Shown piece by piece: positions 1 to 64,000 of a stretch of DNA of 64,000 nt. Every line of letters begins with the position of its first letter. The first letter of the stretch is position 1. Source of the DNA: Natrialbaceae archaeon AArc-T1-2. Lineage in GTDB: Archaea; Halobacteriota; Halobacteria; Halobacteriales; Natrialbaceae. The stretch lies in NCBI RefSeq assembly GCF_030273315.1, contig NZ_CP127175.1:124001-188000 (forward strand). The letters are read 5' to 3'. The notes under the pieces were generated by a model that searched no databases, was not told the DNA's origin, and worked only from the letters and a program-made list of their open reading frames with translations. Position numbers and translations under genes: made by a program.

Positions 1-38
1 CAGGCTCGATCCCATTACAGCGGTGGTGCAGAACAGTT

Positions 39-631
39 CTAATAGCGTGATCGTTGAGCAGCGACATCGTTTCCTCGATGGTGATTGGCGAGCGCAACGG
101 CAACCCTGAGGCAAAAGATGAGGAAGACGTGCGATTTGACTCTGACTCGGCCTCAGACCCGTGAGGCTCCGAGGTCGAGGTCCTTGCAGACGCCGATTGC
201 CGTTTCAACACGTGATCGCTGTGAATACGTTTCGTCGAGCTGACGCTGTCAAAGACGGACTGTATCACTATGCTCTTTGATTCGATCTTCAACCCGGTAT
301 TCGATATCTAGCGGATCATCAGTACTCCGTGGATTGTATGGTGCCAGTTCAGCATGTCAAACTCTGAGTCTCCAACCATCCATCGTGGAGTTTCAACGGC
401 GAGCGCGTCACGCGTGACGCGCATCGCCGTCTCCTGATCGACCTTCTTCCCGGGCGTGAACGCTGCTGCAATCGGAATGTTGTTTGCTGCGGTCACTACA
501 CAGCACCCATAGCCGTAATAGAAGTCATCGTCAGTGTGATCGTAGTTCCACTGAGCGTCTTCATCACGCTGACTAACCGGAATATCAGTTCCATCGATTC
601 GAAAGAGTTTGCCGAGCGGGACTCAGTACTT
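39..631 (-). pseudogene. C-terminal remnant of DDE transposase (old IS)
   Basis: Reading the minus strand from about 600 down to the stop at 39-41 gives a protein related to the C-terminal half of the intact transposase at 9016-10008: shared blocks include a PIAA.FT segment, QETAMRVTRDALAVETP, a GDS segment near the catalytic region, and IEYRVEDRIKEHS. There are in-frame stops (after the GVLMIR segment, within the later EHSDTVRL stretch and near GASRV), so it is dead. Its N-terminal half lies at 2923-3342, beyond the two inserted elements. A 20-bp perfect palindrome (403-422) is shared with the intact relative. Confidence 0.8.
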
Positions 632-639
632 CACAAAGC

Positions 640-1567
640 TGCTTTGTTGAATAGCTGCTGAACGATGGTTAGAGTGGCTCACAGAGCTTTTCTATGTTGA
701 TGATGGCGAACATGAGGACAATTTCACGGAACTGTCGATACCAGCCCAGCGCTCGCACGGCATCGCCGAGCGAGCGCTTCGTTGTCGAGTACGACGTTTC
801 GGCCATCCAGCGCTGAGCGTAGCCTTTTGTCCGGATAAGCGTGTTGTTCCCTGTCGTGAGTGGTTTCGATCCACGCTGTAAGATCAGTGGTTCGACACCG
901 AGGGCGTAGAACTCGTATTTGGTGTGCCAGTTGTGGAAGGCTTTGTCAGCAGCGACGGAAAGCAGGTCGTCCGCGTTCCGGCGGACGACCTGCGGCCCTG
1001 TCTTCGTATCGTGTTTCCACCGGGCTGAGATATGAACGTCAAGAACTGCAAGAGACTCTACATCGGTTAATGTGGTCACTTTCAGCGTCTGCACGCTATT
1101 CCCGGATCGCTGACGGTAATACGATGATGCAGCGTGTCGGTCGAAGAACGTACTGTCGAGAGCGACGTGTCCAGACTGCGGGTGTTGCTGCGCTGAAACG
1201 CGCAGCAACGCCCGCCACACCCACATTTTCAGCCGATCGAACGACTTGTAGATCGTGCTGTAATCCGGCAACTCGTCCTGATCGAGGCCAAGTACGTCAC
1301 GAACCTCAGACATGTACTTCAGCCGGTTCGGCGTTTCACGGTAGCTATGGCCCTCTTCGAGCCGAAAACAGTGCAAAACGACATGTACCCAGCGGGCGAA
1401 CCCGCCGCTGGCGGGCTCGCCCGCGTGCTTCCCCAACGCTTGTTTGGCTAGGTCTCGACACTGCTCAACGAAGTCGAGGATATCGATTTCCATACCAACC
1501 TCGATTTCCTCGACTTCATCCTTCTAACCCGTGATATCAGCTGATTAGATCGCTCTTCAACAGAGCA
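640..1567. mobile_element. IS5-family (ISH1-group-like) insertion sequence, copy 1
   Basis: 928-bp element with imperfect terminal inverted repeats (TGCTTTGTTGAATAGC left, TGCTCTGTTGAAGAGC right, 14 of 16 matching). It is flanked by an 8-bp direct repeat CACAAAGC at 632-639 and 1568-1575, which is the target-site duplication. An 8-bp duplication is known for the ISH1 group of the IS5 family. It is the same sequence as the copy at 7581-8508 as far as I compared them by eye. Confidence 0.93.
669..1493 (-). CDS. IS5-family transposase, copy 1
   Basis: 274-aa DDE transposase that would cut and join the ends of its own element. Typical IS5/ISH1-group features are an N-terminal helical region ending near DYSTIYKSFDRL, the first catalytic Asp in HVALDSTFFDRH (about residue 118), and a C-terminal block with RW.AE.SYSTTKR. 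The gene fills the element, starting 75 bp inside the right end. The coding sequence holds two long palindromes (963-992 with 12-bp perfect arms; 1392-1424 with 15-bp arms and one mismatch). The predicted protein is identical to that at 7610-8434, so the element was probably active recently. Confidence 0.93.
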   Translation of the reverse strand: MEIDILDFVEQCRDLAKQALGKHAGEPASGGFARWVHVVLHCFRLEEGHSYRETPNRLKYMSEVRDVLGLDQDELPDYSTIYKSFDRLKMWVWRALLRVSAQQHPQSGHVALDSTFFDRHAASSYYRQRSGNSVQTLKVTTLTDVESLAVLDVHISARWKHDTKTGPQVVRRNADDLLSVAADKAFHNWHTKYEFYALGVEPLILQRGSKPLTTGNNTLIRTKGYAQRWMAETSYSTTKRSLGDAVRALGWYRQFREIVLMFAIINIEKLCEPL

Positions 1568-1600
1568 CACAAAGCCGCTTAGTTAGAACGTCTGCTTGCT

Positions 1601-2776
1601 GTGAATGTGCCTAGCAAACAGCAGCAAGCAGACAGTGAAATCCACGAGGACCAGCTCCTTAACTTTCTCGTCAACGTTCTCACCGGCGCATTTACCCTGA
1701 ACCTCGGAGAGAACGCTGAAATCGACCCAGAGGACATTTTCGAGGTCCTCGTCGGCGCGACCGCCGACGGGACCTCGATCTCTTCACTCTGCGAGAAGAG
1801 CGAAGACGCCCCCTCGGCGAACGACGTTCTCTATCACCTACGCACCAAGTTCGACCTCGAAACTGTCGAATCAACTGGGAACACGCTTCTCCAGCAAGAT
1901 GTCCTCGAAACGCTCCCCCAGCAGGTGGAGGTCGTCGCGGACCTCCACCTGCGGCCCTACTACGGTGATGAAGACGAGACTGACGGCCTCTACTACAGCG
2001 AGGCCAAAGCAGGAACGACTGCGTTCCACGCTTACGCCACACTCTACGCCCGCGTGAACAACAAACGCTACACCTTGGCGGTGCGCCGTCTCACCGACGG
2101 CGACACCGCCAGCGACATCCTCGCTGAGTTTCTCGGACTAGTCAGCAACTTCGACTTCGACGTCAAAGCGGTCTATCTTGACAGCGGCTTCTACGATGGA
2201 AAGTGTCTCACGTTACTCCAAGCCCACAATTTCGCGTACATCGTTCCGGTGATCAAGTGGGGCAGCAAGATCAAGAACGAACTCAGCACCGGTTGGAGTC
2301 GTGAGATCACTCACGATCTCACGACGTCCTACGGCGAGAACGAGTGGACCGTCGAGTTTCCAGTGATGATCGACTGTACCTACAAGAACGGTCGATACGG
2401 TGAGCACGGGGTGGCGCGTCACGGCTACGCCGTCGACGCGCCGTTCGTCGATGAACCTCGACAGGCCCGATCCCACTACAGCAAACGGTTCGGGATCGAA
2501 GCGAGCTACCGGCTCTCCGAGTCAACGATCATCTCGACGACCACGCAAGATCCAACGAGACGGCTGTTGTTCGTCGTTCTCAGCCTCTTGATACAGAACG
2601 TCTGGCGGTACTTGCACTGGGAATATGTGGCGACGCCTCGCCGAGGCGGGCGTCGCCTCTGGTGGTGGCCCTTCGAAGAATTCGTCGACATGGTGACTCG
2701 GGCAGCGTGGACGGCCCTCGCGGTGCGTCGGGCCGTCCCCTCGAATCGGCCACCGGATGATCGCTTCCACCGGTAA
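1601..2776 (+). CDS. ISH3-family transposase
   Basis: 391-aa transposase of the haloarchaeal ISH3 family. The N-terminus (EIHEDQLLNFLVN), the DLHLRPYYGDEDETDGLYYS segment with the first catalytic acidic residues, the KAVYLDSGFYDGKCLTLLQ segment, the SKRFGIEASYRL segment with the C-terminal Glu, and the C-terminus rich in Trp and Arg ending PPDDRFHR all fit the family, as does the length near 390. It starts with GTG (1601, or 1607). Intragenic palindromes lie at 1921-1952 (13-bp perfect arms) and 2629-2657. The element is inserted in the centre of an inverted repeat of the older transposase gene. Confidence 0.9.
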   Translation: MNVPSKQQQADSEIHEDQLLNFLVNVLTGAFTLNLGENAEIDPEDIFEVLVGATADGTSISSLCEKSEDAPSANDVLYHLRTKFDLETVESTGNTLLQQDVLETLPQQVEVVADLHLRPYYGDEDETDGLYYSEAKAGTTAFHAYATLYARVNNKRYTLAVRRLTDGDTASDILAEFLGLVSNFDFDVKAVYLDSGFYDGKCLTLLQAHNFAYIVPVIKWGSKIKNELSTGWSREITHDLTTSYGENEWTVEFPVMIDCTYKNGRYGEHGVARHGYAVDAPFVDEPRQARSHYSKRFGIEASYRLSESTIISTTTQDPTRRLLFVVLSLLIQNVWRYLHWEYVATPRRGGRRLWWWPFEEFVDMVTRAAWTALAVRRAVPSNRPPDDRFHR

Positions 2777-2922
2777 CCGGTAACCGAGGACGCCCTATCG
2801 ACCAGTGGCAACACCGTCGCGTCGGCGGCTGATCGCCGCCGACTGCGACAGTCCCTCGTCTCTTGTCGTCGGGTAGATCTACAGAGAACAGAGCCAGCTC
2901 TGATTCGTCGGCAAATCACGCT

Positions 2923-3342
2923 TCAGCGCCAGTTAGGTGAGGCTGATTTGTGAGGTACTGGGACTTGCTCGGCAAGCTCGTGGACTAACTCAATGAACAC
3001 CTCTTCTGCAACGAGTGCGAAGTCAGTGATGAACCGATCCAGCGTCCACCGAGACGGCGGTTGCTCGAATCCACACTGTCGCCAGACATCTTCATTCCGT
3101 AGCTCTCGCTCCATTGGTCGAAGTCCGTAGATATCGCGGTAGAAGCAATGAAGGACGCCTTTCAGTAATTCTGGGGGCTCGTGTATCCGTGTTCGCCCCC
3201 TCGAATCGGGGGCGAACACGGGGTAGTCCGTGAGAAACGAGAGATCAAGCGGCTCAAGAAGTGCTGTTGTCTCTGTCTCCAGAGCTTTGAAAACCTGTGC
3301 GACCGTATCGTTATCCGGTAGGGCGGTTTTGCTGCTGGACAC
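2923..3342 (-). pseudogene. N-terminal remnant of DDE transposase (old IS)
   Basis: About 130 residues starting at GTG 3342 match the N-terminus of the intact transposase at 9016-10008 (FAPDSRGRTRIHEPPELLKG against FAPSKRGRTRVHQPPDLFRG, and DIYGLRPMERELRNEDVW). Reading then enters the inserted ISH3-type DNA near 2944. The C-terminal half is at 39-631. The gene carries a perfect palindrome with 14-bp arms (3187-3200 and 3208-3221) at the same protein position as one in the intact relative. Confidence 0.8.
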
Positions 3343-3452
3343 ATCAAACTCGTCCTACCACTTCCTTGTGGAGACTTCTGCACCACCGCCTCAGTCAAAG
3401 AATTCCAAAAGATTTATCTTATGAGGAGTATGATCAGTGCAATGTGGTAATA

Positions 3453-4451
3453 ATGGACACAAGAAGTAACCGTAGAGCCTTTATAGCTGCAACTGGAGCA
3501 ATAGGAACTAAAGCCCTTGCTGGCTGCCTAGGCAGTGATGGAGATGGTGTTATCGGGATCGGCACTTCAGAAGGGGGGGCAAACCAAGAAACAACGAACG
3601 CACTTCAGCGAGGACTTAATGAATATGGTGAAGTAGCCCAAATTTCTGCACTAGAAACCCCTGGGAGCGCAGCGAATTTGCGTTTGTTTGACGAGGGTGA
3701 ATCAGATGGTGGCGTGTCTAGTGTAATGGATTATAGGGCAGCACAGAATGAAGAAGGAGAATTTGCAGAAGATACTCTTGATAATCTTCCTCAACAAGTA
3801 TTCAACCAAATTGAAATTGTTATGAACTTTTGGACGAGGGAAGAGACAGATATTGATTCAGTCAGTGACATTGCAGAGCAGGATGCTGTTGTTTGGGCTG
3901 GAAACCCCGGTACTGGAATTCGGAACACAACCTCTGCAGCTTGGGAGAGTCTAGGCTTTTGGAATGACTGGGAGGTGTCAGACCTTGATATTGGAGATGC
4001 CCCAGGAGCATTAGAAGAAGGACGTATTGATGTTACTTTAGGATATGCAGCTAATGGCTCTCCACCCCCCTTCTTTGATGAAATGATGTCGCGTGTGGAG
4101 TTACGTCATGTTGAAATGGATGTTGAGGTGGATGAATATCAAGATGCTGACGGGGTTGCATATATTGAACAGACAGAAATTCCAGATGAGGATGGAGATC
4201 TTGGTGATAATGAAAACCAAATAGAAGATGCATGGGTACAGGCAAACCATCTCTTTTTAGGAGAGCATGTTGATGAGCAAGCAGTTTATGAAATTTGTGA
4301 AATTAGCCATGAGAATAATGACTTTATTCGAGAAGCCTCAGACTCGTACCCAGATCACACCGATATAGGTCGTATGACTAACAACTTTATGGATGATGTC
4401 CCTATTCATCCGGGCGCCGAAGAGTTTTACCAAGAGAACGGACTAATGTAA
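3453..4451 (+). CDS. TAXI-type TRAP transporter substrate-binding lipoprotein
   Basis: 332-aa periplasmic-type receptor. The N-terminus has a Tat motif (NRRAFIAATG) followed by a lipobox ending in Cys (LAGC), so it is expected to be a Tat-exported, lipid-anchored surface protein. The mature part has features of the NMT1/TAXI family (IGTSEGGANQETTNALQRGL near the start, WAGNPGTGIRN in the middle). It lies 1 bp before the TRAP permease gene, forming one operon. An AT-rich TATA-like stretch (TTTATCTT, about 3411-3418) precedes it. Codon use is AT-rich, unlike most of the window. The substrate cannot be told from sequence. Confidence 0.85.
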   Translation: MDTRSNRRAFIAATGAIGTKALAGCLGSDGDGVIGIGTSEGGANQETTNALQRGLNEYGEVAQISALETPGSAANLRLFDEGESDGGVSSVMDYRAAQNEEGEFAEDTLDNLPQQVFNQIEIVMNFWTREETDIDSVSDIAEQDAVVWAGNPGTGIRNTTSAAWESLGFWNDWEVSDLDIGDAPGALEEGRIDVTLGYAANGSPPPFFDEMMSRVELRHVEMDVEVDEYQDADGVAYIEQTEIPDEDGDLGDNENQIEDAWVQANHLFLGEHVDEQAVYEICEISHENNDFIREASDSYPDHTDIGRMTNNFMDDVPIHPGAEEFYQENGLM

Positions 4452-4452
4452 T

Positions 4453-6450
4453 ATGTTTCTAAGTATCATGTCTTCATTAGAATACCATAATATTGATGTA
4501 AATAAATTACTGGAGAAAGCCACTATAGCATTTTCAGTAGTGTTTTGGCTGTATATTCTATATGCTGCATTTAGTGGCGCATCCCGGGAAATTCTAACGA
4601 TTGTATTTTTAGGTGGTTGTATGTCTATTTATGTCCTGAATGAATTGGCAGACCCCTTAGATAAAGAAGGATATCTGAACCAAATGGTTCTAATATTTAT
4701 ATTATTAATTTCTATAGCCTCAACCATATATATGTATATTAACTTTTCCGATTTGAACTCAACAAGGATTGGGTATGCATATACTCATGAATATATGATG
4801 GCACTATTGTTTGTAACTTCCATTGTTTATGTTACGTGGCGAGAGTTTGGTTCTGTATTTCTATTTCTTATACTATTCTCAATAATATTCGGATATTTTG
4901 GACAATATATGCCAGGAGTGTTCTCTCATGGAGGGCTATCTACGACAAGAATATTAAATATATCAATGCTCGATATTAGTGGCATTTATGGGTCTATATC
5001 TATGATAATAGCAGCATGGGTAGCGCTATTTTTACTTTATGCAGGGTTACTAAAAGGATATGGTGCTTTCGAAATAATAACGATTATGGCATTACGATCC
5101 GGGAAATACGTAAAAACCGGGGTCTTCCAAACAGCCGTGATCGCTAGTGCAATAATCGGGTCTATAAATGGCAGTCGAACTGCAAATGCGGCCATGACCG
5201 GATCGATAACAATTCCAATTATGGTAGACTCTGGTCTGAAACCAAAGTCAGCTGCAGCTATCGAGGCTGATGCCTCGACATTAGGTCAGATTCTGCCACC
5301 TGTCATGGGTGCTGGCGGATTCTTAATGGCCTCATTTCTTGGGATATCATACGCTGATGTTATGATTGTAGCTGCCCTTCCTGCAATTATAGTTATAGTA
5401 TGCTTATTTGTTGGAGTCCATTTGACAGCTACCTCAGAAGTTGATACAGCAAAAATTGATATTAACCAGAAAATTAGCGGTATAATGGATGAAAATGATG
5501 TTGTTACTAACAATTGGATAAATGCCCTTGTCTTTCTCCCTCCGTTTATTCTACTAATCTACTTATTGGGTGTTTTGAGATATACTATCCCGACATCTGG
5601 ATTAGCCACTGTTTTATTGATGATGTTAACTGGATCGATATACACTATTCATAGAGATTATAATATGGATTCAAGTATAGGTGATTTAGTTATTTCTGCT
5701 ATTAAAGATACTGTTGATGGGTTTTATCAGGGGGCAGTTATTCTTGCTCCAATTGCCCTAATTGTAGCTACTATAAATATAGCTGTTGATATATTCTTAG
5801 CCACTGGTGTTCCAAATGCAATAACTTTGGCAATGATGGATATGACTGACGGAATTATGCTATTTACTGTTTTGCTTGCATTAGCCGTATGTATAATACT
5901 TGGTCTTGGTATGCCAACGGTTGCCGCTTATACGATCGTAGCTATCTTAATAGCACCAACCCTGATAAACCAGTTTGGTGTCGAACCGCTAGCAGCGCAT
6001 TTCTTTGTATTTTACGGTGCCTGTCTATCAGGTATCACTCCACCAATAGCACCAACCTGTGCTGTTACTTCAGGAATAGCAAAATCAAAATTCCTGGAAA
6101 CAGCTTCGAAATCGGTCAAGTTATTTGCGCCAATGTTTATACTACCAATTTCATTCATTTACCGAGAGGAGTTAATTGTGGGTGATCCATCGCTATGGAC
6201 TGTCGCTATATTTATCTCAACTATTGTTGGATCAATAATGCTAATTTATTCCTTGAATAGCAGTATAGAAGCTAAAAAGACTAATAAATTATTCATAAGT
6301 GTGGTTCTATTTCTATCTGGTATCATCATGATGACTCATCCAAATATTACTTTTAGTTATATAATCGGTGCTGCATCAATACTAATCGCCATGCTAACAC
6401 TGAAAATAGATTCATCCAAGGCCAAACAGGATACTGCTTCTGTGCAGTAG
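4453..6450 (+). CDS. TRAP transporter permease, fused small and large subunits (4TM/12TM)
   Basis: 665-aa polytopic membrane protein, the permease partner of the TAXI receptor just upstream. The first part is the small DctQ-like four-helix unit and the rest is the DctM-like transporter unit with conserved GSRTANAAMTGSITIPIM, a QILPPVMGAGGFLMASFLG segment and, later, GLGMPTVAAYTI and GITPPIAPTCAV. Fusion of the two subunits is the normal state in TAXI systems. Ion-driven uptake of an organic anion is the family role. Start is ATG 4453 or 4468. Base composition is strikingly AT-rich, which suggests acquisition from a low-GC source. Confidence 0.88.
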   Translation: MFLSIMSSLEYHNIDVNKLLEKATIAFSVVFWLYILYAAFSGASREILTIVFLGGCMSIYVLNELADPLDKEGYLNQMVLIFILLISIASTIYMYINFSDLNSTRIGYAYTHEYMMALLFVTSIVYVTWREFGSVFLFLILFSIIFGYFGQYMPGVFSHGGLSTTRILNISMLDISGIYGSISMIIAAWVALFLLYAGLLKGYGAFEIITIMALRSGKYVKTGVFQTAVIASAIIGSINGSRTANAAMTGSITIPIMVDSGLKPKSAAAIEADASTLGQILPPVMGAGGFLMASFLGISYADVMIVAALPAIIVIVCLFVGVHLTATSEVDTAKIDINQKISGIMDENDVVTNNWINALVFLPPFILLIYLLGVLRYTIPTSGLATVLLMMLTGSIYTIHRDYNMDSSIGDLVISAIKDTVDGFYQGAVILAPIALIVATINIAVDIFLATGVPNAITLAMMDMTDGIMLFTVLLALAVCIILGLGMPTVAAYTIVAILIAPTLINQFGVEPLAAHFFVFYGACLSGITPPIAPTCAVTSGIAKSKFLETASKSVKLFAPMFILPISFIYREELIVGDPSLWTVAIFISTIVGSIMLIYSLNSSIEAKKTNKLFISVVLFLSGIIMMTHPNITFSYIIGAASILIAMLTLKIDSSKAKQDTASVQ

Positions 6451-6496
6451 ACCTGTGATCAACTAATCATCAAACATTCATTGTAATTGTTCTTGA

Positions 6497-6675
6497 CAGA
6501 AACAGTTGCCACAGCGATCTTTCGGCTGCGGCGAATGATTCGCTCGCTGTAGAAGCCGCGATCAGCAAGCAATAACTCGACACCAAAGGAATAGATGGCG
6601 ACACGGCTGAGAACGCGCTCTACCACACTAATTTCTGTCTCGTCATCCCTGACGTAGTTATTGCCAGTGTCACTT
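6497..6675 (-). pseudogene. Transposase remnant
   Basis: The minus strand encodes about 60 residues (…VERVLSRVAIYSFGVELLLADRGFYSERIIRRSRK…) that look like the central DDE region of a haloarchaeal transposase (LLADRGFY is a typical second catalytic block). No start and no remaining part of the gene is visible. It fills the gap between the convergent TRAP and IclR genes. Confidence 0.6.
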
Positions 6676-6693
6676 ATTTATCGTCGGTTATAT

Positions 6694-7467
6694 CTATATC
6701 TGGAGCATATTCAACTCAATTTCATTAGATATTCCGAGAAGTAGATCTGGGATTTCACTTTCATATTTTTCATTCTTCATTCGATGGGTTGGTCCGGATA
6801 CACTGAGTGCCCCATAAAACTCACCATTTGGATGTTGAATTGGAACGCCTACTGCTCGAAAACCAGATATAGATTCCTCATCATTAAAAGAATATCCACG
6901 TTGGCGTGTTTTCTTGATCTCCTTCTTGAGTTTAGATTTGTCAACTATAGTATTATCTGTGATATTTTTCAAATCTACAGTTGAGAAGAATTCTTCAACT
7001 CTGTCTTCAGAGATATTTGACAAAATCACCTTACCTGCAGCAGTTGCATGAAGGTCTTGTCGACGCGTTCCTACATCAGCGCCAGTATCAATACCGTTTT
7101 TCCCGATCTTCGTGTATATATGAATTGCATGTAATTGCTCCTCAACAAGAAATTGCGCTCTTTCTCCCGTTCTCTCAGCAAGTTCCTTAACCTTTGATTC
7201 AATTAATATGTACCCTTCCTTCTTTTTCCTAGCTGTCTCACCTAGAAATAATAGCTTAAGACCCAGCTCATAATCACCATTATTATTAATTAAGTATCCT
7301 TGTTTTTCTAGTGTTTTCAGCTGATTATGTATTGTACTTTTAGGGAGATCCAGTTCTTGAGCAAGTTCAGTCACTCCTGCATTCTCCAACTCCCCCACTT
7401 TCTCTAAAATATCAAATGCCCTATCTATTGATTGAACAGGTCCGGAAGGTTGGTCTCTATGGGCCAT
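6694..7467 (-). CDS. IclR-family transcriptional regulator
   Basis: 257-aa regulator with an N-terminal winged helix (SIDRAFDILEKVGELENAGVT, then ELDLPKSTIHNQLKTLEKQGYL, about residues 13-60) and a C-terminal IclR effector domain (DLHATAAGKVILSN, GYSFNDEE…GFRAVGVPI). It is convergent with the TRAP operon and shares its low GC, so a role in controlling TRAP uptake genes in response to a substrate is likely but inferred. Its upstream 110 bp is very AT-rich and ends at the second IS5-type copy. Confidence 0.9.
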   Translation of the reverse strand: MAHRDQPSGPVQSIDRAFDILEKVGELENAGVTELAQELDLPKSTIHNQLKTLEKQGYLINNNGDYELGLKLLFLGETARKKKEGYILIESKVKELAERTGERAQFLVEEQLHAIHIYTKIGKNGIDTGADVGTRRQDLHATAAGKVILSNISEDRVEEFFSTVDLKNITDNTIVDKSKLKKEIKKTRQRGYSFNDEESISGFRAVGVPIQHPNGEFYGALSVSGPTHRMKNEKYESEIPDLLLGISNEIELNMLQI

Positions 7468-7580
7468 AGATGGCTATACCAAGCTAGTGGACTTATAGTT
7501 CAGTATTATGGGACAGACAATAATATATAATAATATAGAAGGGTAGGAATGTTAAATTGGCGGTAAGATATATAATATTC

Positions 7581-8508
7581 TGCTTTGTTGAATAGCTGCT
7601 GAACGATGGTTAGAGTGGCTCACAGAGCTTTTCTATGTTGATGATGGCGAACATGAGGACAATTTCACGGAACTGTCGATACCAGCCCAGCGCTCGCACG
7701 GCATCGCCGAGCGAGCGCTTCGTTGTCGAGTACGACGTTTCGGCCATCCAGCGCTGAGCGTAGCCTTTTGTCCGGATAAGCGTGTTGTTCCCTGTCGTGA
7801 GTGGTTTCGATCCACGCTGTAAGATCAGTGGTTCGACACCGAGGGCGTAGAACTCGTATTTGGTGTGCCAGTTGTGGAAGGCTTTGTCAGCAGCGACGGA
7901 AAGCAGGTCGTCCGCGTTCCGGCGGACGACCTGCGGCCCTGTCTTCGTATCGTGTTTCCACCGGGCTGAGATATGAACGTCAAGAACTGCAAGAGACTCT
8001 ACATCGGTTAATGTGGTCACTTTCAGCGTCTGCACGCTATTCCCGGATCGCTGACGGTAATACGATGATGCAGCGTGTCGGTCGAAGAACGTACTGTCGA
8101 GAGCGACGTGTCCAGACTGCGGGTGTTGCTGCGCTGAAACGCGCAGCAACGCCCGCCACACCCACATTTTCAGCCGATCGAACGACTTGTAGATCGTGCT
8201 GTAATCCGGCAACTCGTCCTGATCGAGGCCAAGTACGTCACGAACCTCAGACATGTACTTCAGCCGGTTCGGCGTTTCACGGTAGCTATGGCCCTCTTCG
8301 AGCCGAAAACAGTGCAAAACGACATGTACCCAGCGGGCGAACCCGCCGCTGGCGGGCTCGCCCGCGTGCTTCCCCAACGCTTGTTTGGCTAGGTCTCGAC
8401 ACTGCTCAACGAAGTCGAGGATATCGATTTCCATACCAACCTCGATTTCCTCGACTTCATCCTTCTAACCCGTGATATCAGCTGATTAGATCGCTCTTCA
8501 ACAGAGCA
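7581..8508. mobile_element. IS5-family (ISH1-group-like) insertion sequence, copy 2
   Basis: Second 928-bp copy, same ends as copy 1. It is flanked by its own 8-bp duplication TAATATTC at 7573-7580 and 8509-8516, different from the duplication at copy 1. Same orientation as copy 1. Confidence 0.93.
7610..8434 (-). CDS. IS5-family transposase, copy 2
   Basis: 274-aa protein identical to the one encoded at 669-1493. It has the same two intragenic palindromes (now at about 7904-7933 and 8333-8365). Two identical copies 6 kb apart could recombine and delete or invert nothing essential but would remove the TRAP/IclR island between them, since they are direct repeats. Confidence 0.93.
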   Translation of the reverse strand: MEIDILDFVEQCRDLAKQALGKHAGEPASGGFARWVHVVLHCFRLEEGHSYRETPNRLKYMSEVRDVLGLDQDELPDYSTIYKSFDRLKMWVWRALLRVSAQQHPQSGHVALDSTFFDRHAASSYYRQRSGNSVQTLKVTTLTDVESLAVLDVHISARWKHDTKTGPQVVRRNADDLLSVAADKAFHNWHTKYEFYALGVEPLILQRGSKPLTTGNNTLIRTKGYAQRWMAETSYSTTKRSLGDAVRALGWYRQFREIVLMFAIINIEKLCEPL

Positions 8509-8524
8509 TAATATTCTATATTCA

Positions 8525-8677
8525 GATCCGGTGAACCTCGTAGAAGAGTGCTGGTGACGACTCAATCAGGTACTGGGCAACCGTCTGTTCAGCACACTGG
8601 ATGAACTTCAAGAGGCTGCACTGACTGCGCTTGACGCCATTGAACCACCGAACGTCTTTACGTACTTATGTCCTTGA
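8525..8677 (+). pseudogene. IS630-family transposase, C-terminal relic
   Basis: 51 codons read DPVNLVEECW, stop, then RLNQVLGNRLFSTLDELQEA and so on to a terminal stop at 8675-8677. This matches the C-terminus of IS630 transposases (compare NPVEECWRQLQAALSNRFFD in the element at 24591-25649). An in-frame TGA and loss of the upstream part, cut by the IS5-type copy 2 insertion, show it is dead. Confidence 0.75.
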
Positions 8678-8780
8678 GTATCAACCTCCTGCTTCTCCTC
8701 AGAGGAACTCGTCCCGAGTAGTTCTTCAATTACCTGCTCTCCATCCTCACAGAGAGTAATTGGTCCCGTCCCAAAGTCGT

Positions 8781-8966
8781 CTAGAGTTCGCCTCTGGTAG
8801 CTTCAGTTAACACCTCCATTGTGATGGCTGTTTTGGCTGAGCGCTCGAGCAGTTCGTCGGCGAACGCCGCGAACTGCTCGGGATCGGCGTACTGCACCAG
8901 ATTTAACCAGAGAAGCGACTCTAGCCCCGCTTCTGACCACCGCATCCATTGATTCTTACACCGTTT
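8781..8966 (-). pseudogene. C-terminal relic of an ISH6-like transposase
   Basis: About 60 codons ending at the stop 8781-8783 (…KRCKNQWMRWSEAGLESLLW…, ending EATRGEL). Haloarchaeal transposases that I associate with the ISH6 type end this way. The matching N-terminus is at 10030-10283 on the same strand, on the far side of the intact IS; several hundred central codons are missing, so a deletion accompanied or followed the insertion. The family name is from memory and less certain than the transposase nature. Confidence 0.6.
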
Positions 8967-10029
8967 GAGCGTGTCATAGAAAGCGTCACGTACGAAGCAG
9001 CAGGGTGCGCGAAGTGTGTCCAACACAAGCGCAACCCTGCAAGACGTAGCTTCGGTAGACGACTTCTTGAATGTCGCGGCTACCGAGACAGTACCGCTGT
9101 TCGAGCACCTTGAGTTCGAGTTTCTGCTGGAGTACGACGTGTTCGCCCCCTCGAAGCGGGGGCGAACACGAGTCCACCAGCCTCCAGATCTCTTTCGTGG
9201 CTTTCTGCACTGCTATTACAAGGACATCTACGGCACACGTCCGGTTGTACGAGAACTCCAGCACGGCCTCGTTTGGTACTACTGCGGACTCGACAAACCA
9301 CCTTCCAGAGACACGATTGATCGGTTTCTTACCGACCTCGAACACGTCATTGACGATCTCTTCGACAGGCTCGTCGAGCAGGCCGCTGCCCGCGGCCTGC
9401 TCGACTCGACATACTCCATCGATTCGACGCACATCAACGCGATCCAGTACAACGACGCCGCCTCATGGAACTACGATCCAACAGGCGAAGAGTACTACTA
9501 CGGCTTCGGCTGTACGATCGTCTCAACCGGTGCAAAGATCCCGATAGCAGCGGAGTTCACACAGGCCAAACAAGCAGACCAAGAGACGGCGATGCGCGTC
9601 ACGCGTGACGCGCTCGCCGTCGATACACCGGTCTGGATGCTTGGAGACAGCGCCTACGATATCCTCGATTGGCACGATCACCTGCTGGCCGCAGGGGTCG
9701 TGCCAATCGCTCCATACAATCCGCGAAACACCGACGACCCGAAAGACATCGAGTACAGGGTCGAAGACCGAATCGAGGAACACAGCGAGGACGTTCAGTT
9801 AAAACAATCCATCTTGGACGAGACGTACAACAACCGGACAGGAGTCGAACGAACCAACGACGCAGTCAAGGACTGCGGCCTCGGGCACGTCCGCGCCCGA
9901 GGCCGCGTTCATGCACGAACAGAAGTGTTCCTTGCACTGTGTCTCCGACTCGTCATTGCAATCACCAACTACGAGCGAGGAAACGAACCGGGCTGTGAGA
10001 TGCTATGAGATGGATTCTATGACACGCTC
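8967..10029. mobile_element. Intact IS related to the old IS at the window start
   Basis: A 15-bp perfect inverted repeat (GAGCGTGTCATAGAA at 8967-8981, complement at 10015-10029) brackets the transposase gene 9016-10008. No target duplication is visible, which fits the deletion in the flanking ISH6-like gene. Because the repeat also matches codons for a FYDTL segment of the flanking gene, the true ends could be a few bases off. Confidence 0.65.
9016..10008 (+). CDS. DDE transposase (IS4/IS5 superfamily)
   Basis: 330-aa transposase, apparently intact. Visible blocks are FAPSKRGRTRVHQPPDLFRG near residue 50, the first catalytic Asp in TYSIDSTHINAIQYND (about 137), GDSAYDILDWHD (about 216) and NNRTGVERTNDAVKD with the C-terminal Glu (about 277). 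GTG start; its dead relative also begins with GTG. Four strong palindromes lie in the coding sequence: 9138-9170 (13-bp arms), 9373-9405 (14-bp arms), 9594-9613 (20-bp perfect) and 9875-9906 (12-bp arms). Confidence 0.88.
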   Translation: MSNTSATLQDVASVDDFLNVAATETVPLFEHLEFEFLLEYDVFAPSKRGRTRVHQPPDLFRGFLHCYYKDIYGTRPVVRELQHGLVWYYCGLDKPPSRDTIDRFLTDLEHVIDDLFDRLVEQAAARGLLDSTYSIDSTHINAIQYNDAASWNYDPTGEEYYYGFGCTIVSTGAKIPIAAEFTQAKQADQETAMRVTRDALAVDTPVWMLGDSAYDILDWHDHLLAAGVVPIAPYNPRNTDDPKDIEYRVEDRIEEHSEDVQLKQSILDETYNNRTGVERTNDAVKDCGLGHVRARGRVHARTEVFLALCLRLVIAITNYERGNEPGCEML

Positions 10030-10283
10030 TCGTGTTCTCCAGCAGTTGTAACGGCTGTTCGTGTCGTGGTGCCAGCGCGCTGGAAACGGCGGTCGCCGTT
10101 TCCGCGCGCGTGTTTCTCCCCACAATACGCCTCGACGAGGCGCTCGTCGAGGCTTCTGACGATCTCCTCGAGGATAGTGGCCTCGAGTTGAATCTCGGTA
10201 AGAGATTCAGCGAGCGTGGCAAGCGGTAGCGTTTTGTCTGGGTCGAGACTAACTGTGAACTGCGCGTCGATTGTGGCGTGCAT
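10030..10283 (-). pseudogene. N-terminal relic of an ISH6-like transposase
   Basis: About 85 codons from ATG 10283 (MHATIDAQFTVSL…, ending GEHE) match, from memory, the start of ISH6-like haloarchaeal transposases, with ARGNGDRRFQRAGTTTRTAVTT as the best landmark. The frame is broken by the IS at 8967-10029, and the C-terminus is at 8781-8966. A palindrome (GGAAACGGCG at 10082-10091, complement at 10094-10103) lies inside. Confidence 0.6.
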
Positions 10284-10334
10284 GGGTCACTTCGGGGTAG
10301 GTACCAGAGGTGACCCTGTTTCCACAGGAGTCAG

Positions 10335-10937
10335 TTACGACTCTAGACCAGTTTGGGACACGACCAGTAGCTCACAGAGAACAGCTGCTTGGTCAAGAAG
10401 TGCGTCGAAGAGCCGTTCAGTCGGTCGATACAGCGCATGGTGTTCATCAACAGAATATGACGCTTTCTCATCATCTGTGTATGAGAGAAATCCGCTTTTG
10501 AGAAGCGGAGCAAGGGTAGTATCCAGCGCAGTTCCGGAACGGCCAGATTCGACTTCGAGGGTGTGTCGAGGGAACTCAGAAAGGAACCGCGTACAGCAAC
10601 TCAGGACGTGAGCACGTCGATCAGCGAATAGTTCGTTGAGCGCAGTACGATGGGTGCGTGTCCAATACTCATCGAGTTTGACGTAGGTGCGAACGATAGG
10701 GGAAAGCTCGTTCAAGGAACCATTCGCATGGACGATGCCAAGGTCGTTGAGCGCATGTTGGTCTTTGGTGTCCAGAGACTCGCCGAGGGGATGGAGAACG
10801 GTTTGAAGCGCCTCGTGGTACCGCGAAGTGAGAAATTCCCCGGCAACAACGTGGGCGTTCACGATATTTCGAGTTGGGTGCATTGACTCGTGGTGATCGG
10901 GGTTTCGGTGGTCGACGTGGGTTCGTGGGTAGCTCAT
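10335..10937 (-). CDS. Conserved haloarchaeal protein of unknown function
   Basis: 200-aa soluble protein rich in His and acidic residues. The C-terminal third (LLKSGFLSYTDDEKASYSVDEHHALYRPTERLFDALLDQ) resembles a winged-helix wing and following helix, so DNA binding is possible, but I do not recognise the family. It is transcribed divergently from the RecA-like/PolB operon; an inverted repeat (11012-11053) lies in the shared upstream region. A short hairpin near 10286-10317 (GGGTCA arms) follows its stop and could be a terminator. Confidence 0.6.
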   Translation of the reverse strand: MSYPRTHVDHRNPDHHESMHPTRNIVNAHVVAGEFLTSRYHEALQTVLHPLGESLDTKDQHALNDLGIVHANGSLNELSPIVRTYVKLDEYWTRTHRTALNELFADRRAHVLSCCTRFLSEFPRHTLEVESGRSGTALDTTLAPLLKSGFLSYTDDEKASYSVDEHHALYRPTERLFDALLDQAAVLCELLVVSQTGLES

Positions 10938-11011
10938 AGAGCACCTCTTCCAACGTGGCGTTGAGCATTAACATACCGAGCAGTTAGGCTCGAGACTGTT
11001 GTTGTGAAGGA

Positions 11012-11053
11012 TTAACCAACATTCCGCCGTCGATACGCACCAGTGTTGGTTAA
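11012..11053. repeat. Module-boundary inverted repeat 1
   Basis: TTAACCAACA at 11012-11021 and TGTTGGTTAA at 11044-11053, 10-bp perfect arms, 22-bp spacer. Lies between the divergent genes 10335-10937 and 11210-12154. Confidence 0.9.
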
Positions 11054-11209
11054 CACGAAGACCGCTCGATTCAGGAACTATTCTCGGAAACGGGTTCAAA
11101 ACAGAGCCTACTGGGAACTGTACCGGGATTGGAGGGGACCAAGTCGAGTTCCCTGAAACGCGGAAGTGCCACGCCGCGGCTTATCGGGAACGTAGACAAC
11201 TAGTCGAGT

Positions 11210-12154
11210 ATGGGAGAACACTCAACGTCGAACCGATTGGCGGTGGACCAGCCAACACGGGGCGCTGACCGCAATCGGTCCCTTGCTGACCAGGCCGATC
11301 CAGCTACGGACGAGATGTTGTTGCCGGCACTCGAGGACGGCATCACGCTGCTCGACGTGGAAGGAGGCCGCGGCGTCCCGATCCTGCAGTCGCTCGTGCT
11401 CGACCATCTCCTCCTGCACGACGGGCCCGCCTTCTGGGTCGACGCAAATGGTCACGCGACGACGACGACACTCGCTCAGATCGCGCCCAGTCAACGGTTG
11501 CTCAACCGAATTCACGTCGCCCGCGGATTCACCGCCTACCAGCACTACGGCGCCGTCTGTGATCTCCCGTCAGCGGTGAATAAGGTAATCCAGTCGTCCA
11601 CCGCCGGTTCTGGGGCGGCCGGTCAACGGGCACCAGGTCGCGACGAGGACGCATCGCCCCACACGCCCGCCCTCATCGTCGCGCCGGCCGTCGACGCCCA
11701 GTACCGCGCCGACGATACCCTCGGCGAAACCCACGCGGGAACCCTTCAGGCTCGAACTCTCGCTCGGTTGGCAACCTACGCCGAGGGGTACGACATCCCG
11801 GTGCTCGTTACGCGAAACGAACGAAACGAATTCACCGAATCAGTCGCGACGGTCGCCGACCACCATCTGGAGTGCGAGCAAACTCGGATGGGGCCACGGG
11901 TCATCGGCGAGGACTTCGAGACGCTCGTCTATCCCGTCGACGACGGCGCGTACTACCAGACGACATTCGCGTACTGGCGGCAGCTGCTCGCGGCACGCGC
12001 TACGCAGGTCGGCGTGGAACCGACGACGCTGGCGCCGTCGACGCCGACCTCGGAGGGTGTCGGGACGGGCGTCACAGCTGACGGTGAGACGGTGGCGGCA
12101 ACCGCGGACCCCCTGCTCGATGCGTGGACGGCGACCGGGACAGGAGGCCGATAG
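11210..12154 (+). CDS. RecA/RadA-like protein without a clear P-loop (ImuA-like position)
   Basis: 314-aa protein. The layout is that of the RecA/KaiC fold: ALEDGITLLDVEGGRGVPILQSLVLDHLL at residues 37-65 sits where a Walker A loop would be but lacks GxxxxGK[ST]; TPALIVAPAVDAQYR is at the Walker B position, followed by a LARLATYAEGYDIPVLVTRNE segment typical of RadA relatives. It is the first gene of a three-gene operon with a small protein and a family B polymerase. In bacteria a degenerate RecA (ImuA) is paired with translesion polymerases, and archaeal PolB2 operons also carry a RadA-like gene, so a role in polymerase recruitment or damage tolerance is inferred. Confidence 0.7.
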   Translation: MGEHSTSNRLAVDQPTRGADRNRSLADQADPATDEMLLPALEDGITLLDVEGGRGVPILQSLVLDHLLLHDGPAFWVDANGHATTTTLAQIAPSQRLLNRIHVARGFTAYQHYGAVCDLPSAVNKVIQSSTAGSGAAGQRAPGRDEDASPHTPALIVAPAVDAQYRADDTLGETHAGTLQARTLARLATYAEGYDIPVLVTRNERNEFTESVATVADHHLECEQTRMGPRVIGEDFETLVYPVDDGAYYQTTFAYWRQLLAARATQVGVEPTTLAPSTPTSEGVGTGVTADGETVAATADPLLDAWTATGTGGR

Positions 12155-12156
12155 CG

Positions 12157-12462
12157 ATGGGGCGGACGAACCCAACCTACCGAGATGCGCTGCGGGCTAT
12201 CGAAGAGCGCTGGGCGGAGTTCCGGCGGGCACTGCGGCGTCGCGACCAGCCGCGATTCGACCGGCTGTTCGAGTACGCCCGCGAGCACGCCGACGCGAGC
12301 GGGCTATTGAACCACCAGAATCCGCTGCTGCCGGCGCTACTCAGCATCGATCTCGAACAGGAGGGCCGACTCGACGACCATGAGGAGCGCCTCGAGGAAC
12401 TCGAGGCCGCGGTCGCAGCACGCGATGACCAGGAGAGCGCCCCGCCGGACGCGAACCCGTGA
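12157..12462 (+). CDS. Small helical protein of the polymerase operon
   Basis: 101-aa, highly charged, predicted mostly helical protein (YRDALRAIEERWAEFRRALRRRDQPRFDRLFEYAREHADA…), with a coiled-coil-like stretch in the second half (EQEGRLDDHEERLEELEAAV). It starts 2 bp after the RecA-like gene and its TGA overlaps the GTG start of the polymerase gene, so it is translationally coupled. It recurs next to haloarchaeal plasmid PolB genes. I infer an accessory or bridging role; no enzymatic motif is visible. Confidence 0.75.
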   Translation: MGRTNPTYRDALRAIEERWAEFRRALRRRDQPRFDRLFEYAREHADASGLLNHQNPLLPALLSIDLEQEGRLDDHEERLEELEAAVAARDDQESAPPDANP

Positions 12463-14630
12463 CGATGCCGTTCAGTATCGACTTCCTCGACGACGGCCGC
12501 GTCCTGGAGTGGGAGGCAACCGCCGATGGCGCCGTCGCGACCGAGTGCGATGACTACACCCCACGCTTCTACGTCGCCGCTCGCGACCCTGATGACAACC
12601 TTGACCTCACGACACTCCAGTCGGTGTACGACCAGCACCCGGATGTCGTCGCGACCGAGATGGTTGCGCGACGGCCGGGCTTTCGACGAGACGAGGAGAC
12701 CGTTCTCGCCGTCGACGTCGCCCACATCGACCGCGTCACCCCACTCGTCCGGCAGGCACGCCAGTTGTCGGACTATCCAGTCGGGGATCTCGCCTGTTTC
12801 AACGTCGACTTCTCGCGAGAGTTCCGGTACTGTCTGGAGACCGGTGCCGATCCGACACCCGCGAGCGAGCTGTCGACGCTCCGGCTCAGTATTCCGGTGA
12901 CCGAAACGAGCAACGACGTCTACGAGAAACTGTCCGCCGCCGGCGACACCGTCACCGGCTCGCCGACGGATATCCTGACCGCCGTCCAAGGGGCACTCGA
13001 AGCGCACGATCCGGATGTCCTGGTCTGCTCAACCAGCGAGATCGTCCCGACCCTGTACGAGATGGCGACGGACGCCGGCGTCGACGACTTCTCGCTGAGC
13101 AGGTGGCCGGACGTCGACTATCAGCAGCTCGCGAGCCGGTCGACGTACTCGAGTTACGGCCGCGTCGGTCACTCGCCGGCGCGGTACAACGTGCCTGGCC
13201 GGGCGATCATCGACGAGTCGAACACGTTCTTCTACGGGGAGACGAACCTCGACGGCGTCCTCGACCTCGTGTCGCGCTCGAAAAAGCCCGTCCAGGAGCT
13301 CGCGTGGGCGTCGATCGGGAACGTGCTCACGGCGATCCAGATCTGCGAGGCCCACGACCGCGGCGTCCTCGTGCCGTGGAACTCCTGGCGCCATGAGTTC
13401 TACAAACCGATGGGGACGCTCCACGACGCCGACCGCGGCGGCTTCATCTTCGCACCCGAGGTCGGCCTCCACGAGAACGTCCACGAACTCGACTTCTCCT
13501 CGTTGTACCCGAACATCATCTGTACCCGGAACGTCTCGCCGGACGTCATCCGGTGTAGCTGCCACAGCGACCGCGACGACGTCCCCGGCCTCGGGTACTC
13601 AATCTGCGACGACCGGGGCTACCTCGTCGACGTGCTACAGCCGATCATCGACGCTCGCGACGAGATCAAGGCGGCCATCCGTCGCGAGAAGGAACGAGAC
13701 GACCCCGATGAGGATCGACTGGCAGAACTCGAGGGGCGTTCGGGAGCGCTGAAGTGGATCCTCGTCGCCTGCTTCGGCTATCAAGGGTTCAGCAACGCGA
13801 AATTCGGCCGCATCGAGTGCCACGAAGCGATCAACGCGTTTGCTCGCGAGATCCTACTAACGGCGAAACAACGGCTGGAAGCTGGCGGCTGGCGCGTCGT
13901 CCACGGCATCGTCGACTCCATCTGGGTGACGCCGGACCCCGACCTCGACGACGAGGACCGCGAGGACCTCGAGACGCTCACGACGGAGATCACGGAACGT
14001 GTTGAGATTCGGCTCGAACACGAAGCCCACTACGACTGGGTGGCGTTTGTGCCGCAGCGCGAGAGCGACGCTGGTGCGTTGACGAAATACTTCGGGAAGG
14101 TCGCCGGCGACGACGAGTTCAAGATACGTGGTATCGAAGCTCGGCAGCGCTCGACTCCATCGTTCATCGAGGACGTCCAGCGGGATTGTCTCGAACGGCT
14201 CGACGCGACTCGATCCCCGGATGCCGTACTTGACTGTCTTCAGGACGCGATCAGTCGCCTCCACGCTGGGACGGTGCCGGTCAAGCAGCTCGTCGAACGG
14301 AATCGTGTCTCCAAGCCGCTGGAAGGGTACACGCAGAACACACAGAACGTGGCGGCGCTAAAGCGGGCTCGCGACCAGGACCTCGCCATCCACCCGGGAC
14401 AAGACATCCAGTACGTGGTCGTCGACGACGAGAAGAGTTCGCGAGAGCGGGTCGCGTTGGCTCACGAAGAGACGGAGTCGTACGATGCGTCGTACTACGA
14501 GACGCAACTCGTCAGAGCTGTCGAGAGTGTGCTGGCACCGCTTGGCTGGGATCGGACGGAGATTCAACGCGAGATCGCGGAAACTCGGGAAACGGACCTG
14601 GCCGCCTTCACCGAGATTGAGAGATGTTAA
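12459..14630 (+). CDS. Family B DNA polymerase, PolB2-like
   Basis: 723-aa DNA polymerase. Motif A is DFSSLYPNII (345-354), motif B is KWILVACFGYQGF (432-444) and motif C is HGIVDSIWV (482-490), where the first Asp of the usual YGDTDS is Ile and the second is kept. The N-terminal region has an exonuclease-like layout but I see no DxE metal site, so proofreading is probably lost. The short length (typical replicative PolB is 800-900) and these losses fit PolB2, whose Sulfolobus relative is linked to damage-induced mutagenesis. GTG start overlaps the upstream stop. Its TAA stop is part of the next inverted repeat. Confidence 0.85.
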   Translation: MTMPFSIDFLDDGRVLEWEATADGAVATECDDYTPRFYVAARDPDDNLDLTTLQSVYDQHPDVVATEMVARRPGFRRDEETVLAVDVAHIDRVTPLVRQARQLSDYPVGDLACFNVDFSREFRYCLETGADPTPASELSTLRLSIPVTETSNDVYEKLSAAGDTVTGSPTDILTAVQGALEAHDPDVLVCSTSEIVPTLYEMATDAGVDDFSLSRWPDVDYQQLASRSTYSSYGRVGHSPARYNVPGRAIIDESNTFFYGETNLDGVLDLVSRSKKPVQELAWASIGNVLTAIQICEAHDRGVLVPWNSWRHEFYKPMGTLHDADRGGFIFAPEVGLHENVHELDFSSLYPNIICTRNVSPDVIRCSCHSDRDDVPGLGYSICDDRGYLVDVLQPIIDARDEIKAAIRREKERDDPDEDRLAELEGRSGALKWILVACFGYQGFSNAKFGRIECHEAINAFAREILLTAKQRLEAGGWRVVHGIVDSIWVTPDPDLDDEDREDLETLTTEITERVEIRLEHEAHYDWVAFVPQRESDAGALTKYFGKVAGDDEFKIRGIEARQRSTPSFIEDVQRDCLERLDATRSPDAVLDCLQDAISRLHAGTVPVKQLVERNRVSKPLEGYTQNTQNVAALKRARDQDLAIHPGQDIQYVVVDDEKSSRERVALAHEETESYDASYYETQLVRAVESVLAPLGWDRTEIQREIAETRETDLAAFTEIERC

Positions 14631-14667
14631 CCAACACTATCGAGGTGTCGAGTGATTTGTTGGTTAA
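14627..14667. repeat. Module-boundary inverted repeat 2
   Basis: TTAACCAACA at 14627-14636 and TGTTGGTTAA at 14658-14667, perfect arms, 21-bp spacer. The polymerase stop codon is inside the left arm; the origin region begins just beyond. Confidence 0.9.
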
Positions 14668-14714
14668 TTCTGAGTGGAGACACGGAAGGGAGCTGGAGAG
14701 AATACCTCGCCCAC

Positions 14715-15776
14715 ACACCCCTCGTCCAGAGTGAAAACCGACCAGAGGTGTGGGGTGAGGTCCACGGGAAACGGGGGTTCTTGTGAGAGGATATCAGCAA
14801 GAATCACGGAAAGACTGTCTGAAACGGGAGAAAACGGAAGAAATGGAACAGCAAACACGAGCAGCGGTTCGAAACCACCCGGACGAATGCCGCCTTCGTC
14901 CTCTTCTTTGTGCTGAATGCACTTGGAGAGTGGTAGGAAGTGGGTAGTAATAAAACCTCTAGGTAATGCTATGAAGATTGGTATGTTTAGAGGATCTTCG
15001 ACTGTGTGACGACCGCTGTTAGAGGGATACACGCCTCACGTCTTGTGATTTCAGTACTTCCCAGCCGACTCGTCGTGTGGTTTCCACCCGGTGAGCTGTG
15101 GGACTCTCGTAGCGTTTCACTCTGGACGAGGGGTGTGGGGGTTCGATTCCGTCGTCCGTGTATTATGAGACGTTGAAGGAACAATCGTCATTCTGACTAT
15201 TCGTCAACCAGCGAAGCGGCACCAAAGCCGAAATCGGGATTAGTATCTCCCGACCTTCCTCGTCAACCGGAATCAGGAGGCCCAATCCCAACAGTTCCGA
15301 TTGTACCCTGATTTGCTTCGGCTGGAGATCTGACCTGCGTCTTCACTCTTGATTGGGGGTGCCGACGAACGCTCGACACCATCACTCGAGGTTCACACTC
15401 CACTCCAGCTCGTCACACCGGCGCTTTCACTCTGGACGAGGGGTGTCTGCCGTGCGTCAGACGCCCAGGGCCGATGTGTCCTCTCATAGATATGATTGAT
15501 TACCCGGTTCGGGAGATACACTCTGGACAGGGGGTGTCGTCTCAACCAAGTACGCTGCTCCCGGATGGAGGACTATTCACTCTTGACCAGGGGTGTGTCA
15601 AACCCGCTCCAGTCCGGCGTTTTCACTCTGGATTAGGGGTGCCGGTCTGCGTCAGTAACTCTCGCTCCGAATCCGATTTCACTCGGGACCGGCTCGACTC
15701 TTTGTGAGGATGATACGCCAGCGACAAAACATCAGAAGACGACCATAGCCCGATTTACACTCTGGTCGAGGTAGCC
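14715..15776. other. Replication origin with ORB-like repeats
   Basis: About nine copies of a motif close to TTCACTCTGGACGAGGGGTG lie in the gene-free kilobase before orc1. One is on the minus strand (14715-14737). The rest are on the plus strand: 15115-15136, 15342-15363, 15425-15446, 15516-15537, 15575-15596, 15621-15643, and weaker ones at 15677-15696 and 15754-15776. Between the inverted first copy and the second is the most AT-rich stretch here (about 14935-15000), a likely unwinding element. Haloarchaeal origins have this plan: inverted origin recognition boxes with a G-string, around an AT-rich element, beside orc1/cdc6. The last copy sits at the orc1 promoter and could autoregulate it. 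Confidence 0.88.
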
Positions 15777-15815
15777 AAATCATTAAGTAGGTCCCATCCG
15801 CGATGTCTGATATTG

Positions 15816-17093
15816 ATGGCTGAGGAACCGTCCCAACTCTCTGACTTCGACGGCCGCTACGAGGATCCCGCTGACGATCCCCTCTTTGACTTTGATGAAG
15901 ACGACCCCGACCGCGCCAACATTTTCGCTCGCAAAGAGCTGCTTAAGGTGGGCCACGTCCCTGAAAGTGGCCGTATCGTCGGCCGGGATGGCGAGATCAA
16001 GGCCGTTGCTGCTGAACTCAGACCGATCGTTCGTGGCGATCCGCCCAACAACGTGATTATTTACGGCAAAACGGGAACCGGGAAGTCACTCGTTGCCCGT
16101 CACGTCACCGAGCGAGCCCGGCGAGCCGCGGAGTCGAACGGTGTGTCCGTCGGCACGGTCTACGTCGACTGCGCGCAGCACAACACACAGACACGCGTCG
16201 CGAGGACAGTGACTCGTTCACTCAACGAGACGGACGAGACTGACTTCGATATTCCACGCGCAGGGATTGGCAGCGGTGAATACTACGACTATCTCTGGGA
16301 GATTCTGGATACTGCCTACGAGTCAGTCATCATCATCCTCGACGAGGTGGACCGACTCGATGACGATGATATTCTTATGCAGCTCTCGCGGGCTCGCGAA
16401 TCGGGGAAAGCGGATTGCCACCTGGGCGTCATCGCAGTCAGCAACAAGATCGAGTATCGCGACCAGCTGAACGAACGCGTCAAGTCCAGTCTTCGCGAGG
16501 AGGAGTTCGTCTTCCAACCCTACGACGCGAATCAACTGCGCGAGATTATGAAGCACCGACGGGACGCGTTCCACGATGGCGTTCTCTCGGATGATGTGAT
16601 CCCGCTGACGGCGGCACTAGCCGCTCAAGAACACGGTGACGCCAGAAAGGCCATCGAAATTCTTCGTCACGCCGGCGAACTGGCCGAACGAGAAAACGTC
16701 GATACAGTCGTCGAGGAACACGTTCGCGATGCCCAGGAGTGGGCTGAAATCGATCGCTTCGAGGAGCTTCTCCGTGGATCGACGACCCAAGTCAAATTCA
16801 TCCTCTATTCGCTCGCGCTGCTCACCGAAGAGAATCCGAACGAGGACGGGTTTTCGACCAACCGTATTTTCGAACGGTATCAGGCGACGACAGAGAAGGC
16901 TGATGCGAAGACTCTCAGCGAGCACCGCGTCTACGAGCTGTTGAAAGAGCAGGCGTTCCTCGGTGTCGTTGAATCAACTCGGACCGGGGGTGGCCGGGGT
17001 GAGGGCAGTTATCTCGAGCACCGGCTGGTTCAGGACACCGGTATCGTGTTGAAATCTGTCCTCCGGGACAGTCGGCTGGAAGACTTGGCCTAG
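15816..17093 (+). CDS. orc1: Orc1/Cdc6 replication initiator
   Basis: 425-aa AAA+ initiator that binds origin repeats and loads MCM. Walker A is GKTGTGKS (84-91), Walker B ILDEVD (174-179), with sensor-like ISN region after it (VIAVSNK), and a C-terminal winged helix (about 330-425) that reads the origin boxes. ATG 15816 is chosen over an upstream TTG; an ATTAAGTA TATA-like box lies about 30 bp before it. Its own origin is directly upstream, so this pair probably drives replication of this replicon. Confidence 0.95.
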   Translation: MAEEPSQLSDFDGRYEDPADDPLFDFDEDDPDRANIFARKELLKVGHVPESGRIVGRDGEIKAVAAELRPIVRGDPPNNVIIYGKTGTGKSLVARHVTERARRAAESNGVSVGTVYVDCAQHNTQTRVARTVTRSLNETDETDFDIPRAGIGSGEYYDYLWEILDTAYESVIIILDEVDRLDDDDILMQLSRARESGKADCHLGVIAVSNKIEYRDQLNERVKSSLREEEFVFQPYDANQLREIMKHRRDAFHDGVLSDDVIPLTAALAAQEHGDARKAIEILRHAGELAERENVDTVVEEHVRDAQEWAEIDRFEELLRGSTTQVKFILYSLALLTEENPNEDGFSTNRIFERYQATTEKADAKTLSEHRVYELLKEQAFLGVVESTRTGGGRGEGSYLEHRLVQDTGIVLKSVLRDSRLEDLA

Positions 17094-17203
17094 CTGCCGT
17101 TTCGGTCGCTGACCACACCCCTGATCACGAGTGTATCTCTCGACACGTCGGAAACGCGGGGTATCTTCTCTCCGAGTTTTACTTGTCTTAGTTGACCGGA
17201 CCC

Positions 17204-17225
17204 ATTCACACTCTGGGGGGTGTCC
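17204..17225 (+). repeat. Single ORB-like repeat downstream of orc1
   Basis: ATTCACACTCTGGGGGGTGT, a shortened version of the origin repeat with the G-string, about 110 bp after the orc1 stop. An outlying initiator-binding site is likely; it also extends the origin to both sides of the gene. Confidence 0.6.
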
Positions 17226-17279
17226 TCTGCTACGATACTAATTGCGCGCGACAAACATCCGGCTTCGGTTCACAACCGT

Positions 17280-17603
17280 TTACTCGTCGGGGCTGACGGG
17301 ACCTTTATACTGGGAACGTACCTTATCTCCCTCCCGCCACTGCCAGTAGTAGTAGCGATTGTCGTTGATCTCCTTGATCGTGATCGTCGCTTTGGCAGGG
17401 ACGTCGTCTGGGAGATCGTCTGGTCGCTCTTCGACCTCTTCTTGATTTGCCGATTCCTCGAGACGGGCCTCGCGTTCCTTGTGCTCGGCGAGCGCTTCAG
17501 CGTACGTCGCAACGTCTCGGAGCTGTTCCGGGTCCGACTCGTTGAGCGTGTTGACGATCTCCGTCGGGAGGTTCGCTGGTGGGGTCGGGGGTTCGTAGGA
17601 CAT
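17280..17603 (-). CDS. Conserved small acidic haloarchaeal protein
   Basis: 107 aa. Middle part is a charged helix (QLRDVATYAEALAEHKEREARLEE) and the C-terminus a compact beta-rich domain (KATITIKEINDNRYYYWQWREGDKVRSQYKGPV). Proteins with this WQWR..KVKSQYKGPV ending are common beside HTH/nucleotidyltransferase pairs in haloarchaea; the function is not known to me. An inverted repeat begins 15 bp upstream of the ATG, so it may be controlled from there, divergently from the HTH gene. Confidence 0.8.
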   Translation of the reverse strand: MSYEPPTPPANLPTEIVNTLNESDPEQLRDVATYAEALAEHKEREARLEESANQEEVEERPDDLPDDVPAKATITIKEINDNRYYYWQWREGDKVRSQYKGPVSPDE

Positions 17604-17617
17604 CGGCTATACTCGTG

Positions 17618-17658
17618 TTAACCAACACGGCCCACAAATCCATAGTTTTGTTGGTTAA
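17618..17658. repeat. Module-boundary inverted repeat 3
   Basis: TTAACCAACA at 17618-17627 and TGTTGGTTAA at 17649-17658, perfect arms, 21-bp spacer, in the divergent region between the 107-aa gene and the HTH gene. Confidence 0.9.
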
Positions 17659-17699
17659 GACGATGGAGACGGTTCTCGCGATTGCTGGCTGTAACACTA

Positions 17700-17729
17700 T
17701 ACGAAACTTCTTTATATACTAGTTTCGTA
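17700..17729. promoter_or_regulatory. TATA box overlapped by a palindromic operator
   Basis: TTTATATA (17711-17718) lies about 27 bp before the GTG at 17742, the normal spacing for a leaderless haloarchaeal transcript. It is enclosed by TACGAAAC (17700-17707) and GTTTCGTA (17722-17729), an 8-bp perfect inverted repeat that would block TBP/TFB if bound. The HTH product of the gene is the obvious candidate ligand. Confidence 0.75.
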
Positions 17730-17741
17730 CTATGTTACACC

Positions 17742-18668
17742 GTGCTCCGGCGCATCGAACTCGAGGTCCTCGCCACGGTCGACCGCGGCGACACGATCTC
17801 CGAACTCGCGACGAAGCTCGACCACAGCGAGAGTTACCTCTCTCGTGCCGTCGCCGACCTCGTCGAGAAGGGACTCGTCTACACGGAACGCGACGGCCGC
17901 CGAAAACGAGTCATCCCGTCAGATGCTCGCGCCGTCGAACTCTACCGGGACCTCGTCCGTCAGCACTCCCACATCGACTTCCCCGAACTGCTGACCAGCA
18001 AGGCACTCGAGGTGCTGTACTACCTCGACCAGCCGCGAACCGTCTCCGAGATCGCCGGCCGGAGCGACAACTACCGCAACACGGTCAACCGCGTCCTCAA
18101 GCGTTTTCGCGACCGTGGGCTCGTCGGGACGGCCGACGGCCACTACGAGTTCAACGCCGACTTCGACCGCCTCCACGAGTTCGCCCGTGAACTCGTACAC
18201 CATCTGCATCGCCACCGCCTCGAAGCCGTTGCCCCGAAGGGCACGATTCTTTGGGAGGACTACGACGAATTCCTCGCCCAGGCCGAGACGGAGATCGACG
18301 CGGAGGCGTTCCACGAAACCGGCCTCGCTCGGTTCGCGGCCTTCGACCTCCAGTTCCTGCTCACCGGCCATCGCTACTACGTCTACTCCGAGGATCTCGA
18401 CGCAGTCTCGCCGGCGGAACTTTGCTGTCACACACTACTGATCGACGACGGCAGCCGCCACCGCTCGTACTGTCTCCTCCTGCTCAGCCACGTCGACGTC
18501 GACGAGGCGGACCTCCGAGAGCAGGCGGCTAAGTATGGCCTTGAAGCCGAAATCGACGCCTTGCTGCGCTACCTCGAGACGCACGGCGAGGTTGATGACG
18601 AGCAGCTCCCGGAGTGGGACGAGTTCCAGGAGCTGGCGGCTGAGTACGAGGTGCCACTACCACAGTAA
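17742..18668 (+). CDS. MarR-like winged-helix protein, antitoxin-like partner of a nucleotidyltransferase
   Basis: 308 aa from GTG 17742, chosen because it sits at the predicted transcription start; upstream codons lie over the promoter. Two winged-helix units are visible: TISELATKLDHSESYLSRAVADLVEKGLV near the start and TVSEIAGRSDNYRNTVNRVLKRFRDRGLV near residue 105. The C-terminal half is a mixed domain without motifs I recognise. In other haloarchaea such genes directly precede a DUF6036-type nucleotidyltransferase; here that partner is at 20049, separated by a TnpB element. Autoregulation through the palindrome at its promoter is likely. Confidence 0.8.
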   Translation: MLRRIELEVLATVDRGDTISELATKLDHSESYLSRAVADLVEKGLVYTERDGRRKRVIPSDARAVELYRDLVRQHSHIDFPELLTSKALEVLYYLDQPRTVSEIAGRSDNYRNTVNRVLKRFRDRGLVGTADGHYEFNADFDRLHEFARELVHHLHRHRLEAVAPKGTILWEDYDEFLAQAETEIDAEAFHETGLARFAAFDLQFLLTGHRYYVYSEDLDAVSPAELCCHTLLIDDGSRHRSYCLLLLSHVDVDEADLREQAAKYGLEAEIDALLRYLETHGEVDDEQLPEWDEFQELAAEYEVPLPQ

Positions 18669-18680
18669 GCTCACTACGGT

Positions 18681-19910
18681 CTAGGTGCCGTGGTGTTCAC
18701 CGTGGACTCCCGCTCTGGCCGAATCCGGCAGGGGCTTGACCCCGTTCGCGTTCAGCATCCCGGTGTTCAAGCGCACGCCTACGGGTGCGCCTCCCTCGCC
18801 CCCAGTTTGGTTGCGAAGGAGTCGATAGCCGATGTTCTTCGCTGCGTTGTAGTCCGCGTGGTTCTCGTACCCACAGGACTGACAGCAGAACGTGTCCTGC
18901 GACGGGCGGTTTTCCGTATGGGTGAAGCCACAAGATGAACACCGTCGGGATGTGTTCTTCGGGTTCACTTGTTCAACCTGGATCCCGCGTACCTCAGCCC
19001 TGTACGAGACGTAGTCGTACAGACGACGGAACGCCCACTCGTGGAACTTACGGGCGTCGGGCATCCGATCGCGGATATCCGTCAAGTTCTCGAAGGCGAT
19101 CACCGTGCAGCCATTTTCAGCTGCCTCGTCTACGAGTTCGTTCGCGACACCGTGAAGATACTGCTCGAAGCGTCCCGTTTCCTTGCGCCCGACTGCTTGG
19201 ACGTTCTCGTGGGCCCACCGCGACCCACACTCTTGGAGCGATTTGCGGCGCTGAACGTACTCCTGTCGCCAGTGGTTGAGTTCGTCGGCAGACCAGAACA
19301 CGCCAGTCGAAGTAACGGCGATGTTCTCGACCCCGAGGTCCACACCAAGAACCGTTCCGTTCTCGGCTGGAACGGGGTCGTCCACATCCGCCTTTGTTCG
19401 GACGTGGAGGTAGAAATCGCCACGGCGATAATGGAGTGTCGCACCAGTAGTCTCCCACTTGTTGCTCTGCAGATATTCGGAGAAGGGCGTTTCACGGGTT
19501 ACCTCGGGAATGACGTACTCGACAGTGACGCGTCCCTCGACGGTAGATAATGAGGCGTGGTCGTCGTGGAATGTGGCGTTCCGCTGGTTATATTCCACGA
19601 ACGGCGAGGTGAACGTGGGCAACGAAGCGTACTCACCCTTCGACCACTTCGCGACCACACTTTCGAGTGCGTCAACGGCACGGTCGCGAGCCGACTGAAC
19701 GTGATTGCTGTGAAGCCGTGTCTGCTCGCGTAGTTCGTCGTAAGTCAGGTCGTGCAGGACTGACTTGCGAGTCTCGGCCCATTCGCCGTCCCACGCAGCA
19801 TCTACGACATAGTTGGCGGCCCACCGAAACTCGTCGATGGTCTCGTGAAGCAGGTCCGCCTGCTCTTCGGTCACATCGAGTTTGACCGGAACAGTGCGGT
19901 GGACCTCCAT
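18681..19910 (-). CDS. tnpB: TnpB-type RNA-guided nuclease (IS200/IS605 family), orphan
   Basis: 409 aa from ATG 19910 (an upstream in-frame extension is hydrophobic and AT-rich and is not used). RuvC-type residues are present: Asp in [13 protein letters not shown], Glu in VIAFENL, Asp in [11 protein letters not shown]; a four-Cys zinc finger (CSSCG…CCQSCG) lies before the last. No TnpA is near. The element splits the HTH gene from its nucleotidyltransferase partner, and it starts only 13 bp after the HTH stop. Nuclease activity guided by an RNA from its own 3' end is known for the family. Confidence 0.9.
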
Positions 19911-20048
19911 ATACATCACAAAACAACCTGTGATTAAAAGTATTAATAAGGAATAGTAGAGAGTCAACCCTGCTATGGACTGTGAGACGGCTCACGAGTG
20001 TCGGTTTTATCCCACACCCGTAGTCTCGGGTACTCCTATTGATCTACT

Positions 20049-20852
20049 ATGAGACCCACATTCGGACGTGAGTACATCGAGAACGAATTCCAGCGAATCG
20101 GAGACGGGCTATCTGAACCGCTCACGGTCTACCTGATCGGTGGTGGCGCGATGTCGCTGCGCGACCTCAAGGGGGCGACGAAAGACATCGACCTGGTCGT
20201 CCCGGATGGCGACGCATACGGGCAGTTGTGGGCGGTCCTGATGGACCTCGGGTATGCGGAGGTCCAGTCGCTGGATCCAGATTACCGGGCGCTTGGCGCG
20301 ACGAGCTGCGTCGAGAACGACGACGGGTGTCGCCTCGACATCTTCAACCAGCAGGTCGCGAACAAGCTCGTGCTCACCGACGGGATGCAACAGCGCAGCG
20401 AGCAGTTCCTCGACACGGATCGACTGACGGTCCGGCTGGTCAGCAACGAGGATATTTTCCTGTTCAAGGCAATCGCAGGCCGCGATGACGACATCGAGGA
20501 CATGAATATGCTCGTGCAGGCCGGCCTCGATTACGACGTCGTCCGGGATGAACTCGAAGCCCAGATCGAACGCCTGGGTGACGATCAGTTCGCCACGTTC
20601 GCGAACGAGGCCCTGGTCGAACTCGAGGAGCGGTACGGGGTGACCACACCGATCGAGGCCCGTGTTCAGGAGCTCACGAATAGGTACTACCGGGGGCTCG
20701 AAGTCCTCCAGGCACTCGATGAACCGATGACCGTCGACGAACTGGCCGCGGAACTGGAGCTGGATGACGAGGAGGTTTGGGACCGGATCGCGTATCTCTC
20801 AACGTTCGACCGGGTCCGTCGGGATGGCGACACAGTCCGTCCCGTGGAGTAG
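20049..20852 (+). CDS. DUF6036-type nucleotidyltransferase (toxin-like)
   Basis: 267 aa. N-terminal MNT-type fold with LIGGGAMSLRDLKGATKDIDLVV (residues 30-52): the GG motif followed by the DxD-type metal site. The C-terminus has a small winged helix (MTVDELAAELELDDEEVWDRIAYLSTFDRV). Paired with the MarR-like gene at 17742-18668 it resembles a nucleotidyltransferase toxin-antitoxin unit. A role in defence or plasmid stability is inferred. Confidence 0.8.
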   Translation: MRPTFGREYIENEFQRIGDGLSEPLTVYLIGGGAMSLRDLKGATKDIDLVVPDGDAYGQLWAVLMDLGYAEVQSLDPDYRALGATSCVENDDGCRLDIFNQQVANKLVLTDGMQQRSEQFLDTDRLTVRLVSNEDIFLFKAIAGRDDDIEDMNMLVQAGLDYDVVRDELEAQIERLGDDQFATFANEALVELEERYGVTTPIEARVQELTNRYYRGLEVLQALDEPMTVDELAAELELDDEEVWDRIAYLSTFDRVRRDGDTVRPVE

Positions 20853-20863
20853 TCTGGCCACGA

Positions 20864-21679
20864 CTACGGGGAGGGAAGGCGGCCGTCTGGACGGGGAACG
20901 CGGCCCCGTTTGATCTCGTGATCGACGCGACGCAGATGCTTGCAGCCGCCTTCGGGTGAGCGCTGCTGCCAGTCGGGACAGGTACACGATTCGTCGACGA
21001 CGTCGACTTCGTACCTGTTGCCGGACGCGGACTGCACCTCGTAGCGGCCACCTTTCGAGAGGAGTGAGACGTCCATCGCTTCGGCAACGGCACGCTTCGT
21101 GCGGGGCTCAAGATCGTCCTCCGACTGTGCGTTCTCGTCGACGACCAGTCGGTCGCGAACGTCGCCCGTTCGGCCACCGTCGGGAGCGACGGCTTCCGCA
21201 GGCCCCCTGAGCCGCTCGTGGAGCAGTTCCTCCACCGGATGGCCTTCCGGCCACAGGTAGTGGACCTCGCGGCGCTCGCGATGGTCGTAGGAGCCGCACG
21301 CCGCTGCGCACCCAGTCCAGACGCGCCAGGCACCGAGCGCGCCCATCACGTCGACGATGGCGCGGGGAACCGTCTGGTGGTCGTCCGGGAAGAACACCCG
21401 GAAGCGGGTACACGCCTCCTGCGGCGGGACGGTCTCCCACCAGTCTTCGCTGGAGCTCCAGCTGTCGTACATCGCCTTGTCGTTCCCGTAGCCGACGGTC
21501 ACGCCGTTGATCGGCGTCCAGTCTGCTGGGAGGTGGTCCGCTTCGCCTTCAAGCACCCGAAGAACGGCGTATCGGAGGTACTCGTGGGCTTGGTTGTCTG
21601 TCGTTCGGGCGACCTGATCGTGCTGCTCGGCGACGTGCTCGGCTTCCTCGAGGACCGTCGTGAGATAGGGTTCAGTCAT
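20864..21679 (-). CDS. SWIM zinc-finger protein
   Basis: 271 aa from ATG 21679. A SWIM finger (CTCPDWQ…GGCKHLRRV, CxC then CxH) is at the C-terminus, about residues 236-255; the N-terminal part is acidic and unrecognised. SWIM proteins bind DNA or act in protein contacts, and they are frequent on haloarchaeal plasmids. Preceded by a leader hairpin (21700-21731) and inverted repeat 4. Convergent with the nucleotidyltransferase gene, only 11 bp apart. Confidence 0.8.
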   Translation of the reverse strand: MTEPYLTTVLEEAEHVAEQHDQVARTTDNQAHEYLRYAVLRVLEGEADHLPADWTPINGVTVGYGNDKAMYDSWSSSEDWWETVPPQEACTRFRVFFPDDHQTVPRAIVDVMGALGAWRVWTGCAAACGSYDHRERREVHYLWPEGHPVEELLHERLRGPAEAVAPDGGRTGDVRDRLVVDENAQSEDDLEPRTKRAVAEAMDVSLLSKGGRYEVQSASGNRYEVDVVDESCTCPDWQQRSPEGGCKHLRRVDHEIKRGRVPRPDGRLPSP

Positions 21680-21699
21680 TATTCGACGGAGGTCAGAAC

Positions 21700-21731
21700 G
21701 CGCCTCCGCCCCTCCGCGGGCGCAGAAAAAC
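21700..21731 (-). repeat. Leader hairpin of the SWIM gene
   Basis: Stem GCGCC (21700-21704) with GGCGC (21719-21723), then AAAAAC on the plus strand. The oligo-A (oligo-T in sense) directly touches inverted repeat 4. Confidence 0.7.
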
Positions 21732-21772
21732 TTAACCAACAGAGCGGAAGGGGCCATCACTCTGTTGGTTAA
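21732..21772. repeat. Module-boundary inverted repeat 4
   Basis: TTAACCAACA at 21732-21741 and TGTTGGTTAA at 21763-21772, perfect arms, 21-bp spacer. The TAA stop of the ArdC-like gene is in the right arm. Confidence 0.9.
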
Positions 21773-22716
21773 CCAGGTTGGGACGAGGATTCGCTCTCGA
21801 GAACGTCGATGAGTTCTTCTGCCGTTCGACTAATCCGGCCGAGGCGCTCGCGGACGACCTCGGGATCGTCCGACTCCCACGCAGCGAGGTAGAACGCCGA
21901 CCCGCTGGTGTCCAACCCACAGTAGCGCCCGACGACGTACGCGACGGCTTCGGCCTCGACTTCGCGTTTCGCCCGTTCGGTGCCGTCGTCGACGTCGAAG
22001 TGGAGCAGAGCGTGGGCGTACTCGTGAATCAGCGTCCGCGCAAGGTCGGCCTCGTTCTCCCGATCGCGCACCTCGACGAGCGGCTGGACGTCGACGAGAC
22101 TCAGCTGCTCGCAGATGCCCTTCGCCTCGCCGTGGGTCCACTCCTCGGCTGGAACGATCCGCACCGTCACGCCGAGGTCGTCAGCGGCGACAGTCAACTG
22201 TTCGACGAGGTCGCCGGCGTCCCCGGTCGCTTCCGTGTCCAGGTCGGGAAGCGGCTCGCCTTCGGTCTGGGAGATGTCGAACACCGGAGCGGGCTTGAAC
22301 CCCACCAGGCCCTCGGACCACTCCTCCGGCGGCGTCTCGTCGTACTCACAGTCACTGTCCTCGTGGTAGCTCGGCGAATTCTCGCACTCCGGGCACTGCT
22401 TGGAGATGATCGGCGCCCAGATCCAGATGGCCGACTCACCCTCCGTGACGTGGCGGTCGAACTCCTCCTGCCACGTCCGGTAGCCCGCCACCCGGCTCGC
22501 CTCGGGACACTGCCGCTTGATGAGGAGCGTGTTCCGGTAGGAGTAATCGTGGAAACGACTCTGGACATCGAGCCACTCTTGGAACTCTTCGCTGGCCTGC
22601 GCGTCGTCGACGCCGGCGACGAGTTCGTCGATCCACTGTTCGATGGTACTGTTCATCTCGTCGGATCGCGTGTCGGTCTGGTCGAAGGAGACCGACGAGT
22701 CTCTGGTCGTAGCCAT
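21769..22716 (-). CDS. ArdC-like antirestriction protein with zincin domain
   Basis: 315 aa from ATG 22716. The N-terminal ArdC-type ssDNA-binding domain is seen in FHDYSYRNTLLIKRQCPEAS and GYRTWQEEFDRHV…GE.AIWIWAPI (about 55-103), and a metallopeptidase site HEYAH is at 231-235 with the downstream EAVAYVV helix. A CPEC…C insertion suggests an extra zinc knuckle. ArdC proteins protect incoming conjugative DNA; with the transfer genes at 53-64 kb this fits, but the link is inferred. Its leader hairpin is at 22763-22793. Confidence 0.85.
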   Translation of the reverse strand: MATTRDSSVSFDQTDTRSDEMNSTIEQWIDELVAGVDDAQASEEFQEWLDVQSRFHDYSYRNTLLIKRQCPEASRVAGYRTWQEEFDRHVTEGESAIWIWAPIISKQCPECENSPSYHEDSDCEYDETPPEEWSEGLVGFKPAPVFDISQTEGEPLPDLDTEATGDAGDLVEQLTVAADDLGVTVRIVPAEEWTHGEAKGICEQLSLVDVQPLVEVRDRENEADLARTLIHEYAHALLHFDVDDGTERAKREVEAEAVAYVVGRYCGLDTSGSAFYLAAWESDDPEVVRERLGRISRTAEELIDVLESESSSQPG

Positions 22717-22762
22717 TGTGTTCACCGAATCGAATTTACGGCGACTGCGTCTGTTCAGACCG

Positions 22763-22793
22763 CGCCGCACCCCTCAGGGGGCGTTCAAAAAAC
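22763..22793 (-). repeat. Leader hairpin of the ArdC-like gene
   Basis: Short GC stem around loop GCACCCCTCAG, followed by six A residues on the plus strand (22787-22792). Lies in the 88-bp gap after the 115-aa gene and 47 bp before the ATG. Confidence 0.7.
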
Positions 22794-22804
22794 CGCTCTG
22801 TCGG

Positions 22805-23152
22805 TCAGCGGAGCTCGTGGCGTTCGTTCGCAAAGCCAATCGAGACGAGGTACTTGAGGAACTCGTCGAACCGCTCAACGTCGCTAGGCGTGTCGGTCGC
22901 AAGGTGACGCGCCCACTCGATGGCCCATTGGAAGGCGGGATCCGTGCCGCCCTTGCCGTGAATGTACCACCACCGGGCCGCCTTGAGAACCACTATGGGA
23001 TTCGTCGGCGGCTGCTCACCGGCGAGCCCACGGGTGATGGATTCGATTTCATCGGGGACGTCGGCGGGATCGACCTCCGCTGATTGCGTGTTGTCGATAT
23101 CGACCGGGATCTCGTCGATCGAGACGTTGTCGGGACGCTGTTGTTGACTCAC
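22805..23152 (-). CDS. Conserved haloarchaeal plasmid protein
   Basis: 115 aa, acidic N-terminus, then VVLKAARWWYIHGKGGTDPAFQWAIEWARHLATDTPSDVERFDEFLKYL, predicted all-helical. No known domain recognised. It recurs between ArdC-like and DUF6610 genes, and here sits in that order on the same strand. Confidence 0.75.
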   Translation of the reverse strand: MSQQQRPDNVSIDEIPVDIDNTQSAEVDPADVPDEIESITRGLAGEQPPTNPIVVLKAARWWYIHGKGGTDPAFQWAIEWARHLATDTPSDVERFDEFLKYLVSIGFANERHELR

Positions 23153-23180
23153 TGGAAGTCACCTCTGAGGGCTCTCGAAG

Positions 23181-23213
23181 GATCCCTCGCCCTCTCTGGG
23201 GGCACGAAAAACA
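23181..23213 (-). repeat. Leader hairpin of the 115-aa gene
   Basis: GCCC (23189-23192) pairs with GGGC (23200-23203), then CACGAAAAAC on the plus strand. It is a weaker stem than most. Confidence 0.55.
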
Positions 23214-23223
23214 GGTCGCGAAG

Positions 23224-24225
23224 TCACGCCGGCGGTAGGTAGACGCTCTGCTCGCCGGCGATTTCCTCCAGGTTGTTCCGGTGACGGTGGCTGAAGTAGC
23301 ACTCGTAGCTGCAGTATCCACAGACTGCGCCAGTATCGTATTCGGCGACGTACGGGCCGCGGCGAGTTCGCCAAACGTTCGTCCCGCACTTGGTACAGGC
23401 GGCGTGCTCGAGATCGGCAGGACTCGGTCCCTCGTACTCGATGTCGAGCCCCTCGTCTTGCGGTGTCGTTTCAGGCCAGATTCCGTGCGCCATCCAGAAC
23501 TCACGGACGCGAGCGAGGCTGTGGCGCACCGTCTTTCGCACGGTGACGTGGTCGGCGTCGCGACCGCTGTCGTCCCAGCCGTCGGCCGTCCAGAATTCAC
23601 CGAACTGCGCGCCGCGATGCAGCCCGTTCCAGTCGACGCCGACGATGTCGGCTGGTGGCTCGTCCGTGAGTGTCGGTCTGGTCAGCTGTCGAATGGCATC
23701 GAGCTGCTTGGGCGGACTCCCACCGAGGATGTGGACGCGCCGACCTCTCCAATCGGCAGGGTCAGAGAACTCGTGGGCCAGGCGGTCGGCGTATCCCCGT
23801 GAATACCCGAGGACGAGGGTCTCGGGAATTGCGTCGATCACCGCCCGCGACTTCGGAACGACGATGAGCTCGGCCTCGGGATAGCTCGCTTGGATCTCAC
23901 GAGCGGCAGCGACGTGGGCGTCGATGTCGTCGGTATCGTCGACGTCCCCGATGACCCCGACCTCTGGTTCGTGCTCGAAAAAGCGGTCGACGAACCGCTC
24001 CAGATCGGGATTCCGGAAATCGTTGTCGAGCATCCCAACAGGAAGGCTGAGGTTCTGATACTGCGTCCCCTGGTACCCACAGTCCTCGCGAAAGCCGGGA
24101 AGGAAGCCGAGGTCGACAGCGTCGACGACAAACGGCGCTCGATGCAGAAACGCCACATAGTCTGCTTGTCTGGCGACGGCGATTTCGCGGGCGGTGCTGG
24201 CGCTGGAGCTCAGCTCGAGGGACAT
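23224..24225 (-). CDS. DUF6610-type protein
   Basis: 333 aa from ATG 24223-24225. Acidic protein with VGVIGDVDDTDDIDAHVAAAREIQASYPEAELIVVPKSRAVIDAI and LGYSRGYADRLAHEFSDPADWRGRRVHILGGSPPKQ, then VDWNGLHRGAQFGEFW; the region resembles a TIM-barrel-like or nuclease-like core seen in queuine/DUF6610 relatives. The C-terminus has a CTKCG…CGYC zinc site. Enzymatic role unknown. First gene of a minus-strand run bounded upstream by inverted repeat 5. Confidence 0.75.
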   Translation of the reverse strand: MSLELSSSASTAREIAVARQADYVAFLHRAPFVVDAVDLGFLPGFREDCGYQGTQYQNLSLPVGMLDNDFRNPDLERFVDRFFEHEPEVGVIGDVDDTDDIDAHVAAAREIQASYPEAELIVVPKSRAVIDAIPETLVLGYSRGYADRLAHEFSDPADWRGRRVHILGGSPPKQLDAIRQLTRPTLTDEPPADIVGVDWNGLHRGAQFGEFWTADGWDDSGRDADHVTVRKTVRHSLARVREFWMAHGIWPETTPQDEGLDIEYEGPSPADLEHAACTKCGTNVWRTRRGPYVAEYDTGAVCGYCSYECYFSHRHRNNLEEIAGEQSVYLPPA

Positions 24226-24253
24226 GATTAGGCTCGCGAGGCCGCTGCTGGCT

Positions 24254-24283
24254 GCCCCGCACCCTTTCAGGGGTCCGAAAAAC
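24254..24283 (-). repeat. Leader hairpin of the DUF6610 gene
   Basis: CCCC and GGGG around loop GCACCCTTTCA, then CCGAAAAACC on the plus strand. Confidence 0.7.
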
Positions 24284-24297
24284 CGAGGCACAGCGGA

Positions 24298-24338
24298 TTA
24301 ACCAACAATAGGGAAATCACGCGGAGGGTGTAGGTTAA
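24298..24338. repeat. Module-boundary inverted repeat 5
   Basis: TTAACCAACA at 24298-24307 and TGTAGGTTAA at 24329-24338 (one mismatch to the other copies), 21-bp spacer. Confidence 0.85.
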
Positions 24339-24347
24339 GAATTGAGC

Positions 24348-24569
24348 TTACTCGTCGTTCTCACGCAGCTCTTCAGCCTTCCACTTGAGCCGGCGCAGAA
24401 TCTGCGTCCGATTCTGGTGGGCGTTCTCGTAGGCAACACACTCTTGGAGGGTTTCCATATCCGGAATCGTCGCGATCCCTGCCTTGACCAATCGGTAATT
24501 CGGTGCTTCAAGACGCTTCTCAGGTGGGAATTCGTCGTCGCTCCCGTCGTTAATCGTGGACTGTTCCAT
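24348..24569 (-). CDS. Small haloarchaeal protein
   Basis: 73 aa from ATG 24569, charged, with a helical C-terminus (ENAHQNRTQILRRLKWKAEELRENDE). Function unknown. Its upstream region was hit by the IS630 element 22 bp before the ATG; remains of the leader motif (GGGCGAGAAAAAC, 25650-25662) lie on the other side of the IS, so expression may be altered. Confidence 0.6.
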   Translation of the reverse strand: MEQSTINDGSDDEFPPEKRLEAPNYRLVKAGIATIPDMETLQECVAYENAHQNRTQILRRLKWKAEELRENDE

Positions 24570-24590
24570 CTCGGTAGACCTCCACCTCTC

Positions 24591-25649
24591 TATAGTAACC
24601 GTTAGAATTTTCCGCCCATAGATTGTTGCTACTTCTAATGGATCATCTCGACGATATCTCCGTCGAAGAACTTCACGACGCACTCGACAACGTCGAGGGA
24701 AGGAAGCCGACACAACGGCTGTTAGCGGCAATTGCGTACAAAAACGGCGTTACGCAGACCGAACTAGCCGAGTGGCATAACACCGGCCGGCGAACAATCT
24801 ATAGTTGGCTCAAGCGACTCGACACTGACGAGTCGCTTGAGCAGGCCGTTACTGATGCTCATCGGTCTGGAAGAAAGCGAAAACTCTCAGAAAAAGAGCA
24901 ACAAGAGTTCGAAGAAACAGTCCACAGGTCTCCTGAAGAAGTTGGCTTTGACGCGCCGGCGTGGACGCCGGCGCTTGTCCAGCAGCATCTCGCCGAGACC
25001 TACGATGTCGAGTACTCAATCCCAAGCTGCCGGCGGTTGCTCAAAGAAGCGGGATTGAGCTTCCAAAAACCACGCCGTACAGCCGCCGAATCAGATGCTG
25101 AGGACCAAGAAACGTTCCGCGAGGAACTCAAAAAAAGCGGCGGGAAATGGACGCCACAGTAGTCTGTATCGATCAAACCAAGAAATCCGTCCAAGTTGAG
25201 CCGCGTGCCGCGTGGTTTCCTCGCGGCACGCGACCGTCTGTTGAATTGTCCGGACAACGCGACTGGACGTGTCTCTTAGGCGCGATCACCGAGGACGGTG
25301 ATCGCTTTTTCTCTCGATTTGAAGAGTACGTTACCGCCGATCACGCAAAACATTTCATTCTTGCGTTATGCCAAGAGTTCGAAGATGACTTGATTATTGT
25401 GTTGGATGGAGCGCCATATTTTCGGGCGTCGGCCGTCACGGACCTGGCGGCCCGTGACGACCTCGCCTTCGTGACGTTGCCAGCGTATTCACCTGAGCTA
25501 AATCCGGTCGAAGAGTGCTGGAGACAACTCCAAGCAGCACTCAGCAATCGCTTCTTTGACTCACTCAACGAGCTCACAACAGCGATTGATACCGCTATTG
25601 ATCAACTCTCGCTTCCAGAAGTGAGCAATTACTTCTAACGCCTACTATA
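24591..25649. mobile_element. IS630-family element
   Basis: About 1.06-kb element. Ends TATAGTAACCGTTAGAA (left) and the complement of TATAGTAGGCGTTAGAA (right) form an inverted repeat that includes the TA target duplicated on insertion, as known for IS630/Tc1-mariner elements. Inserted between a leader motif and the 73-aa gene. Confidence 0.88.
24638..25638 (+). CDS. IS630-family transposase, two frames joined by a -1 frameshift
   Basis: The first frame (24638-25162) encodes a HTH region (TQTELAEWHNTGRRTIYSWLKRLDT) and linker; the second (frame of 25147-25638) encodes the DDE domain with VVCIDQTKK, LDGAPYFRAS and NPVEECW. The frames overlap by 16 bp and are linked by a run of seven A at 25130-25136, where a -1 slip joins KK to KRREMDATVVCIDQ. 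Programmed frameshifting is common in IS630. Several perfect palindromes lie inside: 24808-24842 (14-bp arms), 24953-24974, 25202-25232 (11-bp arms), 25282-25305 (10-bp arms). Confidence 0.85.
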
Positions 25650-25692
25650 GGGCGAGAAAAACAGAACAGACGACTACATCATCGACGCGGCG

Positions 25693-26853
25693 TCAGGCCA
25701 TCGCCTCTTGGAACCGCTCCCGGAGCGCGTCCTCGCGTTCCTCGAACTGCTCGACTTTCTCCTGCAGGTCGTCGCTGACGCGTTCGATGCTCGCCAGTGC
25801 TCGTTCGCCGGCCAGCGAGGCTTGTGACCCGTCGTCCCCGTCCGCCTCTAGCTGCTGCTCGTAGGCCTGCTCGACGCGCTCGATCGTTCCTTCCGGGTTA
25901 AACAGGATGTCGTTGGCGATGCGGACGTACTGATCGAGAGAAGCCCCTTCTTTCCCCTGGAAAAAGTGTGTAAGTGCGTACGTCGCACCGGAATGCAGCG
26001 TCCACATGTCGATCTCGAAGGGGGACGCCGCATTGGCTTCCGCATCGCCGGCGGCACGCTCGGCCAGGTAGTCCGGGAACCCCAGCAGGGTGTAGAACTC
26101 CGTGACGGTGAACGGGAGCTCCGAGAAATCGAGTTCGATGTCCTGGGCGTCCTGGATGAACTCGAAGAGGTCGTCGGCGACGAGTTCGATCTGTGCGAGG
26201 AGTTCCTCCCACCAGGTCCGGAAGTTCCGGACGTCGCCGACGTGTTTGATGACCTCCTTGTCGGTGAGCGATCGCATCGTGTTCGAGCAGTAGCCGTCCT
26301 GGGCGAATCCCTCCACGTAGACGGCGTGCTCGCCGAAGAAGTCGTAGCCCGACGTGACGCCCATCGTAATCGGGTCTGCCCGGCCGGGCAGGCGCACCTC
26401 GAGGCCGTCGAACATGATGTCCATGTGGACCTCGCCGCCGCCCCGGTAGCGCCGAACCTCGCCGAATATCACCTCGCCCAGCGGCGTCCCGTCGATGGTT
26501 TCCTCGCGGAGGACCTCCTCTAGCGGCCCGTAGACGTCGACTGGGTTGATGATCGAGTAGCTGTCTGTGGGAACGTGGAACAACGGGTCCGTCTCCGCGT
26601 CCTCATCTCGGGCCTGCTCCCGAGCCCGACTCGGCTCGACGAGCGCGTTGAACCGCTCTGTCTCGACCCACTCGTCGGTGAATGGATTCTGGTACGCCAC
26701 GGTCGTCTCGACGGCCTGCGGAAGATCGCGGACCGCCTCGGCGAAGGTCACAGGGTCTGCATCGCTATGCCGCTCTCGGTACCACTCGGGTAGTTCGGTG
26801 TCGGTACGTCCATCGACGCCAGCGAAGATGGTTCTGGACTCTGGATCTTTCAT
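25693..26853 (-). CDS. DUF932-like plasmid protein
   Basis: 386 aa from ATG 26853, preceded at 3-4 bp spacing by GAGGTGA, a good Shine-Dalgarno site. The middle (SIINPVDVYGPLEEVL, then VRLPGRADPITMGVTSGYDF and YCSNTMRSL…HVGDVRNFRTWWEELL) resembles the DUF932 phage/plasmid family, whose job is unknown. The C-terminus is a charged coiled coil (VSDDLQEKVEQFEEREDALRERFQ). It is separated from its small upstream neighbours by a leader hairpin. Confidence 0.7.
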   Translation of the reverse strand: MKDPESRTIFAGVDGRTDTELPEWYRERHSDADPVTFAEAVRDLPQAVETTVAYQNPFTDEWVETERFNALVEPSRAREQARDEDAETDPLFHVPTDSYSIINPVDVYGPLEEVLREETIDGTPLGEVIFGEVRRYRGGGEVHMDIMFDGLEVRLPGRADPITMGVTSGYDFFGEHAVYVEGFAQDGYCSNTMRSLTDKEVIKHVGDVRNFRTWWEELLAQIELVADDLFEFIQDAQDIELDFSELPFTVTEFYTLLGFPDYLAERAAGDAEANAASPFEIDMWTLHSGATYALTHFFQGKEGASLDQYVRIANDILFNPEGTIERVEQAYEQQLEADGDDGSQASLAGERALASIERVSDDLQEKVEQFEEREDALRERFQEAMA

Positions 26854-26904
26854 CTCAGTCACCTCATTTCAGGAATCCTCGTCGACGTGCGACTGCATCG
26901 TCTC

Positions 26905-26937
26905 GCGCCCAGCGCCCCTCTCCCGGGCGCAAAAACA
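26905..26937 (-). repeat. Leader hairpin of the DUF932-like gene
   Basis: GCGCCC (26905-26910) and GGGCGC (26925-26930), 6-bp perfect stem, then AAAAAC on the plus strand. Confidence 0.75.
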
Positions 26938-26982
26938 ACGTCTCACGAACTACCATTCGACCTGGTGCGTGTCCTCACATCC

Positions 26983-27111
26983 TCAGCTGTCTCCGTCGGT
27001 GCGCTCCTGTCGGTCGTTGTATCGCTCCAGTTCGCGTCCGATTTTCTCGAGCGCTTCGACACCACGTTCGAGGAGCTGGTGGGTGGCTCGCGCTAGTCGA
27101 AGCGTCTCCAT
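26983..27111 (-). CDS. Small basic-acidic helical protein, coupled to DUF6166
   Basis: 42 aa (METLRLARATHQLLERGVEA…, ending RQERTDGDS). Its ATG overlaps the TGA of the DUF6166 gene (TGATG), which supports translation by coupling. It is predicted as one long helix. Short enough to be missed by most annotation. Confidence 0.6.
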   Translation of the reverse strand: METLRLARATHQLLERGVEALEKIGRELERYNDRQERTDGDS

Positions 27112-27797
27112 CAGTGCTCCCCCTCCGGGGGTTCGATGAGGTCGTTGCTCTCTTCGGCGAGTTCCTGGATTACCCGTTCCACGTCAGCATCCTCGGCAAC
27201 CGTCCGATGTGCGAGCGGGTCTGGGTACGCTCGGTCGCCCTGGCTGCAGAGAATGACCAGCCACTCGTCGCTTCTCTCCCCGAGCACGATGTAGTGGTCG
27301 CGATCAGCGCGCTGGAAGACCCGCCGGTCCGGGCGGGAGACGGTCCGCCAGTTCTCGGGGAGTGTCGGCGACGGCCGTCCACCGTCGGGGAGCGCGACGA
27401 CGTCGTCGGTAAGGGTCGCCATCGCGGCGTCGATCTCCTCGCCGGTGAGGTGCCAGCACGCCGCTTCACCGTCGCACTCCAGCTGTGAGACCACCTGATT
27501 CCGGAACGCGATGTAGTGCTCACGGGCGACCTGCTCATCGTCGTAGTAGTCGAGCAGGAGTGCGCACGCGAGCTGGGCGGGCCCGCTACCACTGTACCCC
27601 CACTCGAACCCGCTCGGACTGTGGTTGACGAGGTCCAGACTGCGCTCAAGGGTGAGCCGCCAATGCTCCGAGAGGTTCAGGACGACGGCTTGTCCGTCGA
27701 CGCGGAAGCCGACGTACTCGACTGTGTCTCGGTGGGACTGTGCGGGCGATGCGACTGGAATCGATTCCGAACTGGCTGCAGGTACATTCCCGTTCAT
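27111..27797 (-). CDS. DUF6166-containing protein
   Basis: 228 aa from ATG 27797. The DUF6166 core is at residues about 25-100: VEYVGFRVDGQAVVLNLSEH and SPSGFEWGYSGSGPAQLACALLLDY, the latter being the family signature. The C-terminus (RVFQRADRDHYIVLGERSDEWLVIL) looks like a separate small beta domain. Widespread on haloarchaeal plasmids; function unknown. Divergent from the Mrr-like nuclease. Confidence 0.85.
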   Translation of the reverse strand: MNGNVPAASSESIPVASPAQSHRDTVEYVGFRVDGQAVVLNLSEHWRLTLERSLDLVNHSPSGFEWGYSGSGPAQLACALLLDYYDDEQVAREHYIAFRNQVVSQLECDGEAACWHLTGEEIDAAMATLTDDVVALPDGGRPSPTLPENWRTVSRPDRRVFQRADRDHYIVLGERSDEWLVILCSQGDRAYPDPLAHRTVAEDADVERVIQELAEESNDLIEPPEGEH

Positions 27798-27821
27798 CGT
27801 TGCTCGCGGGCGGTTCGGTGA

Positions 27822-27856
27822 CCCCCGCACCCCTCTCAGGGGTTCAACAAACAGGA
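27822..27856 (-). repeat. Leader hairpin of the DUF6166 gene
   Basis: CCCC and GGGG around loop GCACCCCTCTCA, then TTCAACAAAC on the plus strand. 25 bp before the ATG. Confidence 0.7.
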
Positions 27857-27914
27857 CGGCGCAGCGTTCGGCAACGTATTTGGCAGTTGCAACGTACTGT
27901 CCACATAATTGAGG

Positions 27915-29279
27915 ATGGCTGTACTGGACGATCTCTCGGGGTTCGAGTTCGAGGACGTGATGGAGGACGTGTTCCGCAACCTCGGCTACGAGAACGTCCG
28001 CCAGGCCGACCGCATAGCTGACGAGGGACGCGACGTCACTATGGAGGAGGTCGTCGACGGCACTCGGCGCGCGATCATCGTCGAGTGCAAGCACACGGGA
28101 ACGGTCGGCCGGCCGGTCGTCCAGAAGCTCCACTCGGCGATCGCGACGTTCGACTTCGACGGCCCCAAACGGGGGATGGTCGTCACGACCGGCCGGTTCA
28201 CCAACCCTGCTCAGGAGTACGCCGACCGCCTCCAGCAGAACGACGACCCACATCCAATCGAGCTGCTCGACGGCGAGGACCTTCGGGAGATCGCCGACGA
28301 GATCGCCCTCGACCTCTACAACGGTCGCATCGAGATTCTCTGCGACGAGACGCTCCGCCCGTACGACCCGGCCGACGACGTCGACGCGCCAGTCACGGAG
28401 ACGTTCCGCGATATTGAGAACATTGAGGCCGCCGACCTCCCAGAACCGCACTCATCGGTGACGTTCCGCCCGGTGGTGGCGGTCACCGCGGACACGAACG
28501 CTGTCTTCGAGACGTCGGTAGGCGTCATTCACCGGATCAACGACCGGACGCGATTCGTGGCCCATGCCGAACGCGGGCAGCCACAGGTCGTCGACGAAGA
28601 CGTCGCAACGCTGGTCACCGAGAACCTCCACGCGACGGTCGAACTCGACCCCGAGCAGTTCGGAGAGGTGTTCGACGACGTCGAGGAGCGCCGGTTCGGA
28701 CAGACCCAAACGGAGTACAAGGAGTGGGCCGTCGAGCGGCTCCAGCAGCACCACACGACGACGGTGACCTACACGGGCGACAACAACGTCACGTACAACA
28801 AGACCTGCGAGCCGAACCGCTCGGACATCTCCGTACAGTCGATCGAGCCCGTATACCTCCCCGAGGTTCGGCACACGACCGACCTCCAGGAGTACACCTA
28901 CCCCTACGAGTACTACACGGCAGGCCCGTCACGAGTAACCGCCGAGGACGGCATCCACCGCTGCGTCCACTGTGACACGAGCGGCGTCGACGAGACGTAC
29001 ACCTACTGTCCGAACTGCGGGGCCATCGCCTGCACCAGCCACATCAAAACGGAGCGGCTGGAAGGCGAGCCGATCTGTACGGGCTGTGCCGTGACGGAAC
29101 GGTTCGCGCTGAAGACGAAGTACTTCTACGACGAGGAGAACCTCGAAGCGTTCCGCGAGGAGTACGCCGCGATGCCGCTTCACGAGAAGGCGATGGAAAA
29201 CAAGTGGCTGGCCGGGGGAAGCGTTGTCGCGACGCTGCTGGTCGTCGTCGGACTACTCATCATCGGCGGCATCATCTGA
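27915..29279 (+). CDS. Mrr-type restriction endonuclease with C-terminal zinc ribbon and membrane helix
   Basis: 454 aa. The N-terminal Mrr_cat fold has Asp40 and the E57-x-K59 pair (ADEGRDV…AIIVECKHT), then KLHSAIATFDFDGPKRGMVVTTGRFT. After a long middle region a zinc ribbon (CVHCDTS…YCPNCGAIACTSH…CTGCA, about 350-395) and a terminal membrane helix (ASVVATLLVVVGLLIIGGII-like) follow. Mrr enzymes cut modified DNA; a membrane-anchored version suggests action on incoming DNA. It is one of few plus-strand genes in this array. Confidence 0.85.
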   Translation: MAVLDDLSGFEFEDVMEDVFRNLGYENVRQADRIADEGRDVTMEEVVDGTRRAIIVECKHTGTVGRPVVQKLHSAIATFDFDGPKRGMVVTTGRFTNPAQEYADRLQQNDDPHPIELLDGEDLREIADEIALDLYNGRIEILCDETLRPYDPADDVDAPVTETFRDIENIEAADLPEPHSSVTFRPVVAVTADTNAVFETSVGVIHRINDRTRFVAHAERGQPQVVDEDVATLVTENLHATVELDPEQFGEVFDDVEERRFGQTQTEYKEWAVERLQQHHTTTVTYTGDNNVTYNKTCEPNRSDISVQSIEPVYLPEVRHTTDLQEYTYPYEYYTAGPSRVTAEDGIHRCVHCDTSGVDETYTYCPNCGAIACTSHIKTERLEGEPICTGCAVTERFALKTKYFYDEENLEAFREEYAAMPLHEKAMENKWLAGGSVVATLLVVVGLLIIGGII

Positions 29280-29292
29280 GCGGGCTACGCGT

Positions 29293-29865
29293 TCACGCCG
29301 GCTCAGCGACCAGCTCTTCGAGCGCGTGCTCAAGCGGGCCGTGGAACTGCCAGCTGGCCCGCTCGAAGGCGTCCTCGGTCGGACCATCCCACCGGGGGAA
29401 CGCGGAATGACCACTCACCTTGACCGTCCACTCGGATGGCTCCTCGAACGGGTTCCGGGTCGGGAGTTCAACGACGTAGAGGTACTCTTCGTCGCCGTGG
29501 ATGCCGTCAGCCGGGTTCTCGACACCGTGTCCGAGCAGGAACATCGGCTGGTCGAGGTGCTCCATATTGTCCGGCTCGAGGAGATCCGAGGGTTGGTCAG
29601 CGTGGATGCTCCGATCACGCCCTTCGTCCACGTAGAGGGTCATCGTCGAGAGCGTGTCGAGGAACATGAACTGGGCAGCGGCGTACGCAGCGCCGCGCTC
29701 TGTTCGTGTCTCGTCTAGCAACTCCTTCAGCTGGACAAGGTCACGGAGGACGCTGTCGGGATAGCCGTCCGAGTGGCGGTAGATCTGCGCCATGCGGTCG
29801 GTATCGGGCTGTTCGCCTGCGGTCTCGCTCCGTTGGATGAATCGGAGTTGACTTCGTGTCGACAT
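29293..29865 (-). CDS. Conserved haloarchaeal plasmid protein
   Basis: 190 aa, acidic. Landmarks are LVQLKELLDETRTERGAAYAAAQFMFLDTLSTMTLYVDEG and the C-terminal PRWDGPTEDAFERASWQFHGPLEHALEELV. No domain recognised. Convergent with the Mrr-like gene; preceded by a leader hairpin at 29886-29908. Confidence 0.7.
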   Translation of the reverse strand: MSTRSQLRFIQRSETAGEQPDTDRMAQIYRHSDGYPDSVLRDLVQLKELLDETRTERGAAYAAAQFMFLDTLSTMTLYVDEGRDRSIHADQPSDLLEPDNMEHLDQPMFLLGHGVENPADGIHGDEEYLYVVELPTRNPFEEPSEWTVKVSGHSAFPRWDGPTEDAFERASWQFHGPLEHALEELVAEPA

Positions 29866-29885
29866 CGATCACCGCCGGCGCGTGT

Positions 29886-29922
29886 GCGCCGGCACCCATC
29901 GCCGGTGCACCAACAAAATCAC
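29886..29922 (-). repeat. Leader hairpin of the 190-aa gene
   Basis: GCGCCGGC (29886-29893) and GCCGGTGC (29901-29908), 8-bp stem with one G-T pair, loop ACCCATC, then CACCAACAAAATC. Confidence 0.75.
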
Positions 29923-30215
29923 GCCGTCGTAGATATCGTGCGGATCACTACTCCCAATTCGGTGAAACCCCTCTGTTCCTGATAGAATGGCCTAGGAATA
30001 CAGAGGGTATCTTCATTATTGACTCGGACACAGGGACCAAGACCGCTAATTGGACGAAGGGGGTCAGATCAACAGCCTAAGAGATGTGAATAGAAACAGA
30101 ACCTCGAATGGTAAGGAAGCCATCGAACTTGGGTCGACACCGATTACGTGTGCTTAGTGGTGGACAGCTGGACACCTACGGAACTATTTAATCGTTCTGC
30201 TGTGACAAGACTATT
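29923..30215. promoter_or_regulatory. Gene-free stretch with the promoter of the 652-aa gene
   Basis: No coding signal. The composition shifts to AT-rich here. A TATA box (CTATTTAA, about 30183-30190) lies about 28 bp before the ATG 30216, so a leaderless transcript is expected. Confidence 0.6.
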
Positions 30216-32174
30216 ATGCCAGATGATTTCCTCGGAAGTATCGAATTCTCTGAGGAATCGGGAGACCGTACACCGGAAGAATTTATCGACCTAACGCACG
30301 ACCCTGACATCCTCTACTACTACATACTGGACTCAAAGGAGAAACTGATCTCGGGGATTGAGATAGACGCTGACGGGAAGGAAGATGAGGTGCTGGTCCA
30401 CGCCAAGGTAGAGATTTTCCAGTCGGTGATCCAGTATGTGGAGGCGTTCAGTATCTACTATTTGGCGTACATCAAGGGTCGGGAGGATCTGATAGAATAT
30501 CTAATTTCCACACAGCCGAAGGAGGTCAAAACCTTCTATGAGAAGTTGCGGCATGATAGGGAAGAGGAGTATCTCGACGAGTATGATATTGACTCCGGTT
30601 ATCGAGACCTAATGGAAACGCTGTTCGGCTACCGCTTCATGAGTGAAGAGGCCGATGAAGAGGATCTGGAACAGATAGACCTCGAAGAGTCTTCGTTTGA
30701 TTCGATTGAGGAGCTTATCGAATTCTCGGCAAAGATACTCGACGACCGTATTCGGACCGTCGGTGAATTCTATCTGGATTTCGGCAATGCCTACAACGCA
30801 GTCAAACACGGGAACCGGGCAATCCCACAGACAGATGGCGAATTCCAAATCTCCTCTGATGACGGCGAAGTCGTGGAAATGGGTGTTGATATGGAGTTCG
30901 TGCAGTTCCTCTGTAGGCATGAGGGTGATGCCTACATCACCGCTATTCCGATTGACCACCTCCTCGAACACTCCCTGAACATCGCTGATACCGTACACAA
31001 TCTATTCACACACCTCCGAAAGATCGCCCAAGCAGCAATAGACGACGAGCGCGAGTTCAGTGTCCCTCTCTTTGAACCTATAGAGAGCTCTAGTGAGTCG
31101 GAACGGCAGTGGACGAAAGTGTGGAACCAGCACAGCGTCATCATACTGCCCGTAACGGATGAGATTGCAGGAATTATGGGCGAGTCCGAGGTGAATCGGA
31201 CTCTTGCCTGTCGTCTACATGCAGAAGGAAATGAGATGGTAATTGAGACGGAGAACGACGAGGATATTACTGACGACTATCCCATTCTTGCGACCATCTC
31301 TCAGCAAGGGATTGTAGGACTCACTCCCCGTCCTCGTGTGAATCTGGAGGTGAATCTCAATCTCACTGACCTCGATGTCCAACACTACCTCGACCTATTG
31401 GAACTGAAAGATGCGACTGCTGACGGAACCATCACACAAACCAAACTGAGAGATGAAGCGGTGGGTGAGGAATTCGCTCTCGGAGAATTGGAGACGATGA
31501 TGGATCTCTCCTCAATAGAGGACCCCTACGATCGGGAGTTGATAGAGCAGCTGGCGATTCTCCAAACTATCACGGAAACTCAAATTCCCGCGCCGATGGA
31601 GCTGATCCCACCACAGATAGAGGTGATTGAAGACTGGGCGGAATCCGACCGTGAAATTGAGGATGCTGAGCAAGCAGTAGAAGAGCTTCAGGAAATCGGT
31701 GACGACTTGGATTCTACGATTGTTTTCATCGACCGAATCACACCTGACCAAGAGGTTGTTCAGGAGCAATTCGTAGGGATGATTCCCGGTAGAATTGATT
31801 TTGACTTCGAATTTGAAACCGAAGGTGGACAAGAACAATTTGAGGAAATGATGGGGCCCTCCCAACAGTTCTCATTCCCCGCTTACGGATATTCAGGTAC
31901 CCACGAGGAACTAGTCTCGTATTTGGAGGAGGATATCGAGAGAATCCATGAAGTTCTGGCAGCCTTGGGTGTTGGAACTGGTGGTGTCCCTGATTTGCGC
32001 CTCCAATATACGATCGGTGAATCTGGATTCTGGCGTACAGAACACACGCTTCGCCTCCAAATAGTCGATACAAGTCAGAGCCACGGACCTATTGAGTGTC
32101 AACTGTGTGGTGAGATCACGACGGATATCCAGACTCATCTTACTGTGGAATGTGACGTTGAACCGCTCTCTTGA
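30216..32174 (+). CDS. Large orphan protein, HEPN-like segment and C-terminal zinc knuckle
   Basis: 652-aa, very acidic (many EE and DD pairs), no signal or membrane segment. A segment at about 185-215 (DRIRTVGEFYLDFGNAYNAVKHGNRAIP) resembles the N..KHG signature of HEPN-like helical domains found in defence proteins. The C-terminus has CQLCGEITTDIQTHLTVEC, a CxxC…HxxxxC zinc site. It stands alone, in opposite orientation to its neighbours and with lower GC, which suggests a recent cargo gene. A defence role is only an inference from this. Confidence 0.65.
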   Translation: MPDDFLGSIEFSEESGDRTPEEFIDLTHDPDILYYYILDSKEKLISGIEIDADGKEDEVLVHAKVEIFQSVIQYVEAFSIYYLAYIKGREDLIEYLISTQPKEVKTFYEKLRHDREEEYLDEYDIDSGYRDLMETLFGYRFMSEEADEEDLEQIDLEESSFDSIEELIEFSAKILDDRIRTVGEFYLDFGNAYNAVKHGNRAIPQTDGEFQISSDDGEVVEMGVDMEFVQFLCRHEGDAYITAIPIDHLLEHSLNIADTVHNLFTHLRKIAQAAIDDEREFSVPLFEPIESSSESERQWTKVWNQHSVIILPVTDEIAGIMGESEVNRTLACRLHAEGNEMVIETENDEDITDDYPILATISQQGIVGLTPRPRVNLEVNLNLTDLDVQHYLDLLELKDATADGTITQTKLRDEAVGEEFALGELETMMDLSSIEDPYDRELIEQLAILQTITETQIPAPMELIPPQIEVIEDWAESDREIEDAEQAVEELQEIGDDLDSTIVFIDRITPDQEVVQEQFVGMIPGRIDFDFEFETEGGQEQFEEMMGPSQQFSFPAYGYSGTHEELVSYLEEDIERIHEVLAALGVGTGGVPDLRLQYTIGESGFWRTEHTLRLQIVDTSQSHGPIECQLCGEITTDIQTHLTVECDVEPLS

Positions 32175-32253
32175 CATCTAAACCTAAAGATCACACACTT
32201 CATACAGCAAAGGTATTGACAAGTACCACCTGCTGAGGGGATCAACTTGAGTA

Positions 32254-32649
32254 CTATGCCAGATGCGACACCTCGTCTGACTCCTCAACGTCGTCGAACT
32301 CGCCGCGCTCGACAGGCTCCCAGTCCTCATCCGGTTTTGGACTCCACCAGTCGACCTCGTAGGCGCCCGGTGCGCCGAGGATCTTCACGCGCGCCGACCC
32401 ATCAGGCAGGTCGCGGCGCAGTTTCTCGTCGACGTGGAGGTTCCAGGTCGTGGTAGAATCGAAGCAGGCGAGCACGGCCTCCTCGTAGCCGCGCGTCTCT
32501 CGGGATTCTTGGATTACGACTTGGGTGTTGCAGTTCTTGCAGAACACCCTCTCGAAGGGGATGTGAGTGAAGACCTCCTGCCCGCAGACGGGGCACCAGA
32601 GGAACTCGAACAGTGCCTCACTGTGTCGGTCAAGTACTTCGAGGCTCAT
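32254..32649 (-). CDS. DUF7567-type zinc-ribbon protein
   Basis: 131 aa from ATG 32649. A zinc ribbon at 19-42 (CPVCGQEVFTHIPFERVFCKNCN), then a compact domain (ACFDSTTTWNLHVDEKLRRDLPDGSARVKILGAPGAYEVDWWSP). Small conserved haloarchaeal family; DNA- or protein-binding role unknown. The next gene upstream is another zinc-ribbon protein in the same orientation. Confidence 0.75.
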   Translation of the reverse strand: MSLEVLDRHSEALFEFLWCPVCGQEVFTHIPFERVFCKNCNTQVVIQESRETRGYEEAVLACFDSTTTWNLHVDEKLRRDLPDGSARVKILGAPGAYEVDWWSPKPDEDWEPVERGEFDDVEESDEVSHLA

Positions 32650-32670
32650 TGGCTGACTAACCCGGTCGTC

Positions 32671-32703
32671 CCGGGCCACCTTCTCGTGCCCGGCCGAAAA
32701 ACA
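32671..32703 (-). repeat. Leader hairpin of the DUF7567-type gene
   Basis: CCGGGC (32671-32676) and GCCCGG (32688-32693), 6-bp perfect stem, then CCGAAAAAC. Confidence 0.75.
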
Positions 32704-32726
32704 GCGCCCAGCGCTCACTCACTCAC

Positions 32727-33092
32727 TCACCGTTCGGCGCCGTAGACGATGCGTGAGGGGGCTTCGTACCCACAATCGGGGCAGTCATACCACCGCTGGA
32801 CTTTCGCCCCGTCTGCCGCCTTCTCGCCGACGCGAACGTCGTCGTTCGGACACTCCGGGCAGCTGAGGTCCGGAGACGGCCGCTCCCGGAGTTCGTCACG
32901 GAACGACGTCGCCTCCTTCATCTCGTATCCCCGCGACCAGTCCGGGTAGCCGTCGACGAGGATTGTCCCACGCCATTTGTACCGGTAGGAGTCCGGGGCT
33001 CGATGCAGGACGGCTCGCGCACCTGTCTCGGTGTTCCGATACGCGAGCGTTGGCGATCGGCCCTCGCGTCGCCAATTAGTGATGGGAGGCAT
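32727..33092 (-). CDS. DUF7568-type zinc-ribbon protein
   Basis: 121 aa. N-terminal beta domain (TLAYRNTETGARAVLHRAPDSYRYKWRGTILVDGY), C-terminal zinc ribbon (CPECPNDDVRVGEKAADGAKVQRWYDCPDCGYE) of the TFIIS/RPB9 type. Function unknown. It ends 4 bp before the stop-start of the following family member (33096), so the two may be co-translated. Confidence 0.75.
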   Translation of the reverse strand: MPPITNWRREGRSPTLAYRNTETGARAVLHRAPDSYRYKWRGTILVDGYPDWSRGYEMKEATSFRDELRERPSPDLSCPECPNDDVRVGEKAADGAKVQRWYDCPDCGYEAPSRIVYGAER

Positions 33093-33095
33093 TAT

Positions 33096-33581
33096 TCAGA
33101 AGTGGACGTCAGCGGGTACGATCCAGAGTTCTTCACTCTCCTCGAGGAGTCGATCCAGCTGTCCACGGTGGCGAATGCCGGTTCCGTGTTCGGTGTACAG
33201 GAAGATCGTCGGGCCGTCGTACGCACCGACCTTGTGGAAGGCGTGCCGGGCGAGGTCCTCGTCGCGCATGATCTCCTCGTCGGAGAGCTCGTCGATGGCC
33301 TCTTTCACCCGGTCGAGATTACGCTCGAACTCCTCCTTCGTTGCCTCCCAGCCACGCTCGAGCAGGTCTTGGCCGTCATCGGAGTCGACGGGAGCTGCAG
33401 TTGGGAGCTCACCCCATCGCGCCTTCCCCGCAACGGACGTGTCCTCCTCGTCGAAGGTTACAAAATAGTCGAATACTGCGCAGGAATGCGGCTCAGATCC
33501 GACTAACCGATTGAACACCGTTTTTCCTGTAGCCAATGCTTCGTTTTCTGTCGATGCCTCGACGAGCGCGTAGATAACCAT
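33096..33581 (-). CDS. Conserved haloarchaeal protein (MVIYALVEAS family)
   Basis: 161 aa from ATG 33581 (a GTG 6 bp upstream is possible). Starts MVIYALVEASTENEALATGK and ends ESEELWIVPADVHF; the middle has DLLERGWEATKEEFERNLDRVKEAIDELSDEEIMRDED. It belongs to no family I can name, but a truncated close relative is at 36589-36704. Located next to DUF7568 and DUF7567 genes as commonly in haloarchaeal plasmids. Confidence 0.75.
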   Translation of the reverse strand: MVIYALVEASTENEALATGKTVFNRLVGSEPHSCAVFDYFVTFDEEDTSVAGKARWGELPTAAPVDSDDGQDLLERGWEATKEEFERNLDRVKEAIDELSDEEIMRDEDLARHAFHKVGAYDGPTIFLYTEHGTGIRHRGQLDRLLEESEELWIVPADVHF

Positions 33582-33625
33582 ATGCACCTGAACCACTCCG
33601 ACGCCCGTCGGCACGGTCACCGACG

Positions 33626-33657
33626 CGCGCCACTCTCTCGCTGGCGCGAATAGACAA
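33626..33657 (-). repeat. Leader hairpin of the MVIYALVEAS gene
   Basis: CGCGCC (33626-33631) and GGCGCG (33643-33648), loop ACTCTCTCGCT, followed by AATAGACAAC. Confidence 0.7.
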
Positions 33658-33932
33658 CTACCGGCGAAGACATTGATTCAGAGTGTCTGACAAAATAGAT
33701 TTCACATTCTGTATCAGTGGGGCCGATTCGTTCAGTATGGGAGTCTCCCAAACCGGCGCAGATCTTCATCTATCAGAACTATGGGACAAGCTGCGTGCAA
33801 GATATAGAGGGTGGATGCAGCACAACGACCTCGTTTGTTTCACGACGAAAGCGGTGAAGCGTCTGCTCACTGCAGGTGCGAACTGACCGATTCCCGCAAG
33901 ACATTTACATCAACCCTCGTATCATTCGATCT
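33658..33932. other. Gene-poor stretch
   Basis: A plus-strand frame at 33683-33886 (GTG start, 67 codons, ending …RLLTAGAN) is open but I find no convincing start signal or family; it could be a relic. Nothing else is visible apart from the promoter region of the 61-aa membrane protein. Confidence 0.35.
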
Positions 33933-34118
33933 ATGACCTCTGACAAAATTCTTGTCGGTATTCTTGGTCTACAAATAGCCGTTATTGCCGGAACAGTGGC
34001 AATCATTCAGGAATTAGCCCCTGCAGCAGAGGGTGAGATGGTTATGTTGATGTGGGGAAGTATTCTAATTACGCTTTCAGGGTTTTTGATAGGACGAGTT
34101 GATAACTTCTTTGAATAG
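33933..34118 (+). CDS. Small two-helix membrane protein
   Basis: 61 aa from ATG 33933. Two hydrophobic helices: ILVGILGLQIAVIAGTVAII (6-25) and MVMLMWGSILITLSGFLIG (about 36-54). A short hydrophilic end follows. No family recognised; small membrane proteins like this often accompany toxin or stress loci, but nothing here proves it. Confidence 0.5.
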   Translation: MTSDKILVGILGLQIAVIAGTVAIIQELAPAAEGEMVMLMWGSILITLSGFLIGRVDNFFE

Positions 34119-34286
34119 GAAGGTAGTTTGCCTTTACTTACCGATCACTAGCCCTCGTATATCCCATCTCAGTTCGTAACACATTCGCGCTGTGAGTTCA
34201 GCAGACGCTGAACGAATTGTCCTGTCCCTGTCAGAAACAGAGTGACCGACTTAGAGAAGGGTCTCAGCAGAAAATAGCTGCGCGAT

Positions 34287-34703
34287 TTAGCGATCTTCAC
34301 GCTCCATCTCGACGGACTCTGGGGGATCATTCGTTTGTGAACCGTCAGCAGTCCGTTGAACCGACTCTATATCATCGACTTCGAGGAGTTGTTGGACTTT
34401 GTATTCAAACTCGGCCTCAGACAGCTCACCTTCCGCATACCGCCGTTTGAGCGTTTCAAGCGGATCTTCCTCGGAGTTATCTCCGTACTGCTCAGCCTTC
34501 TCTTCTCCCCACCACTCCTCTATAGCCTCCTGATCTCCGATGAGTAACGCGATGAGAGGAGTGATGAATAGCAGACCGATCAGACCCGCGATGAGTAGCC
34601 AGAACTCAGTGAACAGGCCGATAATCATGAGTGAGACGAAGAGTAGGCCGAGAATCTCCGTTGCATTGTCCCTGAGACGACTCAAAGAGGACTCCTGAGG
34701 CAT
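34287..34703 (-). CDS. SHOCT-domain membrane protein
   Basis: 138 aa from ATG 34703. Two closely spaced membrane helices (ILGLLFVSLMIIGLFTEFWLL, then GLIGLLFITPLIALLIG, about residues 18-58) and a C-terminal SHOCT motif (LETLKRRYAEGELSEAEFEYKVQQLLE, about 85-111). SHOCT helices are short oligomerisation units. Common in haloarchaea; substrate or partner unknown. Confidence 0.85.
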   Translation of the reverse strand: MPQESSLSRLRDNATEILGLLFVSLMIIGLFTEFWLLIAGLIGLLFITPLIALLIGDQEAIEEWWGEEKAEQYGDNSEEDPLETLKRRYAEGELSEAEFEYKVQQLLEVDDIESVQRTADGSQTNDPPESVEMEREDR

Positions 34704-34987
34704 ATACAGCACATGGACTGCTCGGTAGAAAAAGTCACCTCTCCATCAGCTTCTCACGTTGACCTCAGCTTCCGTACTGTCTGATTCAGTTGGAATTTGG
34801 ACACTGCCCCTTGACACAGACGCGCGTTGTATCTTGCACCGTGCTCTGAACATCATCCTAAACTGGTAGGATTTTCAGCGGTCAGTTCGCAAGTAGACTG
34901 AGTAGATATCTTAGTAAATAACTCTCCTAGCCCAATAGTGCCGATATTCCTGAATATGGTGATTGTCTCGTCCTCATCAAACGAAAC
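34704..34987. other. Gene-free stretch between the SHOCT gene and a TnpB element
   Basis: About 280 bp with no coding signal that I can support. Composition is more AT-rich than the neighbouring array. It contains the upstream region of the SHOCT gene. Confidence 0.4.
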
Positions 34988-35048
34988 GTATTGACATCCA
35001 CCTCGAAGAGGGGATCCTCCACGCTGGACACTGGTCCACGAGAGTGAC

Positions 35049-36311
35049 TTACGGGTTTGTGCGCTGTTCGTTGGGATTTGTCCCGATTTCGGGGGCGTCT
35101 GTGGCCGAACGCCATTCGTGATTGTCCCACTGGAACCGCACGGGCCGTGCCATCGGCCTGACTTGCTTATTTGTGTTTCGCCTGAGGAACGTCTCTGAGG
35201 CGGTGAGATCTGAGTGTCCTTCGAAGCCACACGGACAGGTTAGTGTCTCTCGATGCCGAACCGTATCGGTTTGCTCTCCACACTCAGGACACGTCTGGCT
35301 CGTCCAAGCTTCACTTTCCTCTTTTACCGCAATCCCATGTTCCTCACAGACCGACTGAAGCTGGTCGATGAACTGCTTGAACGCCCAAAAGTTCTCCAGC
35401 TTCTCGTTGATTTCAGGGGATGGTTGGATTTCGATGACGCCGGTGAGTTCGCCGATGTACACCGTTGCGATCCCCTCGTCGTGCAACCGTTCGACGAGGT
35501 CACGGATGAGGGCCTTCTGGGCATGGGTTCGTCGGCGGGAGCGTTTGCGGTAGAGCCGGCGGATCCGTCGGCTTGTGTCCTGTTCCGGCGGCAACTTGGA
35601 TGACAAGCGACCGATTTCCTCGGTTGTCGATCGGAACTGTTCGAACAGTTTCTCACCGTCGTAGAGATACTGTTCCCCTGTCGTAGTCGTACAGGCAACG
35701 AGATTGTTGATACCGATATCGAGGGCGGCTTCTTCCGAAGCCAGTGCTGAATCCAGTTCCGAGTCGTCGACTGAGACTGGTTGATATGCCCGATAGGTGT
35801 CTTCGACCTCGTCGTATTGAATTTCCAGTCGCCCCTGTTCGCCGGACCACTTCGGATCGCCACGCACCTCCAAACGGAGCCGTTCGTAGTACCCCAGCCC
35901 ATACTCCTCTTTGAGATCCTGGCCGACCGGAATTTCGACTCGGGAGTAGTCGCCCCACTCGATCTCGTACGAATCGTTCCGAACGAACACCCGGAGATCT
36001 CGCCCGTCCTCTTGATTCCCCCAGTAGCCCGGTGGGGACGCGTCTTCACCGCTTTCCAACAGCGCGAAAAACGACTTCCAGGCGGCGTTGTTCTTCCGTG
36101 TCACCGTCTGGACGCCGGCAGCGCCGAGTTGGCCTTTGTACTGTCCGCGAAACTCATTAGTCTCCCAGATGTTCTCGTCATCGAAGAACCGCTGGCGGCG
36201 GGCATAGGTCAGCTCGTTCCAGAAGCTTGCCGTCGCGTCCATGACGTCTTGTAGGAGCGCCTCATCCGACTCGGAGAGGGGACGTACCTCGAAAGTATTG
36301 GTCCGTTTCAT
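35049..36311 (-). CDS. tnpB: TnpB-type RNA-guided nuclease, second type
   Basis: 420 aa from ATG 36311, whose ATG overlaps the stop of the 65-aa gene (ATGA). RuvC residues are Asp in [10 protein letters not shown], Glu in VYIGELTGV and Asp in GHSDLTASE; a zinc finger CPECG…CPCG lies between the last two. It is only distantly similar to the other two TnpBs here, so three lineages are present. It cut short the gene at 36589-36704. Confidence 0.88.
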
Positions 36312-36505
36312 CGCTTGCTTACTTCCTGCTGGTCGGGTTGCTCCCACCGGCGCGGGATGTAGCCGAACCGTTCGATCTCGGCGGCCTGTTCACGGAGAAG
36401 CCCGACGAGGACTTGCTCTGGAACGCCTGCCTGTGCTTGTTCGACCAACAGACTCTGAAGTCCCTCACGAGCATCCTCGATGGCTACGGGGTCGTTATCG
36501 CCCAT
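36308..36505 (-). CDS. Small protein coupled to TnpB
   Basis: 65 aa, helical, charged ([49 protein letters not shown]). Stop overlaps the tnpB start by 4 bp, which argues for translation. I do not know the family; a small accessory protein ahead of tnpB recurs in haloarchaeal elements of this kind, so a regulatory or RNA-binding role is possible. Confidence 0.65.
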
Positions 36506-36588
36506 CGGTGCGCTCCCGGGTATCCCCGATTTCGTATTTGAATGTTGGCGACGCCATCCGGCTCTGAGAGTTACGGTGACTTCGATCG

Positions 36589-36704
36589 AAGACGGCGCCG
36601 GCGTGTGGGTCCGCGCCGACTAGGCGGTCGAACACCGACTTTCCGGTGGCCAGCGCGTCGTCGTGCGTCGATGCCTCTACTAGTGCGTAAATCACCATGT
36701 GCAT
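36589..36704 (-). pseudogene. Truncated relative of the MVIYALVEAS gene
   Basis: From ATG 36704 it reads MHMVIYALVEASTHDDALAT…, ending DPHAGAVFD, closely matching the first 38 residues of the gene at 33096-33581, then changes into unrelated codons at the TnpB element border. The rest of the gene is not in the window. It keeps its own leader hairpin (36756-36778). Confidence 0.85.
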
Positions 36705-36755
36705 CTCGAACACCTCGAAACGCCGACGCACCGGGTGTCGTTGCTCGCTCCAGCT

Positions 36756-36785
36756 GCGCCGGCACCCATCGCCGGCGCTCGAAAA
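36756..36785 (-). repeat. Leader hairpin of the truncated gene
   Basis: GCGCCGGC (36756-36763) and GCCGGCGC (36771-36778), 8-bp perfect stem, loop ACCCATC identical to that at 29894-29900, then TCGAAAACG. Confidence 0.8.
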
Positions 36786-36807
36786 CGCTTCTCGTGACGG
36801 CGGATTC

Positions 36808-37224
36808 TCAGGACTCGTCCGCTCGTTCGACAGTGATGGTTAGATCGCCCGACGCGTAGTCGGCCTCGAAGTCGACGGTGAACGCATCCGAGTCGTACGC
36901 GGCGTGGTAGGCACGGTGTCGTTCGAGCGACCCCGTCGCCTTGAAGTGGAAGAATGCGGCCGCCGTGTAGGGCTTACTCTGTGTTTCGACCTGCGACTCG
37001 ACGGATGCGGGGAGCGCGATTTGTGGTGTGTCCGTGTCGATACTCGCAGCGAACGCCTTCGCTTCCTCGACGGTCGCCTGCGAATGTGCGGGCGTCTCGC
37101 CGGTGAGCACGTTTACCGGCGTCTCGGTATCGTCGGTGAACAGGACGTCTTCGAAGGTGTGTGTCCCGAGGATCGCCTCGGGATCCAACTCGCAGTCGTG
37201 AAACGGGTCGTCCTCTGAGGTCAT
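36808..37224 (-). CDS. Conserved haloarchaeal plasmid protein
   Basis: 138 aa, acidic. AHSQATVEEAKAFAASIDTDTPQIALPASVESQVETQSKPYTAAAFFHFKATGSLERHRAYHAAYDSDAFTVDFEADYASGDLTI suggests an alpha/beta fold; no known domain. Part of the same-strand array with its own leader hairpin. Confidence 0.7.
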   Translation of the reverse strand: MTSEDDPFHDCELDPEAILGTHTFEDVLFTDDTETPVNVLTGETPAHSQATVEEAKAFAASIDTDTPQIALPASVESQVETQSKPYTAAAFFHFKATGSLERHRAYHAAYDSDAFTVDFEADYASGDLTITVERADES

Positions 37225-37243
37225 CGAATCACGAGCCTACGGC

Positions 37244-37273
37244 GGGGCTCAGTCCTTTCTGCCCCAGAAAAAC
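37244..37273 (-). repeat. Leader hairpin of the 138-aa gene
   Basis: GGGGC (37244-37248) and GCCCC (37261-37265), then AGAAAAACC. Here the stem polarity is reversed relative to most members (G-rich arm first on the plus strand), yet pairing is kept. Confidence 0.65.
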
Positions 37274-37356
37274 CACCATCTGCTTCGACACAGATCGGTC
37301 TACGAATGTATAGAGGCAAGCCACGCCACGCAAATCTACTGGCGAAGCTCTGGCTG

Positions 37357-37417
37357 ATTTGGATAGGCTATTCGAGACAGAGCTATCTTAGAGTATACTT
37401 CCACATATTTGGATAGG
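37357..37417. promoter_or_regulatory. Two direct repeats upstream of fic
   Basis: ATTTGGATAGG occurs at 37357-37367 and 37407-37417, exactly 50 bp apart (about five helical turns). A TATA-like TTATCTATAT follows at about 37433-37442. Candidate regulator binding sites for the Fic gene. Confidence 0.55.
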
Positions 37418-37469
37418 GGATTGGCCATATCGTTATCTATATCTGTGTCAGGGCGTGAATTGGATAATA

Positions 37470-38630
37470 ATGCGGCCTGAAGACTTTGCTGAAAACCCGC
37501 CTGGCGAGGTTGAGATGGTCGATGGGATTTTTGCCTTCAGCCCGGATCCGCTCCCACCGGATCTTGGCGCGACCCATGACCTCCTTACCGAGAACGGGGA
37601 TGCGATGTACGCCGTGGGCCAGCTCTCGGATTTGGACACGTGGCTCGATTCACCGGAGGTCATTCTGAGTCCGCTCATCCACCGCGAGGCTGTGGATTCC
37701 TCGAATATTGAGACGACGACGCGGCTCACACTCTCGGATATTTATCGGCGAGAAGCTGGCGAGGAGCCTGGGACGACTGCAACAGAGCGTGCTGACATCA
37801 CGGAGGCCCAGAATTATGTTGAGGCGATCACAACAGGGATCGAATCGCTTCGGGAGGGTGCTGCGTTGGATCGGGAGTTACTGTGTCGGCTACACGAAAT
37901 TTTGCTACAGGGGGCCCGTGGTGAGCAGAAGAACCCAGGCGAATTTCGTGAGGATCTTGTGGGTATCGATGAACCAGGGACACCACTTAGTGAGGCACGA
38001 TTTGTCCCGGCACCGCCGGCGAGTATTCCGTACGCTCTCCGGAGCCTGCTCCAGTACATCCGATCAGGGCCGACATACGCGCCGTTAGTCGATTTGGCGC
38101 TTATACATTATCAATTTGAGACGATCCATCCATTTCAGGACGGTAACGGACGGCTCGGTCGCCTCCTTGTGATGCTGGCGCTCTACAAGTGGGATCTACT
38201 ACCTGGCCCGTATCTCTATCCCTCGTCGTATTTCAACGCGAATCGTGATGCCTATCTCAACAGACTCCTAGCCGTAAGTCGCGATGGGGCCTGGACGGAG
38301 TGGGTATCGTTCTTTGTGCAGGCGATTGCCGAACAGGGTCGTGAGGCGTATACTGTTGCTCGAGAACTGCTTGCTCTCCGTGATCGCTACCGGGAGCAGT
38401 ACCAGGGCCAAGGTGTCGTCATTCGGGAACTCATCGATTTTATCATCGAACATCCCTATCTCACCGAACCACAGGCAGTCTCGGCGCTCGACCGGTCACA
38501 ACCGGCGGTCAATCAGGCTATCCGCCGCCTCTGGGATGACGATGTGTTGCAAGAGACAACTGGTCAACAGCGCAACCGTCGATATGAAGCCCCCGCAGTA
38601 TTGGAGGTCGTCGAACCGTACAATCCTTAA
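37470..38630 (+). CDS. Fic-domain protein (AMPylase-type, class II inhibition)
   Basis: 386 aa from ATG 37470 (GTG 37455 is an alternative). The Fic motif HPFQDGNGRLGR starts at His220, complete for transfer of AMP. The N-terminal inhibitory motif SSNIE is at 77-81, placing it in the self-inhibited class where Glu blocks ATP. A C-terminal winged helix (PYLTEPQAVSALDRSQPAVNQAIRRLWDDDVLQETTGQ) suggests DNA-binding autoregulation. Stand-alone Fic/HTH proteins of this type are common regulators or toxins on plasmids. Its stop overlaps the stop of DUF6735. Confidence 0.92.
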   Translation: MRPEDFAENPPGEVEMVDGIFAFSPDPLPPDLGATHDLLTENGDAMYAVGQLSDLDTWLDSPEVILSPLIHREAVDSSNIETTTRLTLSDIYRREAGEEPGTTATERADITEAQNYVEAITTGIESLREGAALDRELLCRLHEILLQGARGEQKNPGEFREDLVGIDEPGTPLSEARFVPAPPASIPYALRSLLQYIRSGPTYAPLVDLALIHYQFETIHPFQDGNGRLGRLLVMLALYKWDLLPGPYLYPSSYFNANRDAYLNRLLAVSRDGAWTEWVSFFVQAIAEQGREAYTVARELLALRDRYREQYQGQGVVIRELIDFIIEHPYLTEPQAVSALDRSQPAVNQAIRRLWDDDVLQETTGQQRNRRYEAPAVLEVVEPYNP

Positions 38631-39277
38631 TCGGGACGAACCGGGTTGTGAGAGGAGTTGGGGATGAGCAACTCCTGTCGCTTCCCGACCCACTCGGCCA
38701 GCTTCCGTTTCAGGTACTGTCTCGCCGTCGACGGCGTGAAGACGCCCCTGTCGAGCATATCGCCGACGATGTCTTTGAGGGCCGCGAACTGTCCCTGCAG
38801 GTGGCCATCGCCGACCGGCTCGCCGTCGTACCAGCGCACCGTCGCGAGCGCGCCGTTCCCGACCGTTGCTCCCTGTTCGACTGTCTCCGAGTCGTACTGC
38901 AGGCCGAACCACAGCGTCCGGTAGGCGGTCACCTCGAACGTCGTCGACACCACGAAGAACGCCTCGTGGTGGAGGTAGTCGAGGTGGTCAGCGACGATCT
39001 CGCCGAGGGTGAGCCCGGTGGCGCGGGGCTTCGGCTCGACGATCGTCGACGGGCGGTCTTCGCCGGCGAGGTAGCCGTCGACGGCATCTGCCTCGAGGCC
39101 ATCGGCAAGCTCTGCGAGGAGCTGTTTCGCCCACTTGGAGTCGGTGTCGTCGCCACCGAACGGCGACTCAGCCGAGATTCGGTGCTTGAGCTTCAGGTTC
39201 GCTGCGCCCCAATGGCTGTAGTGGAGCGTGTACTGTCCGTCTGTGCGTTCGTACGCAACGAGTGCGCGGTGTCCCAT
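38627..39277 (-). CDS. DUF6735-type protein
   Basis: 216 aa, starting MGHRALVAYERTDGQYTLHY, the family signature, with SHWGAANLKLKHRIS and a middle domain ending TARQYLKRKLAEWV. Found on many haloarchaeal plasmids; function unknown. Convergent with fic (4-bp overlap of stop codons). Confidence 0.8.
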   Translation of the reverse strand: MGHRALVAYERTDGQYTLHYSHWGAANLKLKHRISAESPFGGDDTDSKWAKQLLAELADGLEADAVDGYLAGEDRPSTIVEPKPRATGLTLGEIVADHLDYLHHEAFFVVSTTFEVTAYRTLWFGLQYDSETVEQGATVGNGALATVRWYDGEPVGDGHLQGQFAALKDIVGDMLDRGVFTPSTARQYLKRKLAEWVGKRQELLIPNSSHNPVRPD

Positions 39278-39312
39278 CGAGCAATCACCTCACGGAGCGA
39301 CCGCGACTGGAT

Positions 39313-39343
39313 CGCCCCGCACCCCTCCTGGGGTACGAACAAC
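39313..39343 (-). repeat. Leader hairpin of the DUF6735 gene
   Basis: CCCC (39315-39318) and GGGG (39330-39333), loop GCACCCCTCCT, then TACGAACAAC. Confidence 0.7.
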
Positions 39344-39344
39344 C

Positions 39345-39725
39345 CTACTCGTCGATCGGATCGGGAGAATTGAGGTCTGCGTGGAGGACTTCGCCGTCGC
39401 GAACGACGTACCGCTGCGCCAGCACAGGGAAGCGGCACTTGGTGAACCCCGCCGTCTGGATATCGAACTCTTCGTCGGCTTCGAGGTGGTTGGCGAGTTC
39501 TCGCAGGAATTCGTGGGTCACGATGCCGCCCTCGTAGTCTGGGAGGCCGTTCTCCCGCACCTCGTACACTTCAAAATCGTCGTATCCCCAGATAGAGAAT
39601 TCTCTGTCCTCAGTGACTTCCCAGCTGAGGGTGCCGAAACAGTGGTTCTCACAGAGCTCACGAACTGTCTGTGGATCGGTGACGACTGCGCTGCTCGATG
39701 TCGTCGCTGCTTGGAGCGTGGCCAT
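39345..39725 (-). CDS. Conserved haloarchaeal plasmid protein
   Basis: 126 aa, alpha/beta, with GTLSWEVTEDREFSIWGYDDFEVYEVRENGLPDYEGGIVTHEFLRELANHLEADEEFDIQTAGFTKCRFPVLAQRYVV. No domain recognised. Same-strand array member between DUF6735 and the 64-aa gene. Confidence 0.7.
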   Translation of the reverse strand: MATLQAATTSSSAVVTDPQTVRELCENHCFGTLSWEVTEDREFSIWGYDDFEVYEVRENGLPDYEGGIVTHEFLRELANHLEADEEFDIQTAGFTKCRFPVLAQRYVVRDGEVLHADLNSPDPIDE

Positions 39726-39744
39726 AGGTTACCTGCAGGGCGTA

Positions 39745-39771
39745 TATCGCCCCGCGCCCCCGTCGGGGCGA
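39745..39771 (-). repeat. Leader hairpin of the 126-aa gene
   Basis: ATCGCCCC (39745-39752) and GGGGCGAT (39764-39771), 8-bp perfect stem, loop GCGCCCCCGTC. The following A-run is replaced by AATCACTCACC. Confidence 0.75.
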
Positions 39772-39774
39772 TAA

Positions 39775-39969
39775 TCACTCACCACCCCTGCTCTGCGAGG
39801 TTTCCGCAGCTGTTCGGTCTGCTCCCGTGAGGGGACTGGCGTCCTCAAGGATGGCTCTGGCACGCTCAATTTGCTCGCGATCGTCGCCCTCCAGTTGTTC
39901 GATATCGATGCTGTTGAGATTGCTGAGCGCTCGATGCAGCCGATACCCGGGTGTGTCCCGTGGATCCAT
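39775..39969 (-). CDS. Small helical protein
   Basis: 64 aa, MDPRDTPGYRLHRALSNLNS…, mostly helical and acidic. No family recognised. It is the first gene downstream of inverted repeat 6 and its leader hairpin, which supports it as a real transcribed gene. Confidence 0.6.
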   Translation of the reverse strand: MDPRDTPGYRLHRALSNLNSIDIEQLEGDDREQIERARAILEDASPLTGADRTAAETSQSRGGE

Positions 39970-39974
39970 TGGAA

Positions 39975-40005
39975 GCGCCTCCAGGGCCTGTTGGCGCAGA
40001 AAAAC
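39975..40005 (-). repeat. Leader hairpin of the 64-aa gene
   Basis: GCGCC (39975-39979) and GGCGC (39993-39997), then AGAAAAAC. Confidence 0.7.
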
Positions 40006-40046
40006 TCGAGGGAGTCGGCGGTGTGTCCGCGGTCAATTGCGGCTGA

Positions 40047-40088
40047 TTAACCAACACTGGATTTGATATGATGTGATATGTTGGTTAA
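40047..40088. repeat. Module-boundary inverted repeat 6
   Basis: TTAACCAACA at 40047-40056 and TGTTGGTTAA at 40079-40088, perfect arms, 22-bp AT-rich spacer. 19 bp after the end of the 310-aa gene. Confidence 0.9.
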
Positions 40089-40106
40089 TCTGATAGACAG
40101 CGGGAG

Positions 40107-41039
40107 TCACTCTGGAGCCGGTCCGAAACGAGCTGTTCCGCAGGCCTGACACTGCCAAATCGGGTTGCCGTCCCCGGCCTCTTCGGGAAGCTGTTCGCGG
40201 TCGCTGAAGCGGTGGGGCGTCGTCTCGTCACAGCGTCTACAATGAATGTGCTCTGTATTCGATCTCTGGCTCTTCCGGGGTTTCGTTCGATTTTCAGCCG
40301 GGTGCTTCTCGGCCCCAAGTATCGGGATCAGCCACCGTTCACCATCCGCGGTATCGGTCCAAGACTCGATCTGCTCTCTGTTCAGAACGCTGCGGCCGCT
40401 CTCATCATACAACCGCGACAGCGTTCGTTCACCGTCGCTGTGGCCACTCTCATCAGCGCGGTCAATATGCTTCACCGCAACCGACAGGAGCTTCCGACCC
40501 TGCTCCGTTTCGATGCGGACTGCTGCGGGAAGCTCGTCCCACGTCTCGTGGCGAGTAGTCACCGGTGTTTCGGCTACGTCGTCGATGAGCTGGCAGTCCT
40601 CGAGTGGATTCACCCTACGCCGCTGGAGGAGCGTACACGCCGCTGCTCCTTTCGCGAGTGCTGTGTAGTCGCACGTTGCTTCAACAACGGCGAAGATGAT
40701 CCGGGGAACGGGAGTCGGAGCTGTATGCTCGTCACCGGTTGTATCGGCGGACTCAATATGGTGTTCGAGGCAGGTGGCACACTTGCGTTGGTCCGCTGGG
40801 ATCGGCTGTCCACACCCGCGACACGCTTTCGACGTTAACTCCTCGGCGTTCGGATAGCCCGTCGCATCAAGCCGATCGTATGATTCGTCTCTCGACTCGA
40901 GAGACTGATCCGGGACGTGGGTGGCTTCTCCACGGGGCTGAAACGCCTCTCGGTCGAGTTGTCGATTCGATTTCTCCGTCACGCTGACGGGTTCATTTGT
41001 TTTCGTATTTAAATCTCCGCGAGAATAGTCAGAAGACAT
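40107..41039 (-). CDS. Double zinc-ribbon protein
   Basis: 310 aa. First zinc knuckle CRGCGQPIPADQRKCATC at about 91-108, second at the C-terminus (CRRCDETTPHRF…WQCQACG). Middle: ATCDYTALAKGAAACTLLQ, a mixed fold related in layout to the MVIYALVEAS family (sequence-level link weak). Basic and acidic stretches alternate. It lies 36 bp downstream of TFB on the same strand, possibly as one unit. Confidence 0.65.
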   Translation of the reverse strand: MSSDYSRGDLNTKTNEPVSVTEKSNRQLDREAFQPRGEATHVPDQSLESRDESYDRLDATGYPNAEELTSKACRGCGQPIPADQRKCATCLEHHIESADTTGDEHTAPTPVPRIIFAVVEATCDYTALAKGAAACTLLQRRRVNPLEDCQLIDDVAETPVTTRHETWDELPAAVRIETEQGRKLLSVAVKHIDRADESGHSDGERTLSRLYDESGRSVLNREQIESWTDTADGERWLIPILGAEKHPAENRTKPRKSQRSNTEHIHCRRCDETTPHRFSDREQLPEEAGDGNPIWQCQACGTARFGPAPE

Positions 41040-41075
41040 CGGTTAGACCTCGATGTGTTCCGCTCGGCGACCCAC

Positions 41076-42008
41076 TCAGCAATACTGGTTTAGGAGCGTA
41101 TTGTGATGCGTTCGGATCGTCACCGGCGTGGTATCAGCGACCTCCGCGAGATCCGTCTGCGTCACGTAACATCCCGTCTCTTGGGCTGCCGTGTACAGGC
41201 AAGCCGCTGCAAACCCTGTCGGCTGGACACCGGTCACGGCGCCGTCGCGTTCAGATGTTTCGGCGAACTGTTCGGCCTGTCGTCGAACGCGATCCGGCAG
41301 CTCCAGCGCTGACGCGAACCGTCCGACGAATGCCGCTGGCCGCATCGGTGGCGTCGGAAGGTTGAGTTCCCTGTTCAGGACTTTGTAGGCGTTTCGGAGG
41401 CTCGAGAACTCACACCGTGCGTACTCCTCGATGTCGTCGACGGTCCAGGTCAGGCCGTTACAGCGAATCGTCCCGTACACACTCGCGGCAGCCATACTGT
41501 CGATCGACCGCCCACGGAGGAGATCCTCCTCCTGTGCGCTCCGGAAGAGCTGACACGCCTGATTACGGACGCCATCCCCGAGTTCGAGACAGCTCGCGAT
41601 CCGCCGGACCTCGCCGAGCCCGTGCGCCAGGTTCTGCTCCCACTTCGAGCGCCACCGACCTCGCCGTTGCTCGCGGCGGAGCCGGTGCAGCTGTCGGCGC
41701 TTGTCGCCTGACAGGGTGTTTCCGTTCGCGTCTGTGTTCCGACCGACCGTCGTCGAGAGGCCACGGTCGTGGCGGGCGGGGGTGAGGGGAGCCCCGGTTC
41801 GTTCCGGGTTCGACTCCGCGTCTCCGTAGTCGCGCCACTCCGGGCCACGGTCGATCGGTTGTTCATCGATGACCAGCCCACAGTCGTCACACACTGTTTC
41901 CACCGTGTTTGTCCTCACGTGACCGTCGCACTCGGGACACTGACCCGCCTGTTCGTCGTCCTGTACGTCCTCGTCGAACGTCGTCTCGTAGATATCACTG
42001 ATCGCCAT
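41076..42008 (-). CDS. tfb: Transcription initiation factor TFB
   Basis: 310 aa from ATG 42008. N-terminal zinc ribbon CPECDG…CDDCG (about 22-42), a B-finger region (RGPEWRDYG…APLTPARHDRGLSTTVG) and two cyclin-like repeats (about 110-300) for TBP and BRE contact. Extra TFBs are usual in haloarchaea and give alternative promoter choice. A plasmid-borne copy within this array could direct transcription of the array itself, but that is inferred. It has one of the strongest leader hairpins. Confidence 0.92.
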   Translation of the reverse strand: MAISDIYETTFDEDVQDDEQAGQCPECDGHVRTNTVETVCDDCGLVIDEQPIDRGPEWRDYGDAESNPERTGAPLTPARHDRGLSTTVGRNTDANGNTLSGDKRRQLHRLRREQRRGRWRSKWEQNLAHGLGEVRRIASCLELGDGVRNQACQLFRSAQEEDLLRGRSIDSMAAASVYGTIRCNGLTWTVDDIEEYARCEFSSLRNAYKVLNRELNLPTPPMRPAAFVGRFASALELPDRVRRQAEQFAETSERDGAVTGVQPTGFAAACLYTAAQETGCYVTQTDLAEVADTTPVTIRTHHNTLLNQYC

Positions 42009-42044
42009 ACGCGAATCACCAGTTGAAGCGCTCGCGACTGCGAC

Positions 42045-42074
42045 GAGCCCCTCACCCATCGAGGGGCTCAAAAA
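42045..42074 (-). repeat. Leader hairpin of tfb
   Basis: GAGCCCC (42045-42051) and GGGGCTC (42063-42069), 7-bp perfect stem, loop TCACCCATCGA, then AAAAACC. Confidence 0.8.
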
Positions 42075-42255
42075 CCACCGCAATGCGTCTCTACAATCGG
42101 ATTCTTATCGGAGTCGGAGGAAGCGGAGGATCCTGTCGACTCCGTTCTTGAGCTTCCGTTTGCAGGCGGCGTTGAGATCTTCGTTCAGCACGGCAACCTC
42201 GGAGTTGGGATTAATCAGACGTACTTTTCTGTAGTAGCAGTAACAGTAGATTAGT

Positions 42256-42687
42256 ATGGAGTTGGAACGAGGTTGGCGGGGTGATGCGTCTGAAGCCTTA
42301 GTCGCAGCAAATATCCTTCGAAATGGGTATGGTGTAGCTTATCCACACGGCCACGAGCAGAAATATGACCTGATAATCGACGTTGGGTGGGACCTGTTGC
42401 GAATTCAGGTAAAAACCGCGAGCGACTATGATGAATACCGTTACGAGCTTGAAATCTCTCCAGAAAGGTATCCCGATGGAACAGTCGATATATTTGCTGG
42501 TGCCATTCACGAAGAGGGCACGGCGATATATGTGCCTGCTCACGAATTGGAAAAGACGCAACGCGTAAATTTCAATCCTCCTGAGGAAATGCCCAGCGAT
42601 TGGCATCGTGAACAGGCAAACCTCCCCGGAGAGTTCTCGATAGATGAGGCACTCCGCAAAATTCGAGAGGGCCCCGATTCTCAGTAA
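42256..42687 (+). CDS. PD-(D/E)XK nuclease-like protein
   Basis: 143 aa, ERGWRGDASEALVAANILRNGYGVAYPHGHEQKYDLIIDVGWDLLRIQVKTA: the D in KYDLII and the Q-x-K of RIQVKT form the metal site typical of the small archaeal PD-(D/E)XK family (PF11645-like). No methyltransferase neighbour. Orientation is opposite to the array; base composition is lower in GC, suggesting cargo acquired separately. Confidence 0.8.
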   Translation: MELERGWRGDASEALVAANILRNGYGVAYPHGHEQKYDLIIDVGWDLLRIQVKTASDYDEYRYELEISPERYPDGTVDIFAGAIHEEGTAIYVPAHELEKTQRVNFNPPEEMPSDWHREQANLPGEFSIDEALRKIREGPDSQ

Positions 42688-42819
42688 CGCGGTTCGCTGG
42701 CTATCCTGTTCTTGAGGTTGTGGCTGCGCGCGCAGCGCAGCGAGCACGGAGCGGAGGGTGGGGCGGTGGGGCTTGGGTCGGTCCGGCACACATCAAAAAA
42801 AGACGGCCGCCTCGACCCG

Positions 42820-43716
42820 TCAGTCCTTCCACCACCGGCGATCGCGCTCGGGGAAGACGATCCGACTGTTGTAGGTCAACGCGAGACTGCAGCGGCCCTG
42901 GTACCAATTTTTCTTCGCGCTCCACATCTGGACCTGATCGCCTTCTTTGACCCACTTTTGATCACTCTTCTCCCAGCTAGTGAACTTGATTTTCCCACTA
43001 TCGTCCGCGATGAGACCCACCTGAGCGATCGCCGGGCTGGATGGATTCCAGAGTTCGACGATCTCACCGCTGACGTTCACGCTCTCTCCCGGCACCTCAG
43101 GCACATCGGCAACCTCCAAGAGGGTACTGGGCATCAGCTTGACCTGCTCGAGCGTGTCGAAGACCGCCTTCGTCGTCGACTGGCCACCCGCGATCCGGTC
43201 ACCGAGCAGCCGTCCGATTGCGGCCCGACTCGGGCCACCGTCCACTTTTGCAGCGATCTGCTGGGCGTGTTGATTCACCGTCGCGAGTTCGTCCTGGGAG
43301 AGGCGCTCTCGGGGATCCGGCGTCGGCGCCACGTCCCGTCCGCCCGTCTTCTCGACCGTCTCCCGGCTCGTCCGGCGAACCTGCTCGGTGACGACCGTCC
43401 GCGTGCGCTTCGCCCGGCCATCCTGCGTTCCGAATTCGGCCTGGGCACTGATGTGTTCGAGTTCGGCTTCCCGGGCCCGGATGCGCTCTTCCTGGGCGAG
43501 GGTCACACCGTAGATGCGATCGTCGGCTTCCTGTGCGATTCCGTCCGGGTGATTGGCGTCCACCTTCGCCTGGATTTCCATATCGACCGTCGGCTGGAAC
43601 TCAGCGGTCTCGTCGACGACCTCGAATCCGTCCTCGTCGAGCTCCGTCTCGTCGGGCTGCTTGTAGGCCTGTTCATCGACCGAAATTTCATTACCGATTG
43701 CGTTCTTACTGGACAT
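42820..43716 (-). CDS. RPA-like single-stranded DNA-binding protein
   Basis: 298 aa. The C-terminal OB fold (PGESVNVSGEIVELWNPSSPAIAQVGLIADDSGKIKFTSWEKSD…KEGDQVQMWSAKKNWYQGRCSLALTYNSRIV, about 205-295) is of the RPA type; the N-terminal half has a helical RPA-associated region with RLLGDRIAGGQSTTKAVFDTLEQ. The product likely covers ssDNA during replication or transfer of this element. The upstream region has long palindromes. Confidence 0.85.
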   Translation of the reverse strand: MSSKNAIGNEISVDEQAYKQPDETELDEDGFEVVDETAEFQPTVDMEIQAKVDANHPDGIAQEADDRIYGVTLAQEERIRAREAELEHISAQAEFGTQDGRAKRTRTVVTEQVRRTSRETVEKTGGRDVAPTPDPRERLSQDELATVNQHAQQIAAKVDGGPSRAAIGRLLGDRIAGGQSTTKAVFDTLEQVKLMPSTLLEVADVPEVPGESVNVSGEIVELWNPSSPAIAQVGLIADDSGKIKFTSWEKSDQKWVKEGDQVQMWSAKKNWYQGRCSLALTYNSRIVFPERDRRWWKD

Positions 43717-43754
43717 TGGAACTACACCAAGTTCCGAAGGCGCTCACGCGCCAG

Positions 43755-43780
43755 CACCCGCGTCTCCACCGCGGGTTTTC
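43755..43780. repeat. Hairpin upstream of the RPA-like gene
   Basis: CCCGCG and CGCGGG around TCTCCAC, followed on the plus strand by TTTTCC instead of AAAAAC. It is in the place of a leader hairpin but the flanking tract is reversed, so I keep it apart from the family. Confidence 0.5.
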
Positions 43781-43807
43781 CACGACCGTCATCGACTAGA
43801 GGCATCT

Positions 43808-43859
43808 GCGCTCTCGCTCGCGCCTTCGCGAGCGCCCTGCCGGGCGCGAGCGAGAGCGC
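43808..43859. repeat. Nested palindrome with 17-bp arms
   Basis: Arms 43808-43824 and 43843-43859 are perfectly complementary (start GCGCTCTCGCTCG). Inside is a second, mutually exclusive hairpin: CGCTCGCG (43814-43821) with CGCGAGCG (43826-43833). The arrangement resembles an attenuator or a recombination/cruciform site. Confidence 0.85.
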
Positions 43860-44291
43860 CTGCACGATGGGGCACATCCAGCACCGCGCGCCGACCCGCC
43901 CGGAGCGAGCGGCCAGCGGAGTAAGCGTGGGGGGTGAGCAGCCACGCCGCGCAACCCCTCGCGCTTACCCGCTGGCGTCGAGGGCACATTCATTTTAGCC
44001 CGGCAGCCCGCCCGCTACTGCAGGCAGGCAGCCCGGAATGGTCGGTCGCGAGCGACGCGGAGGGCGGAACGCGGCGAGCGGGGCGTGCCGGTACGAACAA
44101 ACCTGTCCAGCCGGTCACGTCGCTCGGTGAGCCATCCACCACCCTGGCGGACTTAGAAAGGGCGAGGTCGCCTCGGCCGTCCCCCGACCCCGTAAGCACC
44201 GCAGGAACGAGGCGCGCAGCGGCGGTCGCGGGACGTCGAGCGGCCGAGGGCTTTCGTGTGTCCTCTCCCGCCGAATCAGACTAGCAAGGAG
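43860..44291. ncRNA. Possible long structured non-coding region
   Basis: 430 bp, very GC-rich, without a convincing protein frame. Long-range complementarity is visible, for example GCCTCGGCCGTCC (about 44171-44183) with GCGGCCGAGGGC (about 44240-44251), plus several short stems. Located between the RPA-like gene and the PIN/HTH pair, both on the minus strand. It could be a structured RNA, the long 5' region of the RPA-like gene or a replication/transfer site. Confidence 0.35.
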
Positions 44292-44801
44292 TCAGCTGTT
44301 ACCGGCGAGCAGGTCCTCGATGAATCGGAACCCGTTCACGAACGTCACTGAGTCACCGTAGCCCTCACTTGCGAGTACGGTTTCGGCGCCTTCGCCGGCC
44401 GCGATGTCGGTCGTGTAGATGTAGACCTCAGTCGCCGTTCCAGCGCTGAGATGCTGGGCAGCCAGGGCGGCGAGAGCGGCGTCGGCCCGCCCAACCTCGT
44501 CGGCAGGCCGGTCGTCGGCGTTCGCGATGTACCGCTGGACACCATCCATCACCCGCGAGACGACCGGCTCGGAGAACTCCAGCGGCGCCGCAACCGTCGC
44601 CCAGCCCTCGTTGATCGCGGTGTCAATCGGCACTTCCTCGACGTCGGGGTCGTCGACGGTCAGCTCCTCGTACACCCGTTCGGGGAGGACAAAGGCGATG
44701 TCGTTTCGGCGAGCGAACCGCCGAACGGCCTGGTACCGACTGTTCGATGGCTGTCCCATCGCGACGAACAGGCCGGTGTCGGCGATGTGGAGCCGGCTCA
44801 C
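44292..44801 (-). CDS. PIN-like toxin candidate
   Basis: 169 aa. HIADTGLFVAMGQPSN at the start has the first PIN-type Asp; VYEELTVDD and EVGRADAALAALAAQHL hold further acidic residues, and TTDIAAGEGAETVLAS the late one. Its ATG overlaps the stop of the upstream HTH gene (ATGA), as in toxin-antitoxin pairs. RNase activity is inferred. Confidence 0.75.
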   Translation of the reverse strand: MSRLHIADTGLFVAMGQPSNSRYQAVRRFARRNDIAFVLPERVYEELTVDDPDVEEVPIDTAINEGWATVAAPLEFSEPVVSRVMDGVQRYIANADDRPADEVGRADAALAALAAQHLSAGTATEVYIYTTDIAAGEGAETVLASEGYGDSVTFVNGFRFIEDLLAGNS

Positions 44802-45397
44802 GCGTCGTCAGCCGCGTCGCCGTCGTCGATATCCAACTCCTCGAGTCCCGCTCCAGCTTCCTCGATGTCGTAGTGCTCGTGGACGACGGGCCGGAGTGCC
44901 TGGAGGATCATCTCCGCAGCCAACGGCGAGATGTTGAGGTCCTCCGCCATCAGCCGGTGGGTCATCTCGCCACGCTCCCGAGCGACCGCGTAGGTGAGCG
45001 CGGTCGCGAGGCCGGCGACGCCGTGGCGGCCGATGTAGGTGTCGATGTCGGCGTCCGTCTCCCGGCGGCCGACGGCGTCGATCAGCGCCGGCGTGATCGT
45101 GTACTCGCGGTCACCAGCAGTCGTCGTCACGGTCAGGTCGATCTCCCGGGCGGCGTACTGGCGTGGCTGCTCGTCGTCGGTGACGTCGACGACGCCGGCG
45201 TCGACGAGCCGGTTGACGTAGCTGTAGGCCGTCCCCTGGGCGAGTTCGAGGTCGTCCATCACGTCCTGAACGGTCGCTTCGTCCGTCCGGGCGAGGTACG
45301 CGTACAGCTGGGCGAGCTGTGGCTCTTCGAGGAGGTCAGCGACCGAGAGGAAATCCTGAACGATGTCGCCGTCGGCGCGGTTTGAGGTGCGTGACAC
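44798..45397 (-). CDS. DUF7437-type winged-helix protein, antitoxin-like
   Basis: 199 aa. Winged helix at 15-75 (LAQLYAYLARTDEATVQDVMDDLELAQGTAYSYVNRLVDAGVVD), then a helical domain (AVGRRETDADIDTYIGRHGVAGLATALTYAVAREREGEMT-like). Overlaps the PIN-like gene by 4 bp and would repress the pair. A paralogue at 50509-51204 lies before a VapBC pair instead. Confidence 0.8.
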   Translation of the reverse strand: MSRTSNRADGDIVQDFLSVADLLEEPQLAQLYAYLARTDEATVQDVMDDLELAQGTAYSYVNRLVDAGVVDVTDDEQPRQYAAREIDLTVTTTAGDREYTITPALIDAVGRRETDADIDTYIGRHGVAGLATALTYAVARERGEMTHRLMAEDLNISPLAAEMILQALRPVVHEHYDIEEAGAGLEELDIDDGDAADDA

Positions 45398-45446
45398 GAT
45401 TCGTTCTTGATTACAGTTTACAGCGAATCAGTAAAGAGTGTTGGGG

Positions 45447-45785
45447 TCACTCTGCCGGCGTCGCGACGAGATGCTCCTCGAGGTCGCGCGTCCAGTACGT
45501 CGCGAGCCCACCCGGACTACAGTGAGCGCAGAGCTGCAACGGGCCTTCCAGATGCCCGAGTTCCACCCGGAACCGCGTCAGTGCTGCGAGCGTGTCGACG
45601 ACCAGCCCACAGCCGTCACAGGCGACGTGATCGCGCTCGTCGGGATCCGGCTCCGTCTGGATCGCGCAGTCGACGCAGATCGGGTGGGTGACCCGCTCGT
45701 CCTGTCCCCAGGTATGTGCCTCGCCAGTCTCGGTACCGGGCGGCGCGTCGCAGAACGCACAGCCGATGAGCGTTTGCTGCATCAC
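45447..45785 (-). CDS. DUF7558-type zinc-binding protein
   Basis: 112 aa with four CxxC-type pairs: CAFCD near the start, CVDCA, CDGCG and CAHCS, so at least two zinc sites. Small conserved haloarchaeal protein of unknown function. Its ATG overlaps the end of the broken gene upstream (TGATG). Confidence 0.8.
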   Translation of the reverse strand: MMQQTLIGCAFCDAPPGTETGEAHTWGQDERVTHPICVDCAIQTEPDPDERDHVACDGCGLVVDTLAALTRFRVELGHLEGPLQLCAHCSPGGLATYWTRDLEEHLVATPAE

Positions 45786-46054
45786 TCACCCTCGTGGCGG
45801 CGTCGCGACCGGCCGTCCAGCCACGATGGAAGACGGCCAACTGAGTGGTGGAGTCGAAGGCAGTGCCACTCGGCTCGTGGACGAGGACACGGTCCTCGGG
45901 TACGGGTATAGCGGCGTCCGCGTCGATGAGGCTGTTGACCAGGCTACGGGCCGTCGCGTCGTCGACGTCCGCCGTCGCGATCCTGCGCGAGCAGGTCGGT
46001 CTCGAACTGTTCGTGGTCGGCACTCGTGTTATCGTGAGAATCGGAATCAGCCAT
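45783..46054 (-). pseudogene. Small conserved gene with a frameshift
   Basis: From ATG 46054 it reads MADSDSHDNTSADHEQFETDLLAQ; then one extra base (near GCGCAGGATCGCG, about 45983) shifts the frame, and the next frame continues RIATADVDDATARSLVNSLIDADAAIPVPEDRVLVHEPSGTAFD to the DUF7558 start. Both halves look like parts of one conserved 85- to 90-aa protein. Either a recent loss or a sequencing error. Confidence 0.7.
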
Positions 46055-46067
46055 GGTGAATCACGCC

Positions 46068-46155
46068 GCGCACGCTGTCGCGCGCTGCACGCCTCCCGGC
46101 GTGCACGAGAAACAGCGTTCTCGTGCGCACACCAGAACGCGCGTTCTGGGGACGC
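46068..46155. repeat. Three adjacent hairpins upstream of the frameshifted gene
   Basis: Stems: GTGCACG-type (TGCACGCC with GGCGTGCA, about 46085-46104), ACGAGAA with TTCTCGT (about 46104-46121), and CAGAACGCG with CGCGTTCTG (about 46132-46149). The first is followed by CGAGAAACAG, similar to leader hairpins. The cluster is unusually dense. Confidence 0.65.
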
Positions 46156-46180
46156 CGACAAACAGTCAAGTCGTACCGCG

Positions 46181-46517
46181 TCAGTATGGTCGGGGATCTC
46201 GATAGATCACGCCGCGGGCGACGTCGATAACGTCGTTCTGGTCGACCTCGAGATCGCCGTCGGACTCGACGGTCAGGATGGCGTGGCCACGTTGGGAGTG
46301 ACCCCCAGCTGGGGGGGGGGACCTCGTCTAAGAACTCGGTGATATTCTCCTCGGGGACGTCGAGAGCCTCGGGTTTCCCGTTCCCCGTGTGATGGACATC
46401 CTGTCGAATGGGGTACTTCCAACCGACGACGCCCGAGTCTTCTTTAAGTTCCTCTGGTGACAAGGTGAAGCTACGAAGGGATTTTCGCTGACGTTTCGTA
46501 CGTCGCCAACCCACCAC
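46181..46517 (-). pseudogene. Small gene split by a G10 tract
   Basis: Frame 1 from GTG 46517 ([65 protein letters not shown]) breaks at ten G (46311-46320 on the plus strand); frame 2 continues [35 protein letters not shown] to the stop at 46181-46183. The halves clearly belong to one protein of about 110 aa. No ATG is visible, so the 5' end may also be missing. Confidence 0.65.
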
Positions 46518-46730
46518 CGTCCCGAGTGATTGGATCGTTGTGGCGCGTACTCAATCTTGCACGGCGCTTAGCACATCTATCAGGATTGGAAGGACCGCTG
46601 GCGGTCAATACGCAGATCTACTGACCGCGCTATTCGTCTGAGAGCGGTCGAAATTAACCCCATGAGAACCGTTCTATGACATCCTCAGAATACCGAACGA
46701 TCATGTGGGGGCAACCGAATCACACAAACG

Positions 46731-47861
46731 ATGAAACGACTTCTCTTGGTCATCCTTGTCGCAGCAATGCTCGTTCTTGCGGGCTGTGCTGATGGAACTG
46801 GGACGGATAACGGTGAGTCGACAGTAGAAACCGATGATAGTCTCGAAGATGTCGATTCGAACGGTGCTGAAGACGATACCGCAGCCGATGAGGACGACCC
46901 CGATCCAGAGAAGACCGACGAAACCGAAACCGATGAACCCGACTCAGGTGATAGTCCCGATGTCGACGGCGAGCTCGAGATTCACCACATCGACGTCGGC
47001 CAGGCTGACGCCACGTTACTAATCGAACCCTCCGGTGAGACGATGCTCATCGACTCCGGCGACTGGCGTCAAGGAGGTACCGGCGTGATCGAGTACCTCG
47101 AGGACCAGGACGTCGATCGAATCGATCATCTCGTTGCAACACACGGCCACGCTGACCACATCGGCGGTCACGATGCAATCATCGAACACTACGAAACCGA
47201 ACGGGATGGCATTGGCGTAGCCTATGACTCTGGCGTTGCCCACACGAGCCAGACGTACGAGCGATACCTCGACGCCATTGAAGACCACGACGTTGAACTC
47301 CTGGTCGTCGAAGACGGCGATCACATCGAGTTCGGCGACGCAACCGTCGACGTGCTCAACCCGCCTGCAGGAGACTCGGGGTCCGACCTTCACTACAACA
47401 GTGTAGCACTCTCCATCGAGTTCGGTGAGTTCTCCTATCTCACGACTGGCGATGCGGAAGCCGACGCTGAAGAGCGGATGGTCGACGAACACGGAGACCA
47501 ACTCGAGGCAGATGCCTACCAGGCAGGCCATCACGGTTCGACGACGTCCTCGACAACGCCGTTCATGGACCAAGTCACACCGGACGTGGCGATTATCTCG
47601 AGTGCGTACGACTCCCAGTACGGGCATCCACACGACGAGGTCCTCGAGGACTTCGCCGATCGGGATATCGAGACCTACTGGACCGCAGTCCACGGCGACG
47701 TCGTCCTCACGACTGACGGGAGCGATGTAGCGCTCGAGACAGAACACGAATTCTCGACTAATGCTTCGGATCTCCTCGAGGAGAAACCAGCTGACGATGA
47801 CGACACCCAAGCGTCGCTCACCCACTCGGTTGACGTGCCTGCAGCACCACTAGTCGGCTAA
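46731..47861 (+). CDS. Secreted metallo-beta-lactamase-fold lipoprotein (ComEC-C-like)
   Basis: 376 aa. Sec-type lipoprotein signal (MKRLLLVILVAAMLVLAGC, lipid on Cys19), a 60-residue acidic linker, then an MBL domain: IHHIDVGQADATLLIEPSGETMLIDSG, metal motif THGHADH (His138, His140, Asp142, His143), and AYQAGHHGS near 265. This is the ComEC/Rec2 C-terminal type. Extracellular hydrolase, perhaps a nuclease acting on DNA at the surface; this is inferred. The stop overlaps the DUF3006 start (TAATG). Confidence 0.88.
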   Translation: MKRLLLVILVAAMLVLAGCADGTGTDNGESTVETDDSLEDVDSNGAEDDTAADEDDPDPEKTDETETDEPDSGDSPDVDGELEIHHIDVGQADATLLIEPSGETMLIDSGDWRQGGTGVIEYLEDQDVDRIDHLVATHGHADHIGGHDAIIEHYETERDGIGVAYDSGVAHTSQTYERYLDAIEDHDVELLVVEDGDHIEFGDATVDVLNPPAGDSGSDLHYNSVALSIEFGEFSYLTTGDAEADAEERMVDEHGDQLEADAYQAGHHGSTTSSTTPFMDQVTPDVAIISSAYDSQYGHPHDEVLEDFADRDIETYWTAVHGDVVLTTDGSDVALETEHEFSTNASDLLEEKPADDDDTQASLTHSVDVPAAPLVG

Positions 47862-48136
47862 TGGCTGAAACCTACACCGCGACACTCGATCGGATCGTCG
47901 ACGGACAGACAGCGGTGCTCTTGCTCGAAGAGGACGACGAGACCGTCGACCAACTCGACGTCGACGTAACGACGCTGCCACCGGAGGCTCAACACGAAGG
48001 GGCAGTTCTCGAGATCGCTGTTGAAGCGAACGAACTCCGCGAAGTCGAATATCTCCCTGAAGTTACACAGTCCCGCAAAGAGTCTGCACAGGAGCGCCTC
48101 GATCGTCTCTCGACGAGGTTATCGGATCGAGAGTGA
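47861..48136 (+). CDS. DUF3006 protein
   Basis: 91 aa, TLDRIVDGQTAVLLLEEDDETVDQLDVDVTTLPPEAQHEGAVLEIAV, matching the small DUF3006 family that often follows ComEC-like MBL genes. Translationally coupled. The role is not known; a beta-barrel partner of the secreted hydrolase is possible. Confidence 0.85.
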   Translation: MAETYTATLDRIVDGQTAVLLLEEDDETVDQLDVDVTTLPPEAQHEGAVLEIAVEANELREVEYLPEVTQSRKESAQERLDRLSTRLSDRE

Positions 48137-48141
48137 ACTAC

Positions 48142-48189
48142 CCCACCCTACTCGCTCACCGCTGACGCGGTTCGCTCCTTGAGGGTGGG
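48142..48189 (-). ncRNA. Right-end hairpin / candidate guide-RNA scaffold of TnpB 3
   Basis: CCCACCCT (48142-48149) and AGGGTGGG (48182-48189) form an 8-bp stem overlapping the tnpB stop; inside is CCGCTGACGCGG, a second small stem. In haloarchaea, sense-overlapping RNAs from the 3' end of tnpB are known, and in the family such RNAs are the nuclease guide. Confidence 0.6.
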
Positions 48190-49377
48190 ACTTCCTGTTT
48201 CCACGACGCGCTTTGCAGATACGGACGTATCCACAGGGAGCGCAGTCTCCACAGGCGTTGATTCGGAGTGACCCACTCCTACTTCTTCGAGACCGCGAGA
48301 AAGAATGTTCCACGCTGCATTCGCGTCCCTGTCCGCCTCGAACCCGCACGAAAGACACGAATGTTCACGAACCCACAGCGGTTTGTCCGTCTTGACACCG
48401 CAGGACGCACACTCCTTCGTCGTATCTTTCGGATCAACCGCGACGAAGTGCGTTCCTTCGCGCCCGCACTTGTATTCGAGCATCCGGAGGAACGTCCCCC
48501 ACGAAGCCCCGGCTCGATTACGAGAGTTGCCCGGTAGTTCGACCAATCCCTTCGCGTCCAAGTCCTCAACGGCCACCAAGTCGTACTCTCGGGCGTAGTA
48601 GTTCGAGAGTTTGTGCAAGAAGTCTCGCCGCTTGCGCTTCAGGTCGGCGTGGCATTCGGCAACAACCCGACGTTGTTTTTCCCAATTCGCAGAGCCGTGT
48701 TCCTTCCGCGAGAGGTCGCGTTGTGCGCGTTCGAGTCGCTCACGTTCCTCGCTGAAGTCGGGACTCTCAATGGCGTACCCGTCAGTATCGTGAGCGTACT
48801 TGAGAATCCCCACGTCGATACCAACGACTTGCTCTGGTTTCTCAGGTTTCTCCGGCGTGTTTTCCCCCACGTCGATGCCAAACGTGGCGTACCACTCGCC
48901 CGTGGGTTCTCGTTTTACCGTGACCTGTTTGATGGTCGCACTCTCGGGGATGTCTCGGTGGAGGTGGATCGGGATTTCACCGATCTTGCTCACCCACAGG
49001 ACAGGCCGACCACTCGTATTCTTGAGTTTGAAGCCGGACTGGTTGTAGGTGAGCGACCGATACTCCCGAGGCGGTTTCCACTTGAGCATCCCCACGGCGC
49101 GTCCATTCTCCTTCTGTGCTTTGAGCGTGGAGAGGTTGTCGTAGACGCGCTTAACGGCCATCTGGAGAACTTTCGAGTGAACATCGTTCAGGTCGTCCCA
49201 CCACGATTTGAGGTCGGGGAGTTGTCCCTGCACCTCGTAGCGTGCTGGAATCTCGTCTGCCTCGTTGAGTTTGTAGAGGACGTGGTTGTAGAGTTGTCTA
49301 CAAGTATCGACATGGTGCAGAAGCGTCTCGGTGAGGGTTTCTGTCGGGTTGAGTCGATACTTGTAGTTGTAGTGCAT
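48148..49377 (-). CDS. tnpB: TnpB-type RNA-guided nuclease, third type
   Basis: 409 aa. RuvC residues: Asp in VVGIDVGILKYA, Glu in VAVEDLDAKG, Asp in ADRDANAAWNIL; zinc finger CASCG…CLSCG. All are intact. It starts 3 bp after the DUF2080 gene. An IS1341-type two-gene unit without TnpA. N-terminus MHYNYKYRLNPTETLTETL is typical, so the ATG 49377 is well supported. Confidence 0.92.
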   Translation of the reverse strand: MHYNYKYRLNPTETLTETLLHHVDTCRQLYNHVLYKLNEADEIPARYEVQGQLPDLKSWWDDLNDVHSKVLQMAVKRVYDNLSTLKAQKENGRAVGMLKWKPPREYRSLTYNQSGFKLKNTSGRPVLWVSKIGEIPIHLHRDIPESATIKQVTVKREPTGEWYATFGIDVGENTPEKPEKPEQVVGIDVGILKYAHDTDGYAIESPDFSEERERLERAQRDLSRKEHGSANWEKQRRVVAECHADLKRKRRDFLHKLSNYYAREYDLVAVEDLDAKGLVELPGNSRNRAGASWGTFLRMLEYKCGREGTHFVAVDPKDTTKECASCGVKTDKPLWVREHSCLSCGFEADRDANAAWNILSRGLEEVGVGHSESTPVETALPVDTSVSAKRVVETGSPTLKERTASAVSE

Positions 49378-49380
49378 GGC

Positions 49381-49527
49381 CTATTCGTCTGAATCGGGTT
49401 CGGAGACGCGGACGACTTTCACGTCGGCTCCGCGCCAGCGTTTTGGGACGATGACGTGGGCGCTATTCCCCGACGGTTTTGCGGTTCCGTCGAGGACTTC
49501 TTCGCCTTCTATTTCGAATCTATCCAT
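49381..49527 (-). CDS. DUF2080-type transposase-associated protein
   Basis: 48 aa (MDRFEIEGEEVLDGTAKPSG…, ending VSEPDSDE), with the NSAHVIVPKRWRGADVKVVRV core typical of DUF2080 proteins that precede tnpB in haloarchaea; AbrB-like beta fold is likely. Just upstream of and coupled to tnpB. Confidence 0.85.
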   Translation of the reverse strand: MDRFEIEGEEVLDGTAKPSGNSAHVIVPKRWRGADVKVVRVSEPDSDE

Positions 49528-49618
49528 CAGCGATGTATAGACTTTGGATAGACATAAAGGTAGCGGTGGGCCTGTGGGCCGGGCGGTGAACGTGTTTGAG
49601 AAGCGTGCGGCGCTGTAT

Positions 49619-49684
<66 letters not shown>

Positions 49685-49696
49685 GCCTAATACCAG

Positions 49697-50134
49697 TTAA
49701 ACGCCGTCCTCGCGAAATCGAACGACATCGACGTCGATCGGAAGCGTCTCGAAGTCGTCATCAGCACCGGCGATGAGTGTCGCATCCCTCTCGTGGGCGA
49801 GTGCAACACCATGAGCGTCCGCGAACGAGATGTGACCATCCGCTTTCACCTCGGCGGCAAGCCGCCAGTCAGCTCGTTCGATTTGAATCCCCCACCGCTC
49901 GAGCGCACGGAGATCGCGATCGGCAGTGCGAAGTGAGTCTGTCGTGGGTTTGTCGTCAATTCCTTCGAAGCGTGCAACGAGATAGAGTACTTCACCAGCG
50001 TTGGTTTCTGTCAGCAGCCCTTCGACAGCCCCGTCACGAACGTCTCGAAGATACTCTTCGACGACGCTCCGACCTGGCTCGTCGTAGAGGTATGCGATGA
50101 TCGCTTCGGTGTCAAAGACATACCGGTCGCTCAT
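49697..50134 (-). CDS. vapC: VapC-type PIN toxin
   Basis: 145 aa RNase of the PIN family. Acidic residues in RYVFDTEAIIAYL (Asp8), EVLYLVARFE, AEVKADGHISFADAHGVAL (Asp) and IAGADDDFE (Asp) form the metal site. Overlaps vapB by 4 bp (ATGA). Plasmid maintenance or stress control expected. Confidence 0.9.
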   Translation of the reverse strand: MSDRYVFDTEAIIAYLYDEPGRSVVEEYLRDVRDGAVEGLLTETNAGEVLYLVARFEGIDDKPTTDSLRTADRDLRALERWGIQIERADWRLAAEVKADGHISFADAHGVALAHERDATLIAGADDDFETLPIDVDVVRFREDGV

Positions 50135-50436
50135 TCATCCTCCGAGTCAGCCGGTCGGAGTCGGTTAGCACGGGCCTCTTCGCGCCGGTGTTCCTCGTGT
50201 TTCAGTTCGCGAACCCGATCGAGCACCTCGCCACGCTCGCGATCGGTGTCAGCGTGAATCCCGCCTAACTCTTCGAGTGACGGAACCGGTTCGACGATGA
50301 TTCGTTCGTCTTCCTCGTAGATGAACACCTCACCGGGGGTGTCGATCCCGAACTTCTCTCGGAGCGTCTTCGGGATCGTCGCCTGTCCCTTCTGTGAGAC
50401 GCGTACGACCTCTGGGTCTCGAGTACTACTCGACAT
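50131..50436 (-). CDS. vapB: VapB-type AbrB-fold antitoxin
   Basis: 101 aa. SpoVT/AbrB domain at 10-55 (VVRVSQKGQATIPKTLREKFGIDTPGEVFIYEEDERIIVEPV), basic helical C-terminus for toxin binding (VLDRVRELKHEEHRREEARANRLRP). AT-rich TATTATGTTGTACTACAAG upstream is the likely autoregulated promoter; GTACTAC occurs twice there. Confidence 0.9.
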   Translation of the reverse strand: MSSSTRDPEVVRVSQKGQATIPKTLREKFGIDTPGEVFIYEEDERIIVEPVPSLEELGGIHADTDRERGEVLDRVRELKHEEHRREEARANRLRPADSEDE

Positions 50437-50508
50437 ATTATGTTGTACTACAAGCTCCGAGTACTACTAACTATCGGTGAGCAAATCTTCCCAGCCCACC
50501 CAACGACC

Positions 50509-51204
50509 TCACTCGTGGGAATCTGATTCTGCTCTATCTACTTCGTCAAGAGAAGGAAGGTCCATCTGGTCGTGGACATCCGGAAACAGATGCTCGAAGA
50601 ACGGATCGTGGGTTCGGCCCACAGTCAGTGCTGGCTCGAGTGCGTAGATGATCATCATCGCTTCGGTCTCGCGAACGTCGATATCGGTCGCGACCATCCG
50701 CTGGGTCGTCTTCCCTGCGAAGTGTAATCCTGCACCCCGTAATGCAGCGATGAGTTTGCCAGCACCGTAGCGGTCCATGAAGTACTCGACGTCCTCGTCA
50801 ACTTCCTGCAGCGCAAGTGCGTGCAACACTGTCGGCGTGATAACGATGGGGACGTACTGCTCGACGATGATGATCGGATCTGCTGTCAACTGCTGCGGAC
50901 GTGTCGAGTCATCTCGATCGATGAGACCGAGGTCGACGAGCTGATCAACATACTCGTAGGTCGTCGATTTCGATAGCTCGAGGTCGTCCATGACTTCCGG
51001 CGAGGAAACCGGGCCCCAATAGCAGACGTAGACGTACACACGAGCCAGCGCTGGCTGATTGAGGAGTTGAACGACTGTCTCGAGCCTGGACGCGTTCTGC
51101 GCAAGCCTTGCTGGCTCGAGCGTCTCTTCGTCCATGATGTCTGTCGGTGGTGGATCCAACGCATCAATTCCACCGTCGGGACGAATGCGATCCGTATCGG
51201 CCAT
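50509..51204 (-). CDS. DUF7437-type winged-helix protein, second copy
   Basis: 231 aa. Winged helix in the middle (LARVYVYVCYWGPVSSPEVMDDLELSKSTTYEYVDQLVDLGLIDRDD, about 63-105), helical C-terminal domain with MDRYGAGKLIAALRGAGLHF. Same family as 44798-45397 (MDDLEL…TTYEYV against MDDLEL…TAYSYV), but no PIN-like gene follows; VapBC lies 72 bp downstream on the same strand. Confidence 0.8.
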   Translation of the reverse strand: MADTDRIRPDGGIDALDPPPTDIMDEETLEPARLAQNASRLETVVQLLNQPALARVYVYVCYWGPVSSPEVMDDLELSKSTTYEYVDQLVDLGLIDRDDSTRPQQLTADPIIIVEQYVPIVITPTVLHALALQEVDEDVEYFMDRYGAGKLIAALRGAGLHFAGKTTQRMVATDIDVRETEAMMIIYALEPALTVGRTHDPFFEHLFPDVHDQMDLPSLDEVDRAESDSHE

Positions 51205-51282
51205 ACTGTTTGTTCGAAGTCCATGTACTTCAGACTACCGTTGGCTCTTCTCTACTTCTGGGGGACTATTCTGGCGTAATTG

Positions 51283-51702
51283 TTAGATTGGCTTGAGAAC
51301 GAAGTGGTCACACCGATACGTTGTGTCGAGAGTCGGATCGGATGTCTCTGGACGAACTCTCGATAATCGGCTTACTAGTTCCGTTCGGAGTTCTTCTCGG
51401 CGGAGTGTCTCGGTGTGCCAACCGAGTCGAGTATTGTGGTGTCGCTTCAAGAAGAACTCTCCTTTGGAGTCCGCTACAGTATATTGTGTTCGCTTTTGAC
51501 CCCAGAGATGTGACGACCGGTACTCAGCGCCGATATTTTCGTGTGTAAGCTCAACAAGAACCCATTCGACAAAAGAGATGATTGACGTAGTGCCTCGATC
51601 ACTTGGAACGAGGAGTTGAGGAACGTCGTCGGCTTCCCAATCTGTTCGATTTCGAAACGCTTCAGACTCAGTACTAACAGGTTGTGATTTCTGAGAACTC
51701 AT
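51283..51702 (-). CDS. Conserved haloarchaeal protein
   Basis: 139 aa. Middle: IISFVEWVLVELTHENIGAEYRSSHLWGQKRTQYTVADSKGEFFLKRHHNTRLGWHTETLRREEL. No domain recognised. It has a leader hairpin and is the last array-type gene before the transfer region. Confidence 0.6.
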   Translation of the reverse strand: MSSQKSQPVSTESEAFRNRTDWEADDVPQLLVPSDRGTTSIISFVEWVLVELTHENIGAEYRSSHLWGQKRTQYTVADSKGEFFLKRHHNTRLGWHTETLRREELRTELVSRLSRVRPETSDPTLDTTYRCDHFVLKPI

Positions 51703-51725
51703 GGTTCACAGGGAGAATGATGTTC

Positions 51726-51753
51726 CTCCCTCGCCCCTCCGGGGAGCAAGAAA
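51726..51753 (-). repeat. Leader hairpin of the 139-aa gene
   Basis: CTCCC (51726-51730) and GGGAG (51742-51746), loop TCGCCCCTCCG, then CAAGAAAC. Confidence 0.7.
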
Positions 51754-51828
51754 CACCAGTTGCCTCACACACCAGACAATGGCCTTTTTGTGGGGTAACT
51801 AACACAGTGATCCGATGAACACGCCGAG

Positions 51829-53052
51829 TCAACTGCTTCGGAACAACCGCTTCATACGACTACGGACGGATCGCTCATCGGCAAGTTGATCACGAACTTT
51901 CTCCAGTTCTTCCTCTCGCTGATCGAGGAGCGCACGCAGCTCGTCGCGTTCTGCAGTGAGCATCTCGAGTTGCTCACGTTGCTCAGCGATGGTCTGCTCG
52001 AGTTCAGCGACTCGCTGCTCGAGCAGTCGGTTTTTCTCCTCGAGGTAGGTCTGCTCAGACCTCGAAGCATCGTTCTGGACGTCGCTCTTGGGTGGAGAAT
52101 CGACACCAGTATCCGTCGTTTCCTCTGCGTCAGCTGTTGACGGCTCGTAAAACTCGTCCGTTGCACCGACAGCTCGTCCGATTGTTTTCTCGCCGTACGT
52201 CGATCCATCCGCGTAATGAACCTCGTCCCACTTCGTGCGGATGAGTCCCGACTGTCGAAACAGGCGATCCATCCGTGCGCGATCCCCACCCGTCCAGAAC
52301 GCAAGCAAACAACACAGCGCCATGTCGGCTTCCGACTGACTGTCGTAGCCGGCGGTTGATCCACGCCACAGTCGATCGAACTTCTCGCCGTTACTCGCCG
52401 ACCGTGCTTTCTCGAGGAGTTCTTCGTCCTCGAGTTCGAGTGACTGGTCGCAACTCTCAGCGGGCGGTGAATCGGTATCGACGGTGTCGGCTGCGTCACT
52501 CTCGTTGGATACGATGAACGCCTCGTGAACCTCCTCGAGTGCCTCCTGTCGCTCGTTGATCGACGTCGGCGTTCCCTCGACGTGGTCTGCGGTCACGGTA
52601 AAGAAGCGAGCCTGGTCGTACATCTCGATCGAGCCATGCCGGTTCCGACCATCGGGAAGATCACCCTCGAGGAGTACGTGATAGCCCGTTCCCGATGGCG
52701 AGACCTCGGTGAACGAATCCAGCTGTTCGATGATCGACGGCGCCTGCTCGAGTGGCTCGCCGGTCTCGGGATCGCGGCAGTCATCCAAGTCCACACCCAC
52801 CAGCGGATCCGTCGCCGTGAAGACGAATCCGATCCCATCAGCTGCACCAGTAGCCGCGTACTCGAGTGCCTGTTCGAGAGTAGTCCACGTCCGGTCGTCT
52901 GTCGTCGACGCAAAGCTCCCAGTCGCTGGATCTACTGGTACCTTTGTTGTCTTTCCATCCCGCTCGTCTTCTCGCCAGCAAATCCACTGAGTTCGTTTGA
53001 TGAGCGCTTCCGGGATCGACTCCGCATTGATTGGTGCTTCATTCTTACTCAT
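51829..53052 (-). CDS. Primase-like protein (archaeo-eukaryotic primase fold) with C-terminal coiled coil
   Basis: 407 aa. N-terminal plasmid/phage primase-like domain: QWICWREDERDGKTTKVPVDP, the DxD site in VGVDLDDC (about 92-98) and the SxGxGxH segment SPSGTGYHV (about 124-132) followed by EMYDQARFFTVT. Then the helical DUF-type region with CLLAFWTGGDRARMDRLFRQSGL, and a long coiled coil (about 325-395). It likely primes plasmid replication or transferred DNA. Next to iteron-like repeats. Confidence 0.85.
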   Translation of the reverse strand: MSKNEAPINAESIPEALIKRTQWICWREDERDGKTTKVPVDPATGSFASTTDDRTWTTLEQALEYAATGAADGIGFVFTATDPLVGVDLDDCRDPETGEPLEQAPSIIEQLDSFTEVSPSGTGYHVLLEGDLPDGRNRHGSIEMYDQARFFTVTADHVEGTPTSINERQEALEEVHEAFIVSNESDAADTVDTDSPPAESCDQSLELEDEELLEKARSASNGEKFDRLWRGSTAGYDSQSEADMALCCLLAFWTGGDRARMDRLFRQSGLIRTKWDEVHYADGSTYGEKTIGRAVGATDEFYEPSTADAEETTDTGVDSPPKSDVQNDASRSEQTYLEEKNRLLEQRVAELEQTIAEQREQLEMLTAERDELRALLDQREEELEKVRDQLADERSVRSRMKRLFRSS

Positions 53053-53070
53053 TGGTTCTCACCTACAAAT

Positions 53071-53100
53071 TTGGCTCCGCACTTCTCTGGAGCCAAACAA
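53071..53100 (-). repeat. Leader hairpin of the primase-like gene
   Basis: TTGGCTCC (53071-53078) and GGAGCCAA (53089-53096), 8-bp perfect stem, loop GCACTTCTCT, then ACAATTCAC. Confidence 0.8.
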
Positions 53101-53223
53101 TTCACTATTCCGACTATTCTACTTCTGGAGTTGCCCTGGCCAACGGGGGACCCCCTCTCTATACTAGTTGGTTTTTGCTGTAAGAGTCGTTTCGAAGCCC
53201 GGAAAACTGCACGACTTGAGCGC

Positions 53224-53349
53224 CTTACGGCAGATCGAAATGCCGTAAGATTGCGTCCAGAAATTCTGGAAATGCCGTAAGGACGCTGAAACGGCCGAAT
53301 TTGTCCGAATGAGAGGAATATAGCAATTGAGAATCTAAAATGCCGTAAC
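53224..53349. repeat. Iteron-like TGCCGTAA repeats
   Basis: Within the 388-bp gene-free gap between the primase-like gene and the transfer operon, TGCCGTAA occurs at 53241-53248, 53273-53280 and 53341-53348, and inverted (TTACGGCA) at 53225-53232. The first direct pair is 32 bp apart. AT-rich sequence surrounds the last copy. Candidate iterons, oriT sites or operator for the flanking genes. Confidence 0.65.
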
Positions 53350-53440
53350 ACTCGAATAATGGATACATAATTTGATGTGAATAGTTCTCTTGGACAGGCT
53401 GCCCATTCGAAAGGGCACCATCGATCGAGAATTGACCCAA

Positions 53441-56400
53441 TCATTGCTTGCCCTCTGGGTGGAGTGCTAACCCTGTGTAGCGCCGGGTCGTTTTGCCATC
53501 CTGGTAAACCGTCTCACGCTCGAACTCGATATGATCCCCGAGACGACGAGCGAACCAGTTCTTGCTTTCGACCGAGATATCGTGGTTCGATGCCCACATC
53601 GCATACGCTGCATAGACTTCATCCGGAGTGAGAGAACCATCATCTGCAGTACAGAGGCAGGCGTCGACAAACGCCGCAATCGCGGTATCAGGATCATCGT
53701 ACGCCTTTTCTGAAATTTCCGGGGTATCGGACGACTCAGCGTCGTCTACGTGCTGTCCTCCCTGATGCTTGGTCTCCGCCTTTGTAGAGGTACGATCGGA
53801 ATTCTGCGTTGGACTCGAGAGCCACTCATAGATGTCTGAAAGCGGAATTGTCTCACCGTCGTCGTAGATTACAAGTGAGGCGTTGTCAGTATCGTTCGAA
53901 CTCAGCGCGAGAACAGCGTACTCACGACAATTGAAATCGACCGCTGGAAGGTCAACACCGGGAACAAACGGACGCTTTATTCGAGCCCACTCACGCTCAA
54001 ACTCCACTTTCGTATCGTACCGGTGTTTGTTCCCGTGTTCGTAGACGACAAACTCACCGCTGGTCTGATTGTAGCTGTAGACTGCTGGAACATCCTCCCG
54101 CGTAAGTGACTCAAATGATGTAACTCGAGTGAGTTCGTCACCGTTCGCATCGAGAAGAACGTACGAACCCTCATCAAGAAGCCAGTTCGTTCGCTTAGAC
54201 CCATCAGTGAGGGGGCGTACTGCAGTGACGCCCTCCCGTCTGTGTGCACCGCCATCGAACGTGATGGACGCATCAGTCGTATACAGACGGACATCTCCTG
54301 ACTCGAGTGTGTTAACCGGCGACGAAAGGATTTGATCAACACGGGCTGCCGTCGGCAACCGATCTTGATTCGCTTCATCAGATCCGACGACAAATAGGGG
54401 GATATGTCCCGCTTCGTGTGCTCGTTTCAGGTTCTGCAGGATCTTCGCCGGGTTTTCCGGCGTCGTCGACTCGACCTCGATGTCGAAGATGTGTTCAGAG
54501 TCAGGATGTGTCGCTCGAGCATCGGGCTTTTCGCTCCCGTCTTGAGTGAATACGGTAACGGCGAAGCCGTGTTCGGAGAGGAGCTGCTCCACGTCCAGTA
54601 GTGCAGCATCATGTTTTTCGCCACCTGCTGCCCGAACGTGCCCCGTATCTGGTGCAGCGACGGCTTCACCGTCTTCAGTAAGCCGAACGACGATATCATT
54701 CCGTTCTGAATCGAGCGTTACCTCGATCAGGTGTGACCGCTCTCGAACGTCACCAAGCTCTGCAATCGCAGGTGGATCTGCATCAACTGCTTCGAAGCGC
54801 CTCCGAAGTTCGGAATCAACATCTGGCACAGGTATCCATCCATTTTCCTCCCGAACTCTCTCTTGAAGTTGGACGCTTCGAATGACCGTCGCAAGTGCTG
54901 TATCGAGGTCATCAGCAGGGAGGTCAAATTCATCACGAACTGCCGTAGGTGTCTGAGTACTAGGCGGTGCGTCCGTCATGACGCCGTACTCGGTATCCGC
55001 TCGTTCGTGAATCCGCTCGAGTGCGTTCTGAAATGCCTGCTCTTCGCGGGCAGTCAGTGGATCATCACTCTCGGAATGGCCTGGTGGGATCGGGAGTGGG
55101 GCCAAGCTGAACGGCTCTGGCCCGGTCTCGCCGAACGTCGGACTCGGTAAGCGGGCGATCCATTCACCACGTGGAAGTGACCGAATCCGATTGGCAAACT
55201 CGCTGGGGTCCATGTCCTCGTGGGCCATCACGTTCGCAATCTCGTTGTCGACGGCGATCTTGCCGATGATCGGACTCCCGACGTCGTTCAGAACGTTCAG
55301 GTAGACCTCACGGCCACCCTTGACGTCGAGTTGCTCGGGGAACTGTAGTGAGAGACCCATTGAGAGTCGGAAGCTCCGGCCTTTCTCCAACAGCGTGTTC
55401 AGTATGTCAGAGACAGCCAGACTCGAGGCCTCGTCGATGAGTAGATTGACCACGTAGTCGTCCGGCTTCTGCTGAAGGTCCTCACCGCGCTCTCGCAGTG
55501 CGTTGTATAGCTCCGTCAGGATCACACCCGTCATCGCCTTTACCGACTCATCGCGAAGGCCACCGAGGTCGAACAGGATTACCGTGCGATCGTCGAGGAC
55601 GTCTCGAAAGTCGAACTGCGGCTCAGTGTTGTTGAACACCCGGCGGAGGTGCTCGTCCTGAGAAATGTAGTCGAGGCGATTACTGACTCCGCCCATTACA
55701 GTCGTAAACGTGTTCGGATCGAGCTGGAGCTGGCGATCGATCCGTCGCTGCACCTGTGGATTACTCGAGCGTGGGGCGGCGCCTTCATCGGGCTCTGGTG
55801 GACCAGCACGCCAGAGTTGGTCGACGACGTACTCGAGTTGATCGTGGGCGAAGTAATCGACACTCTCACGGTAGCGACCGTTCTCGCGACCGTATTCGTC
55901 GTCGTAGAGCGTTTTGATGAGGTACTTGATGAGCGTTGGCGCGACGACTGCTCGTTCGTAGCGCTCTTCGCCCATCACCATCTTCAGGATCTCCTCGTAG
56001 TGATCGGCCTTATTCTGGATCGCGTCGACGCGCCGGACTCCATTCTCGAGTTGGCGCTCGATATTGAAGAACGAGAATCCGGGGAGGACTTCGGGAATCG
56101 GGAAGTGCAGGACGTTCTCCTCGAGGTCGTCGACGCCGAATCGACGAGCGTGGGCTCGCATGTAGTCCTCACAGAGACCATCGCCCTTCGCGTCGATCAG
56201 GATGGTCGGCCCGTCGGTCTGCTCGTATAGCGAGAGCTTGTCGTTGGTCAGTGATTTCGACTTTCCGCCGCCGGTCGTTGCCGCACGGACGTAGTGGGTT
56301 GGGAGCAACGACGGCGGAATACAGACCGGCTTGTCTTCCGGCTCTCCGTTTTCATCGATCGCATATCCGATTGCCATGCCCTCTCGAAACTCGTCCATCA

Positions 56401-57808
56401 GATCCGGGTGTGGCCGTGGGAGCGGATTCCGAGAGCGTTGCTCAGAGCGTGTACCACGGCTTCCTTCGACCGTCAGATCCTGGGACGAGGGGACAACAGT
56501 GAAGTTCGCGAGTTCATCGGCGTTCAACACGAGATCAGGGCGGCATTTCCCCCGACCCGTGACCAGTTCTCCATCGAGTACGCGTTCGAGGACCGCTCGA
56601 GCACGTTTTCGTTTCGTTCGATGCAACATTCCCTTCGATCGGAGTCGGTGTCCCTCGAGTTCGTAGAATGGGCCATCTAAGGCGTTCAGCGATTGAGCGA
56701 GTTGATCAAGTTGGGTTTCGACACGATTGTCTGTCTCGCCATCATCAGGAGCTGGAAGCGCGACGGCTCGAGCATTGACGGTGAAGGTTCGTTTTGGATG
56801 TTTCGCTTCGATCCGGTCGATTCGATTCCGGACTTCGGTCCCGAGATTCTGCTGTCGGTCCTCTGGGTTAATCTCGCCGACCTCGAACAGCGGGCCGATG
56901 TAGCGCTGCCCGAACGTATCTCGTCCATCTTGAAGATCTTCGATTCGCAACTCTGCGTCAGCCACCCACTCGGCTTTGCGCTGCCAGACTACCTGGAACG
57001 CGATTGGATACTCGAGTTCGGTGAGATGATCGATCAGCGTCGCGAGTGGGGGCTGCTCGGTATCGTATTCGCTTGGATTCGGATCCCGGTTCGCGAACGA
57101 TTTGATCGTCGTCATCCAGTCGCGTTTGCGCTCGGCCCGACCGTACCACTGGACACCGATTGGCTCGACCTCTTTGAGTGATGGCCGGGCGAAGATGGTC
57201 GCGGACTCTGGAGTAGACGACGTTCCTTCATCGAGTACTGAACCCCCGTCTTTAGTAGACGCGTCGGAGGTGTACTCGAGGACCGATCCATCACCACGCT
57301 CGACGCCACCGGCTTCCGTCTCGAGGTCAGCGAACTCGAGGTCGTCGTTGTCGGCAACCGGCCGACCACCGTCCGTTCGCTCGTCCTCTTCACGCTCGTG
57401 GTCAACCTGTTCATCGGCTCCTGAAGACTCCAACAACCTTCCGTCTGCACGTCGTTCGTGATACTCGTCCTGTGTGTATTCGACTGGTTGGACGAGTTTT
57501 CGCTCGAGGTCCAGCACACACCGAGTGATGTCGAACGTTTGTGGGTAGATCGTCTTGAGCCGCTTCTCGAGCGTCTCGAGATGCGCCGGGTGGTCGACAC
57601 CGTAGTAGAACTCGACTGGCTCGTCTTTCCCTTCGCTGACAGCGAGGAATTCGAGCGTCGGTGGGCTCGTATCAGCAAACGGATTCAGTCGATCCGACAA
57701 CCCCCGTGTATCCGGGTTCGTCAGTTTGTGCAGACTCTCGAGTGCGGCTGGAATCTCTGTAGTGTGAAGTGCCTCAGAGGTTGGTGTCACTCGGATATAC
57801 TCACTCAT
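53441..57808 (-). CDS. VirD4/TraG-like conjugation ATPase, very large
   Basis: 1455 aa from ATG 57808, which is preceded by GGAGGTGA at good spacing. P-loop in ATTGGGKSKSLTN (about 510-522), Walker B in VVNLLIDEAS (about 810), and downstream SMGLSLQFPEQLDV and IRSLPRGEWIARLPSP, which match TraD/TraG-like coupling proteins. About 480 residues precede the ATPase and about 450 follow, including a Mrr- or NERD-like segment (VFTQDGSEKPDARATHPDSEHIFDIEVES) and a C-terminal helical domain. It should pump DNA through the transfer channel. Overlaps the VirB4-like gene by 8 bp. Confidence 0.85.
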   Translation of the reverse strand: MSEYIRVTPTSEALHTTEIPAALESLHKLTNPDTRGLSDRLNPFADTSPPTLEFLAVSEGKDEPVEFYYGVDHPAHLETLEKRLKTIYPQTFDITRCVLDLERKLVQPVEYTQDEYHERRADGRLLESSGADEQVDHEREEDERTDGGRPVADNDDLEFADLETEAGGVERGDGSVLEYTSDASTKDGGSVLDEGTSSTPESATIFARPSLKEVEPIGVQWYGRAERKRDWMTTIKSFANRDPNPSEYDTEQPPLATLIDHLTELEYPIAFQVVWQRKAEWVADAELRIEDLQDGRDTFGQRYIGPLFEVGEINPEDRQQNLGTEVRNRIDRIEAKHPKRTFTVNARAVALPAPDDGETDNRVETQLDQLAQSLNALDGPFYELEGHRLRSKGMLHRTKRKRARAVLERVLDGELVTGRGKCRPDLVLNADELANFTVVPSSQDLTVEGSRGTRSEQRSRNPLPRPHPDLMDEFREGMAIGYAIDENGEPEDKPVCIPPSLLPTHYVRAATTGGGKSKSLTNDKLSLYEQTDGPTILIDAKGDGLCEDYMRAHARRFGVDDLEENVLHFPIPEVLPGFSFFNIERQLENGVRRVDAIQNKADHYEEILKMVMGEERYERAVVAPTLIKYLIKTLYDDEYGRENGRYRESVDYFAHDQLEYVVDQLWRAGPPEPDEGAAPRSSNPQVQRRIDRQLQLDPNTFTTVMGGVSNRLDYISQDEHLRRVFNNTEPQFDFRDVLDDRTVILFDLGGLRDESVKAMTGVILTELYNALRERGEDLQQKPDDYVVNLLIDEASSLAVSDILNTLLEKGRSFRLSMGLSLQFPEQLDVKGGREVYLNVLNDVGSPIIGKIAVDNEIANVMAHEDMDPSEFANRIRSLPRGEWIARLPSPTFGETGPEPFSLAPLPIPPGHSESDDPLTAREEQAFQNALERIHERADTEYGVMTDAPPSTQTPTAVRDEFDLPADDLDTALATVIRSVQLQERVREENGWIPVPDVDSELRRRFEAVDADPPAIAELGDVRERSHLIEVTLDSERNDIVVRLTEDGEAVAAPDTGHVRAAGGEKHDAALLDVEQLLSEHGFAVTVFTQDGSEKPDARATHPDSEHIFDIEVESTTPENPAKILQNLKRAHEAGHIPLFVVGSDEANQDRLPTAARVDQILSSPVNTLESGDVRLYTTDASITFDGGAHRREGVTAVRPLTDGSKRTNWLLDEGSYVLLDANGDELTRVTSFESLTREDVPAVYSYNQTSGEFVVYEHGNKHRYDTKVEFEREWARIKRPFVPGVDLPAVDFNCREYAVLALSSNDTDNASLVIYDDGETIPLSDIYEWLSSPTQNSDRTSTKAETKHQGGQHVDDAESSDTPEISEKAYDDPDTAIAAFVDACLCTADDGSLTPDEVYAAYAMWASNHDISVESKNWFARRLGDHIEFERETVYQDGKTTRRYTGLALHPEGKQ

Positions 57809-59993
57809 CGGACTGGTCACCTCCGTCAGTCCACGTTAGCACCTCGTGGTCCGTTTCTCGCTGCTGTTCGGGATCCGTTTCGTCTGTTCGGACGTCCTCT
57901 GTGGATTGTCGTCCATCTCCTTCAGAGACGCCAGGGAGCTCATCCCGAGATTGCTCTTTGGCGTCGAAGTCGATCACCTCCTTCTCTTTCTCGAGTGCGT
58001 GGACCTCGATACCACGCCAGTCACCGTCGACGCCGACGAGCGCTTCGGAGTATCCGATGTCCTCACTCCCAGGGACAGCGTCCTGGACAAACCGCATCTG
58101 CGCCGAGTTCAATCCGAACTCGTTGGCCCAGTGCTGGTCCATTCCATCGAGATGGTGGAATTGCTTGATCGCACACTGATCGAGGATCGCCTCTGACTCG
58201 GCGTGCTGGAAGAACTCGTCGACAGTCTGGGTGATCATCCGGATCGAGAGATCGTGGTGACGGTGGTGGCGGAACACGATCTCGAGGTATTCGAGACTCG
58301 CTGCATCCTGCATCAGGTATCGGGCCTCGTCGATGACGAACACGACCTCCTTGTCCGTCTCCTTGGCACGCTCGTAGACCAGCGTGATCAACAGCTGCAT
58401 GATGAGACTCGTGCTGCCGCCCAGACTGCCCTCCTGTTGGGCTAAATCGAGGTAGATCACTTTCTCGTCGCGAAGGTCGAACTCGGTCGGTCGCCCGAGA
58501 TTTTCGTAGCGACCGTCCTCTGCAAAGGATCGCAACTGGTCAATCAGCCACGTTGCGTCCGACTCGATCTTCTTCGTTTCCTCGTCCGTCCGAACGACGA
58601 ACCCTTCCGGATTGTCGACCATCTCCTCGAGGATATCGAGGACGTCTCGCGTCGTCGGACTCTCGTTGTCGTGGGTCGCGATGTCGTCCGTAATGCCTTT
58701 CCTGGCGTACGCTTCTTCGATCGCTGTCTCGAGCGTGGTTCGCTTGTCTCCAAGCTGGATCCCACGGAGGGCGAAGTAGTTCGAGAGGAAGCTCATCACG
58801 CTGTCGAGTTTCTCGCGGTAGGGGCTGGCGTCCTCACCCATCGCCCGCTGGATCCGTTCGGGCGTTGGCTTGATCTCGAGCGGGTTCAATCCCATATCGC
58901 CACCGACGGTGATTCGCGTCCCACCGAGGGCTTCGGCGACGCCAGCCCAGTTGTTCAGCGGCTCGAGGATGATCCCGATTCGGTCTTCGCTCTGTTCGAT
59001 CGATCGGATAAAGTTCTGCTTCGCGCCAAACGACTTTCCGGAGCCGGGATCACCGACCGTGAACATCGCGTAGCCGTTTTCGCGAGCGAACGGATCGATC
59101 ACGACGGGGCTTTCGTTCTTCCAGTGGATTCCAAACTCAACACCGCCGTCCTCGAGAATTGTCGCGTTGTGTGGTGAGGCAAGCAAGGCACCAACAGCGC
59201 CGCCGAGTGAAATCGCCTCGCGACCAAACGGGTTCGATCCGATCGGAGCCACAGCCTGCAGCGCGAGGTCTTGCTTACAGATCGCCGTCTTCGGCGAGAG
59301 ACCGGCGGGTTGCTCGCGAAGCCGGCTTCGGATCGTCCGAACGGACTCACGAAGCTCATCCTTCGTCTCCGCCCGAACAGTAACGAACATCCCCTGGTCG
59401 AAGACACGACTCCCGTTTTCGACTGACTTGTACGTCGAGACTGCTTCGTTGGCCCGCTCCTGGAGATAGGCTCCGCGGACGCTTTGCTCGAGGTCAGCAT
59501 CGACCTGGAGGTCGTCGGCGACCCGCTGGAGTTCATCACGAGCTTTCTGCTGATTCTTCGGTGTGATGTGGACGGTAAGATCAAACTCGATGTCGGTCAG
59601 TTCGAACAACTCGTTCAGGTAGCCGTCGTTGGGATAGTCGGGGTAGTCGGCGATGTACAGTGTGGACGTCCACTGCTCACCGACCTGTGCGGCGCGTGTC
59701 TCCCACGTAACAGCTGATGGAGCGACTGCGCTCTTGTGACGCTCGGAGATCTCCTCGAGGATCTTCCCTTCGACGTCGCCGGCCTCGATCGTCTCCTCGC
59801 CGAGAAGTTCCGAGAAGTCGATTTCTTTCTCATCAGTTCGTGCTCGGTTTCGGTAGACCGCCACGCCAACACCGGCGAAAACAGCCAGCAGGACAAGCGC
59901 TGCAACGATGTGTGCGGTTTCGAGGACAGCCACACGCTGCTCGAGGGTGGCGAGTAAAACAGCGCCGACAGCAGCCACACTATGCATCGTCAT
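57801..59993 (-). CDS. VirB4-like conjugation ATPase
   Basis: 730 aa. One N-terminal membrane helix (IVAALVLLAVFAGVGVAVY, about 29-47), then a VirB4 N-domain, Walker A VGDPGSGKSFGAKQN (about 326-340), Walker B VVFVIDEARYL (about 553-563), and IRMITQTVDEFF. It powers pilus/channel assembly in type IV systems. Overlaps both neighbours by 8-14 bp, so the operon is tightly coupled. Confidence 0.9.
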   Translation of the reverse strand: MTMHSVAAVGAVLLATLEQRVAVLETAHIVAALVLLAVFAGVGVAVYRNRARTDEKEIDFSELLGEETIEAGDVEGKILEEISERHKSAVAPSAVTWETRAAQVGEQWTSTLYIADYPDYPNDGYLNELFELTDIEFDLTVHITPKNQQKARDELQRVADDLQVDADLEQSVRGAYLQERANEAVSTYKSVENGSRVFDQGMFVTVRAETKDELRESVRTIRSRLREQPAGLSPKTAICKQDLALQAVAPIGSNPFGREAISLGGAVGALLASPHNATILEDGGVEFGIHWKNESPVVIDPFARENGYAMFTVGDPGSGKSFGAKQNFIRSIEQSEDRIGIILEPLNNWAGVAEALGGTRITVGGDMGLNPLEIKPTPERIQRAMGEDASPYREKLDSVMSFLSNYFALRGIQLGDKRTTLETAIEEAYARKGITDDIATHDNESPTTRDVLDILEEMVDNPEGFVVRTDEETKKIESDATWLIDQLRSFAEDGRYENLGRPTEFDLRDEKVIYLDLAQQEGSLGGSTSLIMQLLITLVYERAKETDKEVVFVIDEARYLMQDAASLEYLEIVFRHHRHHDLSIRMITQTVDEFFQHAESEAILDQCAIKQFHHLDGMDQHWANEFGLNSAQMRFVQDAVPGSEDIGYSEALVGVDGDWRGIEVHALEKEKEVIDFDAKEQSRDELPGVSEGDGRQSTEDVRTDETDPEQQRETDHEVLTWTDGGDQSDE

Positions 59994-61095
59994 CCCTCCG
60001 CTGGTGGTCGAGAATTGGTTGTTCGCGAACAGCGTTGGTGGCGTCGTCGTAGTCGTGTTCTTCGCCGTTCCAGAAGTCCATCGCGAGCACGAACAGTTCG
60101 ACTGTGCTCAGACGGCGAGCCGACCAGCCAGGGGCCTTCTGTACCAGTTCGGTCTGGACAGCCCGACAACGTCGGTCGAGCTTGTCGAACATCTGTGCTC
60201 GGACCTCTGTCTCGCTCAAATCTTCACGCCGGGTGACGAATGGGTTAAACAGAAAGCCAACCATGGGGAGCGTAGTGAGCTTCTCGGCCGGCGAGTGTTC
60301 GTCGTGGTAGCGATTGTAGACCTCGAGTGGGCTGACCTGAACACCGATAACGTAGCGAATCTGCTGGGCACCGTCGAGATCACGGGGGCGTTGGTCGCGG
60401 TACTCCTCGAGGAGTTCCTCGAAGATCGGATTATCGGAGACGTCGTCGTCAGCAAGTCGATCGTCAATCTGTGTGGTCAGCTCTTCTACTGGGAAAGAGC
60501 GGGTCGTTGCGTGGAATTTGAGGCTGTAATCGAGTTCCTTGTTCGCGAACTCCGCTGCGACGTCCTGGACGTGTGCCCAGTCGCCGCTCATCGCGAAGTC
60601 CATATTTCCCGGATCGATCTCGAGGAAGGCTTCCATCGTGCCGTCGGTTCGTTGGACGGTGCTGGCACCGGGCCAGGCCCGCTCGATGTTCGTGAGGTCC
60701 TGGGTTCGCTCGTCGGGTGCGAACGGTGTGTAGTTGATCAGCCCACCCTCGTTCGACCGCGAGTCGGGCTGCTCTCGAGCGTGGCCGGTCTCACTTGGAG
60801 CGTTGTAGCTCACTCGAGGCCGCCTGCAGTAGTACCGATACACGTCCGTAAGCCACGTCGCCGCCGAGAGATGGGCTGGACTGGCATAGACGGATGCAAC
60901 GCCGAGAACAACACCGACGAGTACGAACGGGAAAACGAGGGCGTCGATCCCGGTCAGACCACCCAGCAGTAACCCTGCAATCGGGAACCCGAGGAGAACG
61001 TAGACGTCTCCTTCCTCGAGGTTCACGATCGGAACACGATTCTCTTCACCCAGTTCGTCCATGATTCGCCTGGATGCGGCGTCTCGGTCGGCCAT
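59980..61095 (-). CDS. Conjugation membrane protein (VirB3/VirB4-N-like)
   Basis: 371 aa. Two membrane helices near the start (YVLLGFPIAGLLLGGLTGID and ALVFPFVLVGVVLGVASVYA, about 32-72), then a soluble domain with WPGASTVQRTDGTMEAFLEI and DWAHVQDVAAEFANKELDYSLKFHATTRSFPV similar in layout to the N-terminal domain of VirB4. Haloarchaeal transfer operons carry such a gene just before virB4. Ends in a cytoplasmic acidic tail. Confidence 0.75.
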   Translation of the reverse strand: MADRDAASRRIMDELGEENRVPIVNLEEGDVYVLLGFPIAGLLLGGLTGIDALVFPFVLVGVVLGVASVYASPAHLSAATWLTDVYRYYCRRPRVSYNAPSETGHAREQPDSRSNEGGLINYTPFAPDERTQDLTNIERAWPGASTVQRTDGTMEAFLEIDPGNMDFAMSGDWAHVQDVAAEFANKELDYSLKFHATTRSFPVEELTTQIDDRLADDDVSDNPIFEELLEEYRDQRPRDLDGAQQIRYVIGVQVSPLEVYNRYHDEHSPAEKLTTLPMVGFLFNPFVTRREDLSETEVRAQMFDKLDRRCRAVQTELVQKAPGWSARRLSTVELFVLAMDFWNGEEHDYDDATNAVREQPILDHQRRDDDA

Positions 61096-61097
61096 AG

Positions 61098-62234
61098 TTA
61101 GTAGTACCCGGGGTCGTTCTCGGTGCGTCGGTACTGCGGGACGCCTTGCTGACCGTAGGCGTCCGAGACAACGTTGTCGTGTGCTGTTCCCTCGGTTCCG
61201 CTGGCGCTCGAGTGGCTTTCGGTCGGTTGGCGATTAGTCGTCTGCTGCTGCCTGCTTAGTTGCTGTCCAGCAACTTGCCATGCGGCTGCTTTCGGGCCCC
61301 AGCGAGCGGCTGTCGTTGCGGCAAGTGGCCCAGCCACTTTGGCGGCACCAACGGCCGCACCGACCGTGGCCGCACCACCAATGGCCTTCGCTGTCAATGG
61401 GCTGGCATAGGCGAAGAGCTTCCAGATCACGATGAGCGCGAATACTGGGAGCGACGCACCGATGAGGTAGCTCAAAAACGTACTCTCTGGTGCGAGAGAG
61501 GACTCTGCACCAGTCCCAAAGAGCAAATCGTATCCACGGAACAGGATCGCTACCGGAAGTGGCATAATCGCCAGTGGAATGAACTTAGTAGCTATACGTT
61601 TCGCAACACGAGAGACGACTGGCAGATGACCATATGCAACTGCGATGGCGATTGGCATCGCATACAGGTAGATAAACAAGAGAAGTTCTCGGATGAAAAA
61701 GAGAGCTTGGAGTGTCCACATCGCAATACCACCGGTCGCAGCCATCAACAGCGCTAGAGCTGGGTTAGAAATAGACACATCGAGAAATGAGATTAGCACC
61801 TCCCGTAGAGCGTCAAGATCTGGTACAAACGCGATCGTGAATCCATTGACAAGATATAGAACAAGAACTGCAACCCAGTACCAGGTCACAATCAAGAATG
61901 CACCAGTCCATGCAGATCGTCGAGCCTTGCGGGCTTCATAGACGCTTCCGAAATCAAAGATACGGATCGTATGACGCGCCTGGACGAAAATCACTAGAAG
62001 AAGCAGAGATAGAAGCATAATATCGCCAGTGACAAGTGTATCGTGAAGCTCGATCCAGGGATCATTCGTGGGAGTTCCAAAGACGAAGTTCCCACTCGTT
62101 TCGGGTACCGGTGTTCCAAATGCTCCTTCCGTAAAATCGTGATAGCCGTCAACCACACCTTCCTGGAACCACTCAATAGTCGTCTCAACGATATCTTCGA
62201 ACCAGCGACGACCAAACTCGGTAAGTGAGCTCAT
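61098..62234 (-). CDS. VirB6/TrbL-like polytopic membrane protein
   Basis: 378 aa with about six membrane helices between residues 70 and 270 (MLLSLLLLVIFV…, AFLIVTWYWVAVLVLYLV, LALLMAATGGIAMWTLQALFF, LLLFIYLYAMPIAIAVAYG, LAIMPLPVAILF, YLIGASLPVFALIVIWKLF), then an Ala/Gly-rich segment and a Gln/Ser-rich tail. This is the usual plan of VirB6/TrbL channel subunits. The gene has lower GC than the ATPase genes. Confidence 0.75.
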   Translation of the reverse strand: MSSLTEFGRRWFEDIVETTIEWFQEGVVDGYHDFTEGAFGTPVPETSGNFVFGTPTNDPWIELHDTLVTGDIMLLSLLLLVIFVQARHTIRIFDFGSVYEARKARRSAWTGAFLIVTWYWVAVLVLYLVNGFTIAFVPDLDALREVLISFLDVSISNPALALLMAATGGIAMWTLQALFFIRELLLFIYLYAMPIAIAVAYGHLPVVSRVAKRIATKFIPLAIMPLPVAILFRGYDLLFGTGAESSLAPESTFLSYLIGASLPVFALIVIWKLFAYASPLTAKAIGGAATVGAAVGAAKVAGPLAATTAARWGPKAAAWQVAGQQLSRQQQTTNRQPTESHSSASGTEGTAHDNVVSDAYGQQGVPQYRRTENDPGYY

Positions 62235-63052
62235 GGGTTCACCTCAACTTCAATCTCGCATTCGGCTAGGTCTTCACCCGTATATGTTACCGCGTAGTCT
62301 CTAGGTGAGAAACTTTCTTGGACAGCAGTCTCAAGAACAACTCGGAGGTCTCCCTCGGTAGTGTCTGGAGAACAAGAAACGTTCCCACCCGACTCAGAGA
62401 AGGGCATTAGTTGACTATAGATAGTCACGCCTTCGCCCGGTGGGAGGGCGACGCTGTCAGCGTCCCTACGAATATCGCTGTCCGTATCATAGATTCCACT
62501 TTCTTCGTATTCATCTGGCGTTGGGCGTGGAATATCCCCAGAAAAGTAGAGACCAACTGCAGCATCTGGCCCAGTACCAGTATTCTCGAGCGTGAGTATC
62601 GTCTCTGTCCGGATATCAATATCACTCGCATCTTCGAACATGTCATCCGGATGGTTCCGGGCGAGCCGAAGATCCGTAATTTGGACGTCTGGCTCGAGCG
62701 TAATCGACTGTGTCGTCTGCTCGGTGTCGTCCTCAAGCGCGACAATCTCGTACTCACCGGGCTGATAGTCCGTTCCGAGTTCGACAGTCTCGCGATCGAC
62801 ACCGGCGGCAATCCACCGCTCGGCGAATAGCTCGCCGTCTGGATCAATCACGTTCACCTGATCGATCGACGCCTCTTCGGTGAGTTCGATGACGAGGTCC
62901 GTCCCCTCGACGTCGAGAGTCGTGAAGACGCCGTCGTCACCGGAATCAGTTTCACCGTTGTCGGAACTGTTCAGACAACCACTCACGGCGGCAGCTGCGC
63001 CGGTTGCGATACCACACAGGACGGTACGTCGGGGTGGGTCGTGTTGGATCAT
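62231..63052 (-). CDS. Tat lipoprotein of the transfer operon
   Basis: 273 aa. Tat motif PRRTVLCG and lipobox SGC at about residue 26, then an acidic mature part with beta-sandwich character (TLDVEGTDLVIELTEEASIDQVNVIDPDGELFAERW…). It should be anchored on the outer face of the membrane. Position in the transfer operon suggests a surface part of the channel or an adhesin; no family recognised. Confidence 0.75.
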   Translation of the reverse strand: MIQHDPPRRTVLCGIATGAAAAVSGCLNSSDNGETDSGDDGVFTTLDVEGTDLVIELTEEASIDQVNVIDPDGELFAERWIAAGVDRETVELGTDYQPGEYEIVALEDDTEQTTQSITLEPDVQITDLRLARNHPDDMFEDASDIDIRTETILTLENTGTGPDAAVGLYFSGDIPRPTPDEYEESGIYDTDSDIRRDADSVALPPGEGVTIYSQLMPFSESGGNVSCSPDTTEGDLRVVLETAVQESFSPRDYAVTYTGEDLAECEIEVEVNP

Positions 63053-64000
63053 GGGTTCTGATCAGGGATGTGTAGAAACGAGCCGAGTTTCAGACCGGCA
63101 TATAGCGCGACCAGGAACGGAATCGAGATCCAGAAGACGTTAACGAAAAGCGTGAACCAGCCACTCGCCGTTGTCAATGGATGCCACGAGACGGTCGCTG
63201 TATCACCAACGTACGCTGGATTGTGGGTTCGCCACGTACCAGGATGATATTCGGCGGTGTGGATGCCAGGCTGTGTCACAGTTACTATCGCCTTCCCGGA
63301 GGCGCCCGTCTCGACACGCTCGTCAGCGATCGTGATGTAGCCATCACGTGTCGTGACACCGATCGGGTCCCATCGAGGGTGGTCGCCGAACAGACCCTCG
63401 AGCATGATCGGGTCGCCAGTCTCGGCATCGCGAAGCTCGATCTCGAGCGTCGCTGCGGATTCGGTTTGTTCGAGCACCTCGACTGATAGCTCGCTTTCAC
63501 GGATGTCGCGCTCGGTTCCACCCTCCGGTTCGACGAGCTCGGCCGTCGTGTCACGAACGATCCCCTGGACCGCGAGGTGATCGCGATCGGCGTCGTCATA
63601 CCGGATCGCAAGCCCGTACGAGCGGGTGTAAGGGTTGTCGACGACGTCGATCTCGACGTTCTCGTGAATCGTCTCGTTCGGGGGCGAACTCTCGGTCCCC
63701 CAGACCTCTTCGATCGACGGCCCATCGCGAACCGGATCAGCACGGGGGCCGGTCTCCGACGGAAACGCACGGACGTAGACAGGGAGGGCATCGGTGTCGA
63801 CGACCTCTTCGTCAGTCTCTGAGGAGTGGACGAGTGTGTCCCAGTTCGTCTCTCGAGCCGTGTAATACCGCCAGTTGCCACGGACGGCTGCCGTCTCGTC
63901 TTCCGTCAGTACGTACCCGTGCCACGGCTGGGACTGGTAGATCGCTACCCCAGCCTCACCGTCTGGATACTCGGCGTAGTAGATCGACGCAGTCAGGTTG
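63049..64000 (-). CDS. Surface protein of the transfer operon, partial
   Basis: The frame is open from the stop at 63049 to the window end (over 315 codons; the start is outside). It reads …YYAEYPDGEAGVAIYQSQPWHGYVLTEDE…, with two Ig-like or carboxypeptidase-regulatory-like beta domains (LEIELRDAETGDPIMLEGLFGD … GKAIVTVTQPGIHTAEYHPG) and a C-terminal membrane helix (WFTLFVNVFWISIPFLVALYAGL). The large extracellular part and one anchor fit a cell-surface component for mating contact. Overlaps the lipoprotein gene by 4 bp. Confidence 0.75.
   Translation of the reverse strand, partial: NLTASIYYAEYPDGEAGVAIYQSQPWHGYVLTEDETAAVRGNWRYYTARETNWDTLVHSSETDEEVVDTDALPVYVRAFPSETGPRADPVRDGPSIEEVWGTESSPPNETIHENVEIDVVDNPYTRSYGLAIRYDDADRDHLAVQGIVRDTTAELVEPEGGTERDIRESELSVEVLEQTESAATLEIELRDAETGDPIMLEGLFGDHPRWDPIGVTTRDGYITIADERVETGASGKAIVTVTQPGIHTAEYHPGTWRTHNPAYVGDTATVSWHPLTTASGWFTLFVNVFWISIPFLVALYAGLKLGSFLHIPDQNP

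Follow-up and report, generated by a model that had tools for sequence, protein, structure and literature searches.

Gene content and layout of the locus

The window analyzed here is a stretch of 64,000 nucleotides (G000:C2:124001-188000) within a 190,949-bp non-chromosomal contig of a haloarchaeal genome that consists of three contigs. At 11210-14630 it contains three genes on the same (+) strand, packed tightly head to tail in the order iRadA, PPB2, PolB2 (Table 1). The gaps between iRadA and PPB2 and between PPB2 and PolB2 are 2 bp each, confirming the three coupled genes that an earlier note on this DNA had described, and both the adjacency and the common strand are kept in relatives. PolB2 probably starts at the ATG at 12465 (MPFSIDF...); the overlapping GTG at 12459, which was the start given in the earlier note, is less likely, since the alignment of most relatives begins at MPF and plasmid annotations leave 2 bp between the end of PPB2 and the start of the gene. 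Scans of the window for Rfam families and tRNAs gave no matches.

Table 1. Features of the operon, its surroundings and the inverted repeats, in window positions
Feature	Position	Strand	Description and basis
Inverted repeat 1	11012..11053	.	TTAACCAACA-N22-TGTTGGTTAA; 157 bp before iRadA
iRadA, 314 aa	11210..12154	+	arCOG07763-like; RadA/RecA-fold, P-loop Lys and Walker B Asp missing
PPB2, 101 aa	12157..12462	+	Starts MGRT; arCOG07300-like; from sequence, with arm and position matching PMC11791011
PolB2	12465..14630	+	Family B polymerase; motif C IVD, without proofreading site
Inverted repeat 2	14627..14667	.	N21 spacer; stop codon of PolB2 comes from its outer TTAA
ORB-like repeats	14710..15771	.	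TTTCACTCTGGACGAGGGGTGT with G-string, both orientations; putative replication origin; repeat search, ORB definition from PMC3528665
Orc1/Cdc6 initiator gene	15813..17093	+	Pfam Cdc6_lid 1.6e-25, Cdc6_C 7e-17
Conserved ~107-aa protein	17280..17603	-	Candidate repeat binder; inverted repeat 3 lies 15 bp before its start codon
Inverted repeat 3	17618..17658	.	Between the divergently transcribed 107-aa gene and an HTH gene, in their promoter region
Inverted repeat 4	21732..21772	.	Between ArdC-like and SWIM-like genes
Inverted repeat 5	24298..24338	.	One arm mismatch; before DUF6610 gene
Inverted repeat 6	40047..40088	.	3' of 40107-41039 (-)

The RadA-like and small partner proteins

The first gene had been read as a RecA-fold protein without the P-loop lysine motif, and a 26-member profile and alignment bear this out. 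Searched against the PDB, the profile gave solely RadA, RadB and Rad51 as its top matches, the best being the RadA entry 4a6p (E 3.9e-5), and the RadA family model TIGR02236 matches the iRadA of one relative (E 2.9e-5). An intact P-loop, which the earlier note had named as evidence against itself, was looked for as GK[ST] and was absent from all 26 aligned sequences. The Walker B Asp is replaced as well, with LIVAPA in the alignment where RadA has LLIVDS. When iRadA was compared with RadA of the host family by hhalign, only 87 columns were aligned, at a probability of 47%. The protein is thus a RadA-fold partner that has lost its ATPase site and lacks the N-terminal RadA domain, as expected of the partner in a PolB2 mutasome. 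It is ~314 aa long here and ~223-244 aa in more diverged relatives, and it carries an insertion in mid-protein and a conserved C-terminal stretch, PLLDAWT.

The small helical protein reported for the middle gene is PPB2. Its N-terminus, MGRTNPTYRD, corresponds to the conserved MGRT arm reported for PPB2 (PMC11791011), and the protein has no confident Pfam match.

The PolB2 polymerase

The third protein matches the NCBIfam model NF004418 at 1446 bits (cut-off 692), which places it in the PolB2 group of family B polymerases, and it also matches Pfam PF00136 (DNA_pol_B; E 3.8e-26). With PolB of P. abyssi as the reference, its motif C, HGIVDS, aligns to YIDTDG; therefore, the first Asp of the motif is lost and the second is kept. 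The earlier note had already remarked on the missing first Asp, and HGIVDS in place of YxDTD agrees with it. Motif A (LDFSSLYP) retains its Asp in the same comparison. HGIVDS, DFSSLYP and the Lys of the fingers are invariant in 20 haloarchaeal PolB2s that share 55-95% identity.

The same 20 members were searched for the exonuclease domain PF03104, and none matched at E<=1. Exo I (VDIET) and Exo II (NGDNF) of the reference lie opposite stretches without acidic residues, in an alignment that is weak at this end (i-E 0.0016). Both results fit the seeming absence of an exonuclease site that had been noted before, and an intact site, also named beforehand as contrary evidence, was looked for and does not hold.

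It has been proposed that a PolB2 of this kind is catalytically dead (PMC4104785), so that the complex would have a structural or regulatory role, e.g. at stalled forks or in origin firing with the neighboring Orc1. The loss of the first motif C Asp in all 20 aligned members is in line with this proposal, as is the position of the operon beside an origin and orc1. However, Dpo2 of S. islandicus has the same kind of substitution (IID) and is a robust polymerase (PMC8764526). In addition, the Asp of motif A, the remaining Asp of motif C and the Lys of the fingers do not vary among members that share 55-95% identity, which makes a dead enzyme unlikely.

A separate observation concerns short conserved stretches in two of the proteins, ETDLAAF in PolB2 and the C-terminal PLLDAWT in iRadA. 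These could be degenerate PCNA-binding motifs, as in some PolB2 complexes (PMC11791011).

Distribution and replicon context of the operon

The polymerase is present in 72 of the 125 genomes of the family. A polB2 (HVO_A0065) also exists in laboratory Haloferax volcanii. The operon was matched with varying coverage in 96 haloarchaeal plasmid records, where it is labeled as a type B polymerase with hypothetical proteins, and 35 of these records cover at least 80% of the query. It adjoins orc1 on several plasmids. Related copies are also found on large main contigs, with close ones on contigs of more than 1 Mb in L056, L059 and L060.

The operon lies next to ORB-like repeats and orc1, which would suit a polymerase with an accessory part in plasmid replication, needed for copying or initiation and not for lesion tolerance. 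We consider this improbable, given the related copies on large main contigs. The copies on the >1 Mb contigs of L056, L059 and L060 have no flanking repeats, and a close PolB2 is absent from many genomes of the family, including some whose replicons bear the repeat. Moreover, polB2 and orc4 of Halobacterium are both dispensable (PMC1906834). An unpublished deletion of a haloarchaeal polB2 also points to dispensability (PMC7776575). A non-essential polB2 in Halobacterium is what is expected of a tolerance polymerase. Beyond dispensability, our literature search found no report of an activity or phenotype for a haloarchaeal PolB2.

Relation to known mutasomes and proposed function

Judged by its sequences, the 11210-14630 operon is the PolB2 mutasome operon known from the literature, with a gene order that has also been published, and it is not new in kind. 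The arCOG07763/arCOG07300/PolB2 operon was described by Makarova et al. 2014 (PMC4104785), and the iRadA-PPB2-PolB2 mutasome by Timinskas et al. 2025 through structural modeling of 40 PolB2 complexes (PMC11791011). Its occurrence in haloarchaea and the linkage of polB2 with orc have been reported as well (PMC4104785, PMC1906834). The operon shares with the mutasome (PMC11791011, PMC4104785) the three genes and their order, the MGRT arm, the inactivated RadA, the replaced first Asp of motif C, the lost exonuclease site and a nearby orc1. It differs in belonging to a plasmid-borne clade, in the ~314-aa iRadA with its insertion and PLLDAWT, and in the TTAACCAACR repeats at its flanks. The earlier note had proposed an archaeal translesion cassette; membership of the mutasome family and the genetics of Sulfolobus support that proposal for what is an operon already described.

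Dpo2 of S. islandicus is an active, exonuclease-free extender that is responsible for targeted mutagenesis (PMC7390963, PMC8764526). Like the polymerase here, it belongs to PolB2, lacks an exonuclease and departs from the canonical motif C, with IID where the present protein has IVD. Dpo2 is crenarchaeal, and damage induction and extender activity were shown for it.

E. coli Pol V (UmuC-UmuD'2-RecA) likewise joins an error-prone polymerase to a RecA-family partner and a small multimeric partner. It differs in having a Y-family polymerase, which has no homologue in the operon, an active RecA and LexA control. Pol V-type systems are often plasmid-borne, MucAB and RumAB being examples, and the spread of the PolB2 operon on plasmids parallels that of these bacterial genes. 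The comparison with the ImuA/ImuB/DnaE2 mutasome that the earlier note had drawn was not borne out. Both have a RecA-like protein beside an error-prone polymerase, but the operon has neither a Y-family ImuB nor a C-family DnaE2. Its polymerase is of family B and its middle gene is PPB2, so membership of that system was rejected because the polymerase families are wrong; the operon would work in the manner of Pol V.

Very probably, then, the operon is a plasmid-borne PolB2 mutasome for mutagenic tolerance of DNA damage, and a translesion role in this lineage is probable by analogy with relatives. Extender activity, the architecture of the complex, damage induction and mutagenesis are ascribed to it from published work on those relatives. 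The proofreading-deficient PolB2, in which motif A keeps its Asp and motif C its second one, would extend primers past lesions and mismatches as Dpo2 does. Without its ATPase residues, iRadA would serve as a RadA-shaped docking subunit, with PolB2 gripping it in the manner of adjacent RadA protomers. PPB2 may form a trimer with one N-terminal MGRT arm inserted between PolB2, iRadA and DNA, which would make the whole a PolB2-iRadA-PPB2(3) heteropentamer. The complex would act like Pol V (UmuC, UmuD', RecA), with lesions tolerated and mutation as the price, and would be carried on a large plasmid beside the plasmid's own origin and Orc1. With this operon the PolB2 mutasome gains one more well-preserved example on a plasmid, and haloarchaeal plasmids spread such operons widely.

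A conserved inverted repeat of haloarchaeal plasmids and viruses

The operon is flanked by an inverted repeat of the form TTAACCAACA-N21/22-TGTTGGTTAA, with perfect arms of 10 bp. The window contains 12 matches to the arm against 1.2 expected, a number reached in none of 100 shuffles. Six copies of the repeat lie in the window, two at the operon and four elsewhere, and one of them has a single arm mismatch. The earlier note had described the operon as bounded by inverted repeats 1 and 2. Both repeats are real, but they are not specific to the operon, as the four further copies show.

All nine exact copies in the genome belong to its two non-chromosomal contigs, C2 and C3, and the 3.08-Mb contig C1 has no exact copy. 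Across the family the repeat occurs in 79 of 125 genomes with 395 copies. A reversed-pattern control gave no copies in the genome and none in the 125 family genomes. A scan of 84,980 species found at least 119 stretches with the repeat, and all but two of the matches listed were haloarchaeal. It was also found in 50 viral stretches and is spread across the class Halobacteria. Of 244 unique sites, 201 have a spacer of 21 or 22 nucleotides and 38 have one of 20 or 23. When up to two mismatches were allowed, the innermost base of the arm, where G can replace A, accounted for nearly all variation; thus, the half-site is TTAACCAACR and the full repeat TTAACCAACR-N20..23-YGTTGGTTAA. The repeat is a genuine, strongly conserved element of plasmids and viruses. 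A literature search with the arm sequence gave no haloarchaeal paper among the matches listed, and the literature on haloarchaeal plasmids and inverted repeats yielded ORB and G-rich origin repeats and not this motif.

Genomic context of the repeats

In many close plasmid operons a distance of 157-165 bp separates the upstream repeat from iRadA, and the stop codon of PolB2 falls within the downstream repeat; in L045, L048 and L110 the upstream distance is the same as here. Some close relatives of the operon lack one or both repeats, and both are missing from more diverged operons (55-60% identity). The flanking repeats are a plasmid-wide feature separate from the operon and not special boundaries of it.

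Repeats on both sides of the operon in several relatives, and the bounding remarked on in the earlier note, could suggest a mobile cassette in which a repeat-operon-repeat unit is moved by site-specific recombination. A one-sided homology screen looked promising, with homology of the flanks ending at the repeat in 51 of 180 related pairs, although some of these breaks are insertion-sequence-like ends beside the repeat. The controlled synteny test gave no support. In successive identity bands, the frequency of gene-adjacency breaks was 0.06 at repeat gaps versus 0.10 at others, 0.17 versus 0.17, and 0.46 versus 0.28. Adjacency across repeat gaps is thus not clearly less conserved and breaks there are in no clear excess, so the repeats are not evident recombination boundaries. 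Spacers that vary in sequence and in length (20-23) are also unusual for the core sites of a recombinase, for which a core of constant length and exchange at the site would be expected. A mobile cassette is therefore very unlikely, and the reading was rejected.

The repeats are intergenic, with only 10 of 244 inside a called gene. Their neighbors on three annotated plasmids include ArdC-like, SRAP, DUF262, XseAB, HTH and PolB2 genes as well as plain hypotheticals. Spacing to certain genes is fixed: 13-17 bp to the start of the 107-aa gene, 84 bp to an HTH gene and 157 bp to iRadA. Such spacing, together with the repair and anti-restriction flavor of the ArdC-like, SRAP, XseAB and PolB2 neighbors, would fit operators of one regulon to which the PolB2 operon belongs, made up of, e.g., genes induced by damage or entry. 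Over all usable sites, however, the gaps with repeats were divergent, convergent and tandem in proportions of 0.22/0.21/0.57 against a background of 0.24/0.19/0.56. Since these classes equal the background, there is no overall preference for promoters, and repeats often follow stop codons and also lie between convergent genes. A promoter-operator reading therefore gained no support from the aggregate orientation test, though single families keep their fixed spacing, and a single regulon is possible but doubtful.

A candidate binding protein

The commonest neighbor of the repeat is the gene for a conserved protein of ~107 aa. In 41 of 46 cases the repeat is located 5' of this gene, with 13-17 bp usually separating it from the start codon. 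All 62 genomes with strong copies of this protein have the repeat, compared to 17 of the 63 others (Fisher 3e-20), although the position of the repeat in front of the gene by itself accounts for part of this association. As a control, the presence of any PolB2 showed no association with that of the repeat. In the 62 genomes, the number of repeats beyond one per copy of the ~107-aa gene did not correlate with copy number (rho 0.19, p 0.14).

Most likely, if tentatively, the ~107-aa protein or a partner binds the repeat, which would serve as a binding site throughout the plasmid. We further speculate that it may be the target of an undescribed DNA-binding system of haloarchaeal plasmids and viruses, with the ~107-aa protein as an autoregulated binder, and that this system may coordinate or insulate plasmid transcription units or organize the plasmid for partition. 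The units so controlled might be those of the PolB2 mutasome, SRAP, ArdC-like, XseAB, Orc1 and HTH genes, e.g. upon plasmid entry or DNA damage.

Plasmid-wide operator and partition networks that use short dispersed inverted-repeat sites include RK2 KorB with its OB sites and parS. The repeat resembles these in being a short, nearly invariant inverted-repeat site scattered over plasmids, and differs in that its arms are 31-32 bp apart and no KorB or ParB homologue was identified as the binder. How damage response and plasmid maintenance are controlled in haloarchaeal plasmids is poorly known, and they would have a shared, testable cis-element if the repeat truly serves in control or partition. 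The repeats merit more attention than the operon.

The ~107-aa protein belongs to no Pfam family. AlphaFold predicts two helices and a three-stranded sheet (pLDDT 77, pTM 0.43). A Foldseek search with this model gave no significant match and only chance-level ones, e.g. to integrase arm-binding domains. In PHROGs, the protein matches a single family, which has no name (best E 1.1e-5; 8 of 22 members).

The inverted repeat and its surroundings

The TTAACCAACR-N20..23-YGTTGGTTAA inverted repeat was found to be spread class-wide in the Halobacteria; the largest contig of the AArc-T1-2 genome is without any repeat of this form. One copy lies 15 bp ahead of the gene for the conserved ~107-aa protein (Table). 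The viral contigs L203 and L232 encode this protein as well, in a similar arrangement with the repeat, and on several plasmids its gene and that of the HVO_2833-family regulator are divergent with the repeat between them.

The region of ORB-like repeats, directly downstream of PolB2, is probably the plasmid replication origin.

Table. Features of the window and the second operon copy
Feature	Position	Strand	Remark
Inverted repeat, copies	11012-11053, 14627-14667, 17618-17658, 21732-21772, 24298-24338, 40047-40088
Conserved ~107-aa protein	17280-17603	-	No Pfam family
Regulator, HVO_2833 family	17682-18668	+	Two winged-helix-like domains
ORB-like repeats with G-string	14710-15771	both orientations	Adjoin orc1
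Transposase-like ORFs, 274 aa each	669-1493, 7610-8434	-
Second, broken operon copy (L002/L003)	G000:C3:33959-37398		Other plasmid of the same genome

In the broken copy, the start of iRadA (residues 14-76) is fused to PolB2 from residue 567 on, with stops present further along. A repeat with one arm mismatch lies 111 bp upstream of this ORF.

The two 274-aa ORFs, which share an identical N-terminal sequence and are separated by ~6 kb, may form a composite element left of the operon. On several plasmids (loci L073, L158, L164, and L044), an insertion-sequence-like end, CGCTCTTATGTAGAA..., was seen ~8 bp outside the repeat; insertion near the repeat is possibly preferred.
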